A stretch of DNA of 64,000 nucleotides from Acinetobacter zhairuonensis (GTDB lineage: Bacteria; Pseudomonadota; Gammaproteobacteria; Pseudomonadales; Moraxellaceae): NCBI RefSeq assembly GCF_022601715.1, contig NZ_JAKVIM010000006.1:1-64000 (forward strand), given 5' to 3'. Position 1 is the stretch's first letter; the number at the start of each line of letters is the position of its first letter. The notes beneath the pieces were generated by a model that had not been told where the DNA came from, did no database searches, and saw only the letters and a program-made list of their open reading frames with translations. The translations under genes and the position numbers were made by a program. This document shows positions 1 to 64,000 of this stretch, piece after piece.

Positions 1-533
1 CTTTTTAATTCGTTCCCGCTTTAACAGTTGAACGAAGCTTTCCGCAACAGCATTGTCATTGCATGAGCAGTATACTGTGCAAGACAAAGCTCATACTGCT
101 TTCAAGATTATGGTGTTTCAGAAATGTCTGCATTAATAACTGGTATATTGGCTACCTTGGTCTGAATGCCATCAATAATGCATCAAGCACTAAATCTGTG
201 GTGATTCTAGATTTCATCGACCATCCTACTACTAAGTGAGAAAATAGGTCGATGACAACAGCCCGATATAACCAACCTTCATGAGTAGGGATATCTTGCG
301 AAGAAGTGCTTCTCCAGCTACCAATCTGGTTTACTCATGTCTGTCACCCATAATTGATTTGGTTGAGTTGGATTAAATTGCCGATCTAAAGTATTAGCAG
401 CAACAATAGCAAGTGTTCTAGCAGAGGTTCGCTATGATAACCCTGCTGTGATTTAAGCTCATTGGCTTTCATCAGGCGATAGACACGATTAATTCCATAC
501 TTTTCACCAACATCTTTTAAATCACAGTGGATC
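1..533 (-). mobile_element. IS3-family transposase (OrfB) remnant, decayed
   Basis: Read on the minus strand this stretch gives broken pieces of an IS3-family (IS51-like) integrase-type transposase. Recognisable blocks are DNAVAESFVQLLKRERIKK near 1-60, QTFLKHHNLESSMS near 75-125, [18 protein letters not shown] near 230-290 and an IS3-like N-terminal block with YGINRVYRLMKANELKSQQG near 440-520. The blocks lie in different frames and are interrupted by stops, so no functional protein can be made. The element runs off the left edge of the window. Its other end stops abruptly near 530, where IS5-family sequence begins, so one element probably inserted into or recombined with the other. Confidence 0.8.
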
Positions 534-892
534 TTGTGATATGCCATTGGCGACGATATTCAGGTTGATGCTTCTTACGTTTCCATTCGCCTTCACCAAG
601 GAAGTTTAAACCAGTATTGTCGATGAGTAGATGTAATCATTAGTGCTTTTTTTGATAACTAATAACAATATCAAGATGCTTTTTTCTTGTGCAGATAGTG
701 GAATAATCTGGAGTTGTCTAATCTAGACCACTGAGTTTTGGGATCAAACCAAATGCCAATATTTTCACGATTAATGAGAGCACGGTTGTTTGAAGAGCAA
801 TTGAGAGTACGATAAATTTTAGGTGCTGGCTTATTCATTTGAGAATTATTTTGTTGAATAAGTCTTTAATGATAGGTTTTTGCAACAAAGCC
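534..892 (-). mobile_element. IS5-family (IS903-like) transposase remnant
   Basis: Minus-strand translation gives an N-terminal block starting MNKPAPKIYRT and containing NRALINRENIGIWFDPK (about 760-838), and an internal block with HLLIDNTGLNFLGEGEWKR (about 575-635). These are typical of IS5-family DDE transposases. The middle and C-terminal parts are missing. The outer end, read on the minus strand, starts GGGCTTTGTTGCAAAAACC, which fits an IS5/IS903-group terminal inverted repeat. The remnant ends against a strong terminator (918-950), so the insertion probably landed in the 3' region of a neighbouring gene. Boundaries are approximate. Confidence 0.75.
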
Positions 893-917
893 CATCAAAG
901 GTACAGCCTAATCAAGT

Positions 918-950
918 AAAAAAGACCGCCTTTTGGGGCGGTCTTTTTTA
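918..950. terminator. Bidirectional intrinsic terminator
   Basis: A perfect 7-bp GC-rich stem GACCGCC (924-930) / GGCGGTC (937-943) with a 6-nt loop is followed by a run of seven T and preceded by a run of A, so it can work in both directions. It probably belonged to a gene now displaced by the IS remnants. Confidence 0.85.
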
Positions 951-1125
951 GCACTAATTTCAAATGTGAGTTCAGTGTAGAAAGCATGTTTTTACATTGA
1001 ATAAAATGTCATAATTGCTAGAATGATTTTCTTTTTTTGTTTCCGTTTTGTTTTTATTTCGCACTTATTTTGCAGGATAAAAAATAATACCCTTGGAAAC
1101 AGTGGTCTACGCTAGGATTTATTTA

Positions 1126-1620
1126 ATGCTCTCTATATATTTGACAGATGTTCAGAAACGTATTCAATTTAAGGATTACCCAGGTGAGCATCCTGTTAAA
1201 TTTATTCTAAATTTTAAAAAGATTTTCCCAAGTGTCATGGAACTACTGCTTCCAGTATTGCCTGAAAATGAAAATTTAGAGGAAATGACATGGGAGTCGA
1301 CTACTCAAGATTTTGAACTATTTAAATTACTTTTGAGTGGTTGGGGCGTGATTGAGCTACGCTTAACTGCCTTAGCAAAATTTAAAGATAAGAAATTTGC
1401 AGATGAACTGGTTAAGCGTGCACAACAAAAGCGCAAGGCTGAGGCTCAAAAGCATGCAAAACTCAAAATTGTAGAGCTTGATTATTTATTTATGCACGAA
1501 ATTCATGCATTGATTGATGCTGAATTGGTTGAGCTGGGCGAGAAGTTCTACTTACCAACATTAAGAGAAATCTGGAAAGCCCACCTTCCAAATAATGTGC
1601 TGCAAGCTAATTTAGCTTGA
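1126..1620 (+). CDS. Hypothetical protein, 164 aa
   Basis: I do not recognise a named family. The protein is soluble, with no signal peptide or membrane segment. The middle holds a Lys/Arg/Ala-rich helical stretch (KRAQQKRKAEAQKHAKLK) likely to form a charged helix, and the C-terminal part is acidic and helical. The ATG at 1126 is preferred because AGGA at 1114-1117 sits 8 nt upstream. The frame is open further up to a TTG at 1093, which has no ribosome binding site at a sensible distance. It is monocistronic and ends at the terminator at 1651-1688. Confidence 0.65.
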   Translation: MLSIYLTDVQKRIQFKDYPGEHPVKFILNFKKIFPSVMELLLPVLPENENLEEMTWESTTQDFELFKLLLSGWGVIELRLTALAKFKDKKFADELVKRAQQKRKAEAQKHAKLKIVELDYLFMHEIHALIDAELVELGEKFYLPTLREIWKAHLPNNVLQANLA

Positions 1621-1650
1621 GATTTATTAAAAAGCTGCTGATTTAAAAAA

Positions 1651-1688
1651 AGAAACCATTTAGTGTGTATTGCTAAATGGTTTTTTAT
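1651..1688 (+). terminator. Intrinsic terminator
   Basis: A 10-bp stem AAACCATTTA (1653-1662) / TAAATGGTTT (1674-1683) with an 11-nt loop runs into a T tract at 1681-1686. It ends the transcript of the hypothetical gene at 1126-1620. Confidence 0.8.
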
Positions 1689-1908
1689 TGTCTGAATGAT
1701 CGATTGCTTCATAAACTTTAGGCTTATTCTGAATAGTGTATAGGGGCGATTAAATATATTTTTTACCAAATATAAAAAATAGAGACATGAATTATATTAA
1801 CTTTTATAAGCAAGTTGGAATTGATTTTGCATAATGCTGAGTAGCATTGTATGACTGGATAATTTCAATTTTTCCAGCGAAACATTCCACCCAAGAAGGA
1901 GCTACCAC

Positions 1909-2511
1909 ATGGCAAATAAATTTCTGAACTTAATTGAACAACGCCGTACGATTTATGCATTAGCAAAAAATGTAGAGCAAACAACAGAATATTTAACCGA
2001 TCTGATTCAAAGAACGATTCGAGAAAGTCCGTCTTCTTTTAATTCACAGTCATCGCGTGCTGTAATTCTATTCAATTCAGAACATGAAAAGTTTTGGAAC
2101 TTCGTTAAAAAAGAATTACAAGCTTATGTTACTGACGAAGCTGCAGCAGCTAAAACTGCAGCTAAAATGGATAGTTTCTCAGCAGGGTTAGGCACGATTT
2201 TATTTTTTGAAGATATGGCTGTGGTTGAAGACTTACAAGATCGTTTTGCTTTATATGCTGAGAACTTCCCGATATGGGCGGAGCATTCTACGGCAATGGC
2301 TCAATTTGCAACGTGGACAGCCTTACATACAGAAGGGCTAGGGGCTTCATTACAGCATTACAATCCAATTGTTGATACGCAAGTCCATGCTGAATGGGAC
2401 ATTCCCAAGAATTGGAAATTACGTGCTCAATTGGTTTTTGGTTCGATTGAGGCAGCAGCTAAAGACAAAACGTATATTGAAAATACCGAGCGTTTCAAAG
2501 TTTTTCAATAA
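1909..2511 (+). CDS. Nitroreductase-family protein (Frm2/Hbn1-like), 200 aa
   Basis: This is likely an FMN-dependent NAD(P)H oxidoreductase acting in the cytosol on nitro or quinone compounds; the substrate is unknown. The N-terminus has the RRTIYAL pattern (around residues 12-18) and a SFNSQSSRAVIL segment (about 43-54), typical of the small nitroreductases related to yeast Frm2/Hbn1. The C-terminal part contains the WTALHTEGLGASLQHYNP region that lines the flavin site. Length (200 aa) is normal. AAGGAG at about 1894-1899 gives a strong ribosome binding site for the ATG at 1909. It is a single-gene unit ending at a terminator near 2681-2708. The family is clear; the role is not. Confidence 0.85.
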   Translation: MANKFLNLIEQRRTIYALAKNVEQTTEYLTDLIQRTIRESPSSFNSQSSRAVILFNSEHEKFWNFVKKELQAYVTDEAAAAKTAAKMDSFSAGLGTILFFEDMAVVEDLQDRFALYAENFPIWAEHSTAMAQFATWTALHTEGLGASLQHYNPIVDTQVHAEWDIPKNWKLRAQLVFGSIEAAAKDKTYIENTERFKVFQ

Positions 2512-2673
2512 ATTAAATAGTGAAACTGAGTCTGAAAACAAGATGTATCGATTTTCTTAATTTAAGTCGGGACAAGTATTCCCGTCAGTAAAAGCTTATT
2601 GGTTCCGTGAAATATGAATGATCTGGCAAACGGATGAAACTAAATTTACTTTGATCGTCATTATGGCTTTTAC

Positions 2674-2708
2674 AAAAAAAGAGGTTTGCAATGCAAACCT
2701 CTTTTTTA
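2674..2708 (+). terminator. Intrinsic terminator, probably bidirectional
   Basis: An 8-bp stem GAGGTTTG (2681-2688) / CAAACCTC (2694-2701) with a 5-nt loop is flanked by A7 upstream and T6 downstream. It closes the nitroreductase transcript and can also serve the convergent LysR gene. Confidence 0.85.
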
Positions 2709-2776
2709 TTCCACACTAAAAAAATTCGGTTAGTTAAAATAGCCTAAGCATAATTAAATCCACTTTAATAAATAGC

Positions 2777-3694
2777 CTAAGCAAAAATTTCTTTAATTTG
2801 CTTTCGCAAAAAAATATGCCTTAAATTTCTATCTAAATCTTTATGCCAAAACATTCCCATTTTCATAAAAGGTAATTCAGCAGGTACAGAAAAAATATTT
2901 AAAGACGGCGCAACTTGTAGGTGAGAAAGTATCGTCTCTGGCAAGGTCAAAATTGCTTGAGCATTTTGTTCTAATATCTGTAAAGCAGTAGAGTAGTGCT
3001 GACAACGCAATAATATATTCCGATTCAATTGTTGACGTTGCAAATACATATCTTCAAGTAACAAGCCTGTACGGCGTGATGAAACGCCAATATGTGGAGA
3101 TGAAAAATAACTCATTTCATTCAACTGCTTTTGTTGAGTACAGGCGACAAAACGGTCATGTACCAGTACTTGAAATTGAATTTTATCTCCAAAATGCTGC
3201 TCCAAATCCATTACAAAATCAATTTGTTGAGCAGCTAAATCGGCAACAACCGTTTTACGGTCTAACTTAATACTCGTAAATTGAATGTCTAAGTTGAGTT
3301 GTTGAAAATGTTGGAAAATTCGAGGGAAAATGATCGGTTCAATTTCATCGTGGACTGCAATTTTAAGTGTTTTGATCATACTCGGTTCAAAACTATGTTT
3401 TTGCAGTGAGATAGATTGAATAGCTTGAAGTGCATTTTTTATGGCAGGATAGCTTTGTTCTGCGAATGGCGTAGGTAACATTTGGTTGCCTGTTCGGATA
3501 AATAAGTCATCTTGCAATTGCTGGCGTAATCGCTGTAAAGCATGACTCGCGGCAGATTGCGTAATACTAAGAATATGTGCGGCTTTAGAAATACTCTTTA
3601 GCTCAAAAATAGCAATAAATAATGGATAGAGATTGATATCGATACGGTAGAAATTTGCTAAATCTATATCTGCATCATTATGAATACTGTTCAT
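2777..3694 (-). CDS. LysR-family transcriptional regulator, 305 aa
   Basis: This is a DNA-binding regulator. The N-terminal winged helix-turn-helix is at about residues 20-80, with the recognition stretch SISKAAHILSITQSAASHALQRLR. The remaining roughly 200 residues form the periplasmic-binding-protein-like effector domain. Length is normal for the family. It is transcribed away from the acyl-CoA dehydrogenase gene at 3787, with 92 bp between the two starts, so it most likely controls that four-gene operon and itself. The effector is unknown but is plausibly an acyl-CoA or the carboxylic acid the operon degrades. Confidence 0.93.
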   Translation of the reverse strand: MNSIHNDADIDLANFYRIDINLYPLFIAIFELKSISKAAHILSITQSAASHALQRLRQQLQDDLFIRTGNQMLPTPFAEQSYPAIKNALQAIQSISLQKHSFEPSMIKTLKIAVHDEIEPIIFPRIFQHFQQLNLDIQFTSIKLDRKTVVADLAAQQIDFVMDLEQHFGDKIQFQVLVHDRFVACTQQKQLNEMSYFSSPHIGVSSRRTGLLLEDMYLQRQQLNRNILLRCQHYSTALQILEQNAQAILTLPETILSHLQVAPSLNIFSVPAELPFMKMGMFWHKDLDRNLRHIFLRKQIKEIFA

Positions 3695-3786
3695 AGTTTT
3701 AGATTAAATAAAATCATTTCATTCATAGTAATTTTCGAGCTAATGTACTGTAAAGCGAAAATATACAAAATTCACAGGATGACCTT

Positions 3787-5025
3787 ATGTTTGAACTCTC
3801 TGCACGTGTCAAAGACTATATAGAACGTACTAAAGCATTTATTACAAATGAAATTGAACCAATAGAAGCTGAATTTTGGAATGAGGTACATCATTTAAAT
3901 CCCAATGGAGATTGGACGCAATGGCAGTGGCCAGCACAATTAGAAGAATTAAAGACCAAAGCACGTGCTGAGGGTTTATGGAATATGTTTTTACCAGATC
4001 CAGTATTGGGTGCAGGACTTTCAGTTCAAGAGTATGCACATATTGCAGAGTTAACAGGTCGTAGCTTAATTGCACCAACCGTATTCAACTGTAATGCACC
4101 AGATAGCGGAAACATGGAAGTATTATGGCGCTATGGTAGCGAACAACAAAAACAACAATGGTTAACGCCATTACTGGAAGGAAAAATCCGTTCAGTATTT
4201 TGTATGACTGAACCAGCAGTAGCATCAAGTGATGCAACCAACATGCAAGCCACTGCTGTGGTTGAGGGCGATGAAATTGTCTTAAACGGGCGTAAATGGT
4301 GGTCATCTGGTTTAGGTGATCCAAATGCCAAAATGATTATCTTTATGGCACACACGCCTGATGAAACTAAAGATCGCCATCATCAACATTCGATGGTACT
4401 TGTTCCTATTGATTCTGAAGGTATAACCATTGAAAGAATGTTACCCGTATTTGGTGATTATGATGCGCCGCATGGTCACGGCGAAATCAGCTTTAACAAT
4501 GTTCGCGTACCTGTGTCTAATTTCATTGGCGGTGCAGGTCAAGGCTTTGAGATTGCACAAGGTCGTCTAGGACCAGGTCGTATTCATCATTGTATGCGCT
4601 GTATAGGCGCAGCTGAAAAATCGCTAGAATTGATGATTGATCGTGGTATGAGTCGAACAGCTTTTGGTAAAGAAATTCTCAAATTAGGTGGCAATTTAGA
4701 ACGTGTTGCTGAAGCTCGTGTTGCCATTGATCAAGCACGTTTATTGACTTTATATGCTGCCTATAAAATGGATACTTTGGGTAATATGGCTGCGCTAACT
4801 GAGATTTCAGCCATTAAAGTGGTTGCCCCAAGTGTTTTAGAAAAAGTGGTTGATATGGCGATGCAAATTCATGGTGGCGCAGGTGTATCGCGTGATACGC
4901 CATTAACAGCTTTCTTTGCCCAAGCGCGCAGCTTACGTTTGGCTGATGGTCCTGATGAAGTACATAAGGGGATGATTGCAAAACTTGAACTGAAAAAGCG
5001 TGGATACGGCGCGCGTAAAAAATAA
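3787..5025 (+). CDS. Acyl-CoA dehydrogenase family protein (ACAD10/11-like), 412 aa
   Basis: This is an FAD-dependent acyl-CoA dehydrogenase-fold enzyme. Visible family features are the substrate/FAD segment FCMTEPAVASSDATNMQAT (about 138-156), GRKWWSSGLGDP (about 167-178), the helical GRIHHCMRCIGAAEKSL region and the C-terminal QIHGGAGVSRDTPL plus RLADGPDEVHKGMIAKLEL segment. The RLADGPDEVH ending is typical of the ACAD10/11-like group rather than of fatty-acid ACADs. It is the first gene of an operon with an APH-type kinase (56 bp gap), as in ACAD10/ACAD11, where both domains are fused. AGGATGA lies just upstream of the ATG. The substrate is inferred to be a hydroxyacyl-CoA, not proven. Confidence 0.9.
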   Translation: MFELSARVKDYIERTKAFITNEIEPIEAEFWNEVHHLNPNGDWTQWQWPAQLEELKTKARAEGLWNMFLPDPVLGAGLSVQEYAHIAELTGRSLIAPTVFNCNAPDSGNMEVLWRYGSEQQKQQWLTPLLEGKIRSVFCMTEPAVASSDATNMQATAVVEGDEIVLNGRKWWSSGLGDPNAKMIIFMAHTPDETKDRHHQHSMVLVPIDSEGITIERMLPVFGDYDAPHGHGEISFNNVRVPVSNFIGGAGQGFEIAQGRLGPGRIHHCMRCIGAAEKSLELMIDRGMSRTAFGKEILKLGGNLERVAEARVAIDQARLLTLYAAYKMDTLGNMAALTEISAIKVVAPSVLEKVVDMAMQIHGGAGVSRDTPLTAFFAQARSLRLADGPDEVHKGMIAKLELKKRGYGARKK

Positions 5026-5080
5026 AGCTGTGGTAAAAGTAAGTAAAGCATTCATATTCTAAAAATCAGGGATAACAAGT

Positions 5081-6202
5081 ATGTCGGTAATTGATGTTGG
5101 TGGCAGTGTACGTGAAGGTGAAGAGCTGGATGTACAAGCTGTAGAAGATTGGCTTAAGTCACAAGGCGTCGTGTTAGTGGGACAAGTTGAAGTCACACAA
5201 TATTCGGGTGGGGCTTCTAATTGGACCTACCGCTTGAAATATGACAATACAGACTTGATTCTGCGTCGCCCCCCAAAGGGAACTAAGGCAAAGTCAGCAC
5301 ATGACATGGCACGTGAATACACGGTGCAACACAATTTAGCGCCTTTTTATCCTGTACTCCCTGAAATGGTTGGTCTTTGTCAGGATGAATCTGTATTGGG
5401 TTGTGACTTCTATGTCATGAAACGGATTGCTGGGATTATTCCACGTGCAAAACTGCCACCCGAACTACACTTTTCTGAAGAGCAAGTCCATCAGTTATGT
5501 ATCAATGTGATTGATAAACTGATTGAACTGCACCAAGTTCCGTATCAAGGTACGGAACTGGAAAAATTAGGCAAAGGTGAAGGTTATTGTCGTAGACAGG
5601 TAGAAGGTTGGGATCAGCGTTTTGACAAAGCGCATACCATTAATGTGCCGACCTTTAAATTTGTGCGTAAGTGGCTGATCGACAATATCCCTGAAGATTC
5701 AGCAACCTGTTTGATTCACAATGATTGGCGTTTTGACAATGTGATTTTAGATCCTGAAGATCCAACACAAGTTATTGGTGTGCTGGATTGGGAAATGGCA
5801 ACCCTAGGTGATCCACTGATGGATCTGGGGGCTGCATTGGCTTATTGGGTGGAAGAAACTGACAGTAACATTTTTAAAGCGACGCGCCGTCAACCTACTA
5901 ATATGAAAGGTATGTTCACCCGTAAGCAGGTCGTAGAATATTACTTGGAAAAAACAGGGTTACAGCCTGAAAACTGGACCTTTTACGAAGTGTTTGGCAT
6001 CTTCCGTTTAGCCGTTATTGCACAGCAAATTTACTATCGCTATTTCCATAAGCAAACCAACAATCCTGCGTTTAAAGATTTTTGGGTCATTATTCATGCC
6101 TTACATATCCGTGCGTTAAAACTGATTGGTATTCAGAAACTGGAAGCTAATGAAATTGCACATAAATATATGGAAAAATTTAAGGAAATTTTAGAAAAAT
6201 GA
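5081..6202 (+). CDS. APH-type phosphotransferase (kinase), LvaA/ACAD10-like, 373 aa
   Basis: This is a soluble kinase of the aminoglycoside phosphotransferase fold. An N-lobe with GGASNWTYRLKYDNTDLILRR (split at residues about 43-63) precedes the catalytic loop LIHNDWRFDNVILD (about 210-223: His, Asp and Asn present) and the metal-binding DWEMATLGDPLMDLG (about 238-252). It is not an antibiotic resistance enzyme by context: it sits between an ACAD10/11-like dehydrogenase and further catabolic genes. In ACAD10/11 and in the levulinate pathway (LvaA), such kinases phosphorylate a hydroxyacyl-CoA before the dehydrogenase-fold partner acts. The stop overlaps the next start by 4 bp (ATGA), implying translational coupling. 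Confidence 0.9.
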   Translation: MSVIDVGGSVREGEELDVQAVEDWLKSQGVVLVGQVEVTQYSGGASNWTYRLKYDNTDLILRRPPKGTKAKSAHDMAREYTVQHNLAPFYPVLPEMVGLCQDESVLGCDFYVMKRIAGIIPRAKLPPELHFSEEQVHQLCINVIDKLIELHQVPYQGTELEKLGKGEGYCRRQVEGWDQRFDKAHTINVPTFKFVRKWLIDNIPEDSATCLIHNDWRFDNVILDPEDPTQVIGVLDWEMATLGDPLMDLGAALAYWVEETDSNIFKATRRQPTNMKGMFTRKQVVEYYLEKTGLQPENWTFYEVFGIFRLAVIAQQIYYRYFHKQTNNPAFKDFWVIIHALHIRALKLIGIQKLEANEIAHKYMEKFKEILEK

Positions 6203-6897
6203 CCACCATTTATTTAATTCGTCATGGGCAAGCGTCCTTTGGTGCAGAGAGTTATGACAAACTTTCGGAAAAAGGAGAATTGCAGGCTCAACGACTGGGG
6301 CAATATTTCAAATATATTTTAAAAGAAACTCCTTATGTAGTGGCGGGTTCAATGCATCGCCATCAGCAAACGGCGCAACTGGCTTTGGCAGAATGTTTTC
6401 CGCATAGTCCAGTGGTCACAGATTCGAAGTGGAACGAGTTCAATCATCAGCAGGTTTTTGCGCAATATGAACCCAGATTCAAAGAGCCGCATTTATTAAA
6501 ATCTGATGTGGCACAGCATGTGAATCCACGTGCGTATCTGGCAAAAATATTTGAAGGGGCAATTGAGCGTTGGACTGGTGGTGAATATCACCATGAATAT
6601 GAAGAGTCATGGCCACTATTCAAAGATCGAGTCGAAACAGCCTTACAAGATTTATGTGATGAACTTGCACAGACCAAACCGCGTTATGCGGTCGTATTTA
6701 CCTCTGGCGGTGTCATTTCTGTGGCTGCAGGAAAAATTTTGGAATTGAATCCAAATCGTACATTTGCTTTGAACTGGGCAATTACCAATACCAGCATGAC
6801 CACATTGCGTTTAGTCGGAAATGAACCACAATTACTCAGTTTAAATGAGCATCATTTTATTAAAGCCGATGACTCAGAACTTTTAACATGGATATAA
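6199..6897 (+). CDS. Histidine phosphatase superfamily protein, 232 aa
   Basis: The N-terminal IYLIRHGQASFG places the phosphohistidine motif RHG at residues 8-10, diagnostic of the phosphoglycerate mutase/histidine phosphatase fold. The second motif, usually V-S-H-G-G, reads VVFTSGGVIS (about 171-180), so the second catalytic His is absent and Thr/Ser stands in its place. Activity may therefore be altered or the protein may act on an unusual phosphate ester. It is the third gene of the operon and overlaps the kinase stop by 4 bp. A phosphatase next to a kinase suggests it may counteract or complete the phosphorylation chemistry, but this is inference. Confidence 0.88.
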   Translation: MTTIYLIRHGQASFGAESYDKLSEKGELQAQRLGQYFKYILKETPYVVAGSMHRHQQTAQLALAECFPHSPVVTDSKWNEFNHQQVFAQYEPRFKEPHLLKSDVAQHVNPRAYLAKIFEGAIERWTGGEYHHEYEESWPLFKDRVETALQDLCDELAQTKPRYAVVFTSGGVISVAAGKILELNPNRTFALNWAITNTSMTTLRLVGNEPQLLSLNEHHFIKADDSELLTWI

Positions 6898-6910
6898 CAA
6901 GGATTGACCC

Positions 6911-7654
6911 ATGGCAAAAACCATTTTAATTACAGGGGCGAGCTCAGGTTTAGGCGCAGGCATGGCGCGTGAATTTGCTCAAAAAGGGTATAACCTTGCG
7001 ATTTGTGCGCGACGCATGGAACGTTTAGAAGCTCTTAAACAAGAGCTTGAAAGTCAGTATGGCATACAAGTTATTGCGAAAACTTTAGATGTCACTAATT
7101 ACGATCAAGTCTTTGAAGTGTTTAAGGCATTTCAACAAGACTTTGGCAAGCTGGATCGTATTATTGTGAATGCCGGTGTGGGGCAAGGTCGTCGCATTGG
7201 TAAAGGTAATTTTGAAATTAACCGAGTAACTGCCGAAACTAACTTTATATCTGCTTTAGCACAATGCGAAGCTGCTGTTGAAATTTTCCGGGCACAAAAC
7301 GCTGGGCATTTGGTGGTGATTTCTTCAATGAGTGCGATGCGAGGATTACCCAAGCATCTTTCTACATATGCAGCAAGTAAGGCTGCGGTGGCACACTTGG
7401 CAGAAGGGATTCGTGCAGAACTGATTGATACACCAATCAAGGTTTCGACCATTTTCCCTGGTTATATTCGTACTGAACTAAACGAAGGTGCGAAAAAATT
7501 GCCTTTTGAAGTTGATGAAAAGACGGGTTCTCATTTACTTGCTGAAGCGATTGAAAAAGCCCCAGTCAAAGCTTATGTGCCAAAGTGGCCGTGGCTGCCA
7601 ATGGGTTTGGCAATGAAAGTTTTGCCATTAAGGCTTGTGAATAAATTAGGTTAA
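6911..7654 (+). CDS. Short-chain dehydrogenase/reductase (SDR), 247 aa
   Basis: This is a classical SDR oxidoreductase. The cofactor motif TGASSGLG is at residues 8-15, NAGVGQGR at about 89-96, the catalytic Ser lies in VISSMSAMRG and the catalytic YAASK (Tyr-x3-Lys) at about 153-157. It is the last gene of the LysR-controlled operon, 13 bp after the phosphatase gene, with AAGGA ahead of its ATG. Together with the dehydrogenase and kinase it fits a pathway in which an oxo- or hydroxyacyl intermediate is reduced or oxidised. A terminator follows at 7701-7730. Confidence 0.92.
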   Translation: MAKTILITGASSGLGAGMAREFAQKGYNLAICARRMERLEALKQELESQYGIQVIAKTLDVTNYDQVFEVFKAFQQDFGKLDRIIVNAGVGQGRRIGKGNFEINRVTAETNFISALAQCEAAVEIFRAQNAGHLVVISSMSAMRGLPKHLSTYAASKAAVAHLAEGIRAELIDTPIKVSTIFPGYIRTELNEGAKKLPFEVDEKTGSHLLAEAIEKAPVKAYVPKWPWLPMGLAMKVLPLRLVNKLG

Positions 7655-7700
7655 TTTTTTAACTCAAATATATTAATGTTCAAGCTGATTGACGGTATAA

Positions 7701-7730
7701 AAACCGACTTTATAATAAGTCGGTTTTTTA
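7701..7730 (+). terminator. Intrinsic terminator of the ACAD-kinase operon
   Basis: A perfect 10-bp stem AAACCGACTT (7701-7710) / AAGTCGGTTT (7717-7726) with a 6-nt loop is followed by T residues. Confidence 0.9.
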
Positions 7731-8029
7731 CTACTCAGATTTTTTATAGTGATTATTTGCTTATTTAATTGAATGCAAGAAATCTTAGGCTGAATGGAAC
7801 CTAAACATTACAAAAGTTGTAGGTACATGGGAAAAATATCAATCCTAAAATAAGAACAACTAATATTATTACTATACAACACATGGATTGACTTGGTTAA
7901 AAATGTTATTTGAGCAGATTAAACTTATTTAATGGTAATCAAAATTAATAATATACCATTGAATTAAATGAGTTTTTTATGAAATGTGGATTTTTTTAAT
8001 AAGAAAAATAAATATATATATTTAAAAAC

Positions 8030-8223
8030 TTGATTATTTCTATTTTTAGTGTATATTTAACTTAACTAGAAAAAAGTCTTGTTTCGGTAAATCTTCCTTA
8101 AGTATCGCAGTTTTAGTCATAATCCTTCGTTTTTTAGATTTTAAGTCTCATTCTTTATTATTTCAAAGTTATAATTAGTCAATAAAATGACTAAAATATT
8201 ATTAAAAATTAGTAGGATATATT
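8030..8223 (+). promoter_or_regulatory. Promoter and long 5' leader of the cold-shock gene
   Basis: A sigma70-type promoter fits TTGATT (8030-8035) and TATATT (8052-8057) with 16-bp spacing, which would give a leader of about 160 nt. Long structured leaders are usual for cspA-type mRNAs, where they act as thermosensors. A 7-bp hairpin TTAGTCA (8175-8181) / TGACTAA (8188-8194) lies shortly before the ribosome binding site at about 8213-8217 (AGGAT). The rest of 7731-8029 is AT-rich with no gene seen. Confidence 0.55.
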
Positions 8224-8439
8224 ATGTCAAACTCAAATGTTGTTAAAGGTACTGTTAAGTGGTTTAACGAAACTAAAGGTTTTGGTTTCATTCAACAAGA
8301 ATCAGGTCCAGACGTTTTTGCTCATTTCAGCGAAATCGCGAATTCAGGTTTCAAAACCTTATTTGAAGGCCAGCAAGTTGAATTCAGTGTAGCTCAAGGT
8401 CAAAAAGGACCAAATGCTGTAAATATTGTTGCTATCTAA
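8224..8439 (+). CDS. Cold-shock protein, CspA family, 71 aa
   Basis: This is a single-stranded nucleic acid-binding OB-fold protein acting as an RNA chaperone. It is full length, with the RNP1 motif KGFGFI (about 19-24) and RNP2 DVFAHF (about 31-36) intact, preceded by GTVKWFN. It is monocistronic, with the long leader described at 8030-8223 and a terminator right after the stop. Assignment to the family is secure; which paralogue it is and whether it is cold-induced cannot be told from the sequence. Confidence 0.97.
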
Positions 8440-8458
8440 GTAATAATAAGCAGTAGTA

Positions 8459-8482
8459 AAAAGCACTCATGGGTGCTTTTTT
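8459..8482 (+). terminator. Intrinsic terminator of the csp gene
   Basis: Stem AAGCAC (8461-8466) / GTGCTT (8473-8478) with a 6-nt loop is followed by a T run. It overlaps the upstream open part of the next reading frame, which supports a later start for that gene. Confidence 0.8.
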
Positions 8483-8537
8483 ATACTTTAAAATTTGGTT
8501 TAAAAGTGAAAGAAATCTCTATAAGATAGGATATAAG

Positions 8538-8765
8538 TTGTTAAAAATAAATGATTTAATTGCAAAATCTAAAAATGGTACTGAAATTATTGTTTCATTA
8601 ATTCCCCTCAATAAAATGCAGAATACACGTCAAGGTTTTAAACAAATAGAAGTCGGTAAAAGAGTTCTGCTGGAATCTGGAATCGAGGTTGATTTAAATT
8701 TGGATGGCCGTACATTTTACACTTCTCCAAATCAATTGTTTAAATTGAACCATAAAGTTTCTTAG
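8538..8765 (+). CDS. Small hypothetical protein, 75 aa
   Basis: I do not recognise this protein. It is soluble, basic to neutral, with a beta-rich pattern (NGTEIIVSLIPL, KRVLLESGIEVDLNLDGRTFYTS). The TTG at 8538 is preferred: AGGAT lies 8-9 nt upstream, and the frame above it runs through the csp terminator, so the longer open frame from 8469 is unlikely to be the start. A second small gene follows 61 bp downstream with a much stronger ribosome binding site, so the two could be one transcript. Real coding status is likely but not proven. Confidence 0.5.
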   Translation: MLKINDLIAKSKNGTEIIVSLIPLNKMQNTRQGFKQIEVGKRVLLESGIEVDLNLDGRTFYTSPNQLFKLNHKVS

Positions 8766-8826
8766 AAATAAAATTAACAAATATCAATGATTTAGTTTTT
8801 TATGCAGTTTTATTAAGGAGATATAT

Positions 8827-9024
8827 ATGTTTAAACAGAGTCTTAGTGTGAAAGATCAGTTTGGGATTAAACACACTATTCAAGCAACGGTGGATCATCA
8901 GTTTGCCAACACGCAATCTCATTCGAATATAAAACATATCACCGTTGATGGTGAAGATATTCGACCTAGTTTTGAAATGCTTTTTCAAAGTACTTTAAGT
9001 GGAAAAATTTTTAAAATTATATAG
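8827..9024 (+). CDS. Small hypothetical protein, 65 aa
   Basis: AAGGAG 8-9 nt before the ATG is one of the best ribosome binding sites in this part of the window, which supports translation. The protein (starting MFKQSLSVKDQFGIKHTIQ) has alternating hydrophobic residues and a VDGEDIRPSFEMLF segment; there is no signal peptide or membrane segment. I cannot assign a family. It follows another small ORF (8538-8765) and is followed by an inverted repeat TAGATCAT...ATGATCTA shortly after the stop. Confidence 0.6.
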   Translation: MFKQSLSVKDQFGIKHTIQATVDHQFANTQSHSNIKHITVDGEDIRPSFEMLFQSTLSGKIFKII

Positions 9025-9542
9025 ATAATATTTTTTGTTAGATCATTACTTGTTAACTTAAGATGATCTAGATTCAATTTTAGAAAGCAGAAAACTAGCA
9101 TCTAATTGCAACAAAACCTTCATTTTACTGTACCAAAGTACCTACTGGAAAGCCTGTACCTTGATCTAAGGTCATTAACTTCTCTTTTATCCGTTTATTT
9201 TTAATTTGACGATTAGTCAGTTTTCTAAATTAACTTAATACAGCTTATACGATGCTTTGCATTAAAGTTTTAAATTCAATAGCGTCCGCTTCTTATTCCA
9301 GCCCATATCCTCTAGTGTGGGCTTTTTAATAGATTTATCACGTTTTATGGCTGTTTTTTAATCGAATTATAAATGAATTTTTTAAGACAAAGAAAAGCCC
9401 CTGAAAATTAAGGAAAGTGTGAGTAGGGTGCAATACTTTAACTGATTGTATAAATTTCCTATGTTAGAATTTGGACTATTCTTAAGGCAATGTCCTAAAT
9501 TAAGGATTTATAGTCCTCAAATAACATATTGAATTTTGCATC
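9025..9542. other. Gene-poor 518-bp stretch with a terminator-like hairpin at 9300-9327
   Basis: No convincing ORF is seen. A hairpin AGCCCATA (9300-9307) / TAGTGTGGGCT side (9316-9323) with an 8-nt loop is followed by TTTT, so some transcript ends here. It lies about 275 nt past the last upstream stop, far for a plain 3' UTR, so a small RNA ending at about 9327 is possible. An imperfect long inverted repeat TAGATCAT / ATGATCTA flanks 9037-9070. Confidence 0.4.
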
Positions 9543-10130
9543 ATGTTACCAATAGAAACCCATCCACTTGAACCATTTTTACCAGCAAATGCAAAATTAC
9601 TGATGCTGGGTAGTTTTCCGCCACCGAAAACACGCTGGAAAATGGATTTTTATTATCCGAATTATCAAAATGATATGTGGCGCATCTACGGGCTGATATT
9701 TTTCCAAGATAAAAACTATTTCCTTGATCTTAAAAACAAGAATTTCTATGAACAGAAAATTCGCGACTTTCTCATTGAAAAAGGGATTGCGATTTTTGAT
9801 ACGGCCTATCAAGTCGTCCGTTTAAAAGAAAATGCTTCAGATAAATTCTTACACATTGAAACACCGACTGATTTAACTGCACTATTGGCTCAAATTCCAC
9901 TATGTCAAAATATTGTAACGACGGGCGATAAGGCTACAGATACACTCATGTTATCGATGCCTGAAGGCACTGAAAAACCAGTGATAGGAAAAAGTTCAGA
10001 AACTATTTTTGCTTCTCGCGAGCTTAGTTTGTTTAGAATGCCTTCTTCTTCACGCGCTTATCCATTAGCACTAGAGAAAAAAGCGGAAGCCTATCAACAG
10101 CTTTTTCAAAAGATTGGTTTGCTGGATTAA
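9543..10130 (+). CDS. Uracil-DNA glycosylase superfamily protein, 195 aa
   Basis: This is a predicted single-domain member of the UDG/MUG superfamily, which removes damaged bases from DNA. Its features are the first motif LMLGSFPPPKTRWKMDFYY (about 19-37), the NDMWRIYG segment that follows, a central beta strand NIVTTGDKAT and the C-terminal motif MPSSSRAYP (about 174-182), which takes the place of the H-P-S-P motif of the family. The canonical catalytic residues of family 1 are not obvious, so base specificity is unknown. It is a single-gene unit in the same orientation as the upstream small genes. Confidence 0.75.
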   Translation: MLPIETHPLEPFLPANAKLLMLGSFPPPKTRWKMDFYYPNYQNDMWRIYGLIFFQDKNYFLDLKNKNFYEQKIRDFLIEKGIAIFDTAYQVVRLKENASDKFLHIETPTDLTALLAQIPLCQNIVTTGDKATDTLMLSMPEGTEKPVIGKSSETIFASRELSLFRMPSSSRAYPLALEKKAEAYQQLFQKIGLLD

Positions 10131-10157
10131 TTGTATGTGAATAAAGGATCGTTATGC

Positions 10158-11021
10158 TTAAGCATATTTTTTTGCATAAAAGACACAGATAATCACGGCA
10201 AAACACACCACAATCATGGCGAAGTCAATCGCTTCATGTAGGAGCACAGCACAAAGTATCAATCCAAGGAAAGGTTGTAACAGTTGGATTTGTCCGACGC
10301 GCGCAACGCCACCCATTGCCAAGCCTTTGTACCAAAATACGAAACCAATCAGCATGCTAAATAAGGAAACATAGAACAATCCTGCATATGCTGTAACAGG
10401 AATAGCTTCCCAAGCTTGTGGAAAATAAATTCCGAATAAAAGTAACATTAAGGGCAAGGCAATAATTAGTGCCCAGCAAATCACTTGCCAGCCTCCCAGT
10501 TGTTTTGAAAGTTGTCCACCTTCCGCATAACCTAAACCACAAGCCAATACAGCAATCAACATGTATAAATCACTACGGAAATGGAATGCTTGCTGGTCTT
10601 GAAACCACATAAATACTGCGACAAAGCTACTTCCTAAGATTGCAGATAACCAGAACTGAATAGATGGTTTTTCACCTGCGCGGAGTACGGCAAATATTGC
10701 AGTCGCGAGGGGCAGTAAAGCTACAAAGACAAGGGCACGAGCCGCAGTGATGTTTTCTAAAGCGAGTGCCGTAAAAAATGGAAAACCAAATACAACACCA
10801 AGAGCAATCAGAATTAAAGATCTGATCTGTTTAGTATTCGGGATTGGCTGTTTCAAAATAAACAAACATAAAATGGCAAATACTGCGGCGATTACCGCGC
10901 GTGCGCCAGTCAGAAACTCAGGACTAAAACCTGAAACGGCAACACGCGTTGCGGGCATAGAACCTGCAAAAATAATGACGCCCAATAGCCCGTGTATCCA
11001 TCCAAGATTACTTTGTTTCAT
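10158..11021 (-). CDS. EamA/DMT-family transporter, 287 aa
   Basis: This is an inner-membrane protein with about ten predicted transmembrane helices in two EamA repeats (for example GLLGVIIFAGSMPATRVAV near the N-terminus and LILCAVLLHEAIDFAMIVV near the C-terminus). DMT transporters of this type export amino acids or other metabolites. It is divergent from a MocR-type regulator at 11160, with a 138-bp intergenic region holding an inverted repeat. The pairing suggests the regulator controls the exporter. The substrate cannot be read from the sequence. Confidence 0.9.
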   Translation of the reverse strand: MKQSNLGWIHGLLGVIIFAGSMPATRVAVSGFSPEFLTGARAVIAAVFAILCLFILKQPIPNTKQIRSLILIALGVVFGFPFFTALALENITAARALVFVALLPLATAIFAVLRAGEKPSIQFWLSAILGSSFVAVFMWFQDQQAFHFRSDLYMLIAVLACGLGYAEGGQLSKQLGGWQVICWALIIALPLMLLLFGIYFPQAWEAIPVTAYAGLFYVSLFSMLIGFVFWYKGLAMGGVARVGQIQLLQPFLGLILCAVLLHEAIDFAMIVVCFAVIICVFYAKKYA

Positions 11022-11077
11022 GCCTGAATTGCTCTAATTATCATTGTTCAATTACAAGGCAAATCCGCGGTTTGAGA

Positions 11078-11123
11078 CAGATACAATCCAGTACAATTTA
11101 AAGAAACTGTATTGGTATACAAT
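11078..11123. promoter_or_regulatory. Putative MocR operator/promoter between exporter and regulator
   Basis: Two related half-sites in opposite orientation, GATACAATCCAGTACA (about 11080-11095) and CTGTATTGGTATACAA (11107-11122), share the pattern TGTA(C/T)TGG. They lie between the divergent EamA and MocR genes. MocR regulators usually bind such repeats and repress themselves. Function is inferred from position and symmetry only. Confidence 0.45.
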
Positions 11124-11159
11124 AAGAACTGTCTTGAAATAAATATTGAATACCTATCT

Positions 11160-12557
11160 ATGGATACGCAAAGCAAAATTGAGATCGTGATGAAGCAGAT
11201 CAAATCACAGATTGCGAATCAACGTTTTGTTGCAGGGGCGCGGTTGCCTTCAGTTCGGCGTTTAGCACAGGAGATGCAATTCTCGATTTCTACTGTAGTG
11301 GAAGCTTATGCTCGCTTGGTGACAGAAGGTGTACTCGAAGCAAGGGCAGGTTCAGGGTTTTATGTCAAAGGTCAGGCGCAACCACAGAAAGTAATAACTG
11401 CAAACAATTTTCAATATGACCGAGAAATTAATCCTCTCTGGATTTCGCGGCAATCTTTAGATGCTAATGATGCCATGCTTAAACCAGGCTGTGGCTGGTT
11501 ACCTCCTGAGTGGATGCCTGAAAGTAGTTTACGTAAAGCACTCAAGCAAGCTGCAAAATCTTCTGTCAAAATGTTAGTCGAATATCCAATCCCACATGGT
11601 CATGCAGGTTTAAGACAGTGGATTGCTCGTAGAAATGCTCAATATGAAATAAATGTAGATCCCTCGCAAATTTTAATTACCGACTCAGGTACACAATCCA
11701 TTGATTTGATTTTTCGGGTGCATCTACAGGCTGGCGATGTAATTCTTGTTGATGATCCGTGTTATTTCAATTTTCAAGCTTTAATTCAAGCACATCACTT
11801 ACAGGCGATCGCGATTCCTTTTACAGCTCAAGGACCTGACGTAGAAAAATTTGAGCAAGCATTACAATATCAACCCAAACTCTATTTAACCAATTCAGGT
11901 ATTCATAATCCTACAGGTGCGACGTTATCTATTCAAAGGGCATATCAAGTTGCAAAATTGGCTGAACAAGCGAACTTGCTCATTGTGGAGGATGATATTT
12001 TTTCAGAATTTGAATATCTGCCAGCACCGCGTTATTCCACGCTGATGGGCTTTAATCAGGTGATTCAAATTGGGAGTTTTTCTAAAACTCTAACGGCGTC
12101 GCTTCGCTGTGGGTATATTGTTTCTAATCCTCAAGATATTGAACAATATATTGACCTGAAAATTGCAACGAATTTTAGTAGTGGGCATTTAAATGCGGAA
12201 ATCATTTATTCTGCACTGATGGACAGTCAATATGTTAAGCATATTGAGTCGCTGAAGAAGAAGCTCAATAACAGTATGAGTATATGCATTCAACGGTTAA
12301 GACAACTTGGTATTGAGCCTGTTCTCATTCCAAAAGCTGGAATCTTTCTTTGGTGTCATTTGCCTGAACAACTTGATGCAGCTGAGTTGACACGCCGCTG
12401 TTTACAGCGAGGTTTGATATTGGCACCAGGGCATGCGTTTAGCCAATCTGCAAATGCAAAACATTTGATGCGCTTTAATGTTGCACAATGTATAAATCCT
12501 AAAGTATTCGATATTCTTGCTGAGGAAATGAATACTTTTTGCCATGATTCTGCGTAA
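11160..12557 (+). CDS. MocR-type (GntR/aminotransferase) regulator, 465 aa
   Basis: This is a PLP-binding transcription factor: an N-terminal GntR winged helix (RLPSVRRLAQEMQFSISTVVEAYARL, split here around residues 30-55) is fused to a fold-type I aminotransferase domain. The PLP lysine lies in IGSFSKTLTASLRCGY. The ATG at 11160 is chosen because the longer open frame from 11112 starts inside the probable operator. It is divergent from the EamA exporter, which it probably regulates in response to PLP or an amino acid, as for PdxR/YdcR-like proteins. An alternative role as a true aminotransferase is less likely given the intact HTH. Confidence 0.9.
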   Translation: MDTQSKIEIVMKQIKSQIANQRFVAGARLPSVRRLAQEMQFSISTVVEAYARLVTEGVLEARAGSGFYVKGQAQPQKVITANNFQYDREINPLWISRQSLDANDAMLKPGCGWLPPEWMPESSLRKALKQAAKSSVKMLVEYPIPHGHAGLRQWIARRNAQYEINVDPSQILITDSGTQSIDLIFRVHLQAGDVILVDDPCYFNFQALIQAHHLQAIAIPFTAQGPDVEKFEQALQYQPKLYLTNSGIHNPTGATLSIQRAYQVAKLAEQANLLIVEDDIFSEFEYLPAPRYSTLMGFNQVIQIGSFSKTLTASLRCGYIVSNPQDIEQYIDLKIATNFSSGHLNAEIIYSALMDSQYVKHIESLKKKLNNSMSICIQRLRQLGIEPVLIPKAGIFLWCHLPEQLDAAELTRRCLQRGLILAPGHAFSQSANAKHLMRFNVAQCINPKVFDILAEEMNTFCHDSA

Positions 12558-12635
12558 TGCGTATAAGGTTCAATTCTGAACAATCTGATTAAATACTAAT
12601 AGGTTAAGGGTATTGTTAATGTAATTACATTATCA

Positions 12636-14189
12636 TTACATCATCCATTCAATAGGTAAATAGGACAGGCTTTTAAAGGTGAAACGCTGGAACTTGGTCG
12701 TGTGCGGATCTACATCATATGTTGTAGTTTTTCCATTGTCATGATGTTCAATCCAGATAATTTCACCTTCAGTATTCAATTTTAATTCGTATGCAATTTG
12801 TGGTAAGTAACGATCCAGCGCGTGAGTGACCCGATTTTGTAAATAATCAGATTCCACCATCAAGCCAACTTCTGTATTTAGATTGACAGAACGAGGATCA
12901 AAGTTAAACGAGCCAATAAATACTTTGCCATCCACATCAAAAAATTTAGCATGTAAGCGCGATGAACTTTTCCCTTTGGCTGGTATCACATTTCCCGTCA
13001 ATACCTCGTACCAAGTACGTTGTTTACGCTCGATATCAGGCTTAAACTCATAAAGTTGTACGCCATTTTTTAAAAGGTCTTTGCGATATTTTTGATAAAA
13101 GGCATGCACTAATGCGACATCATTCGCTAAGTAGGCATTGGTCAAGACGCGTATTTTTATATTCCGATGGGACAGATCATTCAAGAAAGCCGTTCCATCT
13201 TTAGTTGGAACAAAATAAGCCGAGACCAATTCTAAATGTTGCTTAGGTGTTCCCATGGCATGTTTTAATTGTGAATAAAGCAGCTTATCGTGATCTATAT
13301 TGCCAAGTGTTTTTTCAGGGTAATCACCCAGAAACTGTGCTTTTACCCATTCTACTTTACGTTCACGTAATTGCGTCATAATTTGCTTTTGCGCAAAATC
13401 TAGTCGACTTTTGAACTGATCTTTTTCAAGATCATTCATGGCATGACTTTTACGTACTTCATCAAGTTCCGCAGCTGTACCAACGCCAATCAACTGTTGT
13501 ACGGAATAACTTAAATCATTGTTCCAGAAGTTAATAAAAATTTGATTGGCAGATTTAACCGCATTGCCAAAAAACAAGATGTCCATATCGGTAAATTGAA
13601 AATCATCACCTGCATCAAAATATTCACGGCTGATATTGCGTCCACCTGTTACCGCAATGGCACCATCAGCAATAATCAGCTTGTTATGCATACGATGATT
13701 AATTTGCTTCAATCGCAAGGCATAATCCATCACTCGGAAATTTCGATATTTGTAGGGATTGTAAAGTTTGATTTCGAAATTTGGATGCGCAACCAGCTTT
13801 TCTAGTATTGGATCTAATTTTGTACCATTCTGATCATCAATCATCAGTCGTACTTTAACACCACGATCTGCTGCTTTTAATAGTTCCGACAGCATCATAT
13901 GACCGAGGGAATCATCTTCCCAAATATAATATTGCAAATCGAGGGTATATTTCGCTTCTCGAATTAAATGAATGCGTGAAGCAATACTCATAAAGGCATC
14001 ATCAAGTGCCAAATAAGCGGTAAGCCCCTGTTGCAGTTGAGTATCGACATTTTGGCGTTGTACCCAATTTTCCGTATGGTAGTCTGAAGCAGACTCTTTC
14101 TTTGCCTGATTCGGCGGCAGGCTACAAGCGGTGAGTGAGCTCATGCCTGCACATAATAATAAAGAGAAGTATCGGTTATTCTTTTGCAT
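12636..14189 (-). CDS. Phospholipase D-like lipoprotein (cardiolipin synthase-like), 517 aa
   Basis: The protein has two HKD domains: HNKLIIADGAIAVTGGRN (about 166-183) and HAKFFDVDGKVFIGSFNFD (about 415-433), both with the His-x-Lys-x4-Asp pattern. It therefore probably catalyses phosphatidyl transfer or hydrolysis. The N-terminus has a lipoprotein signal peptide with lipobox LTAC at residues 19-22, so the mature protein is anchored at the periplasmic face. This differs from canonical cardiolipin synthase, which has N-terminal membrane helices, and resembles the ClsC/YmdC-type secreted group. It is convergent with the MocR gene and forms a single-gene unit. Confidence 0.88.
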   Translation of the reverse strand: MQKNNRYFSLLLCAGMSSLTACSLPPNQAKKESASDYHTENWVQRQNVDTQLQQGLTAYLALDDAFMSIASRIHLIREAKYTLDLQYYIWEDDSLGHMMLSELLKAADRGVKVRLMIDDQNGTKLDPILEKLVAHPNFEIKLYNPYKYRNFRVMDYALRLKQINHRMHNKLIIADGAIAVTGGRNISREYFDAGDDFQFTDMDILFFGNAVKSANQIFINFWNNDLSYSVQQLIGVGTAAELDEVRKSHAMNDLEKDQFKSRLDFAQKQIMTQLRERKVEWVKAQFLGDYPEKTLGNIDHDKLLYSQLKHAMGTPKQHLELVSAYFVPTKDGTAFLNDLSHRNIKIRVLTNAYLANDVALVHAFYQKYRKDLLKNGVQLYEFKPDIERKQRTWYEVLTGNVIPAKGKSSSRLHAKFFDVDGKVFIGSFNFDPRSVNLNTEVGLMVESDYLQNRVTHALDRYLPQIAYELKLNTEGEIIWIEHHDNGKTTTYDVDPHTTKFQRFTFKSLSYLPIEWMM

Positions 14190-14866
14190 ATTGTTCTAAT
14201 TCATTATTACCAATATAAGCACATATTATCATGCTGTTATGGTTGAATTAAGGTTTTAAAAGCGGCAACTGTAGTTCAACTGTTAAATAGCGATTCATCA
14301 CATTGCACATGACTTCAAATTTAGTGCTTGTAATGCTTAGATCAAGTCAGCCTATCCACGATTGAAATTTGTTACATCCTCACAAAAGTAAGATGAGAAG
14401 CATAGATATATGATTCATGCGGGTATGCCATAACACTACTTTTATCTTATATGAACGTAACCTTGAACAGGTCTGATCTAGCAATATTGCAGCCTGTAGG
14501 CAAATGCTTTGTGGCTGTAGTAGTGATCAAAGGTGATAAGTAGTGAGAATCTTTTGTTATGTACGCATTACATAGGCTTAAACAAAATTAATAGCACCTT
14601 TGATTTGCTGCATGAAAGCATCTCAATTCGTATAGTACTACCTTGCTAAAAATCAGTCTCTCCAATCTAAAAAACCAAGCGAATGCTTGGTTTTTTCATT
14701 TCGAGTAAAGACAGCATATAAACTTGATTGGCAAAACCTAACATTTTGTTAGACAGAAAATGATAATAAATGCCAAATGATATGTTTTGTCCTCTTCTGA
14801 CATAGAGCATGCGATTAGTTAAATCTATTGTTGAGCTAGTAATAAAAGACAGTTGTATATAAATAT
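14190..14866. other. 677-bp gene-free stretch with a strong terminator at 14672-14697
   Basis: No plausible ORF or tRNA is seen. A perfect hairpin AAACCAAGC (14672-14680) / GCTTGGTTT (14685-14693) with a GAAT tetraloop and a T run is a good intrinsic terminator for + strand transcription, yet there is no + strand gene upstream for more than 2 kb. A small RNA or relic transcript ending there is possible. Confidence 0.45.
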
Positions 14867-14878
14867 TTGCAGATTCAG

Positions 14879-15916
14879 ATGAGTACAATTATGGGAAATC
14901 ATGTGCAATATAAACCTGAATGGGTGCGTGAAGATTTCGTAGATTTTGTCGCGGAAAAACTTCATCCCACTTGGGCATGGAAAAAGGTCAAAGCTCAGCT
15001 TATTGTGCGTAAAGCATTAAGCGATAATTTTATTCAGTTACAGTTAAGACCAAATCATAACTTTAGATATGAGCAAGCTCAGGCAGGGCAATGCATACTT
15101 CTCACGGTAATAATCGCAGGTGTTCGACAGCAGCGTAGCTATTCCTTGGTCCAAATTCTCGACAATGGGGATTTACTAATTGCAGTTAAGCAACAAGGAT
15201 TAGTATCCAATACAGTGACTCAGCTTGCTTTGGGCGCAGTCATCGAAATTTCACAAGCTCAAGGTGAGTTTGTGTTGAAACAGCACTCTGGAGCAGCAAC
15301 ACTTTTCCTTGCCTCTGGCAGTGGGATTACAGCGATTTACGCTTTACTAAAACAGGCTTTGACATCGACAAGCGCTCCAGTCGATTTGCTGTATTTTAAT
15401 CGTGACTATGCTTACCATGCAGAACTCGAAGCCTTAACTGCGCAATATCCGCAGTTTAAATACCATCCATTCAATACATTGCGAAATTCACAGCATTTAA
15501 CCGAGCCATTACTACAGCAATTCGTACCAGACTATCAGCAACGTGAGTGTTATGCCTGTGGTACACACAACATGATGCAAAGTGTGCAACAGCTTTATGC
15601 AGATCACAGTATTTCGCATTTGCTCAAGACAGAATTTTTTCAAATTAAGATTGATGAAACCCTTGAGGCACAACCCATAACATTTTTACGTGCCCAGCAA
15701 GAGTTTCTTGCTGACACCAATTTGCTTGAAAGTGCAGAAAAAGCTGGGCTGAAACCTGCCCACGGTTGTCGCATGGGAATTTGCAATACGTGTTCGTGTA
15801 CCAAAGTTCAGGGTGCGGTACGTAATGTGCTTACAGGGGAAGTGGATGAGCAGAGTAATACTCAGATCAAACTCTGCATTTCACAGGCAATTAGTCCAGT
15901 AGTCATTAATTTATAA
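14879..15916 (+). CDS. Ferredoxin reductase with C-terminal 2Fe-2S domain, desaturase partner, 345 aa
   Basis: This electron-transfer flavoprotein has three domains in order: an FAD-binding barrel with the RSYSL motif (about 96-100), an NAD(P)-binding lobe with FLASGSGITAIYALL (about 146-160) and a plant-type ferredoxin domain with Cys pattern GCRMGICNTCSC followed by a distal Cys. It should pass electrons from NAD(P)H to the fatty acid desaturase encoded 24 bp downstream. The start is uncertain: ATG 14879 is given, with ATG 14891 and TTG 14867 also in frame and no clear ribosome binding site for any. Confidence 0.9.
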   Translation: MSTIMGNHVQYKPEWVREDFVDFVAEKLHPTWAWKKVKAQLIVRKALSDNFIQLQLRPNHNFRYEQAQAGQCILLTVIIAGVRQQRSYSLVQILDNGDLLIAVKQQGLVSNTVTQLALGAVIEISQAQGEFVLKQHSGAATLFLASGSGITAIYALLKQALTSTSAPVDLLYFNRDYAYHAELEALTAQYPQFKYHPFNTLRNSQHLTEPLLQQFVPDYQQRECYACGTHNMMQSVQQLYADHSISHLLKTEFFQIKIDETLEAQPITFLRAQQEFLADTNLLESAEKAGLKPAHGCRMGICNTCSCTKVQGAVRNVLTGEVDEQSNTQIKLCISQAISPVVINL

Positions 15917-15940
15917 GTGTTGAATCTAGGGACAAATAAA

Positions 15941-17083
15941 ATGAATAAACCCGTAAATTTTCAAAGTAACAGTAAATCGCGCTATTTAAGTGATGAAGAA
16001 ATTCAATCCTTTGGTGCTAAGGTCGAAGCCATTCGTCGCGAAATCATGCAAAGTTTGGGAGAACAAGACGCTGCATATATCTACAAAGTCCGAAATTTTG
16101 TCCGTTATAGTGAAATTGCCTCACGCGGCATGTTGATGTTTGCAGGTTGGCTACCGCCCGTGTGGCTATTAGGGACAGGATTATTAGGCATCTCCAAAAT
16201 TGTCGAAAACATGGAGTTGGGGCATAACGTCATGCATGGTCAGTTTGACTGGCTGAACGACCCGAGCCTAAACGGTGCAAACTATGACTGGGATACCATT
16301 GCCACAGGCGATGACTGGAAGTATACCCACAATTATGTGCACCATACTTATACCAATATTGTGGGCAAAGACCATGATGTGGGCTATGGTCTGATTCGCG
16401 TCAGTGAAAATCAGCATTGGGAACCCCGATTCTTATTCAATATACCACTCGCCATCCAGTTGATGGTTTTCTTTGAGTGGTATGTGGGCGTACAGAATTT
16501 ACATCTGGAAGATGTGTTTGCGTATAAAACCAAAACCTGGCATCAAGTTTGGCAGGATGCAGCGAAACTGCGTCAGAAAGTGAAACGACAAGTGGTCAAA
16601 GACTATCTATTCTTTCCCTTAATTGCGGGACCGAATGCCATTCCAGTATTTGCTGGAAATGTAGTCGCCAATATTATCCGAAGCTTATGGGCTTCAGCTG
16701 TAATTTTTAATGGGCATTTTACTGAAGATGCGGAGACCTTTGAGCTAGACAATACCGAAAATGAAACACGTGCAGAGTGGTATTTACGCCAAATTCGGGG
16801 CTCGAGTAATTTCACTGGCACACAGTGGTTGCATATTCTCAGTGGAAATTTGAGTCATCAAATCGAACATCACTTGTTTCCAGACATGCCTGCAAACCGT
16901 TATGCAGAAGTCGCACCCAAGATTAAGGCTTTATGTGCAGAGTATGGCATTCATTACAACGAAGCCAGTTTTACCCGACAATTTGCCAGCGTATGGGTTC
17001 GACTTGCTAAATGTTCTTTACCCAATGACTGGAAAGTCCAGTTGAAACAAAACTTGCAAAAGTATGTGCAACGCTGGATTTAA
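15941..17083 (+). CDS. Membrane fatty acid desaturase, 380 aa
   Basis: This integral membrane di-iron desaturase introduces a double bond into acyl chains. The three histidine boxes are present: GHNVMHG (HxxxH), HNYVHHTY (HxxxHH) and HQIEHHLFP (HxxHH). Hydrophobic segments precede the first box and lie between boxes two and three. The ATG at 15941 is preferred over the upstream GTG 15917, which directly abuts the reductase stop. It is co-transcribed with the ferredoxin reductase, a pairing like the DesB-type desaturase/reductase pair of Pseudomonas, and likely adjusts membrane fluidity. A terminator follows at 17113. Confidence 0.93.
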   Translation: MNKPVNFQSNSKSRYLSDEEIQSFGAKVEAIRREIMQSLGEQDAAYIYKVRNFVRYSEIASRGMLMFAGWLPPVWLLGTGLLGISKIVENMELGHNVMHGQFDWLNDPSLNGANYDWDTIATGDDWKYTHNYVHHTYTNIVGKDHDVGYGLIRVSENQHWEPRFLFNIPLAIQLMVFFEWYVGVQNLHLEDVFAYKTKTWHQVWQDAAKLRQKVKRQVVKDYLFFPLIAGPNAIPVFAGNVVANIIRSLWASAVIFNGHFTEDAETFELDNTENETRAEWYLRQIRGSSNFTGTQWLHILSGNLSHQIEHHLFPDMPANRYAEVAPKIKALCAEYGIHYNEASFTRQFASVWVRLAKCSLPNDWKVQLKQNLQKYVQRWI

Positions 17084-17112
17084 ACTGCATATCATTCAGT
17101 TAAATGATAAGC

Positions 17113-17141
17113 AAAAGTTACAGCAGGCATAACTTTTTTTC
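17113..17141 (+). terminator. Terminator of the reductase-desaturase operon
   Basis: Stem AAAAGTTA (17113-17120) / TAACTTTT (17130-17137) with a 9-nt loop runs into a T tract. It separates the desaturase from the aromatic leader region. Confidence 0.75.
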
Positions 17142-17162
17142 GTGAAATAAAGGTTGTCAAAC

Positions 17163-17270
17163 GTGGTAATAAAGCGTATTTTTAATTTCAGACACTTTTT
17201 TGATGAAACAAAGATGTTAAAGCAACCTTTAATCGCAAACGCTTATTTTTATTTCTGGCAGTTTAGATAA
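17163..17270 (+). CDS. Aromatic-rich leader peptide 1 of the DAHP synthase gene
   Basis: A short ORF upstream of the DAHP synthase gene. From the ATG at 17214 it reads MLKQPLIANAYFYFWQFR; from the GTG at 17163, which has AAAGG about 9 nt upstream, it is 35 codons and adds four more Phe. Six of the last nine codons are Tyr, Phe or Trp, followed directly by TAA at 17268-17270. One base later the attenuator hairpins begin. This is the layout of pheA/trp-type attenuation: ribosome stalling on aromatic codons when the charged tRNAs are scarce would alter RNA folding downstream. Coding is inferred from composition and position; the start is uncertain. Confidence 0.7.
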   Translation: MVIKRIFNFRHFFDETKMLKQPLIANAYFYFWQFR

Positions 17271-17347
17271 TTGCCTAAACGCGTTTGGGCAAAATAAAGG
17301 TTGCCCACCAGTTAATACCTGATCGGCAACCCCGGTCAGGTTTTTTT
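17271..17347 (+). promoter_or_regulatory. Transcription attenuator (hairpin, antiterminator and terminator)
   Basis: Three alternative structures follow leader peptide 1. Hairpin 1 pairs TTGCCTAAAC (17271-17280) with GTTTGGGCAA (17283-17292). An antiterminator can pair GGTTGCC (17299-17305) with GGCAACC (17325-17331). The terminator pairs CCTGATCGG (17318-17326) with CCGGTCAGG (17332-17340), loop CAACC, followed by seven T (17341-17347). The antiterminator uses the right end of the terminator's left arm and its loop, so the two exclude each other. This is the expected geometry of a ribosome-mediated attenuator. Confidence 0.75.
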
Positions 17348-17383
17348 ATGCTTTGTTTTTTATAATTTTTTTAGGAGATTCAC

Positions 17384-17488
17384 ATGTACACATTTAACAC
17401 TTCATATTTTAGCAACGGTTATTGGTTTTACTTTAGTCAGTTTATGACTCAATCCTTATCATCCCATAGACCCAAAACGCACAAATAA
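17384..17488 (+). CDS. Aromatic-rich leader peptide 2 of the DAHP synthase gene, 34 aa
   Basis: A second short ORF lies past the terminator of the first leader. AGGAGA (17373-17378) gives a strong ribosome binding site for the ATG at 17384. Ten of its first 20 residues are aromatic, including the run SYFSNGYWFYFSQF; the remainder is not aromatic. The YWFYFSQF core resembles YFYFWQF of leader peptide 1, so one may be a duplicate of the other. It ends 36 bp before the DAHP synthase start. Its position after the intrinsic terminator means it cannot act on that terminator; control of translation or of Rho access downstream is more likely. Confidence 0.75.
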   Translation: MYTFNTSYFSNGYWFYFSQFMTQSLSSHRPKTHK

Positions 17489-17490
17489 AA

Positions 17491-17527
17491 GATCGGACTG
17501 AACAACAGTCCAAAGGAAAGACCGATG
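17491..17527 (+). promoter_or_regulatory. Hairpin over the start of the DAHP synthase gene
   Basis: GGACTG (17495-17500) pairs with CAGTCC (17506-17511), loop AACAA, directly before the ribosome binding site AAAGGAAAG. An alternative outer stem ATCGG (17492-17496) / CCGAT (17522-17526) would include the AT of the start codon and hold the ribosome binding site in the enclosed loop. No T run follows, so this is not an intrinsic terminator. It could couple leader peptide 2 translation to synthase translation. Confidence 0.45.
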
Positions 17528-18571
17528 AACGCTCTAAATACTGCACTACAACATCAACCGACTTCACAAGAAACATTATTGAGTTTGCCTCAGCAACTCA
17601 AAGTACAACTTCCTCTTTCTGCATCACTTGCGGCTCAGATTTCCGAACATCGTCAAACTATTCAAAACATTCTGGCTGGCACAGATCAACGCCTTTTGGT
17701 CATTACTGGACCTTGTTCTATTCATGATCCTGTTGCAGCTTTGGAATACGCGCAAAAATTACAACATTTACAAGCGCAAGTTTCTGATCAAATTTTTCTC
17801 GTAATGCGTGCTTATATTGAAAAACCACGTACAACAGTAGGCTGGAAAGGCTTTATGTATGATCCTGATCTAGATGGGTCATCAGACTTACAAGCAGGTC
17901 TAGAACAGTCACGCCAACTTTATTTACATATTATTGAAATGGGTTTACCGATTGCGAGTGAGATTCTAAGCCCGATGGCAACGGCTTACTTTGATGATTT
18001 GCTGGCTTGGGGTGCAATTGGTGCACGTACCAGCGAATCCCAAATTCACCGTGAAATTGCAAGTCAAATGCCATACAGCATTGGTTTTAAAAATGGTACA
18101 GATGGATCAATCCAAATTGCATTGGATGCCATCCAATCCGCTTCAAATGCGCATCAGTTCATGGGAATGAGCCAGTCTGGTCTACCTTGCGTACTTCAAT
18201 CACGTGGCAATCCATTGGCGCATTTGATTTTACGTGGTTCAAATACTGGTCCTAATTATCAGGTAGAAGAAATCAATAAAATCAAAGCGAAAGTTAAAGG
18301 GGATTTACCTGCGCTAGTGATTGATTGTAGCCATGGGAATAGCAGCAAGAACCCTGCATTACAGCCAGAGGTGCTACGTCAAATTGTGAATGAACGTGCG
18401 AATACAAACGTCCGTGGTGTTATGTTGGAAAGTCATTTAGTTGAAGGCAATCAGAAGATTTCTTGCGACATGATCTATGGTCAATCTGTAACTGATGGCT
18501 GTATTGGTTGGGAGAAAACCGAACAACTCTTATTAGAAACGGCTGCGCAGTTGAAAGCACAGCAACACTAA
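17525..18571 (+). CDS. aroF: 3-deoxy-7-phosphoheptulonate (DAHP) synthase, 348 aa
   Basis: It condenses phosphoenolpyruvate and erythrose 4-phosphate to DAHP, the entry step of the shikimate pathway. It is a class I (AroF/AroG/AroH-type) enzyme of normal length, with GPCSIHD (about 61-67), the KPRTTVGWKGFMYDPDLDGS segment (about 101-120), GARTSESQIHRE (about 168-179) and CSHGNSSKNP near the C-terminus. The N-terminal extension before the barrel is that of feedback-regulated isoenzymes; which amino acid inhibits it cannot be read here. It is monocistronic, preceded by two aromatic-rich leader peptides and an attenuator, and followed by a terminator. The symbol is by family; aroG would be equally defensible. 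Confidence 0.93.
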   Translation: MNALNTALQHQPTSQETLLSLPQQLKVQLPLSASLAAQISEHRQTIQNILAGTDQRLLVITGPCSIHDPVAALEYAQKLQHLQAQVSDQIFLVMRAYIEKPRTTVGWKGFMYDPDLDGSSDLQAGLEQSRQLYLHIIEMGLPIASEILSPMATAYFDDLLAWGAIGARTSESQIHREIASQMPYSIGFKNGTDGSIQIALDAIQSASNAHQFMGMSQSGLPCVLQSRGNPLAHLILRGSNTGPNYQVEEINKIKAKVKGDLPALVIDCSHGNSSKNPALQPEVLRQIVNERANTNVRGVMLESHLVEGNQKISCDMIYGQSVTDGCIGWEKTEQLLLETAAQLKAQQH

Positions 18572-18598
18572 AATGCAGTTGTGAAATATCGTGAGTTC

Positions 18599-18625
18599 TA
18601 AGCCCCTGAAAAGGGGCTTTATTTT
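18599..18625. terminator. Bidirectional terminator
   Basis: Stem AGCCCCT (18601-18607) / AGGGGCT (18612-18618) with a GAAA loop and a T-rich tail lies between the convergent DAHP synthase and MFS genes. Confidence 0.8.
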
Positions 18626-18630
18626 TAATC

Positions 18631-19806
18631 TTATTTTGTCGATGAGCTTACACAAAATTTATAAAATACAAGACTTAGTAATACGATGATGGCACACAAT
18701 ATATAAGACACAGTATAGCCTTGCGCAGTTATCAAAATACCTAAGAGTATTGAGCCTAATGCAATGCCTAAATCGTAAAAGGTGAAAAAAGTTGAGGTCG
18801 CATGACCAATACGCTGTGGTTCAGCACGTTGAATGGCGAGCGTTTGTAAACATGGTTGTACTGACCCAAATCCCATCCCAATCAGAATCGCAGCAAACAT
18901 GAATCCAAATAAGCTATCAATTTGGCTCAAGATAACTAAACCTAGTGAAAATAAAGCCAAGGCTGGATAAATCACATAACTAGGACCTTTGCGATCATAA
19001 ATTTTGCCCGTGAAGGGGCGAAGGCTCATCATCGAAATAGCGAATACGATAAAGAACAGACTGGCATAAGCCAGTAAATTTTTTGAGGATGCATAAGTCG
19101 AGATAAAGGACATAATGCTGGCATAAGCAAAAGACACCAGCATCGCCATGACTGAAACTGGCAAGGCTTTTTTCTCGATAAAATCATGCACGGTTAGGCG
19201 TTTCTTCGCTGGAGTTTGTATGGATGTGACTGCAGTACCAATAGGAATTAAGAAACAAAACACAAAACCAAGGCAGACAATAGCAGCTAGAATCGTCGCG
19301 ACCAGAGCATAAGAGAGCGGCTGAATTAAAGACAGTCCAATTAATGGCCCCAGAACAATGCCCAAATTGACTGACATCACAAAATAACCCATGCCTTCGC
19401 CACGACGTGAATCTGGAATAAATTCATTGGCAATCGGAACGGTCACTGTGGTTAAAATACTGAACCAGATGCCGTGTAAGAAACGTAGCCAAAGTAAAAC
19501 TTGTAGGTTATCAGCAAAGATATAGGCAACCGAAAATAGACAGAATAAAAACTCGGAAACAAAAAGCGTTTTCTTGCGACCGAACTTTTCTATGATCAGC
19601 CCACTGAACGGGCGAACCGCAATAGAAGATGCCATGAATAAGGTCATGGCGAGTCCTGCTTGAGCCAGACTGCCGTGTAAGTCTCTTATAATATAGATGG
19701 GTAAGATGGTGGTTTGGGCAAAATAAAAGACGAATAGAAATAAATTATTTGCCAAACATAGAATAAAAGATTTATTCCACAGTTGAACAGAAGTTGATTG
19801 CGACAT
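18631..19806 (-). CDS. MFS transporter, 391 aa
   Basis: This is an inner-membrane major facilitator with about twelve transmembrane helices. The loop 2-3 signature region appears as PFSGLIIEKFGRKKTLFVSE (about 67-86) and the equivalent loop in the second half as FTGKIYDRKGP. The region after helix 4 carries PIANEFIPDSRRGEGMGYF. The protein resembles drug or sugar-efflux type MFS proteins; the substrate is unknown. It is a single gene on the minus strand. Confidence 0.9.
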   Translation of the reverse strand: MSQSTSVQLWNKSFILCLANNLFLFVFYFAQTTILPIYIIRDLHGSLAQAGLAMTLFMASSIAVRPFSGLIIEKFGRKKTLFVSEFLFCLFSVAYIFADNLQVLLWLRFLHGIWFSILTTVTVPIANEFIPDSRRGEGMGYFVMSVNLGIVLGPLIGLSLIQPLSYALVATILAAIVCLGFVFCFLIPIGTAVTSIQTPAKKRLTVHDFIEKKALPVSVMAMLVSFAYASIMSFISTYASSKNLLAYASLFFIVFAISMMSLRPFTGKIYDRKGPSYVIYPALALFSLGLVILSQIDSLFGFMFAAILIGMGFGSVQPCLQTLAIQRAEPQRIGHATSTFFTFYDLGIALGSILLGILITAQGYTVSYILCAIIVLLSLVFYKFCVSSSTK

Positions 19807-20021
19807 AGTTAACCTAGAACGAGAAAGGGAATCATGACAATACGGCTATCACTTTTTTATGTATTCCCTGTGGGTATCAAGGTCATGAAGATGTACCCAT
19901 AGCATAAACAATTACAGTGGATAAATAAAGTAAATTGATATTTTGTAAAATTTACATTGGCTAAAATCAAATTTTAAAACCTTTATTCTCACATTTTGAT
20001 CATTATATAAATATTGAGCAT

Positions 20022-20051
20022 AAAAAAATCAGCCTTAAGGCTGATTTTTTT
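20022..20051. terminator. Intrinsic terminator of gcvH, bidirectional
   Basis: Perfect stem AAAATCAGCC (20025-20034) / GGCTGATTTT (20039-20048) with a TTAA loop, flanked by A and T runs on both sides. It lies 3' of gcvH on the minus strand. Confidence 0.85.
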
Positions 20052-20074
20052 CAGTGTAGGAATGTATAAAGGGC

Positions 20075-20449
20075 TTATAGACCCGCTTCATAGTCCGCAC
20101 TTGATAATAATGCATTCACATCATCAAGATTGTTTGGCTTGATTTTATAGATCCAGCCTTTACCGTATGGCTCATCATTGACAAAGTCTGGGTCATCTTC
20201 AAGTGCAGTGTTTACTTCTACGACTACACCTGAAACAGGGGCATGAATGTCAGAAGCAGTTTTTACCGATTCAACTACACCAGCCTGTTCACCAGCTGTG
20301 ATTTGTTGACCTACTTCTGGCATTTCTACATAAACTAAATCGCCTAAGGCATCCTGCGCATGGTCTGAAATCCCAGTTACAACAAGATCACCTTCAATTT
20401 TCACCCACTCATGCGTACTCGCATACTTCAAATCTGAAGGATGATTCAT
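20075..20449 (-). CDS. gcvH: Glycine cleavage system H protein, 124 aa
   Basis: This is the lipoyl carrier of the glycine cleavage complex, shuttling the aminomethyl group between P, T and L proteins. The lipoylated lysine is K63 in the motif VESVKTASD; the family length and the C-terminal [11 protein letters not shown] segment are normal. GGAG stands just upstream of the ATG. The gcvT and gcvP genes are not next to it, so it is separated from the rest of the system in this genome. Confidence 0.97.
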
Positions 20450-20518
20450 GATGACTCCTCAAAGTATTCATTTATTTTTGTCATGCTTTATACAGGTTTT
20501 TACAGCAAAACAAAAGGT

Positions 20519-21547
20519 TTATAGGTACGGATCTTTACGCCAATTACTTGGACTGCGTCCACTCCAGCGTTTAAACGCGCGACTAAAATTCGCTACATCA
20601 CTATAGCCCAATTCATCTGCAATTTGTTCAAGCGTGTAATCGGTTCGAGAGAGTAATGAGGTTGCATGCCGATAACGAACTTCATCTACAATGGTTGAAA
20701 AAGAAGTGCCTTCGGTGGCGAGCTGGCGCTTTAAGGTTCGGTCTGACATGTGCAGGCGATAGGCAACATGCTCGATGCTTAAATAATGCTGTTCCGAGTG
20801 GGTTAAAATATCCCGAACCGCCATAGAAAGCCGTCTGCGCTCACCTAAAGCTGAAAGTTCAGCTTCACATTGGTTAATGGCAATTTGGCTTGCGATTGGG
20901 TCGGCATTCACCATTTTCAGCGCCAGATATTTTTTATCAAAACTCATCAACAAATGCGGCTGTTCAAAGCGAAATTGATGATTCGGGAACTTGGTAATGT
21001 AACGTTCAAAGCCTTCAGGTTGAGGAAAATCAAAGTCAATCTCACCGCCTAAATCCGTTACACCCGTAATGGCTTTCGCCATGGAAATAATACCAATGGT
21101 CAAAGCAATACAAATTTCTGAACGCAATGGTTCTATGGTGACATCACTTCGGAGCTGTAAAGTGGCTTTTTCTGCAAAGGTAGAAAAGTAGATTTGCAAG
21201 AAAGGTAATCGCAATTGTACAAAACGGTTTGCCAATACCAAAGCATCGCTTATGTCATGCGCCGTCATAATGGCATAACCGATAAAGCCATGTATGGAGA
21301 TACGCATTTGCGTACCCAAATGATAGCCCAGCGTCGACTCACCTGTGAGGGACTTGGCGTGTTGAATTAAAGCATTGGCTATGGGTGTCGAGATTCTAAA
21401 ATCAGGCTCGGCTAATTTTTCACTATCCAGCTGGAATGGGGAAAATAAGGTATCTGCTGTATATCCCCAGCGAGACACGACATCTAAAAGTAACAGACCA
21501 TAGACCCCTGGAATTCCTTGGTCTTGTCTAGATGAAATAGTATTCAT
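20519..21547 (-). CDS. AraC-family regulator with N-terminal arabinose-binding-like domain, 342 aa
   Basis: The C-terminal roughly 100 residues hold the double helix-turn-helix (AYRLHMSDRTLKRQLATEG, then EQIADELGYSDVANFSRAFKRWSGRSP). The N-terminal part matches the ligand-sensing domain of OruR/ArgR-like AraC proteins (residues about 20-210, beginning with LLLLDVVSRWGY). It is located upstream of gcvH on the same strand but with its own 69-bp gap, and downstream of a MaoC-type hydratase. The target is not evident; lipid or fatty acid metabolism is possible from the neighbour. Confidence 0.9.
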   Translation of the reverse strand: MNTISSRQDQGIPGVYGLLLLDVVSRWGYTADTLFSPFQLDSEKLAEPDFRISTPIANALIQHAKSLTGESTLGYHLGTQMRISIHGFIGYAIMTAHDISDALVLANRFVQLRLPFLQIYFSTFAEKATLQLRSDVTIEPLRSEICIALTIGIISMAKAITGVTDLGGEIDFDFPQPEGFERYITKFPNHQFRFEQPHLLMSFDKKYLALKMVNADPIASQIAINQCEAELSALGERRRLSMAVRDILTHSEQHYLSIEHVAYRLHMSDRTLKRQLATEGTSFSTIVDEVRYRHATSLLSRTDYTLEQIADELGYSDVANFSRAFKRWSGRSPSNWRKDPYL

Positions 21548-21691
21548 GCGCGATCCATTGCACGTTTAATTTTGTTATATCAAGTCAGTTTTTTATATTG
21601 GCATGAAAAAGCAGTACGACCCTGATAAATTGTTCGACAAACTGAACAAAGGTGATTCTAAAACCACGCATGGTTTTAGAATCCTGCAGGA

Positions 21692-22144
21692 TTATATTTC
21701 GGGTTGATAACTTTTACTAAACACCAAAATTTTGGTATTCCCAAGCAGCACAATTTCACCATGTTGATTCAAGGTTTCAGTGGTGTAAGTCACAATGGCG
21801 CGGTCTGGTTTGGATTTAGATGGCTTAATCTCGGTAATTTCAACTTCCACATGAATTTGATCGCCGACTCGGGTCGGTCTAGGCCAACGGACTTGGGCTT
21901 CTGAGCCAATTAAACCATATGCAACAGGAAAACATTCTGTCCATAAGCGCATGGTCACGGCTGAAGTATGCCATCCACTGGCTGCCATACCTTTAAAAAT
22001 CGGGTGTTGAGCAGCTTTGACTTCATCGGTGTGAAAAGGCTGTGGGTCAAATTGCTGTGCGAATTGCTTGATTTCATCCAAAGTCATTTCATAAGCACGA
22101 CTCACAAAACGGTCTCCGACCTGTAGATCTTCTAAATACAACAT
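21692..22144 (-). CDS. MaoC-family (R)-hydratase/dehydratase, 150 aa
   Basis: Single hot-dog fold with the hydratase 2 motif: Asp33 and His38 in FDPQPFH, the catalytic pair of R-specific enoyl-CoA hydratases. Length is normal. The start codon shares one base with the ABC transporter stop upstream (TAATG), so the two are translationally coupled. Its substrate is presumably an enoyl-CoA; in Acinetobacter-like genomes such proteins take part in fatty acid or branched acid metabolism. Confidence 0.9.
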   Translation of the reverse strand: MLYLEDLQVGDRFVSRAYEMTLDEIKQFAQQFDPQPFHTDEVKAAQHPIFKGMAASGWHTSAVTMRLWTECFPVAYGLIGSEAQVRWPRPTRVGDQIHVEVEITEIKPSKSKPDRAIVTYTTETLNQHGEIVLLGNTKILVFSKSYQPEI

Positions 22145-23997
22145 TAAGCACTATCCTTTTTGTTTATTTGATGTTGTTCAATTAAAAAACCACCTGTTTG
22201 GCGTTGCCACAAATGTGCATAAATACCATTTAAGGCAACCAGTTCATCATGTGTACCTTGTTCAGCAATTCGTCCCTGATCAAGCACAATCAAACGATCC
22301 ATTTGCGCTATGGTCGAAAGTCGATGTGCAATAGCAATCACGGTTTTATCTTGCATTAAATCATCCAGACTCGACTGAATTGCCGCTTCAACTTCAGAGT
22401 CTAAGGCACTGGTTGCTTCATCCAAAATAAGAATAGGCGCATCTTTTAAGAACACACGGGCAATTGCAATACGTTGACGTTGTCCACCAGAAAGCTTAAC
22501 GCCACGTTCCCCGACATAAGCATCATAGCCTTTACGACCACGTAGATCGGAGAGTTGCGGGATAAAGTCTTCAGCTTTGGCTTTACGCATAGCTTCATAC
22601 ATTTCTGCATCGCTGGCATCTGGACGTCCGTATTTAATATTTTCCGCAACAGTACGATGCAGCAGCGAAGTATCTTGAGTTACAAGGGCAATGCTTTTAC
22701 GCAAACTGTCTTGAGTAACATCTTGTATATCTTGCCCATCAATTAAGATTCGACCCTGGTTAATGGTATAGAAATGCAATAACAGTTGAATCAGAGTGGA
22801 TTTACCTGCACCTGAACGTCCTACAATCCCAATTTTTTCACCTGGACGAATAGTCAAATTAAAGTGATCGATCACATTTTTTTCATTGTAAGCAAAGCTA
22901 ACATCTTCAAATTTAATTTCACCATGCTTAACGTCTAATGTTGTTGCATTAGGCTTGTCTTGAATGCTAATTGGACGCCCTAAGGTTTTCATGCCGTCCT
23001 GAATAGTCCCGACATTTTCAAACAAAGCAGAGGTTTGCCACATCATGAACTCCGCAATACTGTTGAGTTTCAGAATCATAGCGGTCGTTGCTGCAATAAT
23101 GCCCAGTTCTGCTCGACCTTCAATCCATAGCCATAAAGCCGTTCCAAGTACACCTGCATAAAGAACAATACTGAGAGAGTTAATGCTGATTTCATAGCCT
23201 GAACCCAAACGCATTTGTTTATACACAGTACGCAAAAACTCTTGCATTGATGATTTTGCGTACTGACTTTCACGACCAGCATGCGCAAACAGCTTGACAG
23301 TTTGAATATTGGTGTAGGCATCGGTCACACGACCGGTCATGACCGCACGTGCATCGGCTTGTTCATTTGAAATTTTGCTGAGTCGTGGAATGAAATACCA
23401 TGCTGCAAGCAGAAACAGGGCAAGCCATACCAATAAGGGAATAATCAGAAAAGGAGAGATCGAGCCGAGGACGATACTGACGGTAAAAAAGTAAATCAGG
23501 ACGTAAGCCAGCATGTCGCCCAAAATCATCCAGAATTCACGCACAGCAAGCGCAGTTTGCATGACTTTGGCAGACAATCGTCCTGCGAAGTCATTGTGGA
23601 AAAAATCTAGGCTCTGCTGAAGCAAAAGATTGTGAAACTTCCAGCGTAAGCGCATTGGGAAGCCACTAAACAAGATTTGATGCTTAATGATGGATTGAAA
23701 GTTGGCAAAAAAGATATTTGCCAGCAAGATCATGCTTAGCAAGATTAAATTTTGACGATGTTCAGCCAAAAAGGTATCAGGATGGCTTTTACTGAGCCAA
23801 TTGACCAAATCACCAATTTTGGCATATAGCAGTGCTTCAAAACTTGCTGCACCAGCAGTACACAGCACCAAAATAAGTAAATATGGTCGAACGCCTTTGG
23901 ATGCATGCCAAACGAATGCAAAGAAAGTTGTTGGCAGTGGATCATTCAAACCTTTGCTGGGATAGGGATCTACTCGCTTCTCAAACCATCTAAGCAT
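22144..23997 (-). CDS. ABC transporter, fused permease and ATPase (MsbA-like half transporter), 617 aa
   Basis: This exporter half-molecule acts as a dimer in the inner membrane. An N-terminal six-helix domain (about residues 35-340) precedes an ATPase with Walker A GRSGAGKST (about 399-407), Q-loop LVTQDTSL, signature LSGGQ, Walker B ILILDEATSAL and switch IAHRLST. It is followed by a MaoC hydratase with a 1-base overlap. Closest in architecture to lipid/multidrug exporters; the substrate cannot be told. AGAGG lies before the ATG. Confidence 0.93.
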   Translation of the reverse strand: MLRWFEKRVDPYPSKGLNDPLPTTFFAFVWHASKGVRPYLLILVLCTAGAASFEALLYAKIGDLVNWLSKSHPDTFLAEHRQNLILLSMILLANIFFANFQSIIKHQILFSGFPMRLRWKFHNLLLQQSLDFFHNDFAGRLSAKVMQTALAVREFWMILGDMLAYVLIYFFTVSIVLGSISPFLIIPLLVWLALFLLAAWYFIPRLSKISNEQADARAVMTGRVTDAYTNIQTVKLFAHAGRESQYAKSSMQEFLRTVYKQMRLGSGYEISINSLSIVLYAGVLGTALWLWIEGRAELGIIAATTAMILKLNSIAEFMMWQTSALFENVGTIQDGMKTLGRPISIQDKPNATTLDVKHGEIKFEDVSFAYNEKNVIDHFNLTIRPGEKIGIVGRSGAGKSTLIQLLLHFYTINQGRILIDGQDIQDVTQDSLRKSIALVTQDTSLLHRTVAENIKYGRPDASDAEMYEAMRKAKAEDFIPQLSDLRGRKGYDAYVGERGVKLSGGQRQRIAIARVFLKDAPILILDEATSALDSEVEAAIQSSLDDLMQDKTVIAIAHRLSTIAQMDRLIVLDQGRIAEQGTHDELVALNGIYAHLWQRQTGGFLIEQHQINKKDSA

Positions 23998-24355
23998 TTG
24001 ATATTAACCTCTTGGTAAAGTTGCTATATTTTAAAGTATCTTAATTACAATAAGATATATGAAATATTTAAATAAAAAAGCATGAAACTGTATCTAAGTT
24101 ACTTGTGCTGATGAGGATATTAATCATGCATAATTTTCTCATATTATGAGTTTACCATGCGAAACCGCAGTCTAGGTATTCTCAGAGTTTTAGCCTATTA
24201 GTTCTGAATTTGTATTTGAGTGCTCTGAAGGCTTCTGATCAAACTCTAAACCAAACCCTATTTTTTTAATAGAAACACGTTTGTAGAAAACTTCATACAC
24301 TTGTCACATTTATAAATTATAAGAAAGTTAGCCAAATCTGAGACTTTAAAAGCAT
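23998..24355. other. Gene-free AT-rich stretch
   Basis: Between the ABC transporter start and the small gene at 24356. No ORF, hairpin of note or RNA gene was seen; it presumably contains the promoters of the flanking genes. Confidence 0.5.
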
Positions 24356-24583
24356 ATGAACGACCTATCTGTAAAGAAAATAAATAAGCTCATTGATGAA
24401 TTTACCCAAAGTGGAAAAATACCCAGCTGTCTAATTTTTGGTTATAAAACCTATGCCATGTTGATGCAAGATGACAAATTTGCAGATCAAATCATCAAAG
24501 GAAAAGATGAGCCACTAAGTAGATTTTACAAGAAGCTTAAAATTACCTTGGTGACCGATAAGCACTATTTCAAAGTGGGTTGA
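24356..24583 (+). CDS. Small hypothetical protein, 75 aa
   Basis: I do not recognise this protein. It is basic and soluble with predicted helical N-terminus (LSVKKINKLIDEFTQSGK) and a C-terminal beta segment (KITLVTDKHYFKVG). Composition is coding-like and it has no overlap with larger ORFs. No clear ribosome binding site precedes the ATG, so confidence that it is expressed is moderate. Confidence 0.45.
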   Translation: MNDLSVKKINKLIDEFTQSGKIPSCLIFGYKTYAMLMQDDKFADQIIKGKDEPLSRFYKKLKITLVTDKHYFKVG

Positions 24584-24810
24584 GTGATCAAGCTTGATTA
24601 TAACTGGTGTTAGCATGGCATGCTGAATATTGACAGTCATGCCATGACAAGGGATATGCGTTTAAAGCAATAAAAATGTGATCTTCGTTAGAAAAAAACG
24701 TGATTTTTATAAAAATAATGATAATATTTTTATCGATACAGGCGAGTTAATGTCATTAAGAACCTGTAATTGTTAACTTAAATAATTGAATGAATAATAA
24801 AGGTGGCAAT

Positions 24811-25005
24811 ATGAGAGGCTGTGTACAACGATATGATTCCCAAACACAACTGGGCATGATTCGAGATGAATGTGGTGAGTGGTTTTATTTTGCGGTGGAA
24901 CAGTGGAATGATCCCAATAACCTACCGATTGATGGTTTAGTCGTTGATTTTGTCATCGATGGCGCTGAAGTGACTTCAGTATGGGAAGTAACAAATACGC
25001 ATTAA
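24811..25005 (+). CDS. Small protein with cold-shock-domain-like pattern, 64 aa
   Basis: The ATG at 24811 has AGGTGG about 6 nt upstream, better than the ATG at 24790. The sequence runs MRGCVQRYDSQTQLGMIRD, then EWFYFAVEQW, then a hydrophobic VDFVIDGAEVTSVWEV. The order of strands and the G-x-V, G-x-I and F-x-F positions match a cold-shock OB fold, but the aromatic RNP1 residues (KGFGFI in real Csp) are replaced by QLGMI. It may be a divergent OB-fold protein with weakened RNA binding. A terminator follows at 25043. Confidence 0.6.
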   Translation: MRGCVQRYDSQTQLGMIRDECGEWFYFAVEQWNDPNNLPIDGLVVDFVIDGAEVTSVWEVTNTH

Positions 25006-25040
25006 TTTTATTTTCAGCTTTATTCACTCTTCAAAAACAT

Positions 25041-25072
25041 CGAATAAGGTCTACTTAGATAGACCTTATTTA
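25041..25072 (+). terminator. Intrinsic terminator
   Basis: Stem AATAAGGTCTA (25043-25053) / TAGACCTTATT (25060-25070) with loop CTTAGA, 11 bp and perfect. The T run is short and broken. Confidence 0.7.
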
Positions 25073-25109
25073 TTAATCTACCCCAATCCTGTTTAAGCCA
25101 ATGATTCTA

Positions 25110-25833
25110 TAATTTAAATGGTTGGCTTATTTCGGTGATTTAATTGGTATGCACATAAAAATGCATAAATACCCGCTAAATAGCCTCTAACACTTCTGGC
25201 TCTAGTCGTCACTAGATTGTAAGTCCCTTGCAGCGAGCTGAATAAAGTTTCTATTTTATTACGTTGCTTCAGATGATCTGCTTTTGATCACAGTATAGAT
25301 TGCATGTTCTTTCGATGATAAGTAATTAAATCAGAGCCTTGTACTTTTAATCTGCTCTTTCATTCCTGACTAATATATCCTCGATCAGCATAGAGTTTTA
25401 CTTCTAATCCTTTGACTAATTGCTCAACCATTCTAATATCTGCTGTATGTCCATCCGATAAAGCTGTACTCACAATCTCTTCTGAAGAATCCATCATTCA
25501 ACATAGCTTACAGTCAAAGAACCATCCCATGGAACTTTTTCCATGTGTTGCAATTGCTGCTAGGGATTTATGTCGTTGAATCCACTGATTTTTAAAGACA
25601 GTTAATGTCGTTGAGTCAATCCATAAATTTTGTTTGTATTGACCTTTCATAAAAGCTATATGTAAAGCTTGTAGTTTTAATTGATGCATATTCATCAGGT
25701 GAATCATACGTTGGTAACAAGGCAAGCTTTTAAATAAATGACTTTTATCCTGTTTCAACTATGAGAAAAATGCTTTGAATTTGTTGAAGTGAGAACACTT
25801 ATACAAAGTAGCGATAAAGGTGATTTCTGAGAT
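25110..25833 (-). mobile_element. IS982-family transposase remnant (pseudogene)
   Basis: Minus-strand reading gives, from N to C terminus: LSEITFIATLYKCSHFNKFKAFF (split around 25765-25833), LFKSLPCYQRM, WIDSTTLTVFKNQWIQRHK, ATHGKSSMGWFFDCKL, ALSDGHTADIRMVEQLV, ADRGYIS, and LKQRNKIETLFSSL near the C-terminus. These follow IS982 transposase order, including the DDE residues in WIDST, ADRGY and NKIETLF. Several in-frame stops and a frame change break it, so it is inactive. The first residues and the terminal inverted repeats could not be recognised. Confidence 0.8.
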
Positions 25834-25846
25834 CCTGAGTTGTATA

Positions 25847-25880
25847 AAAAAAGCCTCAGCAAGATATTGGGGCTTTTTTT
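25847..25880. terminator. Bidirectional terminator
   Basis: AAAAAGCC... and ...GGCTTTTT arms pair around a loop of about 11 nt (25850-25877), with A and T runs on either side. On the minus strand it follows the Gln-rich gene. Confidence 0.7.
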
Positions 25881-25897
25881 ATATATCAGTGAACATT

Positions 25898-26113
25898 TTA
25901 CTGATTTTTTTGATCTTTTTTTCGTTGTATATCTTCGTAATCCTTCTGATTTTGTTGGCGCTGTTGATCTGGCTTATAGTGTTGATTTTGATGATGGTCT
26001 TGCTTTTGTTGCTGATCCTGCTTGTTTTGATGATATTGTTGATCTTGCTGTTTTTTTTGGAGCTCTTGATCAATTTCTTGTTGCCGATGTTGATCACTTT
26101 CTTGATTAGCCAT
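25898..26113 (-). CDS. Gln/Lys/Asp-rich low-complexity protein, 71 aa
   Basis: I cannot assign a family. The protein begins MANQESDQHRQQEIDQELQ and continues almost entirely in Gln, Lys, Asp, His and Asn, with repeated QQ(D/K) units; no hydrophobic core is possible, so it should be disordered or coiled. The ATG at 26113 has GGAAG at about 8 nt. The other strand carries open frames of hydrophobic Leu/Val-rich sequence over the same bases, which I regard as shadows because they lack ribosome binding sites. Confidence 0.55.
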   Translation of the reverse strand: MANQESDQHRQQEIDQELQKKQQDQQYHQNKQDQQQKQDHHQNQHYKPDQQRQQNQKDYEDIQRKKDQKNQ

Positions 26114-26644
26114 GCTAAAAACTTCCATTTTTAAAACAAGTTAATTATAAATTTGCATATTTATCATTATAAAGCTATCGACTTCATGTGACATTTTTTT
26201 TCATTGTAAAATGGATTATTTTAAATAAAAATATATGATTAATTAGGATGAAATTATTTAAATCTTTTAAAAATATAAATTACATTGACTACTTGATAAA
26301 ACATATCTTTTTTTTTATTTTAAATGATTTAGGTATTAATTAAATTTAAGTGGTAATTCATATTTTCAGTATTATGAAGTCCTGAATTTTTTCGGGTACA
26401 AGCCGATAAAATTCTTACGGGTAAATTTTCTGTATTAGTTTGGATTAAAGATATACGGGACTACACAAATGACACCCAACATGAGGTGAGAGCTCATTAA
26501 GTGCTGTAACTACGGTTTACTGTCTCTCTTACAGAATTTGCCTTGATATCCATTTATATTAGAGGCTTAAGTAAAAAACTTGCCAAATATGGATGAATCC
26601 ACTATTGATTGTTCTCATACTTAAAAAATTAAGTTAGATTAGAC
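26114..26644. other. 531-bp stretch without an intact gene; possible ORF relic at about 26380-26500
   Basis: Mostly AT-rich. On the + strand one frame at about 26376-26500 stays open for about 40 codons and reads like protein (FFRVQADKILTGKFSVL, then WIKDIRDYTNDTQHEVRAH, then stop), but there is a stop immediately upstream and no start or ribosome binding site. It may be the tail of a decayed gene. I do not recognise it. Confidence 0.35.
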
Positions 26645-27256
26645 ATGCTTGAAATACTCATACCCTATACTATTGCGATCATTATTTTAACTATTACTCC
26701 TGGTCTCGATACCACGCTGATTATCCGTACAGCAACTGTGGAAAATCGTCAAAAGGCTTTTCAAACTGCTTTAGGGATTAACTTTGGATGTATTATTTGG
26801 GGAGTAATTGTCGCTTGTGGTTTAGGAGCGCTTTTGGCGACTTCAGAGCTGGCTTTCACTTTATTAAAGTGGATTGGTGCTGCTTACCTTGCATGGCTCG
26901 GTTTACAATTATTGACCAAGCCACGTAGTCGCTTAGACAATAACCTTACAGTTCAGAGCACGACTAACTGGTTTTTAAAGGGTTTTTTCTGCAATATCTT
27001 GAATCCTAAAGTCGGGCTGTTTTATGTGACCTTCTTGCCACAGTTTATTCCGAGTACTGTAAACCCTTTCTTTTGGATTATGGGGCTAGTTAGCATTCAT
27101 GTTGTATTGGGTTTCCTTTGGTTGACTGTGCTTATTTTCATGATGCAACCCATCTCTAAATTTCTTAAACAACCGAAAATTGTAAAGCGTTTAGACCAAA
27201 TTACAGGAGCTATTTTCTTATTATTTGCCATTAAACTAATATTTAGTAAACGTTAA
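26645..27256 (+). CDS. LysE/RhtB-family amino acid exporter, 203 aa
   Basis: This inner-membrane exporter has about six hydrophobic segments. The family signature ITPGLDTTLIIRTA lies at residues about 16-29, followed by the GINFGCIIWGVIVACGLGALL helix and NILNPKVGLFYVTFLPQF near the middle, typical of the RhtB group exporting amino acids such as threonine or homoserine. Length is normal. It is a single gene with no regulator beside it. Confidence 0.93.
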   Translation: MLEILIPYTIAIIILTITPGLDTTLIIRTATVENRQKAFQTALGINFGCIIWGVIVACGLGALLATSELAFTLLKWIGAAYLAWLGLQLLTKPRSRLDNNLTVQSTTNWFLKGFFCNILNPKVGLFYVTFLPQFIPSTVNPFFWIMGLVSIHVVLGFLWLTVLIFMMQPISKFLKQPKIVKRLDQITGAIFLLFAIKLIFSKR

Positions 27257-27385
27257 GCACTGTTTGCTAGAAAAACTGTCATGGCTAAAAGAGGGCTGAC
27301 TTTCGGGGTTGGTTCAACAAGAAATTACAACAGCTTCGCATTTTGGCGATTAAAATAGATCTAAAGCATATAAAACAGGTGCATT

Positions 27386-27706
27386 ATGAAAAAAATAATA
27401 ATGTGTTGCTGCTTTTTGTATTCTGGAACATTATTTGCCTCTATGCAGGACAATATCAGCCTATGCGAAGCTATTGCGATTGTTGCAGGCAATGTCATGC
27501 AAGAAAGGCAGGATGAAGTACCACTTCTTGCCCAAAAGCAAATTGCACTTGAATATGATGATGGGGCGCGGGATTTATATGAAGCCATAGTCGAAGATGC
27601 TTATGATCTGCCAATACTCCCAAATGACAGTCAAAAGCAACAAGCCGTACAAAGCTTCAAATTAGAATATTTTGATTATTGTGAACATGCCGAGGTCAGT
27701 CAATAA
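27386..27706 (+). CDS. Secreted hypothetical protein, 106 aa
   Basis: A signal peptide is visible: MKKIIMCCCFLYSGTLFAS, with a positively charged start, a hydrophobic core and likely cleavage after LFA. The mature part is acidic with two Cys near its ends (SLCEAI and DYCEHA), possibly forming a disulfide in the periplasm. I do not recognise the family. A terminator follows about 55 bp after the stop. Confidence 0.65.
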   Translation: MKKIIMCCCFLYSGTLFASMQDNISLCEAIAIVAGNVMQERQDEVPLLAQKQIALEYDDGARDLYEAIVEDAYDLPILPNDSQKQQAVQSFKLEYFDYCEHAEVSQ

Positions 27707-27756
27707 ATAGGGCATTTCTGAACGAAGCTGTAAACTTTTTAGACAGTACGTGATAT

Positions 27757-27790
27757 TAAAATCCCCTCATTGCGAGGGGATTTTTTTTAA
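27757..27790. terminator. Bidirectional terminator
   Basis: Stem AATCCCCTC (27760-27768) / GAGGGGATT (27774-27782), 5-nt loop, then T8. Shared by the convergent secreted protein and MscS genes. Confidence 0.88.
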
Positions 27791-27791
27791 T

Positions 27792-29078
27792 TTAGCTATG
27801 CGAAGTTGAACGTTCTACATGATAATCATGTGTTGCTTGAGCAGTATGTTGTGCCAGTATCTTCATATCGGATCCTGAAGGTGCTTGATAAATTGTCAGG
27901 CCAAATTCAGGGAAAATCGCAATCAGATGATCAAAGATATCGGCTTGAATGGCTTCATAATCTTTCCAGACAGTCGTGTTCGCGAAGCAATAAATCTCCA
28001 GAGGCAAACCTTCGCTGGTCGGTTGAAGCTGACGTACCATAATAGTCTGGTGCTGAGAAATACCTGGATGTTGTTTTAAGTAGAACTCAACGTAGGCACG
28101 AAAAGTACCCAAATTGGTCAGGCGGCGCTGGTTATATATCGCTTGATTGGAGAGTTGTAAATTGAACTCTTCAAGTTCTTCTTGTTTGGTATCTAAATAC
28201 TGATCCAAAAGCAAAAAATCTTTTAATTTATTTTGCTCATCATTACTCATGAAATGAACACTGCTTTGATCAATAAAGATGGAACGCTTAATACGACGTA
28301 CACCCGCCTGAGCCATACCACGCCAGTTTCTAAAAGTATCGGTGACCAGCTTGTTGGTTGGAATAGTGGTAAAGGTTTTATCGAAATTTTGTACCGTCAC
28401 AGTGTGCAGAGACATATCAATCACATCACCATCGGCATTTAAAGAGGGCATTTCGATCCAATCGCCAATACGCACCATGTCATAAGATGAGATCTGTACT
28501 GAAGCTACCAGAGATAAAATTGTATTTTGAAATACCAACATTAGCACCGCAGCCATTGCACCAAAACCAGCCAAGAGCGTAAATACATCTTTTTTCAAGA
28601 ATGTGCCTAGGATCATCAAGCCACAAACCACAAAAATGATCAGTTTAACCAGTTGTAAATAACCTTTAATCGGCTTGTTCTTGGATTTCGGATTGCGTTG
28701 ATAAATGGCATTGAAAATATTAAGGCTTTCACCAATTGCCAGTGCAATGGTCAGAAAAATAAAAGCCTGTGATGCCATTTGGACCAAATTGACCAGTTTT
28801 ATAGAAAGATGAGGTACCGTCACAATACCATTCATGATGACGATCGCAGGAACGATATTGGCAATACGGCGGATGACATTATGTTGAGTAAAAATATCGT
28901 TATTGGCAAATTTAATTTTTTCTATAAGTTTTCGTATGCCACGCACAACGACTTTCTTTGCGAAAAAATTAGTCAAAATGGCAAGTAATATCAATAGTGC
29001 TAGAGAAATTAGCATGTCTAACCAAGGATATTGATTTGCCCAATCTAAACTACGTTGGATAAAAGCGAAATGCTGCAA
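27792..29078 (-). CDS. MscS-family mechanosensitive channel (YbdG-like), about 428 aa
   Basis: This inner-membrane channel opens under hypo-osmotic stress. N-terminal membrane helices (LDMLISLALLILLAILT and following) lead to the pore helix region GFGAMAAVLMLVFQNTILSLVAS and the MscS beta domain with RIGDWIEM and VTVQNFDKTFTTIPTNKL, then an extended cytoplasmic domain. Length and sequence resemble E. coli YbdG. The start is one of two TTG codons: 29078, with GAGG 6 nt upstream, is preferred over 29090. Confidence 0.9.
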   Translation of the reverse strand: MQHFAFIQRSLDWANQYPWLDMLISLALLILLAILTNFFAKKVVVRGIRKLIEKIKFANNDIFTQHNVIRRIANIVPAIVIMNGIVTVPHLSIKLVNLVQMASQAFIFLTIALAIGESLNIFNAIYQRNPKSKNKPIKGYLQLVKLIIFVVCGLMILGTFLKKDVFTLLAGFGAMAAVLMLVFQNTILSLVASVQISSYDMVRIGDWIEMPSLNADGDVIDMSLHTVTVQNFDKTFTTIPTNKLVTDTFRNWRGMAQAGVRRIKRSIFIDQSSVHFMSNDEQNKLKDFLLLDQYLDTKQEELEEFNLQLSNQAIYNQRRLTNLGTFRAYVEFYLKQHPGISQHQTIMVRQLQPTSEGLPLEIYCFANTTVWKDYEAIQADIFDHLIAIFPEFGLTIYQAPSGSDMKILAQHTAQATHDYHVERSTSHS

Positions 29079-29276
29079 AGCTAACCTCAATATGCGACTG
29101 AACTGGCTATAGTTTATAAAGTATCAGGTTTGACTTGAAATTAAGTAACATTTTCACAACATTAGTTCAGGCAGAATTTATTGATGTTTTGACCTGATTG
29201 TTACTAGATAAGCCATCTAGCTGGTTAAATAAATTTAAAGAATAATATTATTAATTTAAATTTACTAAAAAAGATA

Positions 29277-29295
29277 AATAATAAGTATTCTCATT
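29277..29295 (+). promoter_or_regulatory. Fur-box-like site
   Basis: AATAATAAGTATTCTCATT matches 11 of 19 positions of the Fur consensus (GATAATGATAATCATTATC) by eye and lies 33 bp upstream of the siderophore receptor gene, where iron repression would be expected. Confidence 0.5.
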
Positions 29296-29327
29296 AATGT
29301 GCAGTATCGTTAGAATAAGCTCACGCA

Positions 29328-31520
29328 ATGCCTTATCTTTCTTCCAGTAGAGTTTACCTAACAGTGAAGCCATTACACCCACTGAGCCTAAGTATAAAAG
29401 TCGTATTTGGCTTAACAACAGCCTTCAGCCCATTACTGGTTCATGCTGCTGAATCAGAAGATACTAATCTTTTAGAAACCATTCATTTAACTGCCAAACA
29501 ATCAGATCAAAAAAAAATCGGGCAACAAACTGCAAGCACATTAAGAGGGACGCAAACTAATTTAGAAACGCCGCAAACGGTCAATGTCGTATCGAATCAA
29601 TATATTGAAGATTTCGAGCCTGCAACCTTGGATGCTGCATTAACGCAGGTGAGTGGTATTACTCAAGGCAATACGCTGGCAGGTACGCAAGATACTGTGA
29701 TGAAGCGAGGTTTTGGTGATAACCGTGATGGTTCGATCATGATTAATGGACTCCCTATTGTACAGGGACGTGCCATGAATGCCGCAGTCGAGCAGGTTGA
29801 GGTGCTCAAAGGTCCAGCGTCTTTACTCTACGGAATTATGGATCCTGGTGGCGTGGTCAATGTAATTACTAAAAAGCCACAACCTGAACAGGCTTCTGAA
29901 GTATCACTTTATGGTTCTAGTTTTGGTAATGGTAAAAATGGCTTAGGTGGAAGCGTAGACACAACAGGTGCCATTGGCGAAAGTAACTTTGCTTATCGTT
30001 TAATTGTCGATTATTCAGACCAAGATTACTGGCGTAACTTCGGTTACAACCAACAGACTTTAATTGCACCATCTTTGGCATGGGACAATGGTCAAACACA
30101 AGTCAATCTGAGTTATCAATATCGAGATTTTGATGTGCCATTTGACCGTACGACGGTTTTTGATCCTACGACCAATAAGGCGCTACCTATTTCGAAATAT
30201 ACCCGTTTAGATGAAGCGTTTAACCAAACCAATGGTGAAGATCATCTGGCACAATTGACGGTCGATCATCAGATCAACGATGAATGGTCAGCGCATTTGG
30301 GCTATAGCTACAATTATGAAACTTACGATGCCAATCAGTTACGCATTACTAAGCTCAATACGACCAAGCATACCGTAACCCGCCGTACCGATGGCACACT
30401 GGGTGCAGAAAGTGTTGATAGCGCGGGGCAGGCGTATTTAGAGGGACATTTTAATACGCTGGGATTGCAGCATGATCTTCAAGTTGGTTCAGATATTGAA
30501 TATCGAAAATATTATCGCCCCAACATGGTCCGTGGCAGCAGCAGTACATTAGATTATTTAAATCCAGTCTATGGGCAAGTCACGGCATCTAACAGTATTG
30601 ATGACAATGCCAGTGAGCAAACCGATAAATTGCATACCTATGGGTTCTATATACAAGATGCGATTCATCTCACTGATCAATGGATTGCGGTATTAGGTGG
30701 ACGATATACGCATTATCAACAAACAGCGGGGCGTGGACGTCCGTTTAGTATTAATACTGATACCAATGATGATGCGTGGTTACCTCGTGCAGGTTTGGTC
30801 TATAAATGGAATGACCAACTGTCGCTATATACCAGTTATACCGAATCTTTGAAACCAAACTCTTCAATTGCACCATTAAGCGGTGGTCAAATTGATTCAG
30901 ATGTTCAGCCTGAAAAAGCTAAGTCCTATGAAGTTGGTTTGAAGTACGAATTGGATGATCGCTTAAGAGCTAATTTTGCCTTGTATGACATAAAAAAGCG
31001 TAATGTATTGGCCAGCGTAACTAATACTGCAACGGGTGAAAATGAGCTGCATACCTCAGGTGAAGTGGGCTCTAAAGGCTTGGAATTTGATGTGACGGGT
31101 CAAATTACGGATCAGCTTGATGCCACATTGACCTATGCTTATACCGATGCGAAAGTTTTACAAGATGAAGATACCGACTTAATTGGTAATCGCTTGAATA
31201 ATGTTGCCAAGAATACCGCTTCTTTAAGTTTTGCCTATGACTATGGGCAACTGGGCAATGGTAATTTGCGCATGGGCGTCAGTGGTAACTACGTGGGTAA
31301 GCGAGCCGGTGACACGGAAAATACCTTTACGTTACCCGACTATGCTGTTGCTAATGCTTTTGTTAGTTACGACACCAAAATTGTGCATCAAGATGTTAAC
31401 TTTAAATTTAATCTGAATAATATTTTTGATACGACTTACTACACCGCAAGTGTAAGTAATTTGACAGTTTCACAAGGTGATGCGCGTCAGGCAGTGCTAA
31501 AAGCCACGATGAAGTTCTAA
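29328..31520 (+). CDS. TonB-dependent siderophore receptor, 730 aa
   Basis: This outer-membrane ferric-siderophore receptor uses TonB-transmitted energy. A signal peptide ends near LLVHA-AE (about residue 40). The plug domain has TPQTVNVVSNQYIEDF, then RGFGDNRDGSIMINGLP and VEVLKGPASLLYG, MDPGGVVNVITKKP. A 22-strand barrel follows, with FDVTGQITDQLDATLTYAYT and the C-terminal strand ending in VLKATMKF (terminal Phe, as expected for BAM insertion). The PQTVNVV and RG(F)(G) plug motifs are of the FhuA/FpvA-like type. The ligand is unknown and there are no biosynthesis genes beside it, so a xenosiderophore is possible. A Fur-like site precedes it. Confidence 0.94.
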   Translation: MPYLSSSRVYLTVKPLHPLSLSIKVVFGLTTAFSPLLVHAAESEDTNLLETIHLTAKQSDQKKIGQQTASTLRGTQTNLETPQTVNVVSNQYIEDFEPATLDAALTQVSGITQGNTLAGTQDTVMKRGFGDNRDGSIMINGLPIVQGRAMNAAVEQVEVLKGPASLLYGIMDPGGVVNVITKKPQPEQASEVSLYGSSFGNGKNGLGGSVDTTGAIGESNFAYRLIVDYSDQDYWRNFGYNQQTLIAPSLAWDNGQTQVNLSYQYRDFDVPFDRTTVFDPTTNKALPISKYTRLDEAFNQTNGEDHLAQLTVDHQINDEWSAHLGYSYNYETYDANQLRITKLNTTKHTVTRRTDGTLGAESVDSAGQAYLEGHFNTLGLQHDLQVGSDIEYRKYYRPNMVRGSSSTLDYLNPVYGQVTASNSIDDNASEQTDKLHTYGFYIQDAIHLTDQWIAVLGGRYTHYQQTAGRGRPFSINTDTNDDAWLPRAGLVYKWNDQLSLYTSYTESLKPNSSIAPLSGGQIDSDVQPEKAKSYEVGLKYELDDRLRANFALYDIKKRNVLASVTNTATGENELHTSGEVGSKGLEFDVTGQITDQLDATLTYAYTDAKVLQDEDTDLIGNRLNNVAKNTASLSFAYDYGQLGNGNLRMGVSGNYVGKRAGDTENTFTLPDYAVANAFVSYDTKIVHQDVNFKFNLNNIFDTTYYTASVSNLTVSQGDARQAVLKATMKF

Positions 31521-31543
31521 ACACATTCAGTTTATAGTTAAAG

Positions 31544-31572
31544 AAAAGGGCGTCTAAATGACGCCCTTTTAA
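31544..31572. terminator. Bidirectional terminator
   Basis: Stem AAAAGGGCGT (31544-31553) / ACGCCCTTTT (31561-31570), 10 bp, 7-nt loop, between the convergent receptor and DUF2058 genes. Confidence 0.88.
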
Positions 31573-32109
31573 TTACCACATTAAATCATCTGGGATCACA
31601 TAAGCTGCGTACGGATCTTCTTCATCGGTCACTTGCTCATTCTTTTCAGAATTGTTCACAATAATGAAGCCTGTCATTTTTTCATTAATACGATCTGCCA
31701 GCGCTTTTGGCAAATATGCATAGCTGTCTTGATCTTTGGCGATCACTAGGCTGCCAGAAACCAGTGCGTTATAGACTTGCTGTTGTAAATATACTTTTTT
31801 AATCTTGGTTTCATCAATAAACTGATAGGCAACATCGCCCGCAGCATCTTTAATTTTATGTTGCTTAATCATTTGCACGATGGCAGCTTTGAGCTCTTTT
31901 TCTTGCAGGATGGTTTTCTTTTCTTGCTCTAGCGCTTGGTCTTTTTCTATTTTCGCTTGATGGTCTTTGGCAATTTTAGCTTTGATTTCGGCATCGTCAT
32001 TTTGCCCTGTGCGTTGTTCATGCACCGCCTGTTTCGACAGTTTTTTCGCTTTTTTGTTGTCAACCAGACCAGCTTTGAGCAACTGTGCCTGCAATGCATT
32101 TTTAACCAT
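31573..32109 (-). CDS. DUF2058 protein (YaiL-like), 178 aa
   Basis: The N-terminal half is a highly charged helical region (SKQAVHEQRTGQNDDAEIKAK and Glu/Lys repeats, about 25-85), followed by a compact C-terminal domain (AYQFIDETKIKKVYLQQQVYNAL, split here, and AYLPKALADRI). This is the layout of the YaiL/DUF2058 family, described as nucleoprotein/polynucleotide-associated. The molecular role is unknown. It is 17 bp after the YoaK-like gene on the same strand. Confidence 0.88.
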   Translation of the reverse strand: MVKNALQAQLLKAGLVDNKKAKKLSKQAVHEQRTGQNDDAEIKAKIAKDHQAKIEKDQALEQEKKTILQEKELKAAIVQMIKQHKIKDAAGDVAYQFIDETKIKKVYLQQQVYNALVSGSLVIAKDQDSYAYLPKALADRINEKMTGFIIVNNSEKNEQVTDEEDPYAAYVIPDDLMW

Positions 32110-32126
32110 AATAAATTCCGAAAGGG

Positions 32127-32795
32127 TTAATGACGACGATATTGAAAATAAATGATCCAGTACACCAGACTTAAGCAGAAACTTAAACCGACTGGAATCA
32201 GATAGGCATCTAATTTTAAATAAGGATAAATCAAGCTTGCAACCAATCCACCAATCAGAAAGCCAAATAAAATGAGTAAATGTAAAATAATTCGGCGCTG
32301 ACCGACTTTTAAGCCACGAAGTCGATACCCTAAAGCCAGTCCTAAATCGGTTAATACACCTGAAAGGTGAGTTGTTCGAATAATCGTGCCTTTATAGTGA
32401 CTCACCATGGCATTCTGAATACCCATTGCAGCACACGCCCATAACAATGCGTAACGTGGCAAATAGGGTAAAAGTAACCAGCAGATGAAAATGAAAAAAG
32501 CGACTAAGCTGAGCGGAACACCGTAGCGCCGTCCCAGTTGGAAATTGCTATTTGCAAGAATTAGTCCGCTATAACACGACCCAGCGACATAACATAAGAT
32601 CACAAGGACTAGGTAGAAAATTGTTGCAGGTTGCCATTGCACTAGCGCCATCGACAACATACTCACATTCCCAGTCATATGAGAAACGGACTGGTGCAAT
32701 ACAGTCACCAGTCCGAGTACGTTAATCATGCCCGCATTAATGGCAAGAAAGAATGCCCCAAGTTGCATCCAAAACGGTAAAGTTTGAAATGGCAT
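32127..32795 (-). CDS. YoaK/DUF1275 membrane protein, 222 aa
   Basis: About six transmembrane helices with the family pattern NAGMINVLGLVTVLHQSVSHMTGN near the N-terminus (residues about 20-43) and GIQNAMVSHYKGTIIRTTHLSG (split) in the middle. The function of DUF1275 proteins is not established; a transport role is often assumed. The ATG at 32795 is preferred to the TTG at 32807. It lies between SstT and DUF2058 genes on the same strand. Confidence 0.88.
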   Translation of the reverse strand: MPFQTLPFWMQLGAFFLAINAGMINVLGLVTVLHQSVSHMTGNVSMLSMALVQWQPATIFYLVLVILCYVAGSCYSGLILANSNFQLGRRYGVPLSLVAFFIFICWLLLPYLPRYALLWACAAMGIQNAMVSHYKGTIIRTTHLSGVLTDLGLALGYRLRGLKVGQRRIILHLLILFGFLIGGLVASLIYPYLKLDAYLIPVGLSFCLSLVYWIIYFQYRRH

Positions 32796-32847
32796 ATCGT
32801 GATACAACCATCCAAGAAATGTCTAAATGATTATTTATAAAATAATA

Positions 32848-34041
32848 TTATCGCGCCGCGCGATCAACTGCTGCTGTAAATAAAACATCAGTAGATGAGT
32901 TTAAAGCTGTTTCAGTCGAGTCTTGCAATACGCTGATGACCATACCGATGGCAACCACTTGCATCGCGATATCCGAAGAAATACCAAATAAACCACAAGC
33001 TACGGGAATTAGCAGTAATGAACCACCAGCAACACCCGAAGCACCACAAGCAGAAATAGAAGCAACCACAGATAAAATTAACATTGTGGTTAAATCAACT
33101 GAAATACCTAAAGTATGCACAGCTGCCAATGTTAGTACAGTAATGGTCACTGAAGCGCCCGCCATGTTAATGGTTGCACCTAATGGAATGGCGACACCTG
33201 CTGTAGCTTCATTCACACCTAAACGTTTTGCGAGGTCAAGGTTAACTGGAATGTTCGCAGCAGAACTACGGGTAAAGAAAGCAGTAATACCACTTTCACG
33301 TAAACATTTGAAAACCAGTGGATACGGGTTTTGACGAATGACTAAAGCAACTAAGATCGGATTAATGACCAGCGCAACAAATACCATTGTACCGAGTAAT
33401 ACAGCCAATAATTGTGCATAGCTTTCTAAAGTTTTTAAGCCAGCATCAGCAAAAGTTACTGCAACTAGACCAAAAATACCAATTGGTGCAAAGTTAATCA
33501 CAATACGGATAACGCTATTTACAGCGTGAGCAGCGTCCGAAATGAAAGCTTTGGTCGAATCTTGCGCATGACGAAACGCTAAACCAAGCGCAATTGCCCA
33601 AGCCAAAATACCAATAAAGTTAGCATTAGAAATTGCAACGACAGGATTTGAAATAAAACTTAAAAGTAAGTTCTTTAGAATCTCTGCCAAGCTACCAGGT
33701 GGTTGTAAATCACCTTGTGCAGGAATATCCAAGAATAATGTACTTGGGAAAGCTAGGCTTGCAACAACAGCACTGAATGCAGCGAGTAACATGCCCATAG
33801 CGTACAAGATCATAATCGGACGAAGATTCGCACTATGCCCAACTTTAAAGTTAGCAATAGATGACATCACTAAAACAAAGACCAGAATCGGCGCGACAGA
33901 TTTTAGTGCCTTAATGAATAAGTCACCTAAAAGGCTTAAATAAGGAGCAGCATTCGGAAAAGTGAAGGCAACAGCCATCCCTAGAATGATGGCAATGATA
34001 ATTCGCGTAACTAAACTTAAACGCGCAAAAGCTGAAAACAT
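32848..34041 (-). CDS. sstT: Serine/threonine:Na+ symporter SstT, 397 aa
   Basis: This inner-membrane dicarboxylate/amino acid:cation symporter imports serine and threonine with Na+. It shows the family features [20 protein letters not shown], the hairpin-rich [18 protein letters not shown] segment and [18 protein letters not shown], followed by a [19 protein letters not shown] end. Length is as in E. coli SstT. Single gene with a roughly 230-bp AT-rich upstream region. Confidence 0.95.
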
Positions 34042-34269
34042 AGGCTAGCCTTGTCTGTACTACGAGGGCAGAGGTTAAAATTAAGTGTGCAATTCTATAC
34101 CTAAAATTTACAATGATTAAAAATTATTTTGCTATAAAAACTAAATTATTCATTTTAAAGTTGATATTTTCTGTTTTAAATCGCGAAAAAACCGAATTTT
34201 ATTGCAAAAACTGCCTTATCTATACAAATTTATCGTAAATAACATGTTTTAAATTATTCACTTATATTT

Positions 34270-36003
34270 TCAAGTCGTGCTTAATATTTCGGGAGCTAGG
34301 GCTTGCATAGCCTGATAATGGGTGAGGTGAATACGACCATGCAAACGTTCAAATAATCTGGAATGGATCAGTTTATCCATGACAGGACCTTTGACCTCAG
34401 ACAAGTGCAATTGAATATTCTGTTTATTTAATTCAGCATCCAATTCTTCCAGCATTTCCAAAGCACTGTAATCAATGCGACTGACTCCTGAACAATTAAT
34501 CACCACGGATTTAACGTCTTTCTTTTCACTGACGGCATTGATAAAGAAGTCTTTGAAGCTATTGGCATTCAAAAAGTTCAGGCTTTCATCAATGCGTAGT
34601 GAAAGTATGGAATCTACGGTTTTTACAGGATAACGTTGTTGGTTACGGAAATGTTGTGTGCCTTCGACCAGCCCAATCACCACCATATGCGGGCGACTGA
34701 TACGCCAAAGCATAAGCAGAAAAGTCGAAATGACACCTAAAATGAGTCCTGTCGAAATATCAATAAAAATGACACCAAAGAAGGTAATCCACATGGCAAT
34801 GCCATCGGCTTTGGAATAGTGCCATGTTTCTAAGAATGCTTTGAAATCAACTAGTTTCCAGATTGAAACAATAATTGTGGCAGCAAGTATGGCGAGTGGT
34901 AAATTTTGGAAAAAACCTGTAAAGAACAAACTCACAACCACAATAAAACAGGAAGATAGAATGCCTGCCATTGGTGTTTTTGCACCTGCATCCGCATTTA
35001 CAACTGTACGAGAGAGACTGCCAGTGACGGGGAATGCCGAACTGAGTCCAGCACTCAAATTTGAAAGTCCTAATGCAATTAATTCTTGATTGCTATTTAA
35101 AGCACTGCGTTGTTGTAAGGCTGTTGCTTGAGCAATAGAAAGCGATTCCACGAAGCTGATCATCGCGATCATGCTTGCACCAGGCAGGAGTTGAAGTACA
35201 AGCGGCCAGTTCCATTGCGGTAAGCTCAATGGTGGAAAACCAGATGGAATTTCCCCGACGGTTTTAATCCCAACACTATCTAACTGAAACAATGAAACTA
35301 AAATAATTGAGCCAACGACCAAAATTAAAGGTACAGCTTTAACCAAGAAGGCTGCAAAGCGAAAACGTTGCTGAATATGGCTTAAACCCAGTAATTTAGG
35401 GAAATAAATTAAAAATAGAATGGAAGCCAGACCAAACAGTAACGTGCCCCAATGTGTTTGATTTGCATAATGATAAAAGCTGATTAATAGTTCGGGAATG
35501 TTATTTGATTGCAGAGGGATATTGAGCAAAAACTTGATTTGCCCTAAAGCAATCAACAAAGCAGAGGCAATAATAAAACTGTGAATCACCGGGTGGCTAA
35601 TTAACTGGATAAGAAAACCAAATTTAAACAGCCCCAATAAAAAAGAAATGATCCCGACCATGACTGCAAGTAAGCATGCTGCTTGTATATAAGCTTCAGA
35701 ACCTGCGGCATAAAAAGGCGTGAGCGTAGCAAAGGTCATCATGGAGATAATGGCTACAGGACCAATGGATAGAGTCGGACTGCTGCCAAACAGTGCATAG
35801 ACAATCATTGGAAGAATACTGGCATATAGACCTGTAATGGGTGGTAATCCTGCAAGCATGGCATACGCCATACCTTGCGGAACCAGCATCGCAATTACAA
35901 TGAGTGCCGATAGAAGATCTGATTTGAATTTACTGGCATTGTAGCCAGCCAGCCATGCAGTTGCAGGCAAATACTTTAAGACGCTATTTTTTGAATGAGC
36001 CAT
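34270..36003 (-). CDS. SulP-family anion transporter with STAS domain, 577 aa
   Basis: This inner-membrane sulfate/bicarbonate-type transporter has 10-14 membrane segments, the SulP signature LVPQGMAYAMLAGLPPITGLYAS (split, about 39-61) and PVTGSLSRTVVNADAGAKTP in the middle. The C-terminal STAS domain (about 455-570) has VVINCSGVSRIDYSALEMLE. It lies downstream of a BigR-like ArsR regulator on the same strand with an 80-bp gap, suggesting sulfur-linked control. The ion carried is not evident; sulfate, sulfite or bicarbonate are possible. Confidence 0.92.
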   Translation of the reverse strand: MAHSKNSVLKYLPATAWLAGYNASKFKSDLLSALIVIAMLVPQGMAYAMLAGLPPITGLYASILPMIVYALFGSSPTLSIGPVAIISMMTFATLTPFYAAGSEAYIQAACLLAVMVGIISFLLGLFKFGFLIQLISHPVIHSFIIASALLIALGQIKFLLNIPLQSNNIPELLISFYHYANQTHWGTLLFGLASILFLIYFPKLLGLSHIQQRFRFAAFLVKAVPLILVVGSIILVSLFQLDSVGIKTVGEIPSGFPPLSLPQWNWPLVLQLLPGASMIAMISFVESLSIAQATALQQRSALNSNQELIALGLSNLSAGLSSAFPVTGSLSRTVVNADAGAKTPMAGILSSCFIVVVSLFFTGFFQNLPLAILAATIIVSIWKLVDFKAFLETWHYSKADGIAMWITFFGVIFIDISTGLILGVISTFLLMLWRISRPHMVVIGLVEGTQHFRNQQRYPVKTVDSILSLRIDESLNFLNANSFKDFFINAVSEKKDVKSVVINCSGVSRIDYSALEMLEELDAELNKQNIQLHLSEVKGPVMDKLIHSRLFERLHGRIHLTHYQAMQALAPEILSTT

Positions 36004-36083
36004 GTGCCGATCTAAATCGCAACTTTAGCTCTATTATGCACAAAAAATATGCAGCATAGCTAAAAGTAGGCGAATGATTTTAT

Positions 36084-36404
36084 TTAATTAAATACGGGCT
36101 TGGTACAGTAAAGTTCATAGAGTGTTTGGAGCACCTGAACTAATTTTTCATCTTTAATGGAGTAAAAAATTTGCTTACCATCCCGGCGGGTACTGACCAC
36201 ATCACTTTTACGCAGCATCATCAATTGTTGCGATAAGGTTGGTTGGGTAATATGCGTAATTTGCTCAATTTGTGATACGTTCAGTTCTTGTTTTGCCAAA
36301 TGACATAAAATCAGTAAACGATCTGTATTTGCCAGTGATTTTAAAATACTCACGACATCCTCTGCTGAATTTCGCATTGATGTAATTTCAAAATCATTTT
36401 CCAT
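36084..36404 (-). CDS. ArsR-family regulator, BigR/SqrR-like persulfide sensor candidate, 106 aa
   Basis: This is a winged-helix repressor with recognition helix HITQPTLSQQLMMLRKSDVV and wing RRDGKQIFYSI. It lacks the metal site ELCVCDL of ArsR/SmtB. Its only two cysteines are C34 (LILCHLA) and C100 (LYCTKP), 66 residues apart. The persulfide sensors BigR (C42/C108) and SqrR (C41/C107) have the same pair with the same spacing. It is the probable first gene before the SulP transporter. Sensing of sulfane sulfur is inferred from this pattern. Confidence 0.85.
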   Translation of the reverse strand: MENDFEITSMRNSAEDVVSILKSLANTDRLLILCHLAKQELNVSQIEQITHITQPTLSQQLMMLRKSDVVSTRRDGKQIFYSIKDEKLVQVLQTLYELYCTKPVFN

Positions 36405-36526
36405 TAGAGCGCCTCACTAAATCAGCATATTATTATAATGGTAGAAAATGCAGATTACATGCATCAGAGTTTTCATTCTCAATGGTTTTTAATGAAAACA
36501 AATATCAGATTTATTTATAAGTAATA

Positions 36527-36571
36527 CTTCACACAGCATGAAAATTGATTTCAATGACATGCTGTGTGAAG
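36527..36571. repeat. 14-bp perfect inverted repeat between plsB and the arsR-like gene
   Basis: CTTCACACAGCATG (36527-36540) and CATGCTGTGTGAAG (36558-36571) flank a 17-bp spacer. It lies 9 bp past the plsB stop. The minus-strand product would be a stable hairpin, but only a T-poor tail follows (TATTACTT), so it is a weak terminator candidate, or an mRNA 3'-end stabiliser, or a protein-binding site. Confidence 0.6.
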
Positions 36572-36579
36572 CGTTTGTG

Positions 36580-39084
36580 TTAATTCTTTTTCGGCTTCAC
36601 ACTTTCGTAAAAATGCTTGAGCTCTTTTTCATTAAATTGCATGGCTTTGTTAAATGTTTCTTCATGATCTTGTGCATACCAAGACAGACGACGTTGCATT
36701 TGCGGCACAAAGTCTGGAGCCAGTAGTAAGTGCTCACGGGTAACCTCGGCTAAGCCCAATTTCTTCAGTGTAGTTAAATAACCTTTTAACGTGGCACTAT
36801 CAAAATAGTAGCCTCGAGTGATGACTTGATTTTGGCTCAGTTGTTGTAGAACCGACTTCGCCATGTTCTCAAAGACTTTTTCTGAGAAAGTCTGTGTATG
36901 GGCATATTGACAGAACAAGCCTTGCATGACCACGAAGTTGTTTAGACTACGCTCTGACAGTGCTGCAAGAGTTTCTAAGCCTGTATGGTTGGTTGTGAAT
37001 GGCGTGATCTGATTGCTAGAACGCTCAATCCATTGATCATGCTCGAAACTCTCTAAAATGCTGACCACTTGAGCTTCTACATCTTCAATTTTCCATTTTA
37101 AGAAAAATTCTTCTTGTATAAATGGATATAAAGATTGAACTAAGTCTATCAGCTCTGAGGTTTCGATTTTTCCAAATTGCTGAATTATACGGGCAATTAA
37201 TGCAGGCAAAATAAAGCAATGCAGAATGTTATTACTGAAATAGCTCAATAAAATTTTCTGACTTTCTGCAACACGAACCCATTTAGTCTGATCTTGAGTG
37301 TGAATCTCAACCTGCTTTAACTTCAAGGCATATTGAATGATTTCGGCACTGGACAGTTCAGAAATAATCATCCGATCATCATAACGATTGTGCGCAAGTA
37401 AATCGCGATATTGATCAAGCATCTTCATTAAATCTGCTTCAGCCATTTGATGCTGCGGTGCATTTAACAAAATTAATGAAATGATCGAAATCGGGTTAAT
37501 CACCACGGCCTTATTTATGTTTTCTAAAATTGATTGTGCTGTTTGATCCACCGTATTTACAACTGTAGGAGGCAATTTGTCATTGAAATTCAGACTTAGA
37601 TGTTCAGCATTTTGCTGTTTTAATACTTCATCCAGAAAAACAGGTTCGCCAAAATTGACATAAACCTGTCCAAATACTTTCTCAATTTTGCGAGCTGAAC
37701 TGAGAATTCCCCAAAGTGATTCAGCTTCTTTCGGTTTGCCACTCAGTTCATTCAAGTAGGAGGTGCCTTCCAACAGTTTTTCATAGCCAAAATAGGTCGG
37801 GATAAAGGCAATCGGTTTGGAGTTTCCTCTTAGATGGCTTTGAATGGTCATCGACAACATGCCTTTTTTCGCAGGCAGCAATAAACCTGTGCGTGAGCGT
37901 CCACCTTCAATAAAGTATTCTAAAGGCGTGTTACGCATCAGCAGACTATGCAAATATTCTTTAAAGACGGAAGTATAAAGCTCGTTGCCATTAAAACTAC
38001 GGCGAATAAAGTAAGCGCCAGCACCACGGAACAACTGACCAACAATTGGAAGATTGAGGTTAATCCCTGCGGCAATATGTGGGACCATCAAACCACGGTT
38101 AAAAATGACATAAGACAGCAGTAAGTAATCGATATGACTGCGGTGACAAGGGGTATAGACAATTTCATAGTCCTGTGCCAATTCACGTACCGTATCAAAG
38201 TTATGGACTTCAATCCCATCGTAGAGTTGTGTCCACAATTTTGTTAAAGCCAGATAGCCAAAACGTAGAGTCGAATAAGAAAAGTCAGAGGCAATTTCAG
38301 TGAGATAGTGACGCGCGCGATTTTCGGCTTCAAACATACTGATATTTTCATCAATACTTTCTTTACGAATCGCTCGTTTGATGACATCACTGATCATCAG
38401 GTTGTTAATGACGTTACGACGGTCGGATAAATCGGGTCCTAAAATGGCTTCTTTATATTTATTAAAGCTGGCATTTAATTCCTTCATCACATGATGCGCA
38501 GGCGAAAAGTTTGGACTTAACTCTTTGGCTTCAGTGATGAGTTTACGTAAGGAAAGTGGCTTGTGAAATTCAAGGTAATTTTCCCGACCGTATAATGAAA
38601 TATTCATGGCTTGCTTTAACGGAGATGGGGTTGACCATGCATCGGCAAATAAAGCTTTATACCAAGAATCTTCGTACTCTGGTGCACGTCCCCATAACAT
38701 AGTGACTGGAACTAGATCCAGATCAAATTCTGGATGCTTTTCGAGTAGCTCAATCAAGCGAATGAGTTTAGCAGGGTAATGTAATCCCTGTTTCAAATGG
38801 TTCTTTTCATTTAAAACCAGAATCGAATCTTCTTCCTGCACAGTACCTAGCTGTAGCGGCTGATAGACTGAAGGTAACTGTCTTTTTTGAGCTTCATGAT
38901 CAATCAGCACAGTATTGCTAAGTGAAGCATCTTGCAAAATATAGCAAATAGGATTGCCATTTGACGAAGCTGAATATTGTTGTTCAAGTTCAGAGGTCGT
39001 GCCTAATACTTGTGGACTCACAACTTTATTTAGAATTTTCTGCGTGAGTTGACGATAAAATTGGCGATAACCTTTATTGGACAT
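36580..39084 (-). CDS. plsB: Glycerol-3-phosphate 1-O-acyltransferase PlsB, 834 aa
   Basis: It is the membrane-associated enzyme acylating sn-glycerol 3-phosphate at position 1 in phospholipid synthesis. The acyltransferase block I PCHRSHIDYLLLSYV (His-x4-Asp) is followed by block II-III GAGAYFIRRSF and FIEGGRSRTG, and the IPTYFGYEKLLEG segment. Length is normal for the large bacterial family. The start at 39084 (MSNKGYRQFYRQ) has AGGA upstream; the longer frame from a TTG at 39126 is unlikely. Monocistronic, divergent from rutD. Confidence 0.95.
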   Translation of the reverse strand: MSNKGYRQFYRQLTQKILNKVVSPQVLGTTSELEQQYSASSNGNPICYILQDASLSNTVLIDHEAQKRQLPSVYQPLQLGTVQEEDSILVLNEKNHLKQGLHYPAKLIRLIELLEKHPEFDLDLVPVTMLWGRAPEYEDSWYKALFADAWSTPSPLKQAMNISLYGRENYLEFHKPLSLRKLITEAKELSPNFSPAHHVMKELNASFNKYKEAILGPDLSDRRNVINNLMISDVIKRAIRKESIDENISMFEAENRARHYLTEIASDFSYSTLRFGYLALTKLWTQLYDGIEVHNFDTVRELAQDYEIVYTPCHRSHIDYLLLSYVIFNRGLMVPHIAAGINLNLPIVGQLFRGAGAYFIRRSFNGNELYTSVFKEYLHSLLMRNTPLEYFIEGGRSRTGLLLPAKKGMLSMTIQSHLRGNSKPIAFIPTYFGYEKLLEGTSYLNELSGKPKEAESLWGILSSARKIEKVFGQVYVNFGEPVFLDEVLKQQNAEHLSLNFNDKLPPTVVNTVDQTAQSILENINKAVVINPISIISLILLNAPQHQMAEADLMKMLDQYRDLLAHNRYDDRMIISELSSAEIIQYALKLKQVEIHTQDQTKWVRVAESQKILLSYFSNNILHCFILPALIARIIQQFGKIETSELIDLVQSLYPFIQEEFFLKWKIEDVEAQVVSILESFEHDQWIERSSNQITPFTTNHTGLETLAALSERSLNNFVVMQGLFCQYAHTQTFSEKVFENMAKSVLQQLSQNQVITRGYYFDSATLKGYLTTLKKLGLAEVTREHLLLAPDFVPQMQRRLSWYAQDHEETFNKAMQFNEKELKHFYESVKPKKN

Positions 39085-39316
39085 TGTTATTCCTATGAAC
39101 CATGTTTCGGGGATTATTTTGTTCAATCTTGCCTAAGAATACAAATGCTTTTGCTGCTAAATAGAACATAAAGCATGTTACAGATCGTATCTGAAGAATA
39201 CATGGGCATGCGGCATAAATGCTAATCGAACTGGCTGAATTAAGGTAAGGAAAAGTGATTGGGCATATTTTTTGCTGCACTGAAGTCAATACTTTTTCTA
39301 TTCAAGGTCCATAATC

Positions 39317-40132
39317 ATGCAGTATCAGGTTTTTCCATCGCAAAAATTACACGCTGAATATGTCGTTTTATCTTCTGGTTTAGGTGGGCATGGACAATTT
39401 TGGAATCCACAAATCGAAACTTTACAGCAGCATTTCCATGTGGTGATTTATGACCAAGAGGGCTGTCATAAAAATTCGAATATTATCGATGAAAATTACA
39501 CGATGACCCACTTAGCGCAACAGGTCATGGACTTATTGGCGATATTGAACATCCATGAATTCCATTTTATCGGACATGCTTTGGGTGGTTTCATCGGTGC
39601 TGAACTGGCAGTTTTACTGGAAAAATCTGAAAAAACCATGCTGTCCCTAACTGTTGTTAATGGTTGGGCAGATTTAGATGCGCATACGCAAAAGTGTTTC
39701 AATACTCGTATATCATTATTGCAATATGCGGGTGTAGATGCCTATGTTAGAGCGCAGGCATTGTTTTTATATCCGCCAGCATGGATTTCAGCGAATATTT
39801 CAACCTTATATTTACAAGAAAATCAACAGATTGAAAAATTCCCGCCATTACTCAATGTCTTCACTCGACTCAAAGCGTTAATGGCTTATGAACTGAAGGC
39901 TGAAACGATTTCTAGTCTGAATAAAATTCCGCTGTATTTAATAGCGACGGAAGATGATTTTCTGGTGCCTTATCAACAAAGTTATCAATTAAAGCGGGTC
40001 TTTCCACATGCTGAATTGGATGTTCTGCCGCATGGTGCGCATGCGGTAACAGTTACGCAAGCTGAACTATTCAATGCATTACTCTTAGAAAAACTGCTGA
40101 AGAAGCCTGCTGAAAATTTAGCGGCGAGTTAA
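39317..40132 (+). CDS. rutD: RutD, putative aminoacrylate hydrolase/enamine deaminase, 271 aa
   Basis: Alpha/beta-hydrolase fold: an oxyanion segment SSGLGGHGQFWNPQ (about 19-32), the nucleophile elbow GHALGG (usually GHSLGG; here Ala stands for the usual Ser) and a C-terminal His in PHGAHAVTV. RutD in E. coli also lacks strict dependence on the usual triad and speeds conversion of aminoacrylate to malonic semialdehyde. It is located 340 bp upstream of rutA with its own terminator at 40178-40208, so it is not inside the main rut transcript as in E. coli. The Ser-to-Ala change is noted as seen; identity rests on similarity and context. Confidence 0.85.
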   Translation: MQYQVFPSQKLHAEYVVLSSGLGGHGQFWNPQIETLQQHFHVVIYDQEGCHKNSNIIDENYTMTHLAQQVMDLLAILNIHEFHFIGHALGGFIGAELAVLLEKSEKTMLSLTVVNGWADLDAHTQKCFNTRISLLQYAGVDAYVRAQALFLYPPAWISANISTLYLQENQQIEKFPPLLNVFTRLKALMAYELKAETISSLNKIPLYLIATEDDFLVPYQQSYQLKRVFPHAELDVLPHGAHAVTVTQAELFNALLLEKLLKKPAENLAAS

Positions 40133-40175
40133 CAGTCGAGGTTCATCTTCAGCATCAGAAATTTTTTATCAAGAA

Positions 40176-40208
40176 TAAAAAAGGTACTGCAAAGTTCAGT
40201 GCCTTTTT
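40176..40208 (+). terminator. Intrinsic terminator of rutD
   Basis: Imperfect 10-bp stem AAAGGTACTG / CAGTGCCTTT (40180-40206) with a 7-nt loop followed by T residues. Confidence 0.75.
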
Positions 40209-40261
40209 TATTTTATTTATTTTTCCACTTGGTCAAAAAAGTGCACAAATTTAGATCATGA

Positions 40262-40278
40262 CTCACAAAAAAAGTGCA
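40262..40278 (+). promoter_or_regulatory. NtrC-like enhancer site upstream of rutA
   Basis: CTCAC-N7-GTGCA (40262-40278) resembles the NtrC site TGCAC-N7-GTGCA, matching 8 of 10 fixed positions, about 90 bp upstream of the sigma54-type promoter. Supports nitrogen control but remains a prediction. Confidence 0.4.
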
Positions 40279-40364
40279 GATGAAGAATTATAAATATACC
40301 CTTTGGTAAAATATATAAATTACAAAAAATATTTAAGTTACTGATATTATTGATATATAAAAAG

Positions 40365-40382
40365 TTGGCACGCTCCATGCAA
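40365..40382 (+). promoter_or_regulatory. Sigma54 promoter of rutA
   Basis: TTGGCACG-N4-ATGCAA (40365-40382) keeps GG at 40367-40368 and GC at 40379-40380 with exactly 10 nt between, matching the -24/-12 consensus except one T. It lies 91 bp before rutA. The E. coli rut operon is likewise under NtrC control. Confidence 0.7.
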
Positions 40383-40472
40383 TCATAAAACCAAGAATTA
40401 ATAAATTTATTTTCTAAAAAATAGTAAGAAGTAAATTTTGAGTTGTTGAATGATTGAATGAGGATGCAATAC

Positions 40473-41591
40473 ATGAAAATAGGTGTTTTTTGCCCAATCG
40501 GGAACAACGGCTGGTTACTCTCTGAGAACGCACCGCAGTACATGCCGAGCTTTGAACTGAACAAGAAAATTGTACAACGTGCCGAACATTATGGTTTTGA
40601 TTTTGCTTTGTCCATGATTAAGCTGCGTGGCTTCGGTGGCAAAACCGAATTTTGGGATCATAACTTAGAAACGTTCACCCTGATGGCGGGCTTAGCGGCT
40701 GTGACCAGCAAAATCAAAATTTATGCCACAGCAGCAACTTTGGTTATGCCGCCAGCAATTGTGGCACGTATGGCATCGACGATTGATTCTATTTCCAATG
40801 GTCGTTTTGGTCTAAATGTGGTGACAGGCTGGCAAGCGCCTGAATATACCCAAATGGGCATGTGGCCAGGAGATGAATACTTTGGCAAACGCTATGAGTA
40901 TTTATCTGAATATGTGCAGATTCTTCGTGAACTTTGGGCAACAGGCAAGTCAGATTTCAAAGGTGAGCACTTTGAAATGCAAGATTGCCGTGTCAGCCCA
41001 ACCCCACAAGCGGATATGAAGATCATCTGTGCAGGGCAATCGGATTCAGGACTGGCATTTTCAGCTGAATATGCAGATTACAACTTTGTTTTTGGCAAAG
41101 GACTCAATACCCCAACGGCTTATGCAGAAATTAATGACCGCTTAAAAGCCCATACCGATAAAACCGGACGAGATGTTCAAACCTATGTGCTGTTTATGGT
41201 GATTGCCGCAGAAACTGATGAAGAAGCTTTTGCAAAATGGCAGAGCTATAACGATGGTGCGGATATGGAAGCGATTAACTGGCTGATGAATCAAGGCGGA
41301 AAAGACACAACTTCAGGGACAGATACCAATATTCGTCAAATGGCCTCCAGCGTTTCTCCAGTCAATATCAATATGGGAACATTGGTGGGTTCTTATGAAA
41401 AAGTCGCTGCGATGTTGGATGAAATTGGCGAAATTAAAGGTACTGAAGGCATTTTATTAACCTTTGATGATTTTGTTCAGGGTGTGGAAGATTTTGGTCA
41501 GAAAATTCAGCCGCTGATGCAATGTCGTCAGAATGTCGTGATGGATCTGGCGGAACAAGCATCAGTAACTGTTTTGGAGAAATCAGCATGA
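40473..41591 (+). CDS. rutA: Pyrimidine monooxygenase RutA, 372 aa
   Basis: Flavin-dependent luciferase-fold monooxygenase which opens the uracil ring to 3-ureidoacrylate peracid, using reduced FMN from RutF. It has [18 protein letters not shown] at the start, the luciferase-family [16 protein letters not shown] segment and [18 protein letters not shown]. The ATG at 40473 has AGGA 8 nt upstream. First gene of the rutABCFG operon; overlaps rutB by 4 bp. Confidence 0.95.
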
Positions 41592-42343
41592 GCCACATCA
41601 ATACAAATACTGTGATTAGTGATTTTACCGAAGCCACAGGTCAAGGCAAAACCTTAAAGGCAGAGCCTGAAAACATTCAGTTTGCACCTGAACAAACTGC
41701 CTTAATTGTGATTGATATGCAAAATGCCTATACCTCGATGGGTGGCTATTTGGATTTGGCTGGTTTTGATGTTTCAACCACTCAACCTATGGTGCAGAAC
41801 ATTAAAAAGGCAGTTGAAGCAGCACATGCAGCCAATATTCAGGTGATTTACTTTAAAAATGGTTGGGATGATCAATATGTCGAAGCGGGGGGACGTGGCT
41901 CACCAAATTTCCATAAATCCAATGCACTCAAAACCATGCGTAAACAGCCAGAACTTCAAGGTAAATTACTGGCAAAAGGCAGTTGGGACTTCGAACTCAT
42001 CGATGAATTACAACCTTTAGCACAAGATATCGTAATTGAAAAACCTCGCTATAGTGGTTTCTTCAATACTGCATTGGACAGCATGTTACGTGCACGTGGT
42101 ATCCGTAATTTGGTTTTCGTGGGTATTGCGACCAATGTTTGTGTGGAATCCACGTTAAGAGATGGTTTTTTCCTCGAGTACTTTGGCGTGGCATTACAAG
42201 ATGCGTGTTATCAGGCAGGTCCTGCAGAAATACAAGCGGCAAGTCTGTACAACATTAAAACCTTCTTTGGATGGGTGTCAGATACACAAAGTTTTATCGA
42301 TACCTTTGTTCCCCATACCGACCAACTTGCAAAATCTGCCTAA
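41588..42343 (+). CDS. rutB: Ureidoacrylate/peroxyureidoacrylate amidohydrolase RutB, 251 aa
   Basis: Isochorismatase-fold cysteine hydrolase cleaving ureidoacrylate to release carbamate and aminoacrylate. The active-site Asp lies in [11 protein letters not shown], the nucleophile Cys in [15 protein letters not shown]. It starts at the ATG overlapping the rutA stop (ATGA), with GGAG just upstream; the longer frame from 41522 is rejected. Confidence 0.95.
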
Positions 42344-42358
42344 TACGGAGCGATTACC

Positions 42359-42748
42359 ATGCCTAAACAAGTCATTATTCCAGCAGGAACCTCAAAACCT
42401 TTAGCGCCGTACGTTCCTGCAACTAAAGCAGACAACATTGTGTATGTCTCTGGTACTTTGGCTTTTGATGAAAATAACAATGTAGTGCATGTCGGTGATG
42501 CCGCAGCACAGGCCCGACATATTTTGGAAACCATTCAATCGGTTTTGAAAGAAGCGGGAGGCAGTATGAATGATGTGACCTTCAACCATATTTTTGTGAA
42601 AGACTGGGCAGATTATGCTGCGATCAATCAAGTCTATGCCGAGTATTTTCCAGGGGATAAACCTGCACGCTACTGCATTCAGGCAGGTTTGGTGAAGCCT
42701 GAGGCCCTCGTTGAAATTGCCAGTGTTGCCCATGTCGCTACCGCTTAG
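42359..42748 (+). CDS. rutC: Aminoacrylate peracid reductase/deaminase RutC (RidA family), 129 aa
   Basis: Small trimeric RidA/YjgF-fold enzyme. It acts on the aminoacrylate intermediate released by RutB. The family positions are seen: [18 protein letters not shown], the substrate Arg in [12 protein letters not shown] (about 101) and the C-terminal VEIASVAHV. It is 15 bp after rutB, in operon with rutA/B/F/G. Confidence 0.95.
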
Positions 42749-42783
42749 TTAGTCGCGAGATCAAACCCGACAGGAGAATAAAA

Positions 42784-43350
42784 ATGAATGCAGAATTACT
42801 CAAAAGTTTAATTAAAGAAGAATGTTTAGAACACATCTATAACACGCAAAAAACCACACATACTGACGTCGATCAAAAAGCCTTTCGCGAAGGCATGTCA
42901 AATTTGGGCGCGGCAGTAAATGTGATTACCACTTCTGGACCCGCAGGCGTTGCAGGTTTTACCGCCTCAGCCGTGTGTAGTGTGACCGATACACCACCAA
43001 CTTTGTTGGTGTGCCTGAATCGTTCAGCTTCGGTATTTGAAACTTTTAAGACCAATCAGGTGTTATGTGTGAATACATTAGCTTCACATCAAATGGCACT
43101 ATCTAATTTGTTTGGAGGCAAAACGCCAATGCCTGAACGTTTTGCTGCGGGTCAGTGGGAAACGCTTGCCACTCAGGCACCCGTTTTACAAGATGCATTG
43201 ATTAGTTTTGACTGTGAAATTGTACAAAGCATGAGCGTGGGAAGTCATGATGTTTTGTTCTGTCAGGTCAAAGCAATTCAACACAATCAGGGCTTAAATG
43301 CGTTGATGTATTTTAACCGTGCTTATTGTGAACCACACCGTATGTGCTAA
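42784..43350 (+). CDS. rutF: NADH:FMN reductase RutF, 188 aa
   Basis: Flavin reductase-like domain protein supplying FMNH2 to RutA. Features: [21 protein letters not shown] (split), [22 protein letters not shown] and the C-terminal [15 protein letters not shown] precedes the ATG. An N-terminal 30-residue helical extension is present before the core domain, a modest difference in length. Fourth gene of the operon. Confidence 0.93.
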
Positions 43351-43382
43351 AGAAAAAACCCTATGAGAAGGAGGGGAAACCC

Positions 43383-44732
43383 ATGCAAGAAAAACAATCG
43401 TGGTTTCCGAAATTTAAGCCTTACCAAGGCGATTTAGATACAACACCAGTTCAAATTGATGAATATCTCCCAGTCGGACGCAGTATCGTTCTTGGCTTAC
43501 AACATGCCTTTGCCATGTTTGGGGCAACAGTACTGGCACCCTTGCTGATGGGTTTTGATCCTAACTTAACCATTTTTATTACGGGTATAGGCACCATTTT
43601 ATTCTTCCTGATGACAGGTGGACGAATGCCGAGTTATCTGGGGTCTAGCTTTGCATTTATTGGCGCAGTTGCTGCGGCAACAGGCTATAGCGGCGTAGGC
43701 TCCAATCCTAACTTGGCGCTTGCACTTGGGGGAACTATTGCCTGTGGTCTGGTGTATGCCGGCATCGGTCTGGTGGTCATGAAAACGGGAACAGGCTGGA
43801 TTGAAAAGTTGATGCCACCGATTGTCACAGGAGCGATTGTGATGATTATTGGTTTGAACCTTGCTCCAATCACGATAAAAAGTGTATCTGCCAATACGTT
43901 TGACACTTGGATGGCGGTGATCACCATCGTATGTATTAGCGTTGTCGCTGTATTTACCCGGGGTATGGTGCGCCGTTTATTGCTGCTGCTTGGGCTTTGT
44001 TCTGCATATTTTGTATATTTCTTACTTGCCAACGTGATGGGATTTGGCAAATCAATTGATTTTTCAATCATTGGCAATGCAGCATGGTTTGGACTGCCGA
44101 CCTTTCATGCTCCTGTTTTTGATGCTAATGCGATGCTACTCATTGCACCTGTAGCTGTGATTTTAGTGGCAGAAAACTTGGGGCACTTCAAAGCAGTTTC
44201 AGCCATGACTGGGAAAAACTTGTCGCCATACATGGGACGTGCCTTCTTCGCTGATGGTGTATGTACCTCTTTATCTGCTTCTGTGGGTGGCACAGGCATG
44301 ACTACGTATGCTGAAAATATTGGCGTGATGGCAGTCACCAAAGTCTATTCAACCACCATTTTTGTGGTCGCAGGGATCTTCGCCATTTTACTGGGCTTAT
44401 CACCAAAGTTTGGGGCGGTGATCAGCACGATTCCAGTGGCACTATTAGGTGGTGCGTCAATTGTGGTCTTTGGATTGATCACTGTGGCTGGTGCAAAAAT
44501 CTGGGTCGATAATAAAGTTGATTTCACTCAAAACAGCACCTTAATTATTGCAGCGGTCAGTTTAATTATGGGCGCAGGGAACTTCAGTTTACACATTGGT
44601 TCATTTGACTTGGGCGGTATTGGTACTGCAACACTGGCGGCAATTTTACTTAACCTTTTCCTCAATCGTGGTGAAGAAACCATAGCGAAGGTGCAAGACG
44701 TGGATAGTGAAGTAAACAGCCGTGTGGCATAA
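43383..44732 (+). CDS. rutG: Uracil/pyrimidine permease RutG (NCS2), 449 aa
   Basis: Inner-membrane nucleobase:cation symporter with about 14 segments. The NCS2 pattern is visible: GLQHAFAMFGATVLAPLLMG near the start, the QH motif, AENLGHFKAVSAMTG and FADGVCTSLSASVGGTGMTTYAENIGV (split). Start at ATG 43383 follows AAGGAGGGG; the frame open from 43344 overlaps rutF and is not used. It imports uracil or thymine for the pathway. Confidence 0.94.
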   Translation: MQEKQSWFPKFKPYQGDLDTTPVQIDEYLPVGRSIVLGLQHAFAMFGATVLAPLLMGFDPNLTIFITGIGTILFFLMTGGRMPSYLGSSFAFIGAVAAATGYSGVGSNPNLALALGGTIACGLVYAGIGLVVMKTGTGWIEKLMPPIVTGAIVMIIGLNLAPITIKSVSANTFDTWMAVITIVCISVVAVFTRGMVRRLLLLLGLCSAYFVYFLLANVMGFGKSIDFSIIGNAAWFGLPTFHAPVFDANAMLLIAPVAVILVAENLGHFKAVSAMTGKNLSPYMGRAFFADGVCTSLSASVGGTGMTTYAENIGVMAVTKVYSTTIFVVAGIFAILLGLSPKFGAVISTIPVALLGGASIVVFGLITVAGAKIWVDNKVDFTQNSTLIIAAVSLIMGAGNFSLHIGSFDLGGIGTATLAAILLNLFLNRGEETIAKVQDVDSEVNSRVA

Positions 44733-44763
44733 GGCGCTTAATGAGCCTGAATGGAGAAATAAA

Positions 44764-45639
44764 TTGAGTCAAAGTATTGCTTTTATTGGATTGGGGGCGA
44801 TGGGTTGGCATATGGCATCCCATCTGCCAAAACTCGGATTACCTGTGTATGTCTGGAACCGAACGACTGAAAAAGCCGAACAACATGCAAAGCAATTTGG
44901 TACACAATCGGTGAATTTAGAACACGCCGTGCAAGCTGATTATATTTTTTCCTGCTTGCCGACCAGTGCAGATGTCGAACAGTTGATTGCACAATATCCA
45001 CCCAAAGCGGGCAGTATCTGGATTGACTGTACCAGTGGCGTACCAGATTCAGCACGTAAGTTGTCGCAACAGTTGGGGAAAGATCAGGTGGCGTATTTGG
45101 ATGCACCTGTATCAGGGCAAACCATCGGCGCGGAACGAGGAAGCTTAACTGTAATGTTGGGAGGAGATAAAGACGCTTACCAACGTGCATTACCGATCAT
45201 TTCAGCATTTTCAGGCTTGGTCGAATATGTCGGATGCAGTGGTTCAGGTTTTGCGGTGAAAGCAGTGAATAATGTACTCATGGCAACGCATTTATGGGCA
45301 TTGGCAGAAGGGATGACCATTCTGAAGCAACAGCAGGTCGATGTCACAGCGGCATTGAGTTGTATTAATCATTCCAGCGGTAAAAGTACAGTGTCCGATT
45401 CCATCATGGCGCAGAAAGTGTTGAACCGTAGTTTTTCTAAAACCTTTGCCTTAAATTTGTTGCAAAAAGATATTGGAATTGGGGTGGATTTGGCACAACA
45501 ACAAGACGCAAATGTCCCGATTTTTGAAAGTATTCAAGCACTGTTTCAAGAAATTCCAAAAGCGCAAGCGGAGCAGGTGGATTTTACTGCGGCAGTTTCC
45601 GTGCTTGAGCAATGGAACCAAACGGTTTTACAAGCCTAA
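44764..45639 (+). CDS. NAD(P)-dependent 3-hydroxyacid dehydrogenase (3-hydroxyisobutyrate dehydrogenase family), 291 aa
   Basis: Beta-hydroxyacid dehydrogenase: Rossmann motif [17 protein letters not shown] at the N-terminus (GxGxxG), the substrate motif [19 protein letters not shown] and the catalytic Lys in [11 protein letters not shown]. Start is the TTG at 44764 with GGAGA 6-10 nt upstream. It is the last gene of the rut operon, where E. coli has RutE to reduce malonic semialdehyde to 3-hydroxypropionate. It probably does that job here by a different enzyme family. Confidence 0.9.
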
Positions 45640-45807
45640 AGATAAAACGGCATAGGGAAATGCCGAAATCTTGATATCCCAAAAAGACCAAAAAAGAGGG
45701 ATTTTTAAAGCGAAATCTGTAGAAAATGCCAAGCGCCATCTGTATTTCAGTAAAATTGGTTGTATCATGATTCAGTTACAAATAGTCAATAAACTTAGGG
45801 ATATAAC

Positions 45808-46806
45808 ATGAGTACTGATTCAGCCTTTCCAACACCAAATAATTTAGGTATCGCAGTTTATAGTAATAATGCCGATGCAATCGGTAATACTCCATTGGTA
45901 CGTATTAATCGTGTCATTTCAGGTGGCGCTAATGTGTTTGCTAAAATTGAAAGCCGTAATCCAGCTTTTTCTGTGAAATGTCGTATTGGTGCTGCATTGA
46001 TTGCCGATGCTGAAAAGCGCGGTGTATTAAAGGCAGGCATGCATATTGTCGAACCAACCAGTGGTAATACGGGGATTGCTTTGGCTTTTGTTGCAGCAGC
46101 AAAAGGTTATGACATTACTTTAACCATGCCAGCCAGCATGAGTATTGAGCGTCGTAAAGTACTGAAAGCATTGGGTGCAAACTTGGTGTTGACTGAACCA
46201 GCTAAAGGCATGAAAGGTGCTGTAGATGAAGCAGTACGTTTGGCCACTGAGCAACCTGAGCTTTACTATTTACCACAACAATTTGAAAACCCAGCGAATC
46301 CACAAATTCACGAAGATACGACTGGTCCTGAAATCTGGGCAGCGACCAATGGACAAGTCGATATTTTAGTGGCTGGCGTAGGAACTGGCGGTACAATTTC
46401 AGGGATTTCACGTTTCTTTGAAAAAGTGAAAAACCAGCCGCTTTATTCTGTTGCTGTTGAACCTGCAGAGTCGCCAATTATTAGCCAAACTAAACGTGGT
46501 GAAGCGATTTCACCGGCACCGCATAAAATTCAGGGGATTGGGGCAAACTTCATTCCGAAAAACTTGGATCTTGATTTAGTCGATGAAGTTATTGCAATTG
46601 CCAGCCAAGAGGCGATTGATTGGGCGCGGAAAACTGCGACTCAAGAAGGCATTTTAGTCGGTATTTCTTGTGGTGCAGCCATGGCAGCAGCAGCGCAATT
46701 AGCAGCCCGTCCTGAAAATGCGGGTAAAAATATTGTGGTGATCTTGCCTGACAGTGGTGAACGCTATTTATCTTCTGTGCTGTTTGAAGATATCTCTGCT
46801 GACTAA
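45808..46806 (+). CDS. cysK: Cysteine synthase A (O-acetylserine sulfhydrylase), 332 aa
   Basis: PLP enzyme making cysteine from O-acetylserine and sulfide. The PLP lysine lies in [15 protein letters not shown] (about 50-64), the substrate loop in [13 protein letters not shown] and the phosphate-binding [14 protein letters not shown]. Family length and C-terminus [13 protein letters not shown] are typical. It is a single gene ended by a terminator at 46826-46855. Confidence 0.96.
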
Positions 46807-46823
46807 GCCAAATTTATTTTAAT

Positions 46824-46860
46824 GAAAAAATTAGCCGCTCATTGAGCGGCTAATTTTTTA
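46824..46860. terminator. Bidirectional terminator
   Basis: Stem AAAAATTAGCCGCTC (46826-46840) and its complement (46844-46858) with a 3-nt apex; T runs on both sides. Lies between convergent cysK and the leucine degradation operon. Confidence 0.9.
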
Positions 46861-46875
46861 AGTAGCTGTTCTAGT

Positions 46876-47778
46876 TCAAGCACAACGTGTTTGAAAATAA
46901 GCGTTGGCATAATTTGAAGGATTATTCCGATCTAAACGCTGACTGATGTTTTGACTGGCACGCATCAATGCTTCGACATTAATGCCGGTTTCAAAGCCCA
47001 TGCCATTGAGTAAATACAATAAATCTTCGGTACTTACATTACCCGATGCCCCTTTGGCATACGGGCACCCGCCTAAACCTGCAATTGAAGAATCAAAAAC
47101 TCGAATGCCTTGTTCAAGGGACTGGTAAATATTGGCAATTGCCATGCCGTAGGTGTTATGAAAATGTCCTGCCATGAATTGAGCATCTAATTCACTTAAA
47201 CAAGCTTCCCACATCGTTTTGACACGGTTTGGCGTTGCTGTACCGATGGTTTCACCCAAAGACACCTCATAACAGCCCATATCAAACAAACGTGTCACCA
47301 CTTTGCTGACTTGTTTCGGATCAATTGCACCTTCATAGGGGCAATCGACCACACAAGATACATAGCCACGGACTTTGATGTCATGTTCTTTGGCTGCTTT
47401 TAGAATATCGGCAAATTTTTCAAAGCTTTCATCAATGGAACAGTTAATGTTCTTTTGCGTGAAGCTTTCAGAAGCTGCGGTAAAAACCGCAACCTCTTTA
47501 CAACCTACTGCCAGAGCAGATTCAAAGCCTTTCATGTTTGGAGTGAGCAAACTAAATTGAATATTCGGATCTTTCGGTAATTGTGCATACAGCTCATCAC
47601 TAAATGCCATTTGTGGCACCCATTTTGGTGACACGCAAGAACCGACTTCAATCGCTTTGAGACCCGTTTGCATCAAGTCCAGAATCAGCTGTTTACGATC
47701 CTGAAGCGTGAGTGGTGTTTTCTCGTTTTGAAGCCCATCCCGCGGACCGACTTCAACGATTTTCACAAATTCAGTCAT
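46876..47778 (-). CDS. liuE: Hydroxymethylglutaryl-CoA lyase, 300 aa
   Basis: TIM-barrel lyase of the DRE family splitting HMG-CoA to acetyl-CoA and acetoacetate, the last step of leucine degradation. Motifs: EVGPRDGLQNEK (about 9-20) with the catalytic Arg/Asp, and the C-terminal loop GLGGCPYAKGASGNVSTED carrying the active-site Cys. Starts 4 bp within the end of the carboxylase alpha gene (ATGA overlap). Confidence 0.94.
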   Translation of the reverse strand: MTEFVKIVEVGPRDGLQNEKTPLTLQDRKQLILDLMQTGLKAIEVGSCVSPKWVPQMAFSDELYAQLPKDPNIQFSLLTPNMKGFESALAVGCKEVAVFTAASESFTQKNINCSIDESFEKFADILKAAKEHDIKVRGYVSCVVDCPYEGAIDPKQVSKVVTRLFDMGCYEVSLGETIGTATPNRVKTMWEACLSELDAQFMAGHFHNTYGMAIANIYQSLEQGIRVFDSSIAGLGGCPYAKGASGNVSTEDLLYLLNGMGFETGINVEALMRASQNISQRLDRNNPSNYANAYFQTRCA

Positions 47779-49763
47779 GCCACTTCCTCTGCTAAAGCTT
47801 GAAACTCCACCAGTTCATCACCTGCTTTGACTTGGTCACCTGCTTGGAAATAGGCAGAGGTAATCACACCATCGCGCGGAGCACGAATCGCATATTCAAT
47901 CTTCATTGCTTCCAAGGTGAGCAGGATGTCATCCTTTTTCACTTGTGCATTGGCTTCAACCAACACTTGAGTAATCACACCTGGCATTGGCGCTTTTAAA
48001 TTACCTTCATTCTGCTGTGCATCCTGATTGCCATAAGTTGGGCGTACATAGGCAAATTTATGTGTCTGACCTTCTTTGAAAACGGTAAGGTGGTCTACAT
48101 CTGCACTAAATGCCAATTTAGATTGCTGACCATTCAGATTAAGTTGTGCTAAATGTGCATCCAGCAATTGCCCCTGAATTGGATATTCCTGACTTTGATA
48201 GTGTGCAATAAAGCCGTGATCAATTGCCGTAAAGCGCACCTCAATGGCTTGTTGATTGAGCTGCAATTTAACGCTGTATTGAGCTTTTACATTGACACGC
48301 CAAAGGGGTGCTGAAGACCAGACTGAATGCGAATTTTGCTGTTGGTGAAAGCGTTTTAATAATTCAATCAATGCTGCAGAAACAATGGTTTCAGATGAAG
48401 CTGCTTCAGCATTCATGAGGAATGCATCTTCACGTTGAATCAGGTTGGTATCCAGTTTGGCATTTTTAAATGAATCACAACGGATGATACGATCTAAGAA
48501 TGCAATATTGTTGCCTAAACCTTCCACATGAAATTGACCTAAGGCATTATGCATTTGAACCAATGCCGCCTCACGGTTTTCACCCCAGACGATTAGCTTG
48601 GCAATCATTGGATCATAGAAGGTGGTAATTTCATCGCCCTCGACAATACCACTATCCACGCGGACATTTTGGTTTTGATTTGGGTAGTGCAGATAGCTAA
48701 TTTGACCAATCGCTGGTAAGAAGCCTTTTTCAGGTTCTTCCGCATAAACACGCGCTTCAATCGCATGACCATGAATCTGTAATTCATGTTGTTGCTTTGG
48801 TAATGGCTCACCATAAGCCACGCGTAATTGCCATTCAACCAAATCTTGTCCTGTAATCATTTCAGTCACAGGGTGCTCAACTTGCAGACGGGTATTCATT
48901 TCCATGAAGTACGCCGTACCATCTTGTTCGACAATAAATTCCACCGTACCCGCACCGACATAATGGACAGCACGCGCTGCATCAATCGCAGCTTGACGCA
49001 TCGCCTCTAGTTTATGCTGTGGCATTAAAGGAGCAGGTGCTTCTTCCAAGACTTTTTGATGGCGACGTTGTACTGAACAATCACGTTCAAATAAATGTAC
49101 GTAATTACCATGTGTATCGCCAAAAACCTGAACTTCAATATGACGTGGTTGTATCACATAGCGTTCAATCAACACGTCATCATTGGCAAAGCTGGATTTT
49201 GCTTCACTCTTACAAGAAGCAAGTGAACTTAAAAAGTCAGCTTCGCGCTCGACCAAACGCATCCCTTTACCACCGCCACCTGCACTGGCTTTAATCAAAA
49301 CTGGATAGCCAATCTGATCCGCTTGTTGTTTTAAGAAAGCTGCATCTTGATTGGTACCATGATAACCAGGGGTTAGAGGCACACCAGCTTTTTCCATCAA
49401 TGCTTTTGAAGTGGCTTTTAAGCCCATCGCTAAAATGGCGGCAACTGGAGGACCAATAAAGGTAATATTGTTCTTTTCACAGGCTTCAGCAAATTGATCA
49501 TTTTCAGATAAAAAACCATAACCAGGGTGAATGGCTTGAGCACCTGTCGTTAGAGCCGCTTGAATAATACGGTCAATCTGTAAGTAACTTTGTGAAGCAG
49601 GGGATTCACCAATATAAATGGCTTCATCCGCCTGTTTAACATGCTGAGATTGTGCATCGGCATCTGAATAAACCGCAACCGTCGCAATACCCAACTTTTT
49701 CGCAGTACGGATCACACGGCAGGCAATTTCACCACGGTTCGCAATTAGAATTTTTTCAAACAT
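47775..49763 (-). CDS. liuD: Methylcrotonyl-CoA carboxylase alpha subunit (biotin carboxylase + BCCP), 662 aa
   Basis: ATP-dependent carboxylation of biotin, with the carrier domain in the same chain. Biotin carboxylase: KILIANRGEIACRVIRTAKK at the start, ATP-grasp glycine loop KASAGGGGKGMR (about 159-170), and EMNTRLQVEHPVTEM. The biotinyl domain is at the C-terminus with LEAMKIEYAI (Lys biotinylated). Length fits MccA. Start follows AAGGAC; the downstream gene overlaps by 4 bp. Needs biotin, made with BioB encoded 6 kb away. Confidence 0.95.
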   Translation of the reverse strand: MFEKILIANRGEIACRVIRTAKKLGIATVAVYSDADAQSQHVKQADEAIYIGESPASQSYLQIDRIIQAALTTGAQAIHPGYGFLSENDQFAEACEKNNITFIGPPVAAILAMGLKATSKALMEKAGVPLTPGYHGTNQDAAFLKQQADQIGYPVLIKASAGGGGKGMRLVEREADFLSSLASCKSEAKSSFANDDVLIERYVIQPRHIEVQVFGDTHGNYVHLFERDCSVQRRHQKVLEEAPAPLMPQHKLEAMRQAAIDAARAVHYVGAGTVEFIVEQDGTAYFMEMNTRLQVEHPVTEMITGQDLVEWQLRVAYGEPLPKQQHELQIHGHAIEARVYAEEPEKGFLPAIGQISYLHYPNQNQNVRVDSGIVEGDEITTFYDPMIAKLIVWGENREAALVQMHNALGQFHVEGLGNNIAFLDRIIRCDSFKNAKLDTNLIQREDAFLMNAEAASSETIVSAALIELLKRFHQQQNSHSVWSSAPLWRVNVKAQYSVKLQLNQQAIEVRFTAIDHGFIAHYQSQEYPIQGQLLDAHLAQLNLNGQQSKLAFSADVDHLTVFKEGQTHKFAYVRPTYGNQDAQQNEGNLKAPMPGVITQVLVEANAQVKKDDILLTLEAMKIEYAIRAPRDGVITSAYFQAGDQVKAGDELVEFQALAEEVA

Positions 49764-49782
49764 TGTTCTGTCCTTATTGTTG

Positions 49783-50577
49783 TTATGCCGTTGCCTTGAT
49801 CCAAGCTGGGCTATGTTTGTTTAAAAAAGCATTCAGTCCATTTTTTGCTTCTTCACCTTGGCGCACATGTGCAATATGTTGTGCCGTTTGCACGAGTAAA
49901 TTTTCATCAACACTTTTTTGATTGACCATCTGAATCAGTTGTTTCGATGCTGCTTGAGCTTCTGGACCACCTAATAACAGCGCTTGTAAAATCTCATCAA
50001 CTTTGGCATCGAGTAATTCAGGCGTGGTGACTTCATGGGCTAAACCGATTTGAAGTGCTTGTTCTGCACTAATCCGTTCAGCTGTTAAGAAATAACGTGA
50101 AGCCTGACGGGCACCAATGGCACGAATCACATAAGGGCTAATGGTCGAAGGTGCTAGCCCCAGACGTACTTCAGACGTCGCAAACTTCGCTTCCGTACTG
50201 GCAACACAAATATCACAAGCAGAAGCGAGACCCATACCACCACCAAAGGCAATGCCTTGTACACGTGCAATGGTCGGCTGTTTTAAGGTTGCCAAGCTTT
50301 GCAGCATTTTCGCTAGTTTCAATGCATCGGCTTCATTGTCTGCTTGCGAGGCTTGTCCAGCCTGTTTCATCCAGTTTAAGTCAGCACCCGCTGAGAAGCT
50401 TTTGCCACGACCCGCTAAAATTACTACACGAATATCATCACGACCATTCAGTTGTTGAAAGCAGTGATGCAATTCTTCAATTACCGTGGTATTGAATGCA
50501 TTATGCAGTTCCGCACGATTGATCCAAACCGTTGCCACTTGCTGTTGCTGTTCGAGTTGTAAAAATTGATAGTCCAT
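49783..50577 (-). CDS. liuC: Methylglutaconyl-CoA hydratase (enoyl-CoA hydratase family), 264 aa
   Basis: Crotonase fold. The oxyanion segment GRGKSFSAGADLNWMK (about 60-75) and the catalytic loop VQGIAFGGGMGLASACDICVA (split) are intact, and Glu in the TSEVRLGLAP region is the expected acid/base residue. It hydrates 3-methylglutaconyl-CoA to HMG-CoA. AGGGG lies before the start; it sits between the two carboxylase subunit genes as in liu operons. Confidence 0.93.
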   Translation of the reverse strand: MDYQFLQLEQQQQVATVWINRAELHNAFNTTVIEELHHCFQQLNGRDDIRVVILAGRGKSFSAGADLNWMKQAGQASQADNEADALKLAKMLQSLATLKQPTIARVQGIAFGGGMGLASACDICVASTEAKFATSEVRLGLAPSTISPYVIRAIGARQASRYFLTAERISAEQALQIGLAHEVTTPELLDAKVDEILQALLLGGPEAQAASKQLIQMVNQKSVDENLLVQTAQHIAHVRQGEEAKNGLNAFLNKHSPAWIKATA

Positions 50578-50587
50578 TTTTCACCCC

Positions 50588-52297
50588 TTACATGCGGAAC
50601 ACGCCAAACTTGGTTGGTTGAATTGGGGCATTCATTGCCGCTGCCAGACTTAAACCCAAGACTTGGCGAGATTGAGCAGGATCAATCACACCGTCATCCC
50701 ATAAGCGTGCAGAAGAGTAATATGGATGTCCTTGACGTTCGTATTGATCACGAATGGGTTGCTTAAATTCATCTTCTGCTTCGGCAGACCAAGATTCACC
50801 TTTTTGTTCAATTTGATCGCGTTTAATGGTAGAAAGTACGCTGGCCGCTTGTTCGCCACCCATGACCGAAATACGTGAATTTGGCCAAGTCCATAAGAAG
50901 CGTGGGGAATAGGCACGACCACACATACCATAGTTTCCTGCACCAAATGATCCGCCAATAATTAAAGTCAGTTTAGGCACATTCGCTGTGGCAACCGCCA
51001 TCACCAGTTTGGCACCGTGTTTGGCAATCCCTTCATTTTCATACTCACGTCCGACCATAAAGCCGGTGATGTTTTGTAAGAACAACAATGGAATATTGCG
51101 TTGTACACACAGCTCAATGAAGTGTGCACCTTTTTGAGCAGATTCGGAAAATAAAATACCGTTGTTGGCGATAATGCCGACTGGCATGCCGTAAATTTTG
51201 GCAAAGCCCGTAATTAAAGTCGTGCCAAAGCGTGCTTTAAATTCATCTAAGCGTGAACCATCGACAATACGGGCAATAATTTCACGCACATCAAAAGGTT
51301 TACGCGTATCACTTGGCACAATGCCATACAGTTCTTCAGCAGGGAAAAGTGGCGCTTCAATGTCTTCTAAGGTTTTATTTGGTTTGATGTTCAAGTTCGC
51401 TACGATATTACGGGCAATTTGTAGAGCATGCTCATCGTTTTCTGCCAAATGATCTGCAACCCCTGAAAGACGAGTATGCACGTCACCACCACCCAAATCT
51501 TCACTGCTGACCACTTCGCCAGTTGCAGCTTTTACCAAAGGTGGACCACCCAAGAAAATGGTGCCTTGATTGCGCACAATAATCGTTTCATCCGACATGG
51601 CAGGCACATAAGCACCACCTGCGGTACAGCTTCCCATTACCACTGCAATTTGGGCTATGCCTAAGCTCGACATACGGGCTTGATTGTAGAAAATACGCCC
51701 GAAGTGATCACGATCTGGAAACACTTCATCTTGCATAGGTAAGTATGCACCGCCCGAATCCACCAAATAAATGCAAGGGAGGTGGTTTTGTTCTGCAATT
51801 TCCTGTGCACGTAAGTGTTTTTTCACGGTAAGCGGGTAATAGGTACCGCCTTTAACCGTTGCATCATTGGCAACGATCATGCAAGTGACGCCATTCACTT
51901 GACCAATACCTGCCACTACACCCGCAGCAGGCACATCATCGGCATAAACTTTATGTGCAGCCAATTGCCCAATTTCCAAGAAAGCTGTCCCAGCATCAAT
52001 CAGTTGATCAATACGGTCACGCGCCAACAATTTGCCACGGGCGATGTGTTTTTGACGAGCGCTTTCACCACCACCTAAGGCAATTTTCTGGCTGATTTGT
52101 TTTAAATCTTGAACCAGATTCAGCATGCTTGACTGATTGTTTTTAAACTCATCACTGCGACTGTTAATTTTGCTTTGAAGTTGATTTAAGTCTGAACCTT
52201 GGTTTGCAAAAGTAATGTTCTGATTGTTCTGTTTTGGCATTTGTACCAGATTATACTCATCATGGTCGCTATGCATTTTGTTTTGTAATTGATTCAT
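50588..52297 (-). CDS. liuB: Methylcrotonyl-CoA carboxylase beta subunit (carboxyltransferase), 569 aa
   Basis: Carboxyltransferase transferring CO2 from biotin to 3-methylcrotonyl-CoA. The crotonase-like halves show [34 protein letters not shown], and [17 protein letters not shown]. Family proteins begin at about residue 40 of this chain. The extra N-terminus looks like a diverged duplicate: [16 protein letters not shown] (residues 1-16) resembles [16 protein letters not shown] (38-53). AAGGAAG upstream of the ATG at 52297 supports the long start. Confidence 0.94.
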
Positions 52298-52330
52298 AGA
52301 AACTTCCTTGTATAAATTGGGTCAGAGGGA

Positions 52331-53527
52331 TTAAGCAGTTTCGTTAAATAATTCACGACCGATGAGCATACGGCGGATTTCCGAAGTCCCTGCACCAATT
52401 TCATAAAGTTTCGCATCACGCCATAAACGTCCTGCTGAAAATTCATTGATATAACCATTTCCACCAAGGGCTTGAATGGTTTCACCTGCCATCCAAGTGG
52501 CTTTTTCCGCTGCATACAGAATGGCACTGGCTGCATCTTTACGCAGGCTGCGGCTATGCTCAGCTCGGTCACATTCAGCACCCACTGCATAAACCAATGC
52601 CTTACATGCCAACCAAGTTGAATACATATCGGCAATTTTGCCTTGCATGAGCTGGAATTCACCCAGTGCTTGTCCGAATTGTTTACGATCGTGAATATAA
52701 GGAATCACGGTATCCATACACGCATCCATAATGCCGAGAGGACCCGCGCTTAAGACTGCACGTTCATAATCTAGGCCACTCATCAGCACTTTTACGCCAT
52801 TACCCACACCACCCAATACGTTTTCTTTTGGCACTTTGACGTTGTCAAAAAACAGAGGGTAAGTATTTGAACCGCGCATACCCAATTTATCCAGATGGTT
52901 GCCGTGGCTGAATCCAGGCATATCTTTTTCAATCAGGAAGGCGGTCATGCCTTTAGGACCTGCTTGTAAGTCAGTTTTAGCATATACCACCAACACATCG
53001 GCATCACCACCATTGGTGATCCACATTTTCGAGCCATTTAAGATGTAATGATCGCCTTGTTCTTCTGCTTTTAACTTCATGCTGACCACATCTGAGCCTG
53101 CATTGGGTTCAGACATGGCTAATGCACCAACAAAATCGCCAGAAACCAGCTTGGGTAAGTAACGTTGTTTTTGTTCTTCGTTACCATTTCGCTTAATTTG
53201 ATTAATACATAGGTTAGAATGTGCCCCGTAAGACAATCCGATAGCGGCAGATGCACGTGAGATTTCTTGCATAACGATAATATGTGCTAAATAACCGAGG
53301 TTAGAACCGCCGTACTCTTCACTTACTGTTAAGCCATGTAAACCCATATCACCCATTTTCTTCCAAAGGTGAGCAGGGAATACATTGTCACGATCCACTT
53401 GTTGTGCAATTGGTGCAATTTCTTTTGCACAAAAAGCGGCAACTGAATCACGAAGTGCGAGTAGAGTATCGTCCAAACCGAAACTTAAGGTTTGTAGACT
53501 AAGTTGTAATGGAACGTGTGAGTTCAT
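52331..53527 (-). CDS. liuA: Isovaleryl-CoA dehydrogenase, 398 aa
   Basis: FAD-dependent acyl-CoA dehydrogenase converting isovaleryl-CoA to 3-methylcrotonyl-CoA. Motifs: [37 protein letters not shown], and the C-terminal [35 protein letters not shown] (split in use), with catalytic Glu in the YEIGAGTSE stretch region. ATG 53527 has AGGA 8 nt upstream; an ATG (53536) and a TTG (53560) lie further up. First gene of the liu operon on the minus strand, divergent from a TetR regulator. Confidence 0.95.
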
Positions 53528-53671
53528 GCTGTTCATCCTGAGGTTATATTTGTTGTCCAATAAGCATTGTTGTTGTGCTTGTAGTTTTACAATACATCTA
53601 TTTTTTAAAAAAGTGAACTAAAATTCATAAATTGATTTAAAATTCATTTTTGCCTTGTTGAGAATAAAATT

Positions 53672-54301
53672 ATGAGTTATAAAAGATCATCATTGATGCA
53701 AGAACGTATGGAACAAAATCGACAATCGATTTTGCAATCTGCACGTGAACTTATTGCTCAAGGAGGATTTAAAGATGCACAAATTCAAGCAATTGCTGAA
53801 CGTGCAGGCGTGTCCAGTGGCTTGGTTTACCGCTATTTTAACAATAAAAGTGAAGTCTTAATTGAAGTGTTGTCTGAAGCGATTCAGCATGAAATTCATA
53901 TTTTGAATACCATTGCGAGTAGCGAAGGGCTAACAGCACAGCAGAAATTACACAAGGCAGTCACCACCTTTGTTAAGCGGGCATTGAATAGTCCTCAACT
54001 GTCGTATTCACTCATGTTCGAACCTGTAGATCCAATTATTGAACATGAGCGTTTTCGCAGTAAACAATTGATCAAGCAAAGCATTAACGAGATTCTTGCC
54101 GAAGGGAAAGTCAATGGTGAGTTTGGCTTTGAAGACTTAAATACGGTGGCGTTATGCATTGTCGGAAGTATGACTTTCGTCGTAATTGAGCCTTTAAATC
54201 CATCTCGTAATGTGATGTTTGATCAAAACTACAAAGATTATTTTGTGAAGCAGGTTGCAGATTTTTGTGTTCAAGCTGTGCAATTACAGGAGCGTAATTA
54301 A
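53672..54301 (+). CDS. TetR-family regulator, 209 aa
   Basis: N-terminal TetR helix-turn-helix: GGFKDAQIQAIAERAGVSSG and LVYRYFNNKSEVLIEVL (residues about 30-65). The rest is the all-helical ligand domain. Divergent from liuA with 144 bp between, containing two AAAATTCAT repeats (53620-53628 and 53639-53647). Most likely a repressor of the leucine/isovalerate genes answering to an acyl-CoA, like LiuQ/LiuR-type regulators in function although the family differs from MerR LiuR. Confidence 0.92.
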   Translation: MSYKRSSLMQERMEQNRQSILQSARELIAQGGFKDAQIQAIAERAGVSSGLVYRYFNNKSEVLIEVLSEAIQHEIHILNTIASSEGLTAQQKLHKAVTTFVKRALNSPQLSYSLMFEPVDPIIEHERFRSKQLIKQSINEILAEGKVNGEFGFEDLNTVALCIVGSMTFVVIEPLNPSRNVMFDQNYKDYFVKQVADFCVQAVQLQERN

Positions 54302-54404
54302 ATAGTCTGATATGCAAAATAGGAAATCGCGTACAAAGTAATCCGTGTGATCAAAATAAAACAGTAAGAATCAGAATTACAAAGAATCAAGGAGAGTGAT
54401 TCAA

Positions 54405-56096
54405 ATGACACAGGTACGGTTAAGCTATGCGTATGGAGCCAGCAGTCAACCTTTATTGGGTATGACCATTGGTGAAAAATTTGATCAGGCATGTGCGCAA
54501 TATGCAGATCAGGATGCTGTAGTCAGTGTGCATCAGAATGTACGGTTAAGCTACAAAGAGCTACAAGTTCAGGTGAATGCGCTGGCTTGTAGCTTACTTA
54601 AGCTGGGATTTAAAAAAGGCGATCGCCTTGCCATTTGGTCACCAAATTGTGTGGAATGGACCATTACTCAATTTGCTGCATTTAAAGCTGGCATTATTTT
54701 GGTCAACCTGAATACTGCCTATAAAAGCAACGAGCTTGAATACGTGCTGAATAAGGTGTCGTGTAAAGGTTTAGTGATTGCCTCGCAATTTAAAACTACA
54801 AATTATCAAGAGCTGTTAACTAAGATTGCGCCTGAGCTGCAAGAAGCTGAAGATAAAATCTTAAATGCACTACGTTTACCGCATTTAAAACACGTGATTA
54901 AAATTGATGATGCCGTACATACAGGAATGCATCGTTTTCAAGATCTTTTGGGACAACCCACAGTCAAGCAACTTGAAAAATTAGAAGAGGTTGCAAGTGA
55001 ACTGCAGTTTGATGAAACCATTAATATCCAGTTTACTTCGGGTACAACGGGTAATCCGAAAGGCACCATGCTCACACACAATAACATTTTAAATAATGGT
55101 TATTTTGTCGGTGAAGCGATTCATTTAAGCCCGCAAGATCGCGTCTGTATTTCAGTGCCCTTATTCCATTGCTTTGGAATGGTCATGGGCAATTTGGCCT
55201 GCATCACGCATGGCTCAACCATGGTCTATCCTTCAGCAGTGTTTAATCCTTTAGATACGTTAAAAGCCATTCAGCAAGAAAAATGTACCGCTGCTTATGG
55301 TGTGCCAACTATGTTCATTGCGACCTTAGAGCATGAACAGTTCAACGACTTTGACTTAAGCAGCTTACGCACAGGCATTATGGCGGGTAGTCCGTGTCCA
55401 CGTGAGATTATGCAACGTGTCATGGAGCGTATGCACATGACCGAAATTACCATTTGCTATGGCATGACCGAAACTGCACCGGTGAGCGCACAAAGTTCGA
55501 CCAGCGATACAGTTGAACAACGTGTTGGTACGGTAGGTCGCGTACATCCACATTTGGAAATCAAAATTGTCGATGAAGCAGGTAAAGTCGTACCACGTGG
55601 CAAGCTGGGTGAGCTGTGTGTGCGTGGTTATTCAGTCATGTTGGGTTATTGGGAAGATGGCGAGAAAACCCAAGAAGTCATTGATAATGCGCGCTGGATG
55701 CATACCGGTGACATCGCAGAAATGAATGATGACGGCTTTGTAAAAATTAAAGGTCGTATTAAAGATGTGGTGATTCGTGGCGGTGAGAACCTGTTCCCGA
55801 AAGAAATTGAAGATTTCTTATATACCCATCCAGATGTGAGTGATGTACAGGTGATTGGTCTACCAGACGCACGTTATGGCGAAGAGCTTTGTGCCTGCAT
55901 TATTTTGCATGAACACCATGAAACAACAGAAGAGAGCATTCGTCGTTACTGTGCTGAACATATTTCACATAACAAAGTGCCGCGTTATGTTCGCTTCTTT
56001 ACTGAGTTCCCAATGACCGCTTCAGGCAAGGCGCAAAAATTCAAATTACGTGAATTTATGCGTAACGAACTGAACTTAGTAGAAGATATTGCATAA
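54405..56096 (+). CDS. Acyl-CoA synthetase (AMP-binding), 563 aa
   Basis: ANL adenylating enzyme activating a short or branched acid to its CoA ester. Motifs: P-loop FTSGTTGNPKGTMLTHNN (about 210-227), YGMTETAPVSAQSS, GYSVMLGYWED, and the C-terminal Lys in MTASGKAQKFKLRE. AGGAGA lies before the ATG at 54405. Downstream of the TetR gene on the same strand; with the liu operon divergent it probably activates isovalerate or similar acids. Confidence 0.92.
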   Translation: MTQVRLSYAYGASSQPLLGMTIGEKFDQACAQYADQDAVVSVHQNVRLSYKELQVQVNALACSLLKLGFKKGDRLAIWSPNCVEWTITQFAAFKAGIILVNLNTAYKSNELEYVLNKVSCKGLVIASQFKTTNYQELLTKIAPELQEAEDKILNALRLPHLKHVIKIDDAVHTGMHRFQDLLGQPTVKQLEKLEEVASELQFDETINIQFTSGTTGNPKGTMLTHNNILNNGYFVGEAIHLSPQDRVCISVPLFHCFGMVMGNLACITHGSTMVYPSAVFNPLDTLKAIQQEKCTAAYGVPTMFIATLEHEQFNDFDLSSLRTGIMAGSPCPREIMQRVMERMHMTEITICYGMTETAPVSAQSSTSDTVEQRVGTVGRVHPHLEIKIVDEAGKVVPRGKLGELCVRGYSVMLGYWEDGEKTQEVIDNARWMHTGDIAEMNDDGFVKIKGRIKDVVIRGGENLFPKEIEDFLYTHPDVSDVQVIGLPDARYGEELCACIILHEHHETTEESIRRYCAEHISHNKVPRYVRFFTEFPMTASGKAQKFKLREFMRNELNLVEDIA

Positions 56097-56190
56097 CGCG
56101 AACATAGTATTGATTACTTTCCTTTATTCGCCAGTCGGGTAAAGGAAAGAATAAAAATGTCTGAACTACCCAAACAAAAATAAGGAAATC

Positions 56191-57186
56191 ATGATGCAAC
56201 TTCGTCACGATTGGACTCGCGCAGAAATACAAGACCTGTATCAGCAACCATTTTTAGATTTGGTTTTTCAGGCACAACAAATTCATCGTCAAAATTTCAG
56301 TGCTAATCAGATTCAGGTCAGCACCTTACTGTCGATTAAAACAGGAAAATGCCCTGAAGATTGCAAATATTGCTCTCAATCTGCACGTTACGATTCAAAG
56401 CTAGAAGCAGAAAAACGCATTGCGGTTGAAAAAGTCATTGAGGAGGCGAAACAAGCCAAAGCTTCAGGATCTTCACGTTTTTGTATGGGGGCTGCATGGC
56501 GGAATCCGCATGAACGCGACATGCCTTATGTCTTAGACATGGTGCGTGAAGTCAAAGCCTTAGGTTTAGAAACCTGTATGACTCTAGGTATGCTGAATGC
56601 TTCTCAGGCAGAACGCTTACAACAGGCAGGTTTGGATTATTACAATCATAATTTGGATACTTCACGCGAACATTATCCCAATATTATCACTACCCGTAGT
56701 TTTGATGATCGTTTAGCAACCTTACAACATGTCCGTGATGCAGGGCTAAAAGTCTGTAGTGGCGGAATTGTTGGCTTGGGTGAGCAGCGTGCAGACCGTA
56801 TCGGTTTAATTTTCGAATTGGCGACTTTACCGATTCATCCTGAATCTGTGCCAGTCAATATGTTGGTGCCGATTGAAGGTACACCTCTGGCGCAAGAAGA
56901 AAAACTGGATGTCACTGAATGGATTCGTACCATTGCGGTTGCCCGTATTGTGATGCCGAAAAGTTATATCCGACTTTCAGCAGGACGAGAATCCTTAACT
57001 GACAGCGATCAAGCCTTGGCATTTATGGCAGGTGCAAATTCCATTTTCTCCGGTGAGAAACTTCTGACCACGCCAAATGTAGGACAGGGTAAAGATCAAC
57101 AATTATTTCAAAAATTAGGTTTAACGGTAGAGAAACCAAAACCTTCTATTGCAGAACTGACACTGGATGCTATGTCAGTCGCTTAA
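56191..57186 (+). CDS. bioB: Biotin synthase, 331 aa
   Basis: Radical SAM enzyme inserting sulfur into dethiobiotin. The [14 protein letters not shown] motif (C-x3-C-x2-C, about 50-63) binds the 4Fe-4S cluster; [22 protein letters not shown] and [10 protein letters not shown] (Arg ligand of the 2Fe-2S cluster) are present. Normal length. AAGGAAATC before the ATG. Stand-alone with no other bio gene beside it; it lies after the acyl-CoA synthetase and near the biotin-dependent MCC genes. Confidence 0.97.
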
Positions 57187-57266
57187 TTCAACCATAAAGC
57201 AGCACGGTACAAAAACTTTTACACAGTTTCTTGTCGTATGCAGAACAATTAAAAATAGAGCGCAGC

Positions 57267-57944
57267 ATGGCCAAAGACTTTAACAGCCCACAAGTGGTGG
57301 AGGGATATGATGAACATATCCGTAAGCTGATTCCGGGGTATGAATTAACGCATCAGCAAGTGGATGCTATTTTGTCACATCATTATGGCGACCAAGAAAA
57401 TGTTCAAATCTTGGTGGTCGGTTGCGGTACAGGATATGAAATTCAATATCTTGCACAAAAGCACCCGACTTGGCGCTTCACCGCAGTAGATCCATCACAT
57501 GTGATGTTGTGCAAAGCCAAACAACACTTAGAAAAACAAGGGGTGTTAAATCGCATCCGTTTTATTCATGGCGATACCAAAAGTATTGGCGCGACGCAAA
57601 GCTTTGATGCGGTGTTATCCATTTTGGTTGCGCACTTTATTCCATTGGAATCGAAACAAAACTTCTTTAAAGACATTTTTACTCAATTAAAACCAAATGG
57701 CATGCTGCTGACCTATGACTTAATGAAAGAAACAGAAGCACATGAAATTTTGGTTCTGAAGCAGTTCTGTGAGAACAATGGCTTAACAGAAGGTCAGAGT
57801 GAAAAAATGGTGGAACGCTTACAACAGGATTTTTTTCTGGTTTCACCGCGAATGGGTCAGCAACTTCTTTCCAATGTTGGATTTAAAAAAGTAAAAACCT
57901 ACAGCCAGATTATGAATTATTACGGTTTTTGTGCCGTGAAGTAA
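57267..57944 (+). CDS. Class I SAM-dependent methyltransferase, 225 aa
   Basis: Rossmann-fold methyltransferase with motif I ILVVGCGTGYEIQYLA (about 50-65), an acidic strand AVDPSHVML (motif II) and the post-motif region FDAVLSILVAHFIPLE. The substrate is not recognisable. The ATG at 57267 is preferred; the frame is open up to a TTG at 57231 without a ribosome binding site. Follows bioB by about 80 bp; BioC-type function (malonyl-ACP methylation) is possible from proximity but the sequence does not prove it. Confidence 0.85.
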   Translation: MAKDFNSPQVVEGYDEHIRKLIPGYELTHQQVDAILSHHYGDQENVQILVVGCGTGYEIQYLAQKHPTWRFTAVDPSHVMLCKAKQHLEKQGVLNRIRFIHGDTKSIGATQSFDAVLSILVAHFIPLESKQNFFKDIFTQLKPNGMLLTYDLMKETEAHEILVLKQFCENNGLTEGQSEKMVERLQQDFFLVSPRMGQQLLSNVGFKKVKTYSQIMNYYGFCAVK

Positions 57945-58004
57945 TGATTTACACTTCGTCATGGACTGATCAATACCATGCAAATGCAACAACAGGATGT
58001 CACT

Positions 58005-58802
58005 ATGCCAGCTTATTATCGTTTGATTCAGCGTGAAAATAATGCTGATGGTAGCGTAACCGCACATTACCAATCACACTTACATGCGCAGGGGGCTTGG
58101 AATCCACATGAGCAACATATGGCACCAGCATCAGGAGTCATGTGTGCGGAGTTGGAACAGTTCTTAGCCCGCGAGGAAATGCGAATTGGACGTATCAGTT
58201 TCGATATTTTTGGCTTGATTGCTTTTGGTGATTTTAGTATTACCACGCGTATGATTCGGGGTGGTAAAACCATTGAATTGATTGAAAGTGAAATGCAAGC
58301 CAATGGTAAAACCTGTATTGTGGCGCGTGCATGGAAAATGCTGACTCAAGACACGCATAGTATTGCGGGGCTTGAAGATAAAAAAGTACAACATCCAGAG
58401 CAATTGCCAATTTGGGAAGGTATGAAGTGCTGGGCAGGTGGCTATATTCAAAGCATTGAAACCCGTACCGAACCAGCCCGACGTGCAGGAAAGGGCGTGG
58501 TCTGGTTGACCAATCATTGCAATATGGTCGAAGGCAAGACTACCAGTGACTTTGTTAAACTGATGGGCATGGTCGATACCGCCAATGGTGTCGTTCCTCG
58601 TCAAGATCCGCAGGCGGGTTGGGCATTTCCTAATCTAGATTTACAAATTCATTTGTATCGTATGCCACAAGGACAATGGCTTGGACTTGAGGTCGAGCAA
58701 CAATATGGTACTGACGGCATAGGACTAACCAGTGCTGTATTGCATGACACGCATGGACCATTTGGGCGCAGTGAACAAATTCTCACCTTAAGAAAACTTT
58801 AA
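58005..58802 (+). CDS. Acyl-CoA thioesterase-like protein (TesB/hot-dog), 265 aa
   Basis: Double hot-dog fold protein resembling the thioesterase-like superfamily with TesB-like halves: SFDIFGLIAFGDFSITTRMIRGGKTIELIESEM (split) in the first half and LDLQIHLYRMPQGQWLGLEVEQQYGTDG (split) with the LHDTHGPFGRSEQI end in the second. The ATG at 58005 has AGGA upstream; the frame is open to 57978. Likely hydrolyses acyl-CoA. 60 bp after the methyltransferase and convergent with nasS. Confidence 0.85.
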   Translation: MPAYYRLIQRENNADGSVTAHYQSHLHAQGAWNPHEQHMAPASGVMCAELEQFLAREEMRIGRISFDIFGLIAFGDFSITTRMIRGGKTIELIESEMQANGKTCIVARAWKMLTQDTHSIAGLEDKKVQHPEQLPIWEGMKCWAGGYIQSIETRTEPARRAGKGVVWLTNHCNMVEGKTTSDFVKLMGMVDTANGVVPRQDPQAGWAFPNLDLQIHLYRMPQGQWLGLEVEQQYGTDGIGLTSAVLHDTHGPFGRSEQILTLRKL

Positions 58803-58817
58803 ATGCACCCATCCAAA

Positions 58818-59807
58818 TTAAAGCTGAATGATACATTGCTGGCTTAGGGCTTTTAGGTCGGCATCATTCACTTGTACCTTGCTCCATTTCTGCATTTGCT
58901 GGATTAACCATTCAAAGTCTTCAATCTTTGGACTTGCACTGTCTTCAATAAAGTTGCGAATAATCTGCTGGATTTTATGGAATTTTTGCACATGCACGCT
59001 ATCTGAACATTCAAACTGAATCACATCATAGGCATGCAACAATTCCCAAATTTGATTAAAGTCGGACATGACTTTAATTTCAGCCTGTGCTTTTTCAATG
59101 GCTTGAGTCATGGCTTTGAGGGTATTGGGATTGGCTGTTGCCCAATCTTGTGTTACCGCCAGCACCTTGTCAGCAATCGCAGGAATCACATCTTCACTCG
59201 AAGCGACAATCTGACTAATGCCTAAAATTTCGCCTTGGGTATTCCACGGTTCACCGACACAAAAACCATCAATCACCTGACTCTTTAACGCTTCCACCAT
59301 ATAAGGCGGCGGTAAAATTCTGAGTTTGATGGAATGTGCTAACTCAGGATTTGCCAGTGCTAACCATTCACGCAAACAGTAGTGATGAATCGAGTTGGCA
59401 AACACATGCGCCAGTTGAATATTCTGCCCTTGCTGAATCGCTTGAGTCACTTTCTCTGCAATGTCTTTAGGTGTATCTTCTGCTTGAACATCTAAAGCAA
59501 AACAGAGCTTTTGACTTAAACTGATATAGGCACGGTTTACACTCAGCACCAAAGGTGTTTGAAAGGGAATCCCTATTTGGTCGGTACCGATGCTGGCTGC
59601 GGGTAAAATACCTGAAAGACAATGTGCTGCATCTAATACACCAAAGGCTAGACGATCACGCAGACTCGCCCAAGAGGCTTCTTTAACCAAGGTCACATCG
59701 AGACCCAGTTCCTCAAAATAGCCACGATGCTTCGCCCAAAGTAGCGCGATACAATCTAATAAGGGAATATAGCCAAGTTGGATTTGAGTTTTTTCTAATG
59801 CAGACAT
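58818..59807 (-). CDS. nasS: NasS-type nitrate/nitrite sensor (NrtA/CmpA-like), 329 aa
   Basis: Periplasmic-binding-protein fold of the NrtA/CmpA family but without a signal peptide, so cytoplasmic: it starts MSALEKTQIQLGYIPLLDC and has the family segments AHCLSGILPAASIG and VGEPWNTQGE. NasS binds nitrate or nitrite and, when empty, holds NasT inactive. It is 4 bp after nasT on the same strand, divergent from the nitrate operon. Length fits. Confidence 0.92.
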   Translation of the reverse strand: MSALEKTQIQLGYIPLLDCIALLWAKHRGYFEELGLDVTLVKEASWASLRDRLAFGVLDAAHCLSGILPAASIGTDQIGIPFQTPLVLSVNRAYISLSQKLCFALDVQAEDTPKDIAEKVTQAIQQGQNIQLAHVFANSIHHYCLREWLALANPELAHSIKLRILPPPYMVEALKSQVIDGFCVGEPWNTQGEILGISQIVASSEDVIPAIADKVLAVTQDWATANPNTLKAMTQAIEKAQAEIKVMSDFNQIWELLHAYDVIQFECSDSVHVQKFHKIQQIIRNFIEDSASPKIEDFEWLIQQMQKWSKVQVNDADLKALSQQCIIQL

Positions 59808-59810
59808 GGC

Positions 59811-60404
59811 TTAATCCTTCAATTTGGTTTGTAGTAATTCTTGCGCATCGAGTAGGCGGCGTGCCATTTCTCCCATGGTGATTCGATGGCTCATCGCATT
59901 TTTACGCAACAGTTGGAAGGCTTGATCTTCAGTGAGTTGATGCAGCTGCATCAGCAGGACTTTGGCTTTTTCCACATCTTTACGATCTGCCAATTTACTT
60001 TTGGTTTCCTTTAAATCTGAAAGCAGCTTTTTATGCTTTTTAAATTGTTCAATCGAAATCTCTAAAATGCTCTCAAGTTTGGAAGGATCTATACCATCGA
60101 CAATATAAGCCGTAATGCCTGCGTCAATCGCGCTTTTGATCATCTCTTTTTGGCTATTTTGGGTAAAAAGAACGGTCGGTAAATCAAACTGGCTGACACA
60201 GCTTTCAATAATGTCGCGATGTGGATGATCCATATCTAACAAAATGACATCGACCTGTAAGTGTTCCAGTTTGAACATATTCAGATGATCGATGGTTAAA
60301 CAGGCAACCACATCAAAATCATGTGCGATCAATGAGTCTTTAATATAGTGGGCACGATCTTGATCATCATCAATCAAGGCAATTTTAAGTTTAAGCTTTG
60401 GCAT
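59811..60404 (-). CDS. nasT: NasT-type ANTAR antiterminator, 197 aa
   Basis: RNA-binding regulator with an N-terminal receiver-like domain (ALIDDDQDRAHYIK; the phosphorylation-site region reads ILLDMDHP) and a C-terminal ANTAR domain (LADRKDVEKAKVLLMQLHQL with AFQLLRKNAMSHR and ITMGEMARRLLDA). ANTAR proteins bind paired hexaloop hairpins to stop terminator formation. Such a target lies in the leader of the divergent nitrate operon (60744-60836). Controlled by NasS encoded next to it. Confidence 0.93.
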   Translation of the reverse strand: MPKLKLKIALIDDDQDRAHYIKDSLIAHDFDVVACLTIDHLNMFKLEHLQVDVILLDMDHPHRDIIESCVSQFDLPTVLFTQNSQKEMIKSAIDAGITAYIVDGIDPSKLESILEISIEQFKKHKKLLSDLKETKSKLADRKDVEKAKVLLMQLHQLTEDQAFQLLRKNAMSHRITMGEMARRLLDAQELLQTKLKD

Positions 60405-60542
60405 ATTGAGCTATCGCTAATGATATGAGTCTGAATCGACTCGATTTATACTTAAACCTGTAAAGCAAAAAACATACCACCAATGTTTTTTGCCATAAAT
60501 GAATACAAAAAATAACGTTGCTTTCATGTGAATCGCGGTTAC

Positions 60543-60559
60543 TGCACCACAAGTAAGCA
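60543..60559 (+). promoter_or_regulatory. Possible NtrC-like site upstream of the nitrate operon
   Basis: TGCAC-N7-AAGCA (60543-60559) matches the NtrC half-site pattern in its left half and 3 of 5 positions on the right. About 160 bp before the sigma54 promoter. Weak on its own. Confidence 0.3.
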
Positions 60560-60715
60560 AAATGTACAATTTGGATGCAAGATTAGATTTTTTGACCAAA
60601 GCATCGCAATAAAATCGCCGTGATCAGCCTGTGGTTGTTCATCAATAGATCTAAAAATGGAAGGGAGGTGAGTTTTTTAATATAAAAACAGTAGCTTATA
60701 AAAAAATAAACAATA

Positions 60716-60732
60716 TTGGCATACTGTTTGCA
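60716..60732 (+). promoter_or_regulatory. Sigma54 promoter of the nitrate operon
   Basis: TTGGCATACTGTTTGCA (60716-60732) has GG at 60718-60719 and GC at 60730-60731 with exactly 10 nt between, and the flanking TTGGCA and TTTGCA bases of the -24/-12 consensus. It lies about 150 bp before the transporter start, leaving room for the ANTAR leader. Confidence 0.75.
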
Positions 60733-60743
60733 TAATTAAAACT

Positions 60744-60836
60744 GAGTCAAAGACGACTCTAAAAAATTTGCAAGACGGCCAACGATGTCCGTTCTGATCG
60801 AGCTGTTATATGGCGAAAGCTGAATAACAGCATTTT
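60744..60836 (+). promoter_or_regulatory. ANTAR two-hairpin RNA target with terminator in the nitrate operon leader
   Basis: Hairpin P1: GAGTC (60744-60748), loop AAAGAC, GACTC. Hairpin P2: ACGGCC (60775-60780), loop AACGAT, GTCCGT (one mismatch). Both hexaloops carry A at position 1 and G at position 4, the ANTAR signature. A third long hairpin follows, GCTGTTAT (60802-60809) / ATAACAGC (60824-60831) with a GAAA inner loop, then ATTTTAT: a likely terminator that NasT would suppress. Linker of 15 nt between P1 and P2. Confidence 0.75.
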
Positions 60837-60866
60837 ATATACGTTCAGTTCAGGAAGGAGATGGTT

Positions 60867-62207
60867 ATGTCTTCAAATTTATACGAGAAAAAAGCCACAA
60901 CAATAAGTCTTTTTAATTTCAAGACTTCAGCGATGCGGGCCTTCCATATGAGTTGGCTCGCCTTTTTTGTCTGCTTTTTTGCATGGTTTGCCTGTGCACC
61001 TCTCATGCCTGTGATTGCAGGTGAATTTCATCTGACTAAAGATCAAATTGCCAATATTAATATTGCCGCAGTTGCCATCACTATTTTAGTCCGACTCATT
61101 GTAGGGCCATTGTGTGACAAATACGGTCCGCGCAAAACCTATACCACCTTACTCATCTTGGGCAGTATTCCGGTATTCGGCGTTGCTTCTGCGAATAGTT
61201 ATGAATCATTTTTATTTTTCCGACTCCTGATTGGTGCGATTGGTGCGAGTTTTGTCATTACTCAATACCACACCAGCATTATGTTTGCACCAAATGTAGT
61301 AGGAACCGCAAATGCAACCACAGCAGGCTGGGGCAATGCGGGTGGTGGCGCGACACAAGCACTCATGCCGTTATTACTTTCAGCAATTGTGATGTTTGGT
61401 GTAGAGCAAGCAATGGGTTGGCGTATTGCTTTGCTGGTTCCTGGCATCATGATGCTGATCGTGGGTGGGCTGTATTGGAAATATACCCAAGATTGTCCTC
61501 AAGGTAATTTTAAAGAGTTACGTGCTCAAGGCGTTCAGGTCGGTAGCGATAAAAAAGGTGGTTTGAATATTCTGCTGCATGCTGCGCGTAACTATCGTGT
61601 TTGGATTCTATTTGGTTCTTACGCTGCTTGTTTCGGTATCGAGATCTTTATTCACAATATTGTTGCGATGTACTACGTCGAAAATTTTGACTTCGGCTTA
61701 AAAGAAGCGGGGCTCGCTGCAGGGATCTTCGGCTTATTGGCGCTGTTCGCTCGTGCCTTAGGCGGTATCATTTCTGACAAAGTCGCAACGAATAAAGGCT
61801 TGGATGGCCGTACTAAAGTGCTGTTTGGCATGATCTTACTGGAAGGTCTGTTCCTGATCTTATTCTCACAAATGAATACTGCTGTACTCGCAATCTTAAC
61901 CATGACCGTATTTGCACTATTTACCCACATGGCTTGCGGAGCAACTTATGCACTGGTGCCATTTATCGATCGTGATGCCTTGGGTGGGGTGGCTGGCATT
62001 ATTGGTGCGGGTGGCAATGTCGGCGCGGTTGCAGCAGGTTTCTTACTAAAAGGTGTCTTGGATATTCAAACTTGCCTGATGGTTCTGGGTGGACTGGTGG
62101 TAATTGCAGCAAGTTTTGTCCTCATGATTCGCTTTTCAGTCGAACACAAAGAGAAAGAACAACGTCTATTTGAACAAGCCGTGCTTGATCGTAACAACAT
62201 GGCATAA
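60867..62207 (+). CDS. Nitrate/nitrite MFS transporter (NarK/NasA type), 446 aa
   Basis: Inner-membrane importer with about 12 helices. The nitrate signature motifs are present: NS1 AGWGNAGGGATQALMPLLL (about 150-168) and NS2 GAGGNVGAVAAGFL in the second half, plus Arg in the RLIVGPLCDKYGPRKT loop. The ATG at 60867 has GGAG 6 nt upstream; ATG 60861 is too close to it. First gene after the sigma54 promoter and ANTAR leader, 24 bp before nirB. It imports nitrate for assimilation. Confidence 0.93.
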   Translation: MSSNLYEKKATTISLFNFKTSAMRAFHMSWLAFFVCFFAWFACAPLMPVIAGEFHLTKDQIANINIAAVAITILVRLIVGPLCDKYGPRKTYTTLLILGSIPVFGVASANSYESFLFFRLLIGAIGASFVITQYHTSIMFAPNVVGTANATTAGWGNAGGGATQALMPLLLSAIVMFGVEQAMGWRIALLVPGIMMLIVGGLYWKYTQDCPQGNFKELRAQGVQVGSDKKGGLNILLHAARNYRVWILFGSYAACFGIEIFIHNIVAMYYVENFDFGLKEAGLAAGIFGLLALFARALGGIISDKVATNKGLDGRTKVLFGMILLEGLFLILFSQMNTAVLAILTMTVFALFTHMACGATYALVPFIDRDALGGVAGIIGAGGNVGAVAAGFLLKGVLDIQTCLMVLGGLVVIAASFVLMIRFSVEHKEKEQRLFEQAVLDRNNMA

Positions 62208-62231
62208 GTAAAAAAATTAAGGAGAATGAAT

Positions 62232-64000
62232 ATGAAATTATTGATGATTGGTCATGGAATGGTTGGGCACAAATTTATTGAAAGTGTGCTGGAACATGCA
62301 GGTGATGAAGTTGAAATCACCATCCTTGCAGAAGAACCACGTTTAGCTTATGACCGCGTACATTTAACTGAATATTTCTCTGGTAAAAGCGCAAAAGATT
62401 TATCGCTTGCTCGTGCAGATTTTGCTGATGCCTATGGCATTGATTTACGTCTGAATACCAAAGCGACCGCAATTGACGCACAAAATAAATTGGTCACTAC
62501 CAATCATGGTGAAACTTTAAGTTATGACAAATTGGTGCTGGCAACAGGCTCATATGCTTTTGTACCACCCATTCCAGGCAATGACCGCAAGAACTGCTTT
62601 GTTTACCGCACCATTGAAGACTTAGATGCCATTAAAGCTGCAAGTTTAAATGCTAAAACTGGGGTGGTGATTGGTGGGGGCTTATTGGGTCTGGAAGCAG
62701 CAAAAGCATTACGCGATTTAGCCCTTGAAACGCATGTGGTGGAATTTGCACCGCGCCTGATGGCGGTTCAGGTGGATGACTTAGGCGGTAAAGTATTACG
62801 CACGAAAATTGAAAATCTTGGAGTTAAAGTTCATACCCAAAAAGCCACCCAATCGATTGAAGATGGGTCATCTGCAGTGCATGTGATGAAATTTGGCGAT
62901 GGTTCTGAACTTGAAACGGATATCGTCTTGTTCTCAGCAGGTATTCGCCCACGTGATGAACTGGCACGAAGTAGTGGTTTGGCGATTGGTGAACGTGGCG
63001 GGATCGTGATTAATGATTTCTGCCAAACCAGCCATGAAGATATTTATGCAATTGGTGAGTGTGCACTCTGGAACAATAAAATCTTTGGTTTGGTTGCCCC
63101 AGGTTATGACATGGCACGTATTGCTGCCAAACACATGATGCAGCAAGACACCAATCTGTTTGCTGGTGCAGACATGAGCACCAAACTGAAATTGATGGGT
63201 GTCGATGTCGCCTCGGTCGGTGATGCGCATGCGCTGACGCCTAATTCACTCAGCTATTTCTATGCTGATGAAGCAGCGCTGGTGTATAAAAAAATTGTCA
63301 TCAATGCAGAAAAAACCAAACTGCTAGGAGCAGTACTGGTTGGTGATGCTCAAGAATACAATGATTTACTTCAAATGATGCTAAATGGACTGGCATTACC
63401 CGAAGTTCCAGAAAGCTTAATCATGCCAGGGTTTGCTGACTCAGCTGCCAAAGCAGGTGGAAGTGGTGTTGATTTACTGCCTGACAGTGCCACCATTTGT
63501 TCATGCAACAATGTATCAAAAGCAGATCTTTGCCAAGCCATTAGTGAGGGTTCGACCTCTTTAGGTGCACTGAAAAAATGTACCAAAGCGGCGACGGCAT
63601 GTGGTGGTTGTACTCCACTGGTAACACAAGTCTTAAAAGCAGAATTACAACGTCAAGGTGTAACGGTGAACAATCACATTTGTGAACACTTTCCGTACTC
63701 ACGCCAAGAGCTGTATCACTTGGTGCGCGTCAATGAAATCAAGACTTTTGATGATCTGATTCATCAACATGGTCATGGTTTAGGCTGCGATATTTGTAAA
63801 CCGACGGCTGCCAACATTTTGGCATCGTGCTGGAATGACTTTGTCCTTGAGCCAAAACATGCGGGTCTACAAGACAGTAATGACTATTACTTGGGCAACA
63901 TCCAAAAAGATGGCTCTTATTCGGTAGTGCCGCGTATGGCAGGCGGTGAAGTTACGCCAGACGGCTTAATTGCTGTGGGTCAAATTGCCAAAAAATATAA
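62232..64000 (+). CDS. nirB: NADH-nitrite reductase large subunit NirB (cut by window end)
   Basis: Starts MKLLMIGHGMVGHKFIES, the FAD-binding GxGxxG-like motif of the pyridine nucleotide-disulfide reductase domain; a second motif GVVIGGGLLGLEAAKAL lies about residues 143-159. Then come a BFD-like [2Fe-2S] domain (TICSCNNVSKADLC with CGGCTP) and a second one (GLGCDICKPTA). The siroheme/4Fe-4S nitrite reductase domain starts before the edge and is cut at 64000. The frame stays open to the end. Electron transfer from NADH to nitrite gives ammonium. GGAG precedes the ATG. Confidence 0.94.
   Translation, partial: MKLLMIGHGMVGHKFIESVLEHAGDEVEITILAEEPRLAYDRVHLTEYFSGKSAKDLSLARADFADAYGIDLRLNTKATAIDAQNKLVTTNHGETLSYDKLVLATGSYAFVPPIPGNDRKNCFVYRTIEDLDAIKAASLNAKTGVVIGGGLLGLEAAKALRDLALETHVVEFAPRLMAVQVDDLGGKVLRTKIENLGVKVHTQKATQSIEDGSSAVHVMKFGDGSELETDIVLFSAGIRPRDELARSSGLAIGERGGIVINDFCQTSHEDIYAIGECALWNNKIFGLVAPGYDMARIAAKHMMQQDTNLFAGADMSTKLKLMGVDVASVGDAHALTPNSLSYFYADEAALVYKKIVINAEKTKLLGAVLVGDAQEYNDLLQMMLNGLALPEVPESLIMPGFADSAAKAGGSGVDLLPDSATICSCNNVSKADLCQAISEGSTSLGALKKCTKAATACGGCTPLVTQVLKAELQRQGVTVNNHICEHFPYSRQELYHLVRVNEIKTFDDLIHQHGHGLGCDICKPTAANILASCWNDFVLEPKHAGLQDSNDYYLGNIQKDGSYSVVPRMAGGEVTPDGLIAVGQIAKKY

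Follow-up and report, generated by a model that had tools for sequence, protein, structure and literature searches.

The DAHP synthase gene of Acinetobacter zhairuonensis is preceded by two short open reading frames rich in aromatic codons. DAHP synthase catalyzes the first step in aromatic amino acid synthesis, and the two upstream ORFs probably act as sensors, the first on completion of the transcript and the second on its translation. We propose that the gene is under a two-stage control in which transcription attenuation is followed by translation attenuation and both stages sense aromatic aminoacyl-tRNA. We consider this proposal likely, although by no means certain, and no experiment stands behind it. 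The sequences themselves show that both ORFs are present and conserved, that alternative pairings are possible and that codon choice is unusual in a second family, f21. The features are listed in Table 1, in which positions refer to the whole 64,000-nucleotide stretch of DNA that was analysed (the window).

Table 1. Predicted elements of the leader region and the DAHP synthase (DAHPS) gene in the window
Feature	Position	Strand	Remarks
Putative promoter TTGTCA - 17 nt - TATTTT	17154..17182	+	9/12 consensus matches
Leader peptide 1, MLKQPLIANAYFYFWQFR-stop	17214..17270	+	Homologous ORF in 57/57 dereplicated Acinetobacter regions
Segment 1	17222..17231	+	Captures segment D in the window MFE fold; 80.4% of cells paired across species
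Segment A (Trp-Gln-Phe codons)	17257..17263	+	Pairs with 17269-17275; 88.5% of cells paired, 57 sequences
Segment B	17271..17280	+	Partner C (17283-17292) once a ribosome covers A; 95.6% of cells paired
Segment C	17283..17292	+	Pairs with B, or 17287-17292 with 17301-17306 of D
Segment D, antiterminator 5' arm	17299..17306	+	D:E' 94.7% of cells paired
Segment E', antiterminator 3' arm	17325..17331	+	Overlaps terminator stem and loop
Intrinsic terminator	17317..17347	+	Stem 17317-17326/17332-17341 and seven T; 99.6% of cells paired
Shine-Dalgarno AGGAG of leader peptide 2	17373..17377	+	GGAG-like stretch before ORF2 start in most alignment rows
Leader peptide 2 (ORF2), MYTFNTSYFSNGYWFYFSQFMTQSLSSHRPKTHK-stop	17384..17488	+	Aromatic-rich ORF between terminator and gene
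ORF2 Tyr-Trp-Phe-Tyr-Phe codons, sequestering arm	17416..17434	+	Paired: 17416-17417, 17419-17429, 17431-17434
Hairpin GGACTG/CAGTCC, ORF2 to DAHPS Shine-Dalgarno	17495..17511	+	96.8% of cells paired; no U-run after
DAHPS Shine-Dalgarno (17512-17517), start codon (17525-17527), first bases	17512..17531	+	Predicted sequestered by ORF2 codons
DAHP synthase gene	17525..18571	+	NF009395 and TIGR00034 aroFGH cut-offs exceeded; AroG and AroH cut-offs not reached

The gene is of the aroF/G/H kind by its family matches (Table 1), and the closest named relatives of its product are those of A. kanungonis (96% identity) and A. tandoii (94%). The same genome contains a second DAHP synthase gene (locus L002, reverse complement). 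The open stretch RFFSRFYWSFV-stop lies ~144-200 nt upstream of it, with six aromatic codons among nine and the stop 144 nt from the DAHP synthase match. No in-frame ATG, GTG or TTG start was found for this stretch in L002 of this genome, the only locus to which this result applies.

Leader peptide 1 is an 18-codon ORF that runs from its best start, ATG 17214, to the stop at 17268-17270, has a weak Shine-Dalgarno and ends AYFYFWQFR. Six aromatic codons lie beside the stop (Y17244, F17247, Y17250, F17253, W17256 and F17262), as a reading of the window from its sequence alone had pointed out. A cluster of six or more aromatic codons, Trp among them, within the nine before a stop is found at only two of the 3805 stop codons of the window, the other being at ~9.5 kb on the minus strand, and Markov-1 shuffles give such clusters with a mean of 0.175 per 64 kb and a maximum of 2. 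The bare pattern Tyr-Phe-Tyr-Phe-Trp occurs at two places in the genome, equal to its reversed control. The aromatic codons are conserved between species in all 57 dereplicated Acinetobacter regions, where the alignments consist of the window and named loci only. The leader ORF with clustered regulatory codons near the stop that an attenuator requires is thus present; its translation is not shown.

The putative promoter upstream of leader peptide 1 is partly invariant in the 57-sequence alignment (TTG and the final A of the first hexamer, TA and the final T of the second). Promoter-like sites between 16800 and 18800 are no commoner than in shuffles (3 against 5.3 expected), and the match alone is therefore not above chance. 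The scan also returns two 9/12 sites 3' of 17347 (17379-17408 and 17434-17462), and a TATAAT at 17361-17366, between the terminator and ORF2, has no -35 partner by eye. A promoter downstream of 17347, which would speak against attenuation, is not excluded.

The RNA that follows the aromatic codons can adopt two alternative sets of structures. The first set consists of A:B (17257-17263/17269-17275), C:D (17287-17292/17301-17306) and the terminator, and the second consists of B:C (17271-17280/17283-17292) and D:E' (17299-17305/17325-17331). The sequence-only reading had described one hairpin, the antiterminator and the terminator, and all three exist, the antiterminator exactly as described. The hairpin starts at 17271, immediately next to the stop codon and not one base later, and the stem that leads to the seven T (17341-17347) has ten pairs instead of nine when the outer A-U is counted. 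The A:B and C:D pairings and the second ORF had gone unmentioned.

Both the terminator and the mutually exclusive antiterminator are conserved across species, as attenuation requires. The stems persist across species, with 88.5-99.6% of cells paired, and compensating changes, which had been named as a check on the attenuator, are scarce because the stems are nearly invariant, so that covariation evidence is limited. One pair of the B:C stem varies as G-C, G-U and A-U among the 57 sequences, and the stem reaches a mean probability of 0.97 upon ribosome stalling. The C:D pairing is possible in 98% of cells in the same set, but its mean probability with a ribosome at the stop is only 0.25, and it is 0.0 in the window, where segment 1 rather than C captures segment D (0.9). 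The segment 1:D pairing was rejected as a universal part of the switch, since only 80.4% of its cells are paired. The fold of the whole leader is 4.8 sd better than that of dinucleotide shuffles, none of 200 being equally good, and terminator-like sites between 16800 and 18800 number 5 against 1.5 expected.

How would translation of leader peptide 1 select between the two sets? Upon starvation, a ribosome held at the Tyr, Phe and Trp codons would cover segment A and allow B to pair with C, which would leave D free to pair with E' and preclude the terminator. When charged tRNA is sufficient, the ribosome would reach the stop, D would be taken by segment 1 (in the window) or by C, and transcription would end at ~17347. 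This switch was modelled by folding the RNA to the moment before the 3' arm of the terminator is made, with a ribosome-sized mask in place, and scoring the best five pairs of the antiterminator. In the window, the antiterminator probability is 1.0 with the ribosome at the Trp codon, 0.13 with the ribosome at the stop and 0.14 without a ribosome, and the corresponding means of the 57 sequences are 0.93, 0.47 and 0.60. The probability still exceeds 0.5 in 54% of these sequences with the ribosome at the stop and in 65% without a ribosome. The window thus switches clearly, and the set as a whole only in part. Stalling that favors the antiterminator and completion that favors the terminator are observed in silico in Acinetobacter, whereas a similar crude test in f21 does not discriminate (0.89 stalled versus 0.85 at the stop; 33 of 66 sequences in the expected direction).

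Leader peptide 1 and its hairpins follow the logic of trp/pheA attenuation, a conclusion that is supported by the presence of the leader in every dereplicated region, the retention of the stems and the response of the window model, without expression data. The earlier interpretation of the locus as a transcription attenuator is borne out at this level. It is incomplete in that a second leader peptide and a translation level were left out.

The second ORF begins MYTFNTSYFSNGYWFYFSQF... and has a good Shine-Dalgarno. An aromatic-rich ORF2 was placed in all 121 Acinetobacter regions. The structural tests exclude 14 of them for lack of the anchor motif and 2 for lack of a start codon in range, and use the remaining 105 that pass both filters, which represent 95 distinct sequences. 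In f21, which is probably the Pseudomonadaceae as inferred from the P15 matches discussed below, ORF2 was placed in 67 of 70 regions, and the three regions without it (L219, L220 and L230) are matches at 54% identity, which corresponds to the paralogue level. The f21 ORF2 has a WRF core, with Trp in 66 of the 67 regions and, after it, Arg in 64 and Phe in 63; the one ORF2 without Trp (L194) was excluded to give a set of 66. A longer ORF2 pattern is found at one place in the genome of the window and its control at none. Beyond these two groups, ORF2 is present in three of four f36 genomes (L119, L120 and L235) and one of three f43 genomes (L117 and L243, one genome), and TGGCGATTTA is common to the ORF2 of L117, L119, L120 and L235.

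These counts are subject to several limits of sampling. The ORF2 finders choose the best aromatic-rich ORF in place, which biases them toward finding one, and the choice is doubtful in diverged rows such as L171. The start codons of L058, L059 and probably L190 were set too early in the ORF2, pairing, duplex, footprint, pN/pS and swap analyses; those of L058 and L059 are correct only in the alignment. The 121 Acinetobacter regions come from overlapping genomes and are not all distinct species. Forty of the Acinetobacter and 40 of the f21 regions were additions picked by hand from the match lists, and the remaining 30 f21 regions are the best matches. One record titled A. baumannii (L111) has leader peptides that belong to the guillouiae type (L109) and differ from those of pittii and calcoaceticus (L073, L079), and its title may be wrong.

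ORF2 is absent from the five f20 genomes (L236-L240). All five have leader 1 and a terminator before the DAHP synthase gene, and the leader reads FFWWFGYGFYFSQ in four of them and CSWWFGYGFYFSQ in L239. The same arrangement without ORF2 is found in two of three f43 and one of four f36 genomes, and these cases indicate that stage 1 can stand alone. They fit an alternative explanation in which only leader 1 regulates, by transcription attenuation, and ORF2 is a translated spacer that serves ribosome-polymerase coupling or prevents Rho termination downstream of the attenuator. Such a spacer would need neither aromatic codons in ORF2, nor rare codons after Trp in f21, nor the pairing with the DAHP synthase start that is described next, and we regard this explanation as unlikely.

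ORF2 codons are predicted to sequester the translation start of the DAHP synthase gene. A base-pair map averaged over the 95 Acinetobacter sequences, computed without a preselected structure, has its maximum (0.39) between the Trp-codon region of ORF2 and the DAHP synthase start. The duplex of this region with the Shine-Dalgarno and start has an energy of -15.5 kcal/mol in the window and -30.4 kcal/mol in L195, and the mean energy is -9.86 in Acinetobacter (n=95) and -14.23 in f21 (n=66). Pairing with ORF2's own start is weaker (means of -5.59 and -7.76, respectively), and the DAHP synthase start is the better partner in 78/95 Acinetobacter and 56/66 f21 sequences. Codon-shuffled copies of ORF2 reach only -5.37 and -8.26 with the DAHP synthase start. 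Sequestration is thus supported by computed pairing, with weak exceptions in A. baylyi (-3.5), where Trp is replaced by Tyr, and in the colistiniresistens type (-7.9). Given this replacement and the weak gene-start pairing, A. baylyi (L070:2870-2962) is a less suitable test organism than other species.

Evolutionary support for this long-range helix is uneven. In Acinetobacter, 77% of cells can pair, both sides change in only one of the 11 pairs, and the Acinetobacter structure does no better in covariation score than shuffles (239 of 500 as high). In the full sets, swapping partners between sequences gives a combination as good as the native one in 4 and 0 of 5000 permutations, but these figures ignore relatedness. 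After clustering, the Acinetobacter result is not significant (n=19; 766/5000 as good), and the attempt to prove covariation inside Acinetobacter thus failed on both counts. With one sequence per genus in other families (n=16, one intended genus representative being absent), 28/5000 permutations are as good; the combined set (n=35) yields 0/5000 but mixes base compositions. In the separate short hairpin between ORF2 and the DAHP synthase Shine-Dalgarno, four of six pairs have a double change, each in one Acinetobacter sequence.

We propose that this helix makes ORF2 a second sensor. Once the mRNA is complete, the Tyr-Trp-Phe codons of ORF2 would pair with the DAHP synthase Shine-Dalgarno and start codon and keep translation off. 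Upon starvation, a ribosome halted there, or at the aromatic codons immediately upstream, would hold the arm and free the start. If the ribosome proceeds to the ORF2 stop, the sequestering helix would close again. The stalling, the direction of its effect and the identity of the signals as three aromatic aminoacyl-tRNAs are inferences in both stages.

A ribosome footprint scan of the 95 Acinetobacter sequences is consistent with these steps. With the A-site at codons -9 to +6 around Trp, opening the start becomes 1.3 to 2.3 kcal/mol cheaper on average, whereas from +10 on there is no drop and, near the stop, a slight rise. In the window, the resting start costs 8.6 kcal/mol to open; placing the A-site at Trp reduces this by 4.7, and placing it at codon +15 adds 1.2. 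With the A-site at -2, the change is -2.65 for native and -0.30 for codon-shuffled ORF2 in Acinetobacter, and -1.01 versus +0.08 in f21; the resting costs are 6.9 versus 4.3 and 6.0 versus 5.3, respectively. These native and shuffled values come from random subsets (40 and 40 sequences in Acinetobacter, 45 and 30 in f21), and even in shuffled copies the start remains 4-5 kcal/mol costly to open. Taken singly, about half to two thirds of the Acinetobacter sequences exhibit the effect (a gain of >1 kcal/mol in 46/95 with the A-site at Trp and 63/95 at -4), as do 44% of 45 f21 sequences. A stalled ribosome that frees the start and a finishing ribosome that does not are thus seen in silico only, clearly in the window and in the means.

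The short distance from the end of ORF2 to the DAHP synthase start (29-44 nt in the 105 Acinetobacter regions and 15-48 nt in the 67 f21 regions) allows a different use of the same helix. Any passing ribosome would melt it, and ORF2 translation could promote DAHP synthase initiation by translational coupling, in which case aromatic starvation would lower, instead of raising, the synthesis of the enzyme. The aromatic codons, however, cluster exactly at the sequestering arm, as a stall sensor needs, and masking near the ORF2 end leaves the start closed in the folding model. Translational coupling therefore appears quite improbable to us, and sensing of aromatic aminoacyl-tRNA by ORF2 remains the preferred interpretation of the helix.

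Codon choice in f21 bears on the same question at the RNA level. After Trp, Arg is encoded by CGA in 62/64 cases and Phe by TTT in 63/63 cases, whereas the DAHP synthase stretches of the same f21 set use CGA for 35/1150 Arg and TTT for 8/141 Phe. The fixation of CGA-TTT makes the RNA-level claim directly testable. Rare Arg codons are also numerous in f21 ORF2 (L121-L230) away from the post-Trp place (CGA 102, AGA 34), and since CGA is common there too, a slow-codon role is possible besides pairing. In our proposal, the sensor codons of ORF2 are at the same time the anti-Shine-Dalgarno sequence, so that codon identity and RNA pairing would be selected in the same bases.

Could ORF2 instead encode a small functional protein, rich in aromatic residues, whose position is incidental? 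Its core is under clear protein-level constraint in Acinetobacter (pN/pS 0.185, from a simple count over related pairs). In f21, the constraint is weak (0.58) and fixation is found at the codon level. The peptides of the two groups have little in common except aromatic residues, and those of the window and L195 have no NCBIfam match at E 1. We give this possibility very little credence compared with a sensor function.

The final codons of ORF2 are conserved for a reason that was not found. In the 95 Acinetobacter sequences, the tail reads CTC in 84, AAA in 90 and TAA in 95, and at window positions 17478-17488 the codons of L032-L111 are almost invariant, mostly CTC AAA TAA. In the 66 f21 sequences, CGA stands at -5 in 61 and the stop is TAG in 54 (CGA ACA ... 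TAG). Pairing of the Acinetobacter tail with the Tyr-Phe-Ser codons (mean probability at most ~0.27) was rejected, because changes in the Ser codon are unmatched in the tail, and no other pairing partner or reason was identified in Acinetobacter or f21.

Attenuators of the trp/pheA type combine a leader ORF with clustered end-product codons, mutually exclusive hairpins and an intrinsic terminator. Stage 1 shares all of these elements. It departs from that type in the presence of Phe, Tyr and Trp codons in one leader, in its location before a DAHP synthase gene and in the second sensor that follows. Ribosome-mediated attenuation of this type is outlined in PMC2659441. Earlier work predicts or lists attenuators upstream of DAHP synthase genes in Shewanella (aroF and aroH) and in Vibrio, and a tyr-tRNA sensor is named for aroF (PMC2659441 and PMC1173090). 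These attenuators likewise precede a DAHP synthase gene or operon, and the accessible parts of these sources mention no second leader peptide or translation stage.

The position of stage 1 also coincides with a catalogued RNA. Rfam family RF00627 (P15, a Pseudomonas sRNA) matches 9 of 145 genomes of the order, six of them above the cut-off, and all nine loci lie upstream of a DAHP synthase gene. The eight of these loci that were read on the RNA strand each encode an aromatic leader peptide (e.g., GYFFYGYWFSQRRA-stop) and contain a terminator, for which reason P15 looks like a terminated leader transcript. P15 and the stage 1 leader of the window occupy the same place upstream of the gene; P15 ends at the terminator and excludes ORF2. 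The window scores 17.5 bits (E 1.5) against the P15 covariance model and does not reach the gathering score of 70, and L073 and L109 have no P15 match at E 0.5. P15 is listed among previously detected sRNAs in PMC2375449, and the main texts of PMC2965389 and PMC3460626 do not mention it. A mixed aromatic leader before DAHP synthase had been thought unusual in the sequence-only reading; given the other families of the order, P15, Shewanella and Vibrio, its rarity is less marked. What is new here is the second leader peptide, and stage 1 is a variant of classical attenuation at the P15 position.

Stage 2 has partial parallels in other systems. The Bacillus subtilis at operon resembles the present locus in that transcription-level control is followed by translation-level control and both respond to tRNA charging. 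Besides its T box, this operon has the rtpLP leader peptide. It differs in that its first stage is a T box and not a leader peptide, only Trp is sensed and the product is a regulator. The T box of this at (rtpA) operon is described in PMC11255114. In the LEU element of Actinobacteria, a run of leucine codons pairs with the Shine-Dalgarno box of leuA, and the element involves a pseudoknot; the section on leucine in PMC1262725 describes no preceding transcription attenuator. The definition of the LEU element (leucine codons, pseudoknot and leuA) is not met here, where aromatic codons precede a DAHP synthase gene. ermB also has two leader peptides before one gene, ermBL and ermBL2, which are reported to be necessary for drug induction. 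That system is drug-induced, and both of its leader peptides are described as part of translational attenuation (PMC8274638). The search, which was confined to the open-licence literature, returned no account of ORF2 or of serial leader peptides that each act at one of the two levels.

We propose in more general terms that tandem leader peptides sense one shared set of three charged tRNAs, at transcription termination and subsequently at translation initiation, that the sensor codons of ORF2 double as the anti-Shine-Dalgarno, and that this arrangement is general in Acinetobacter and f21 and patchy beyond them. We hold this wider statement with confidence only somewhat better than even. If the proposal is correct, a single gene would appear to be subject to two superimposed leader-peptide mechanisms, attenuation of transcription and attenuation of translation. 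The catalogued Pseudomonas "sRNA" P15 would be explained as a probable attenuator product. The two stages provide a concrete model for how entry into aromatic biosynthesis may be controlled in these bacteria.
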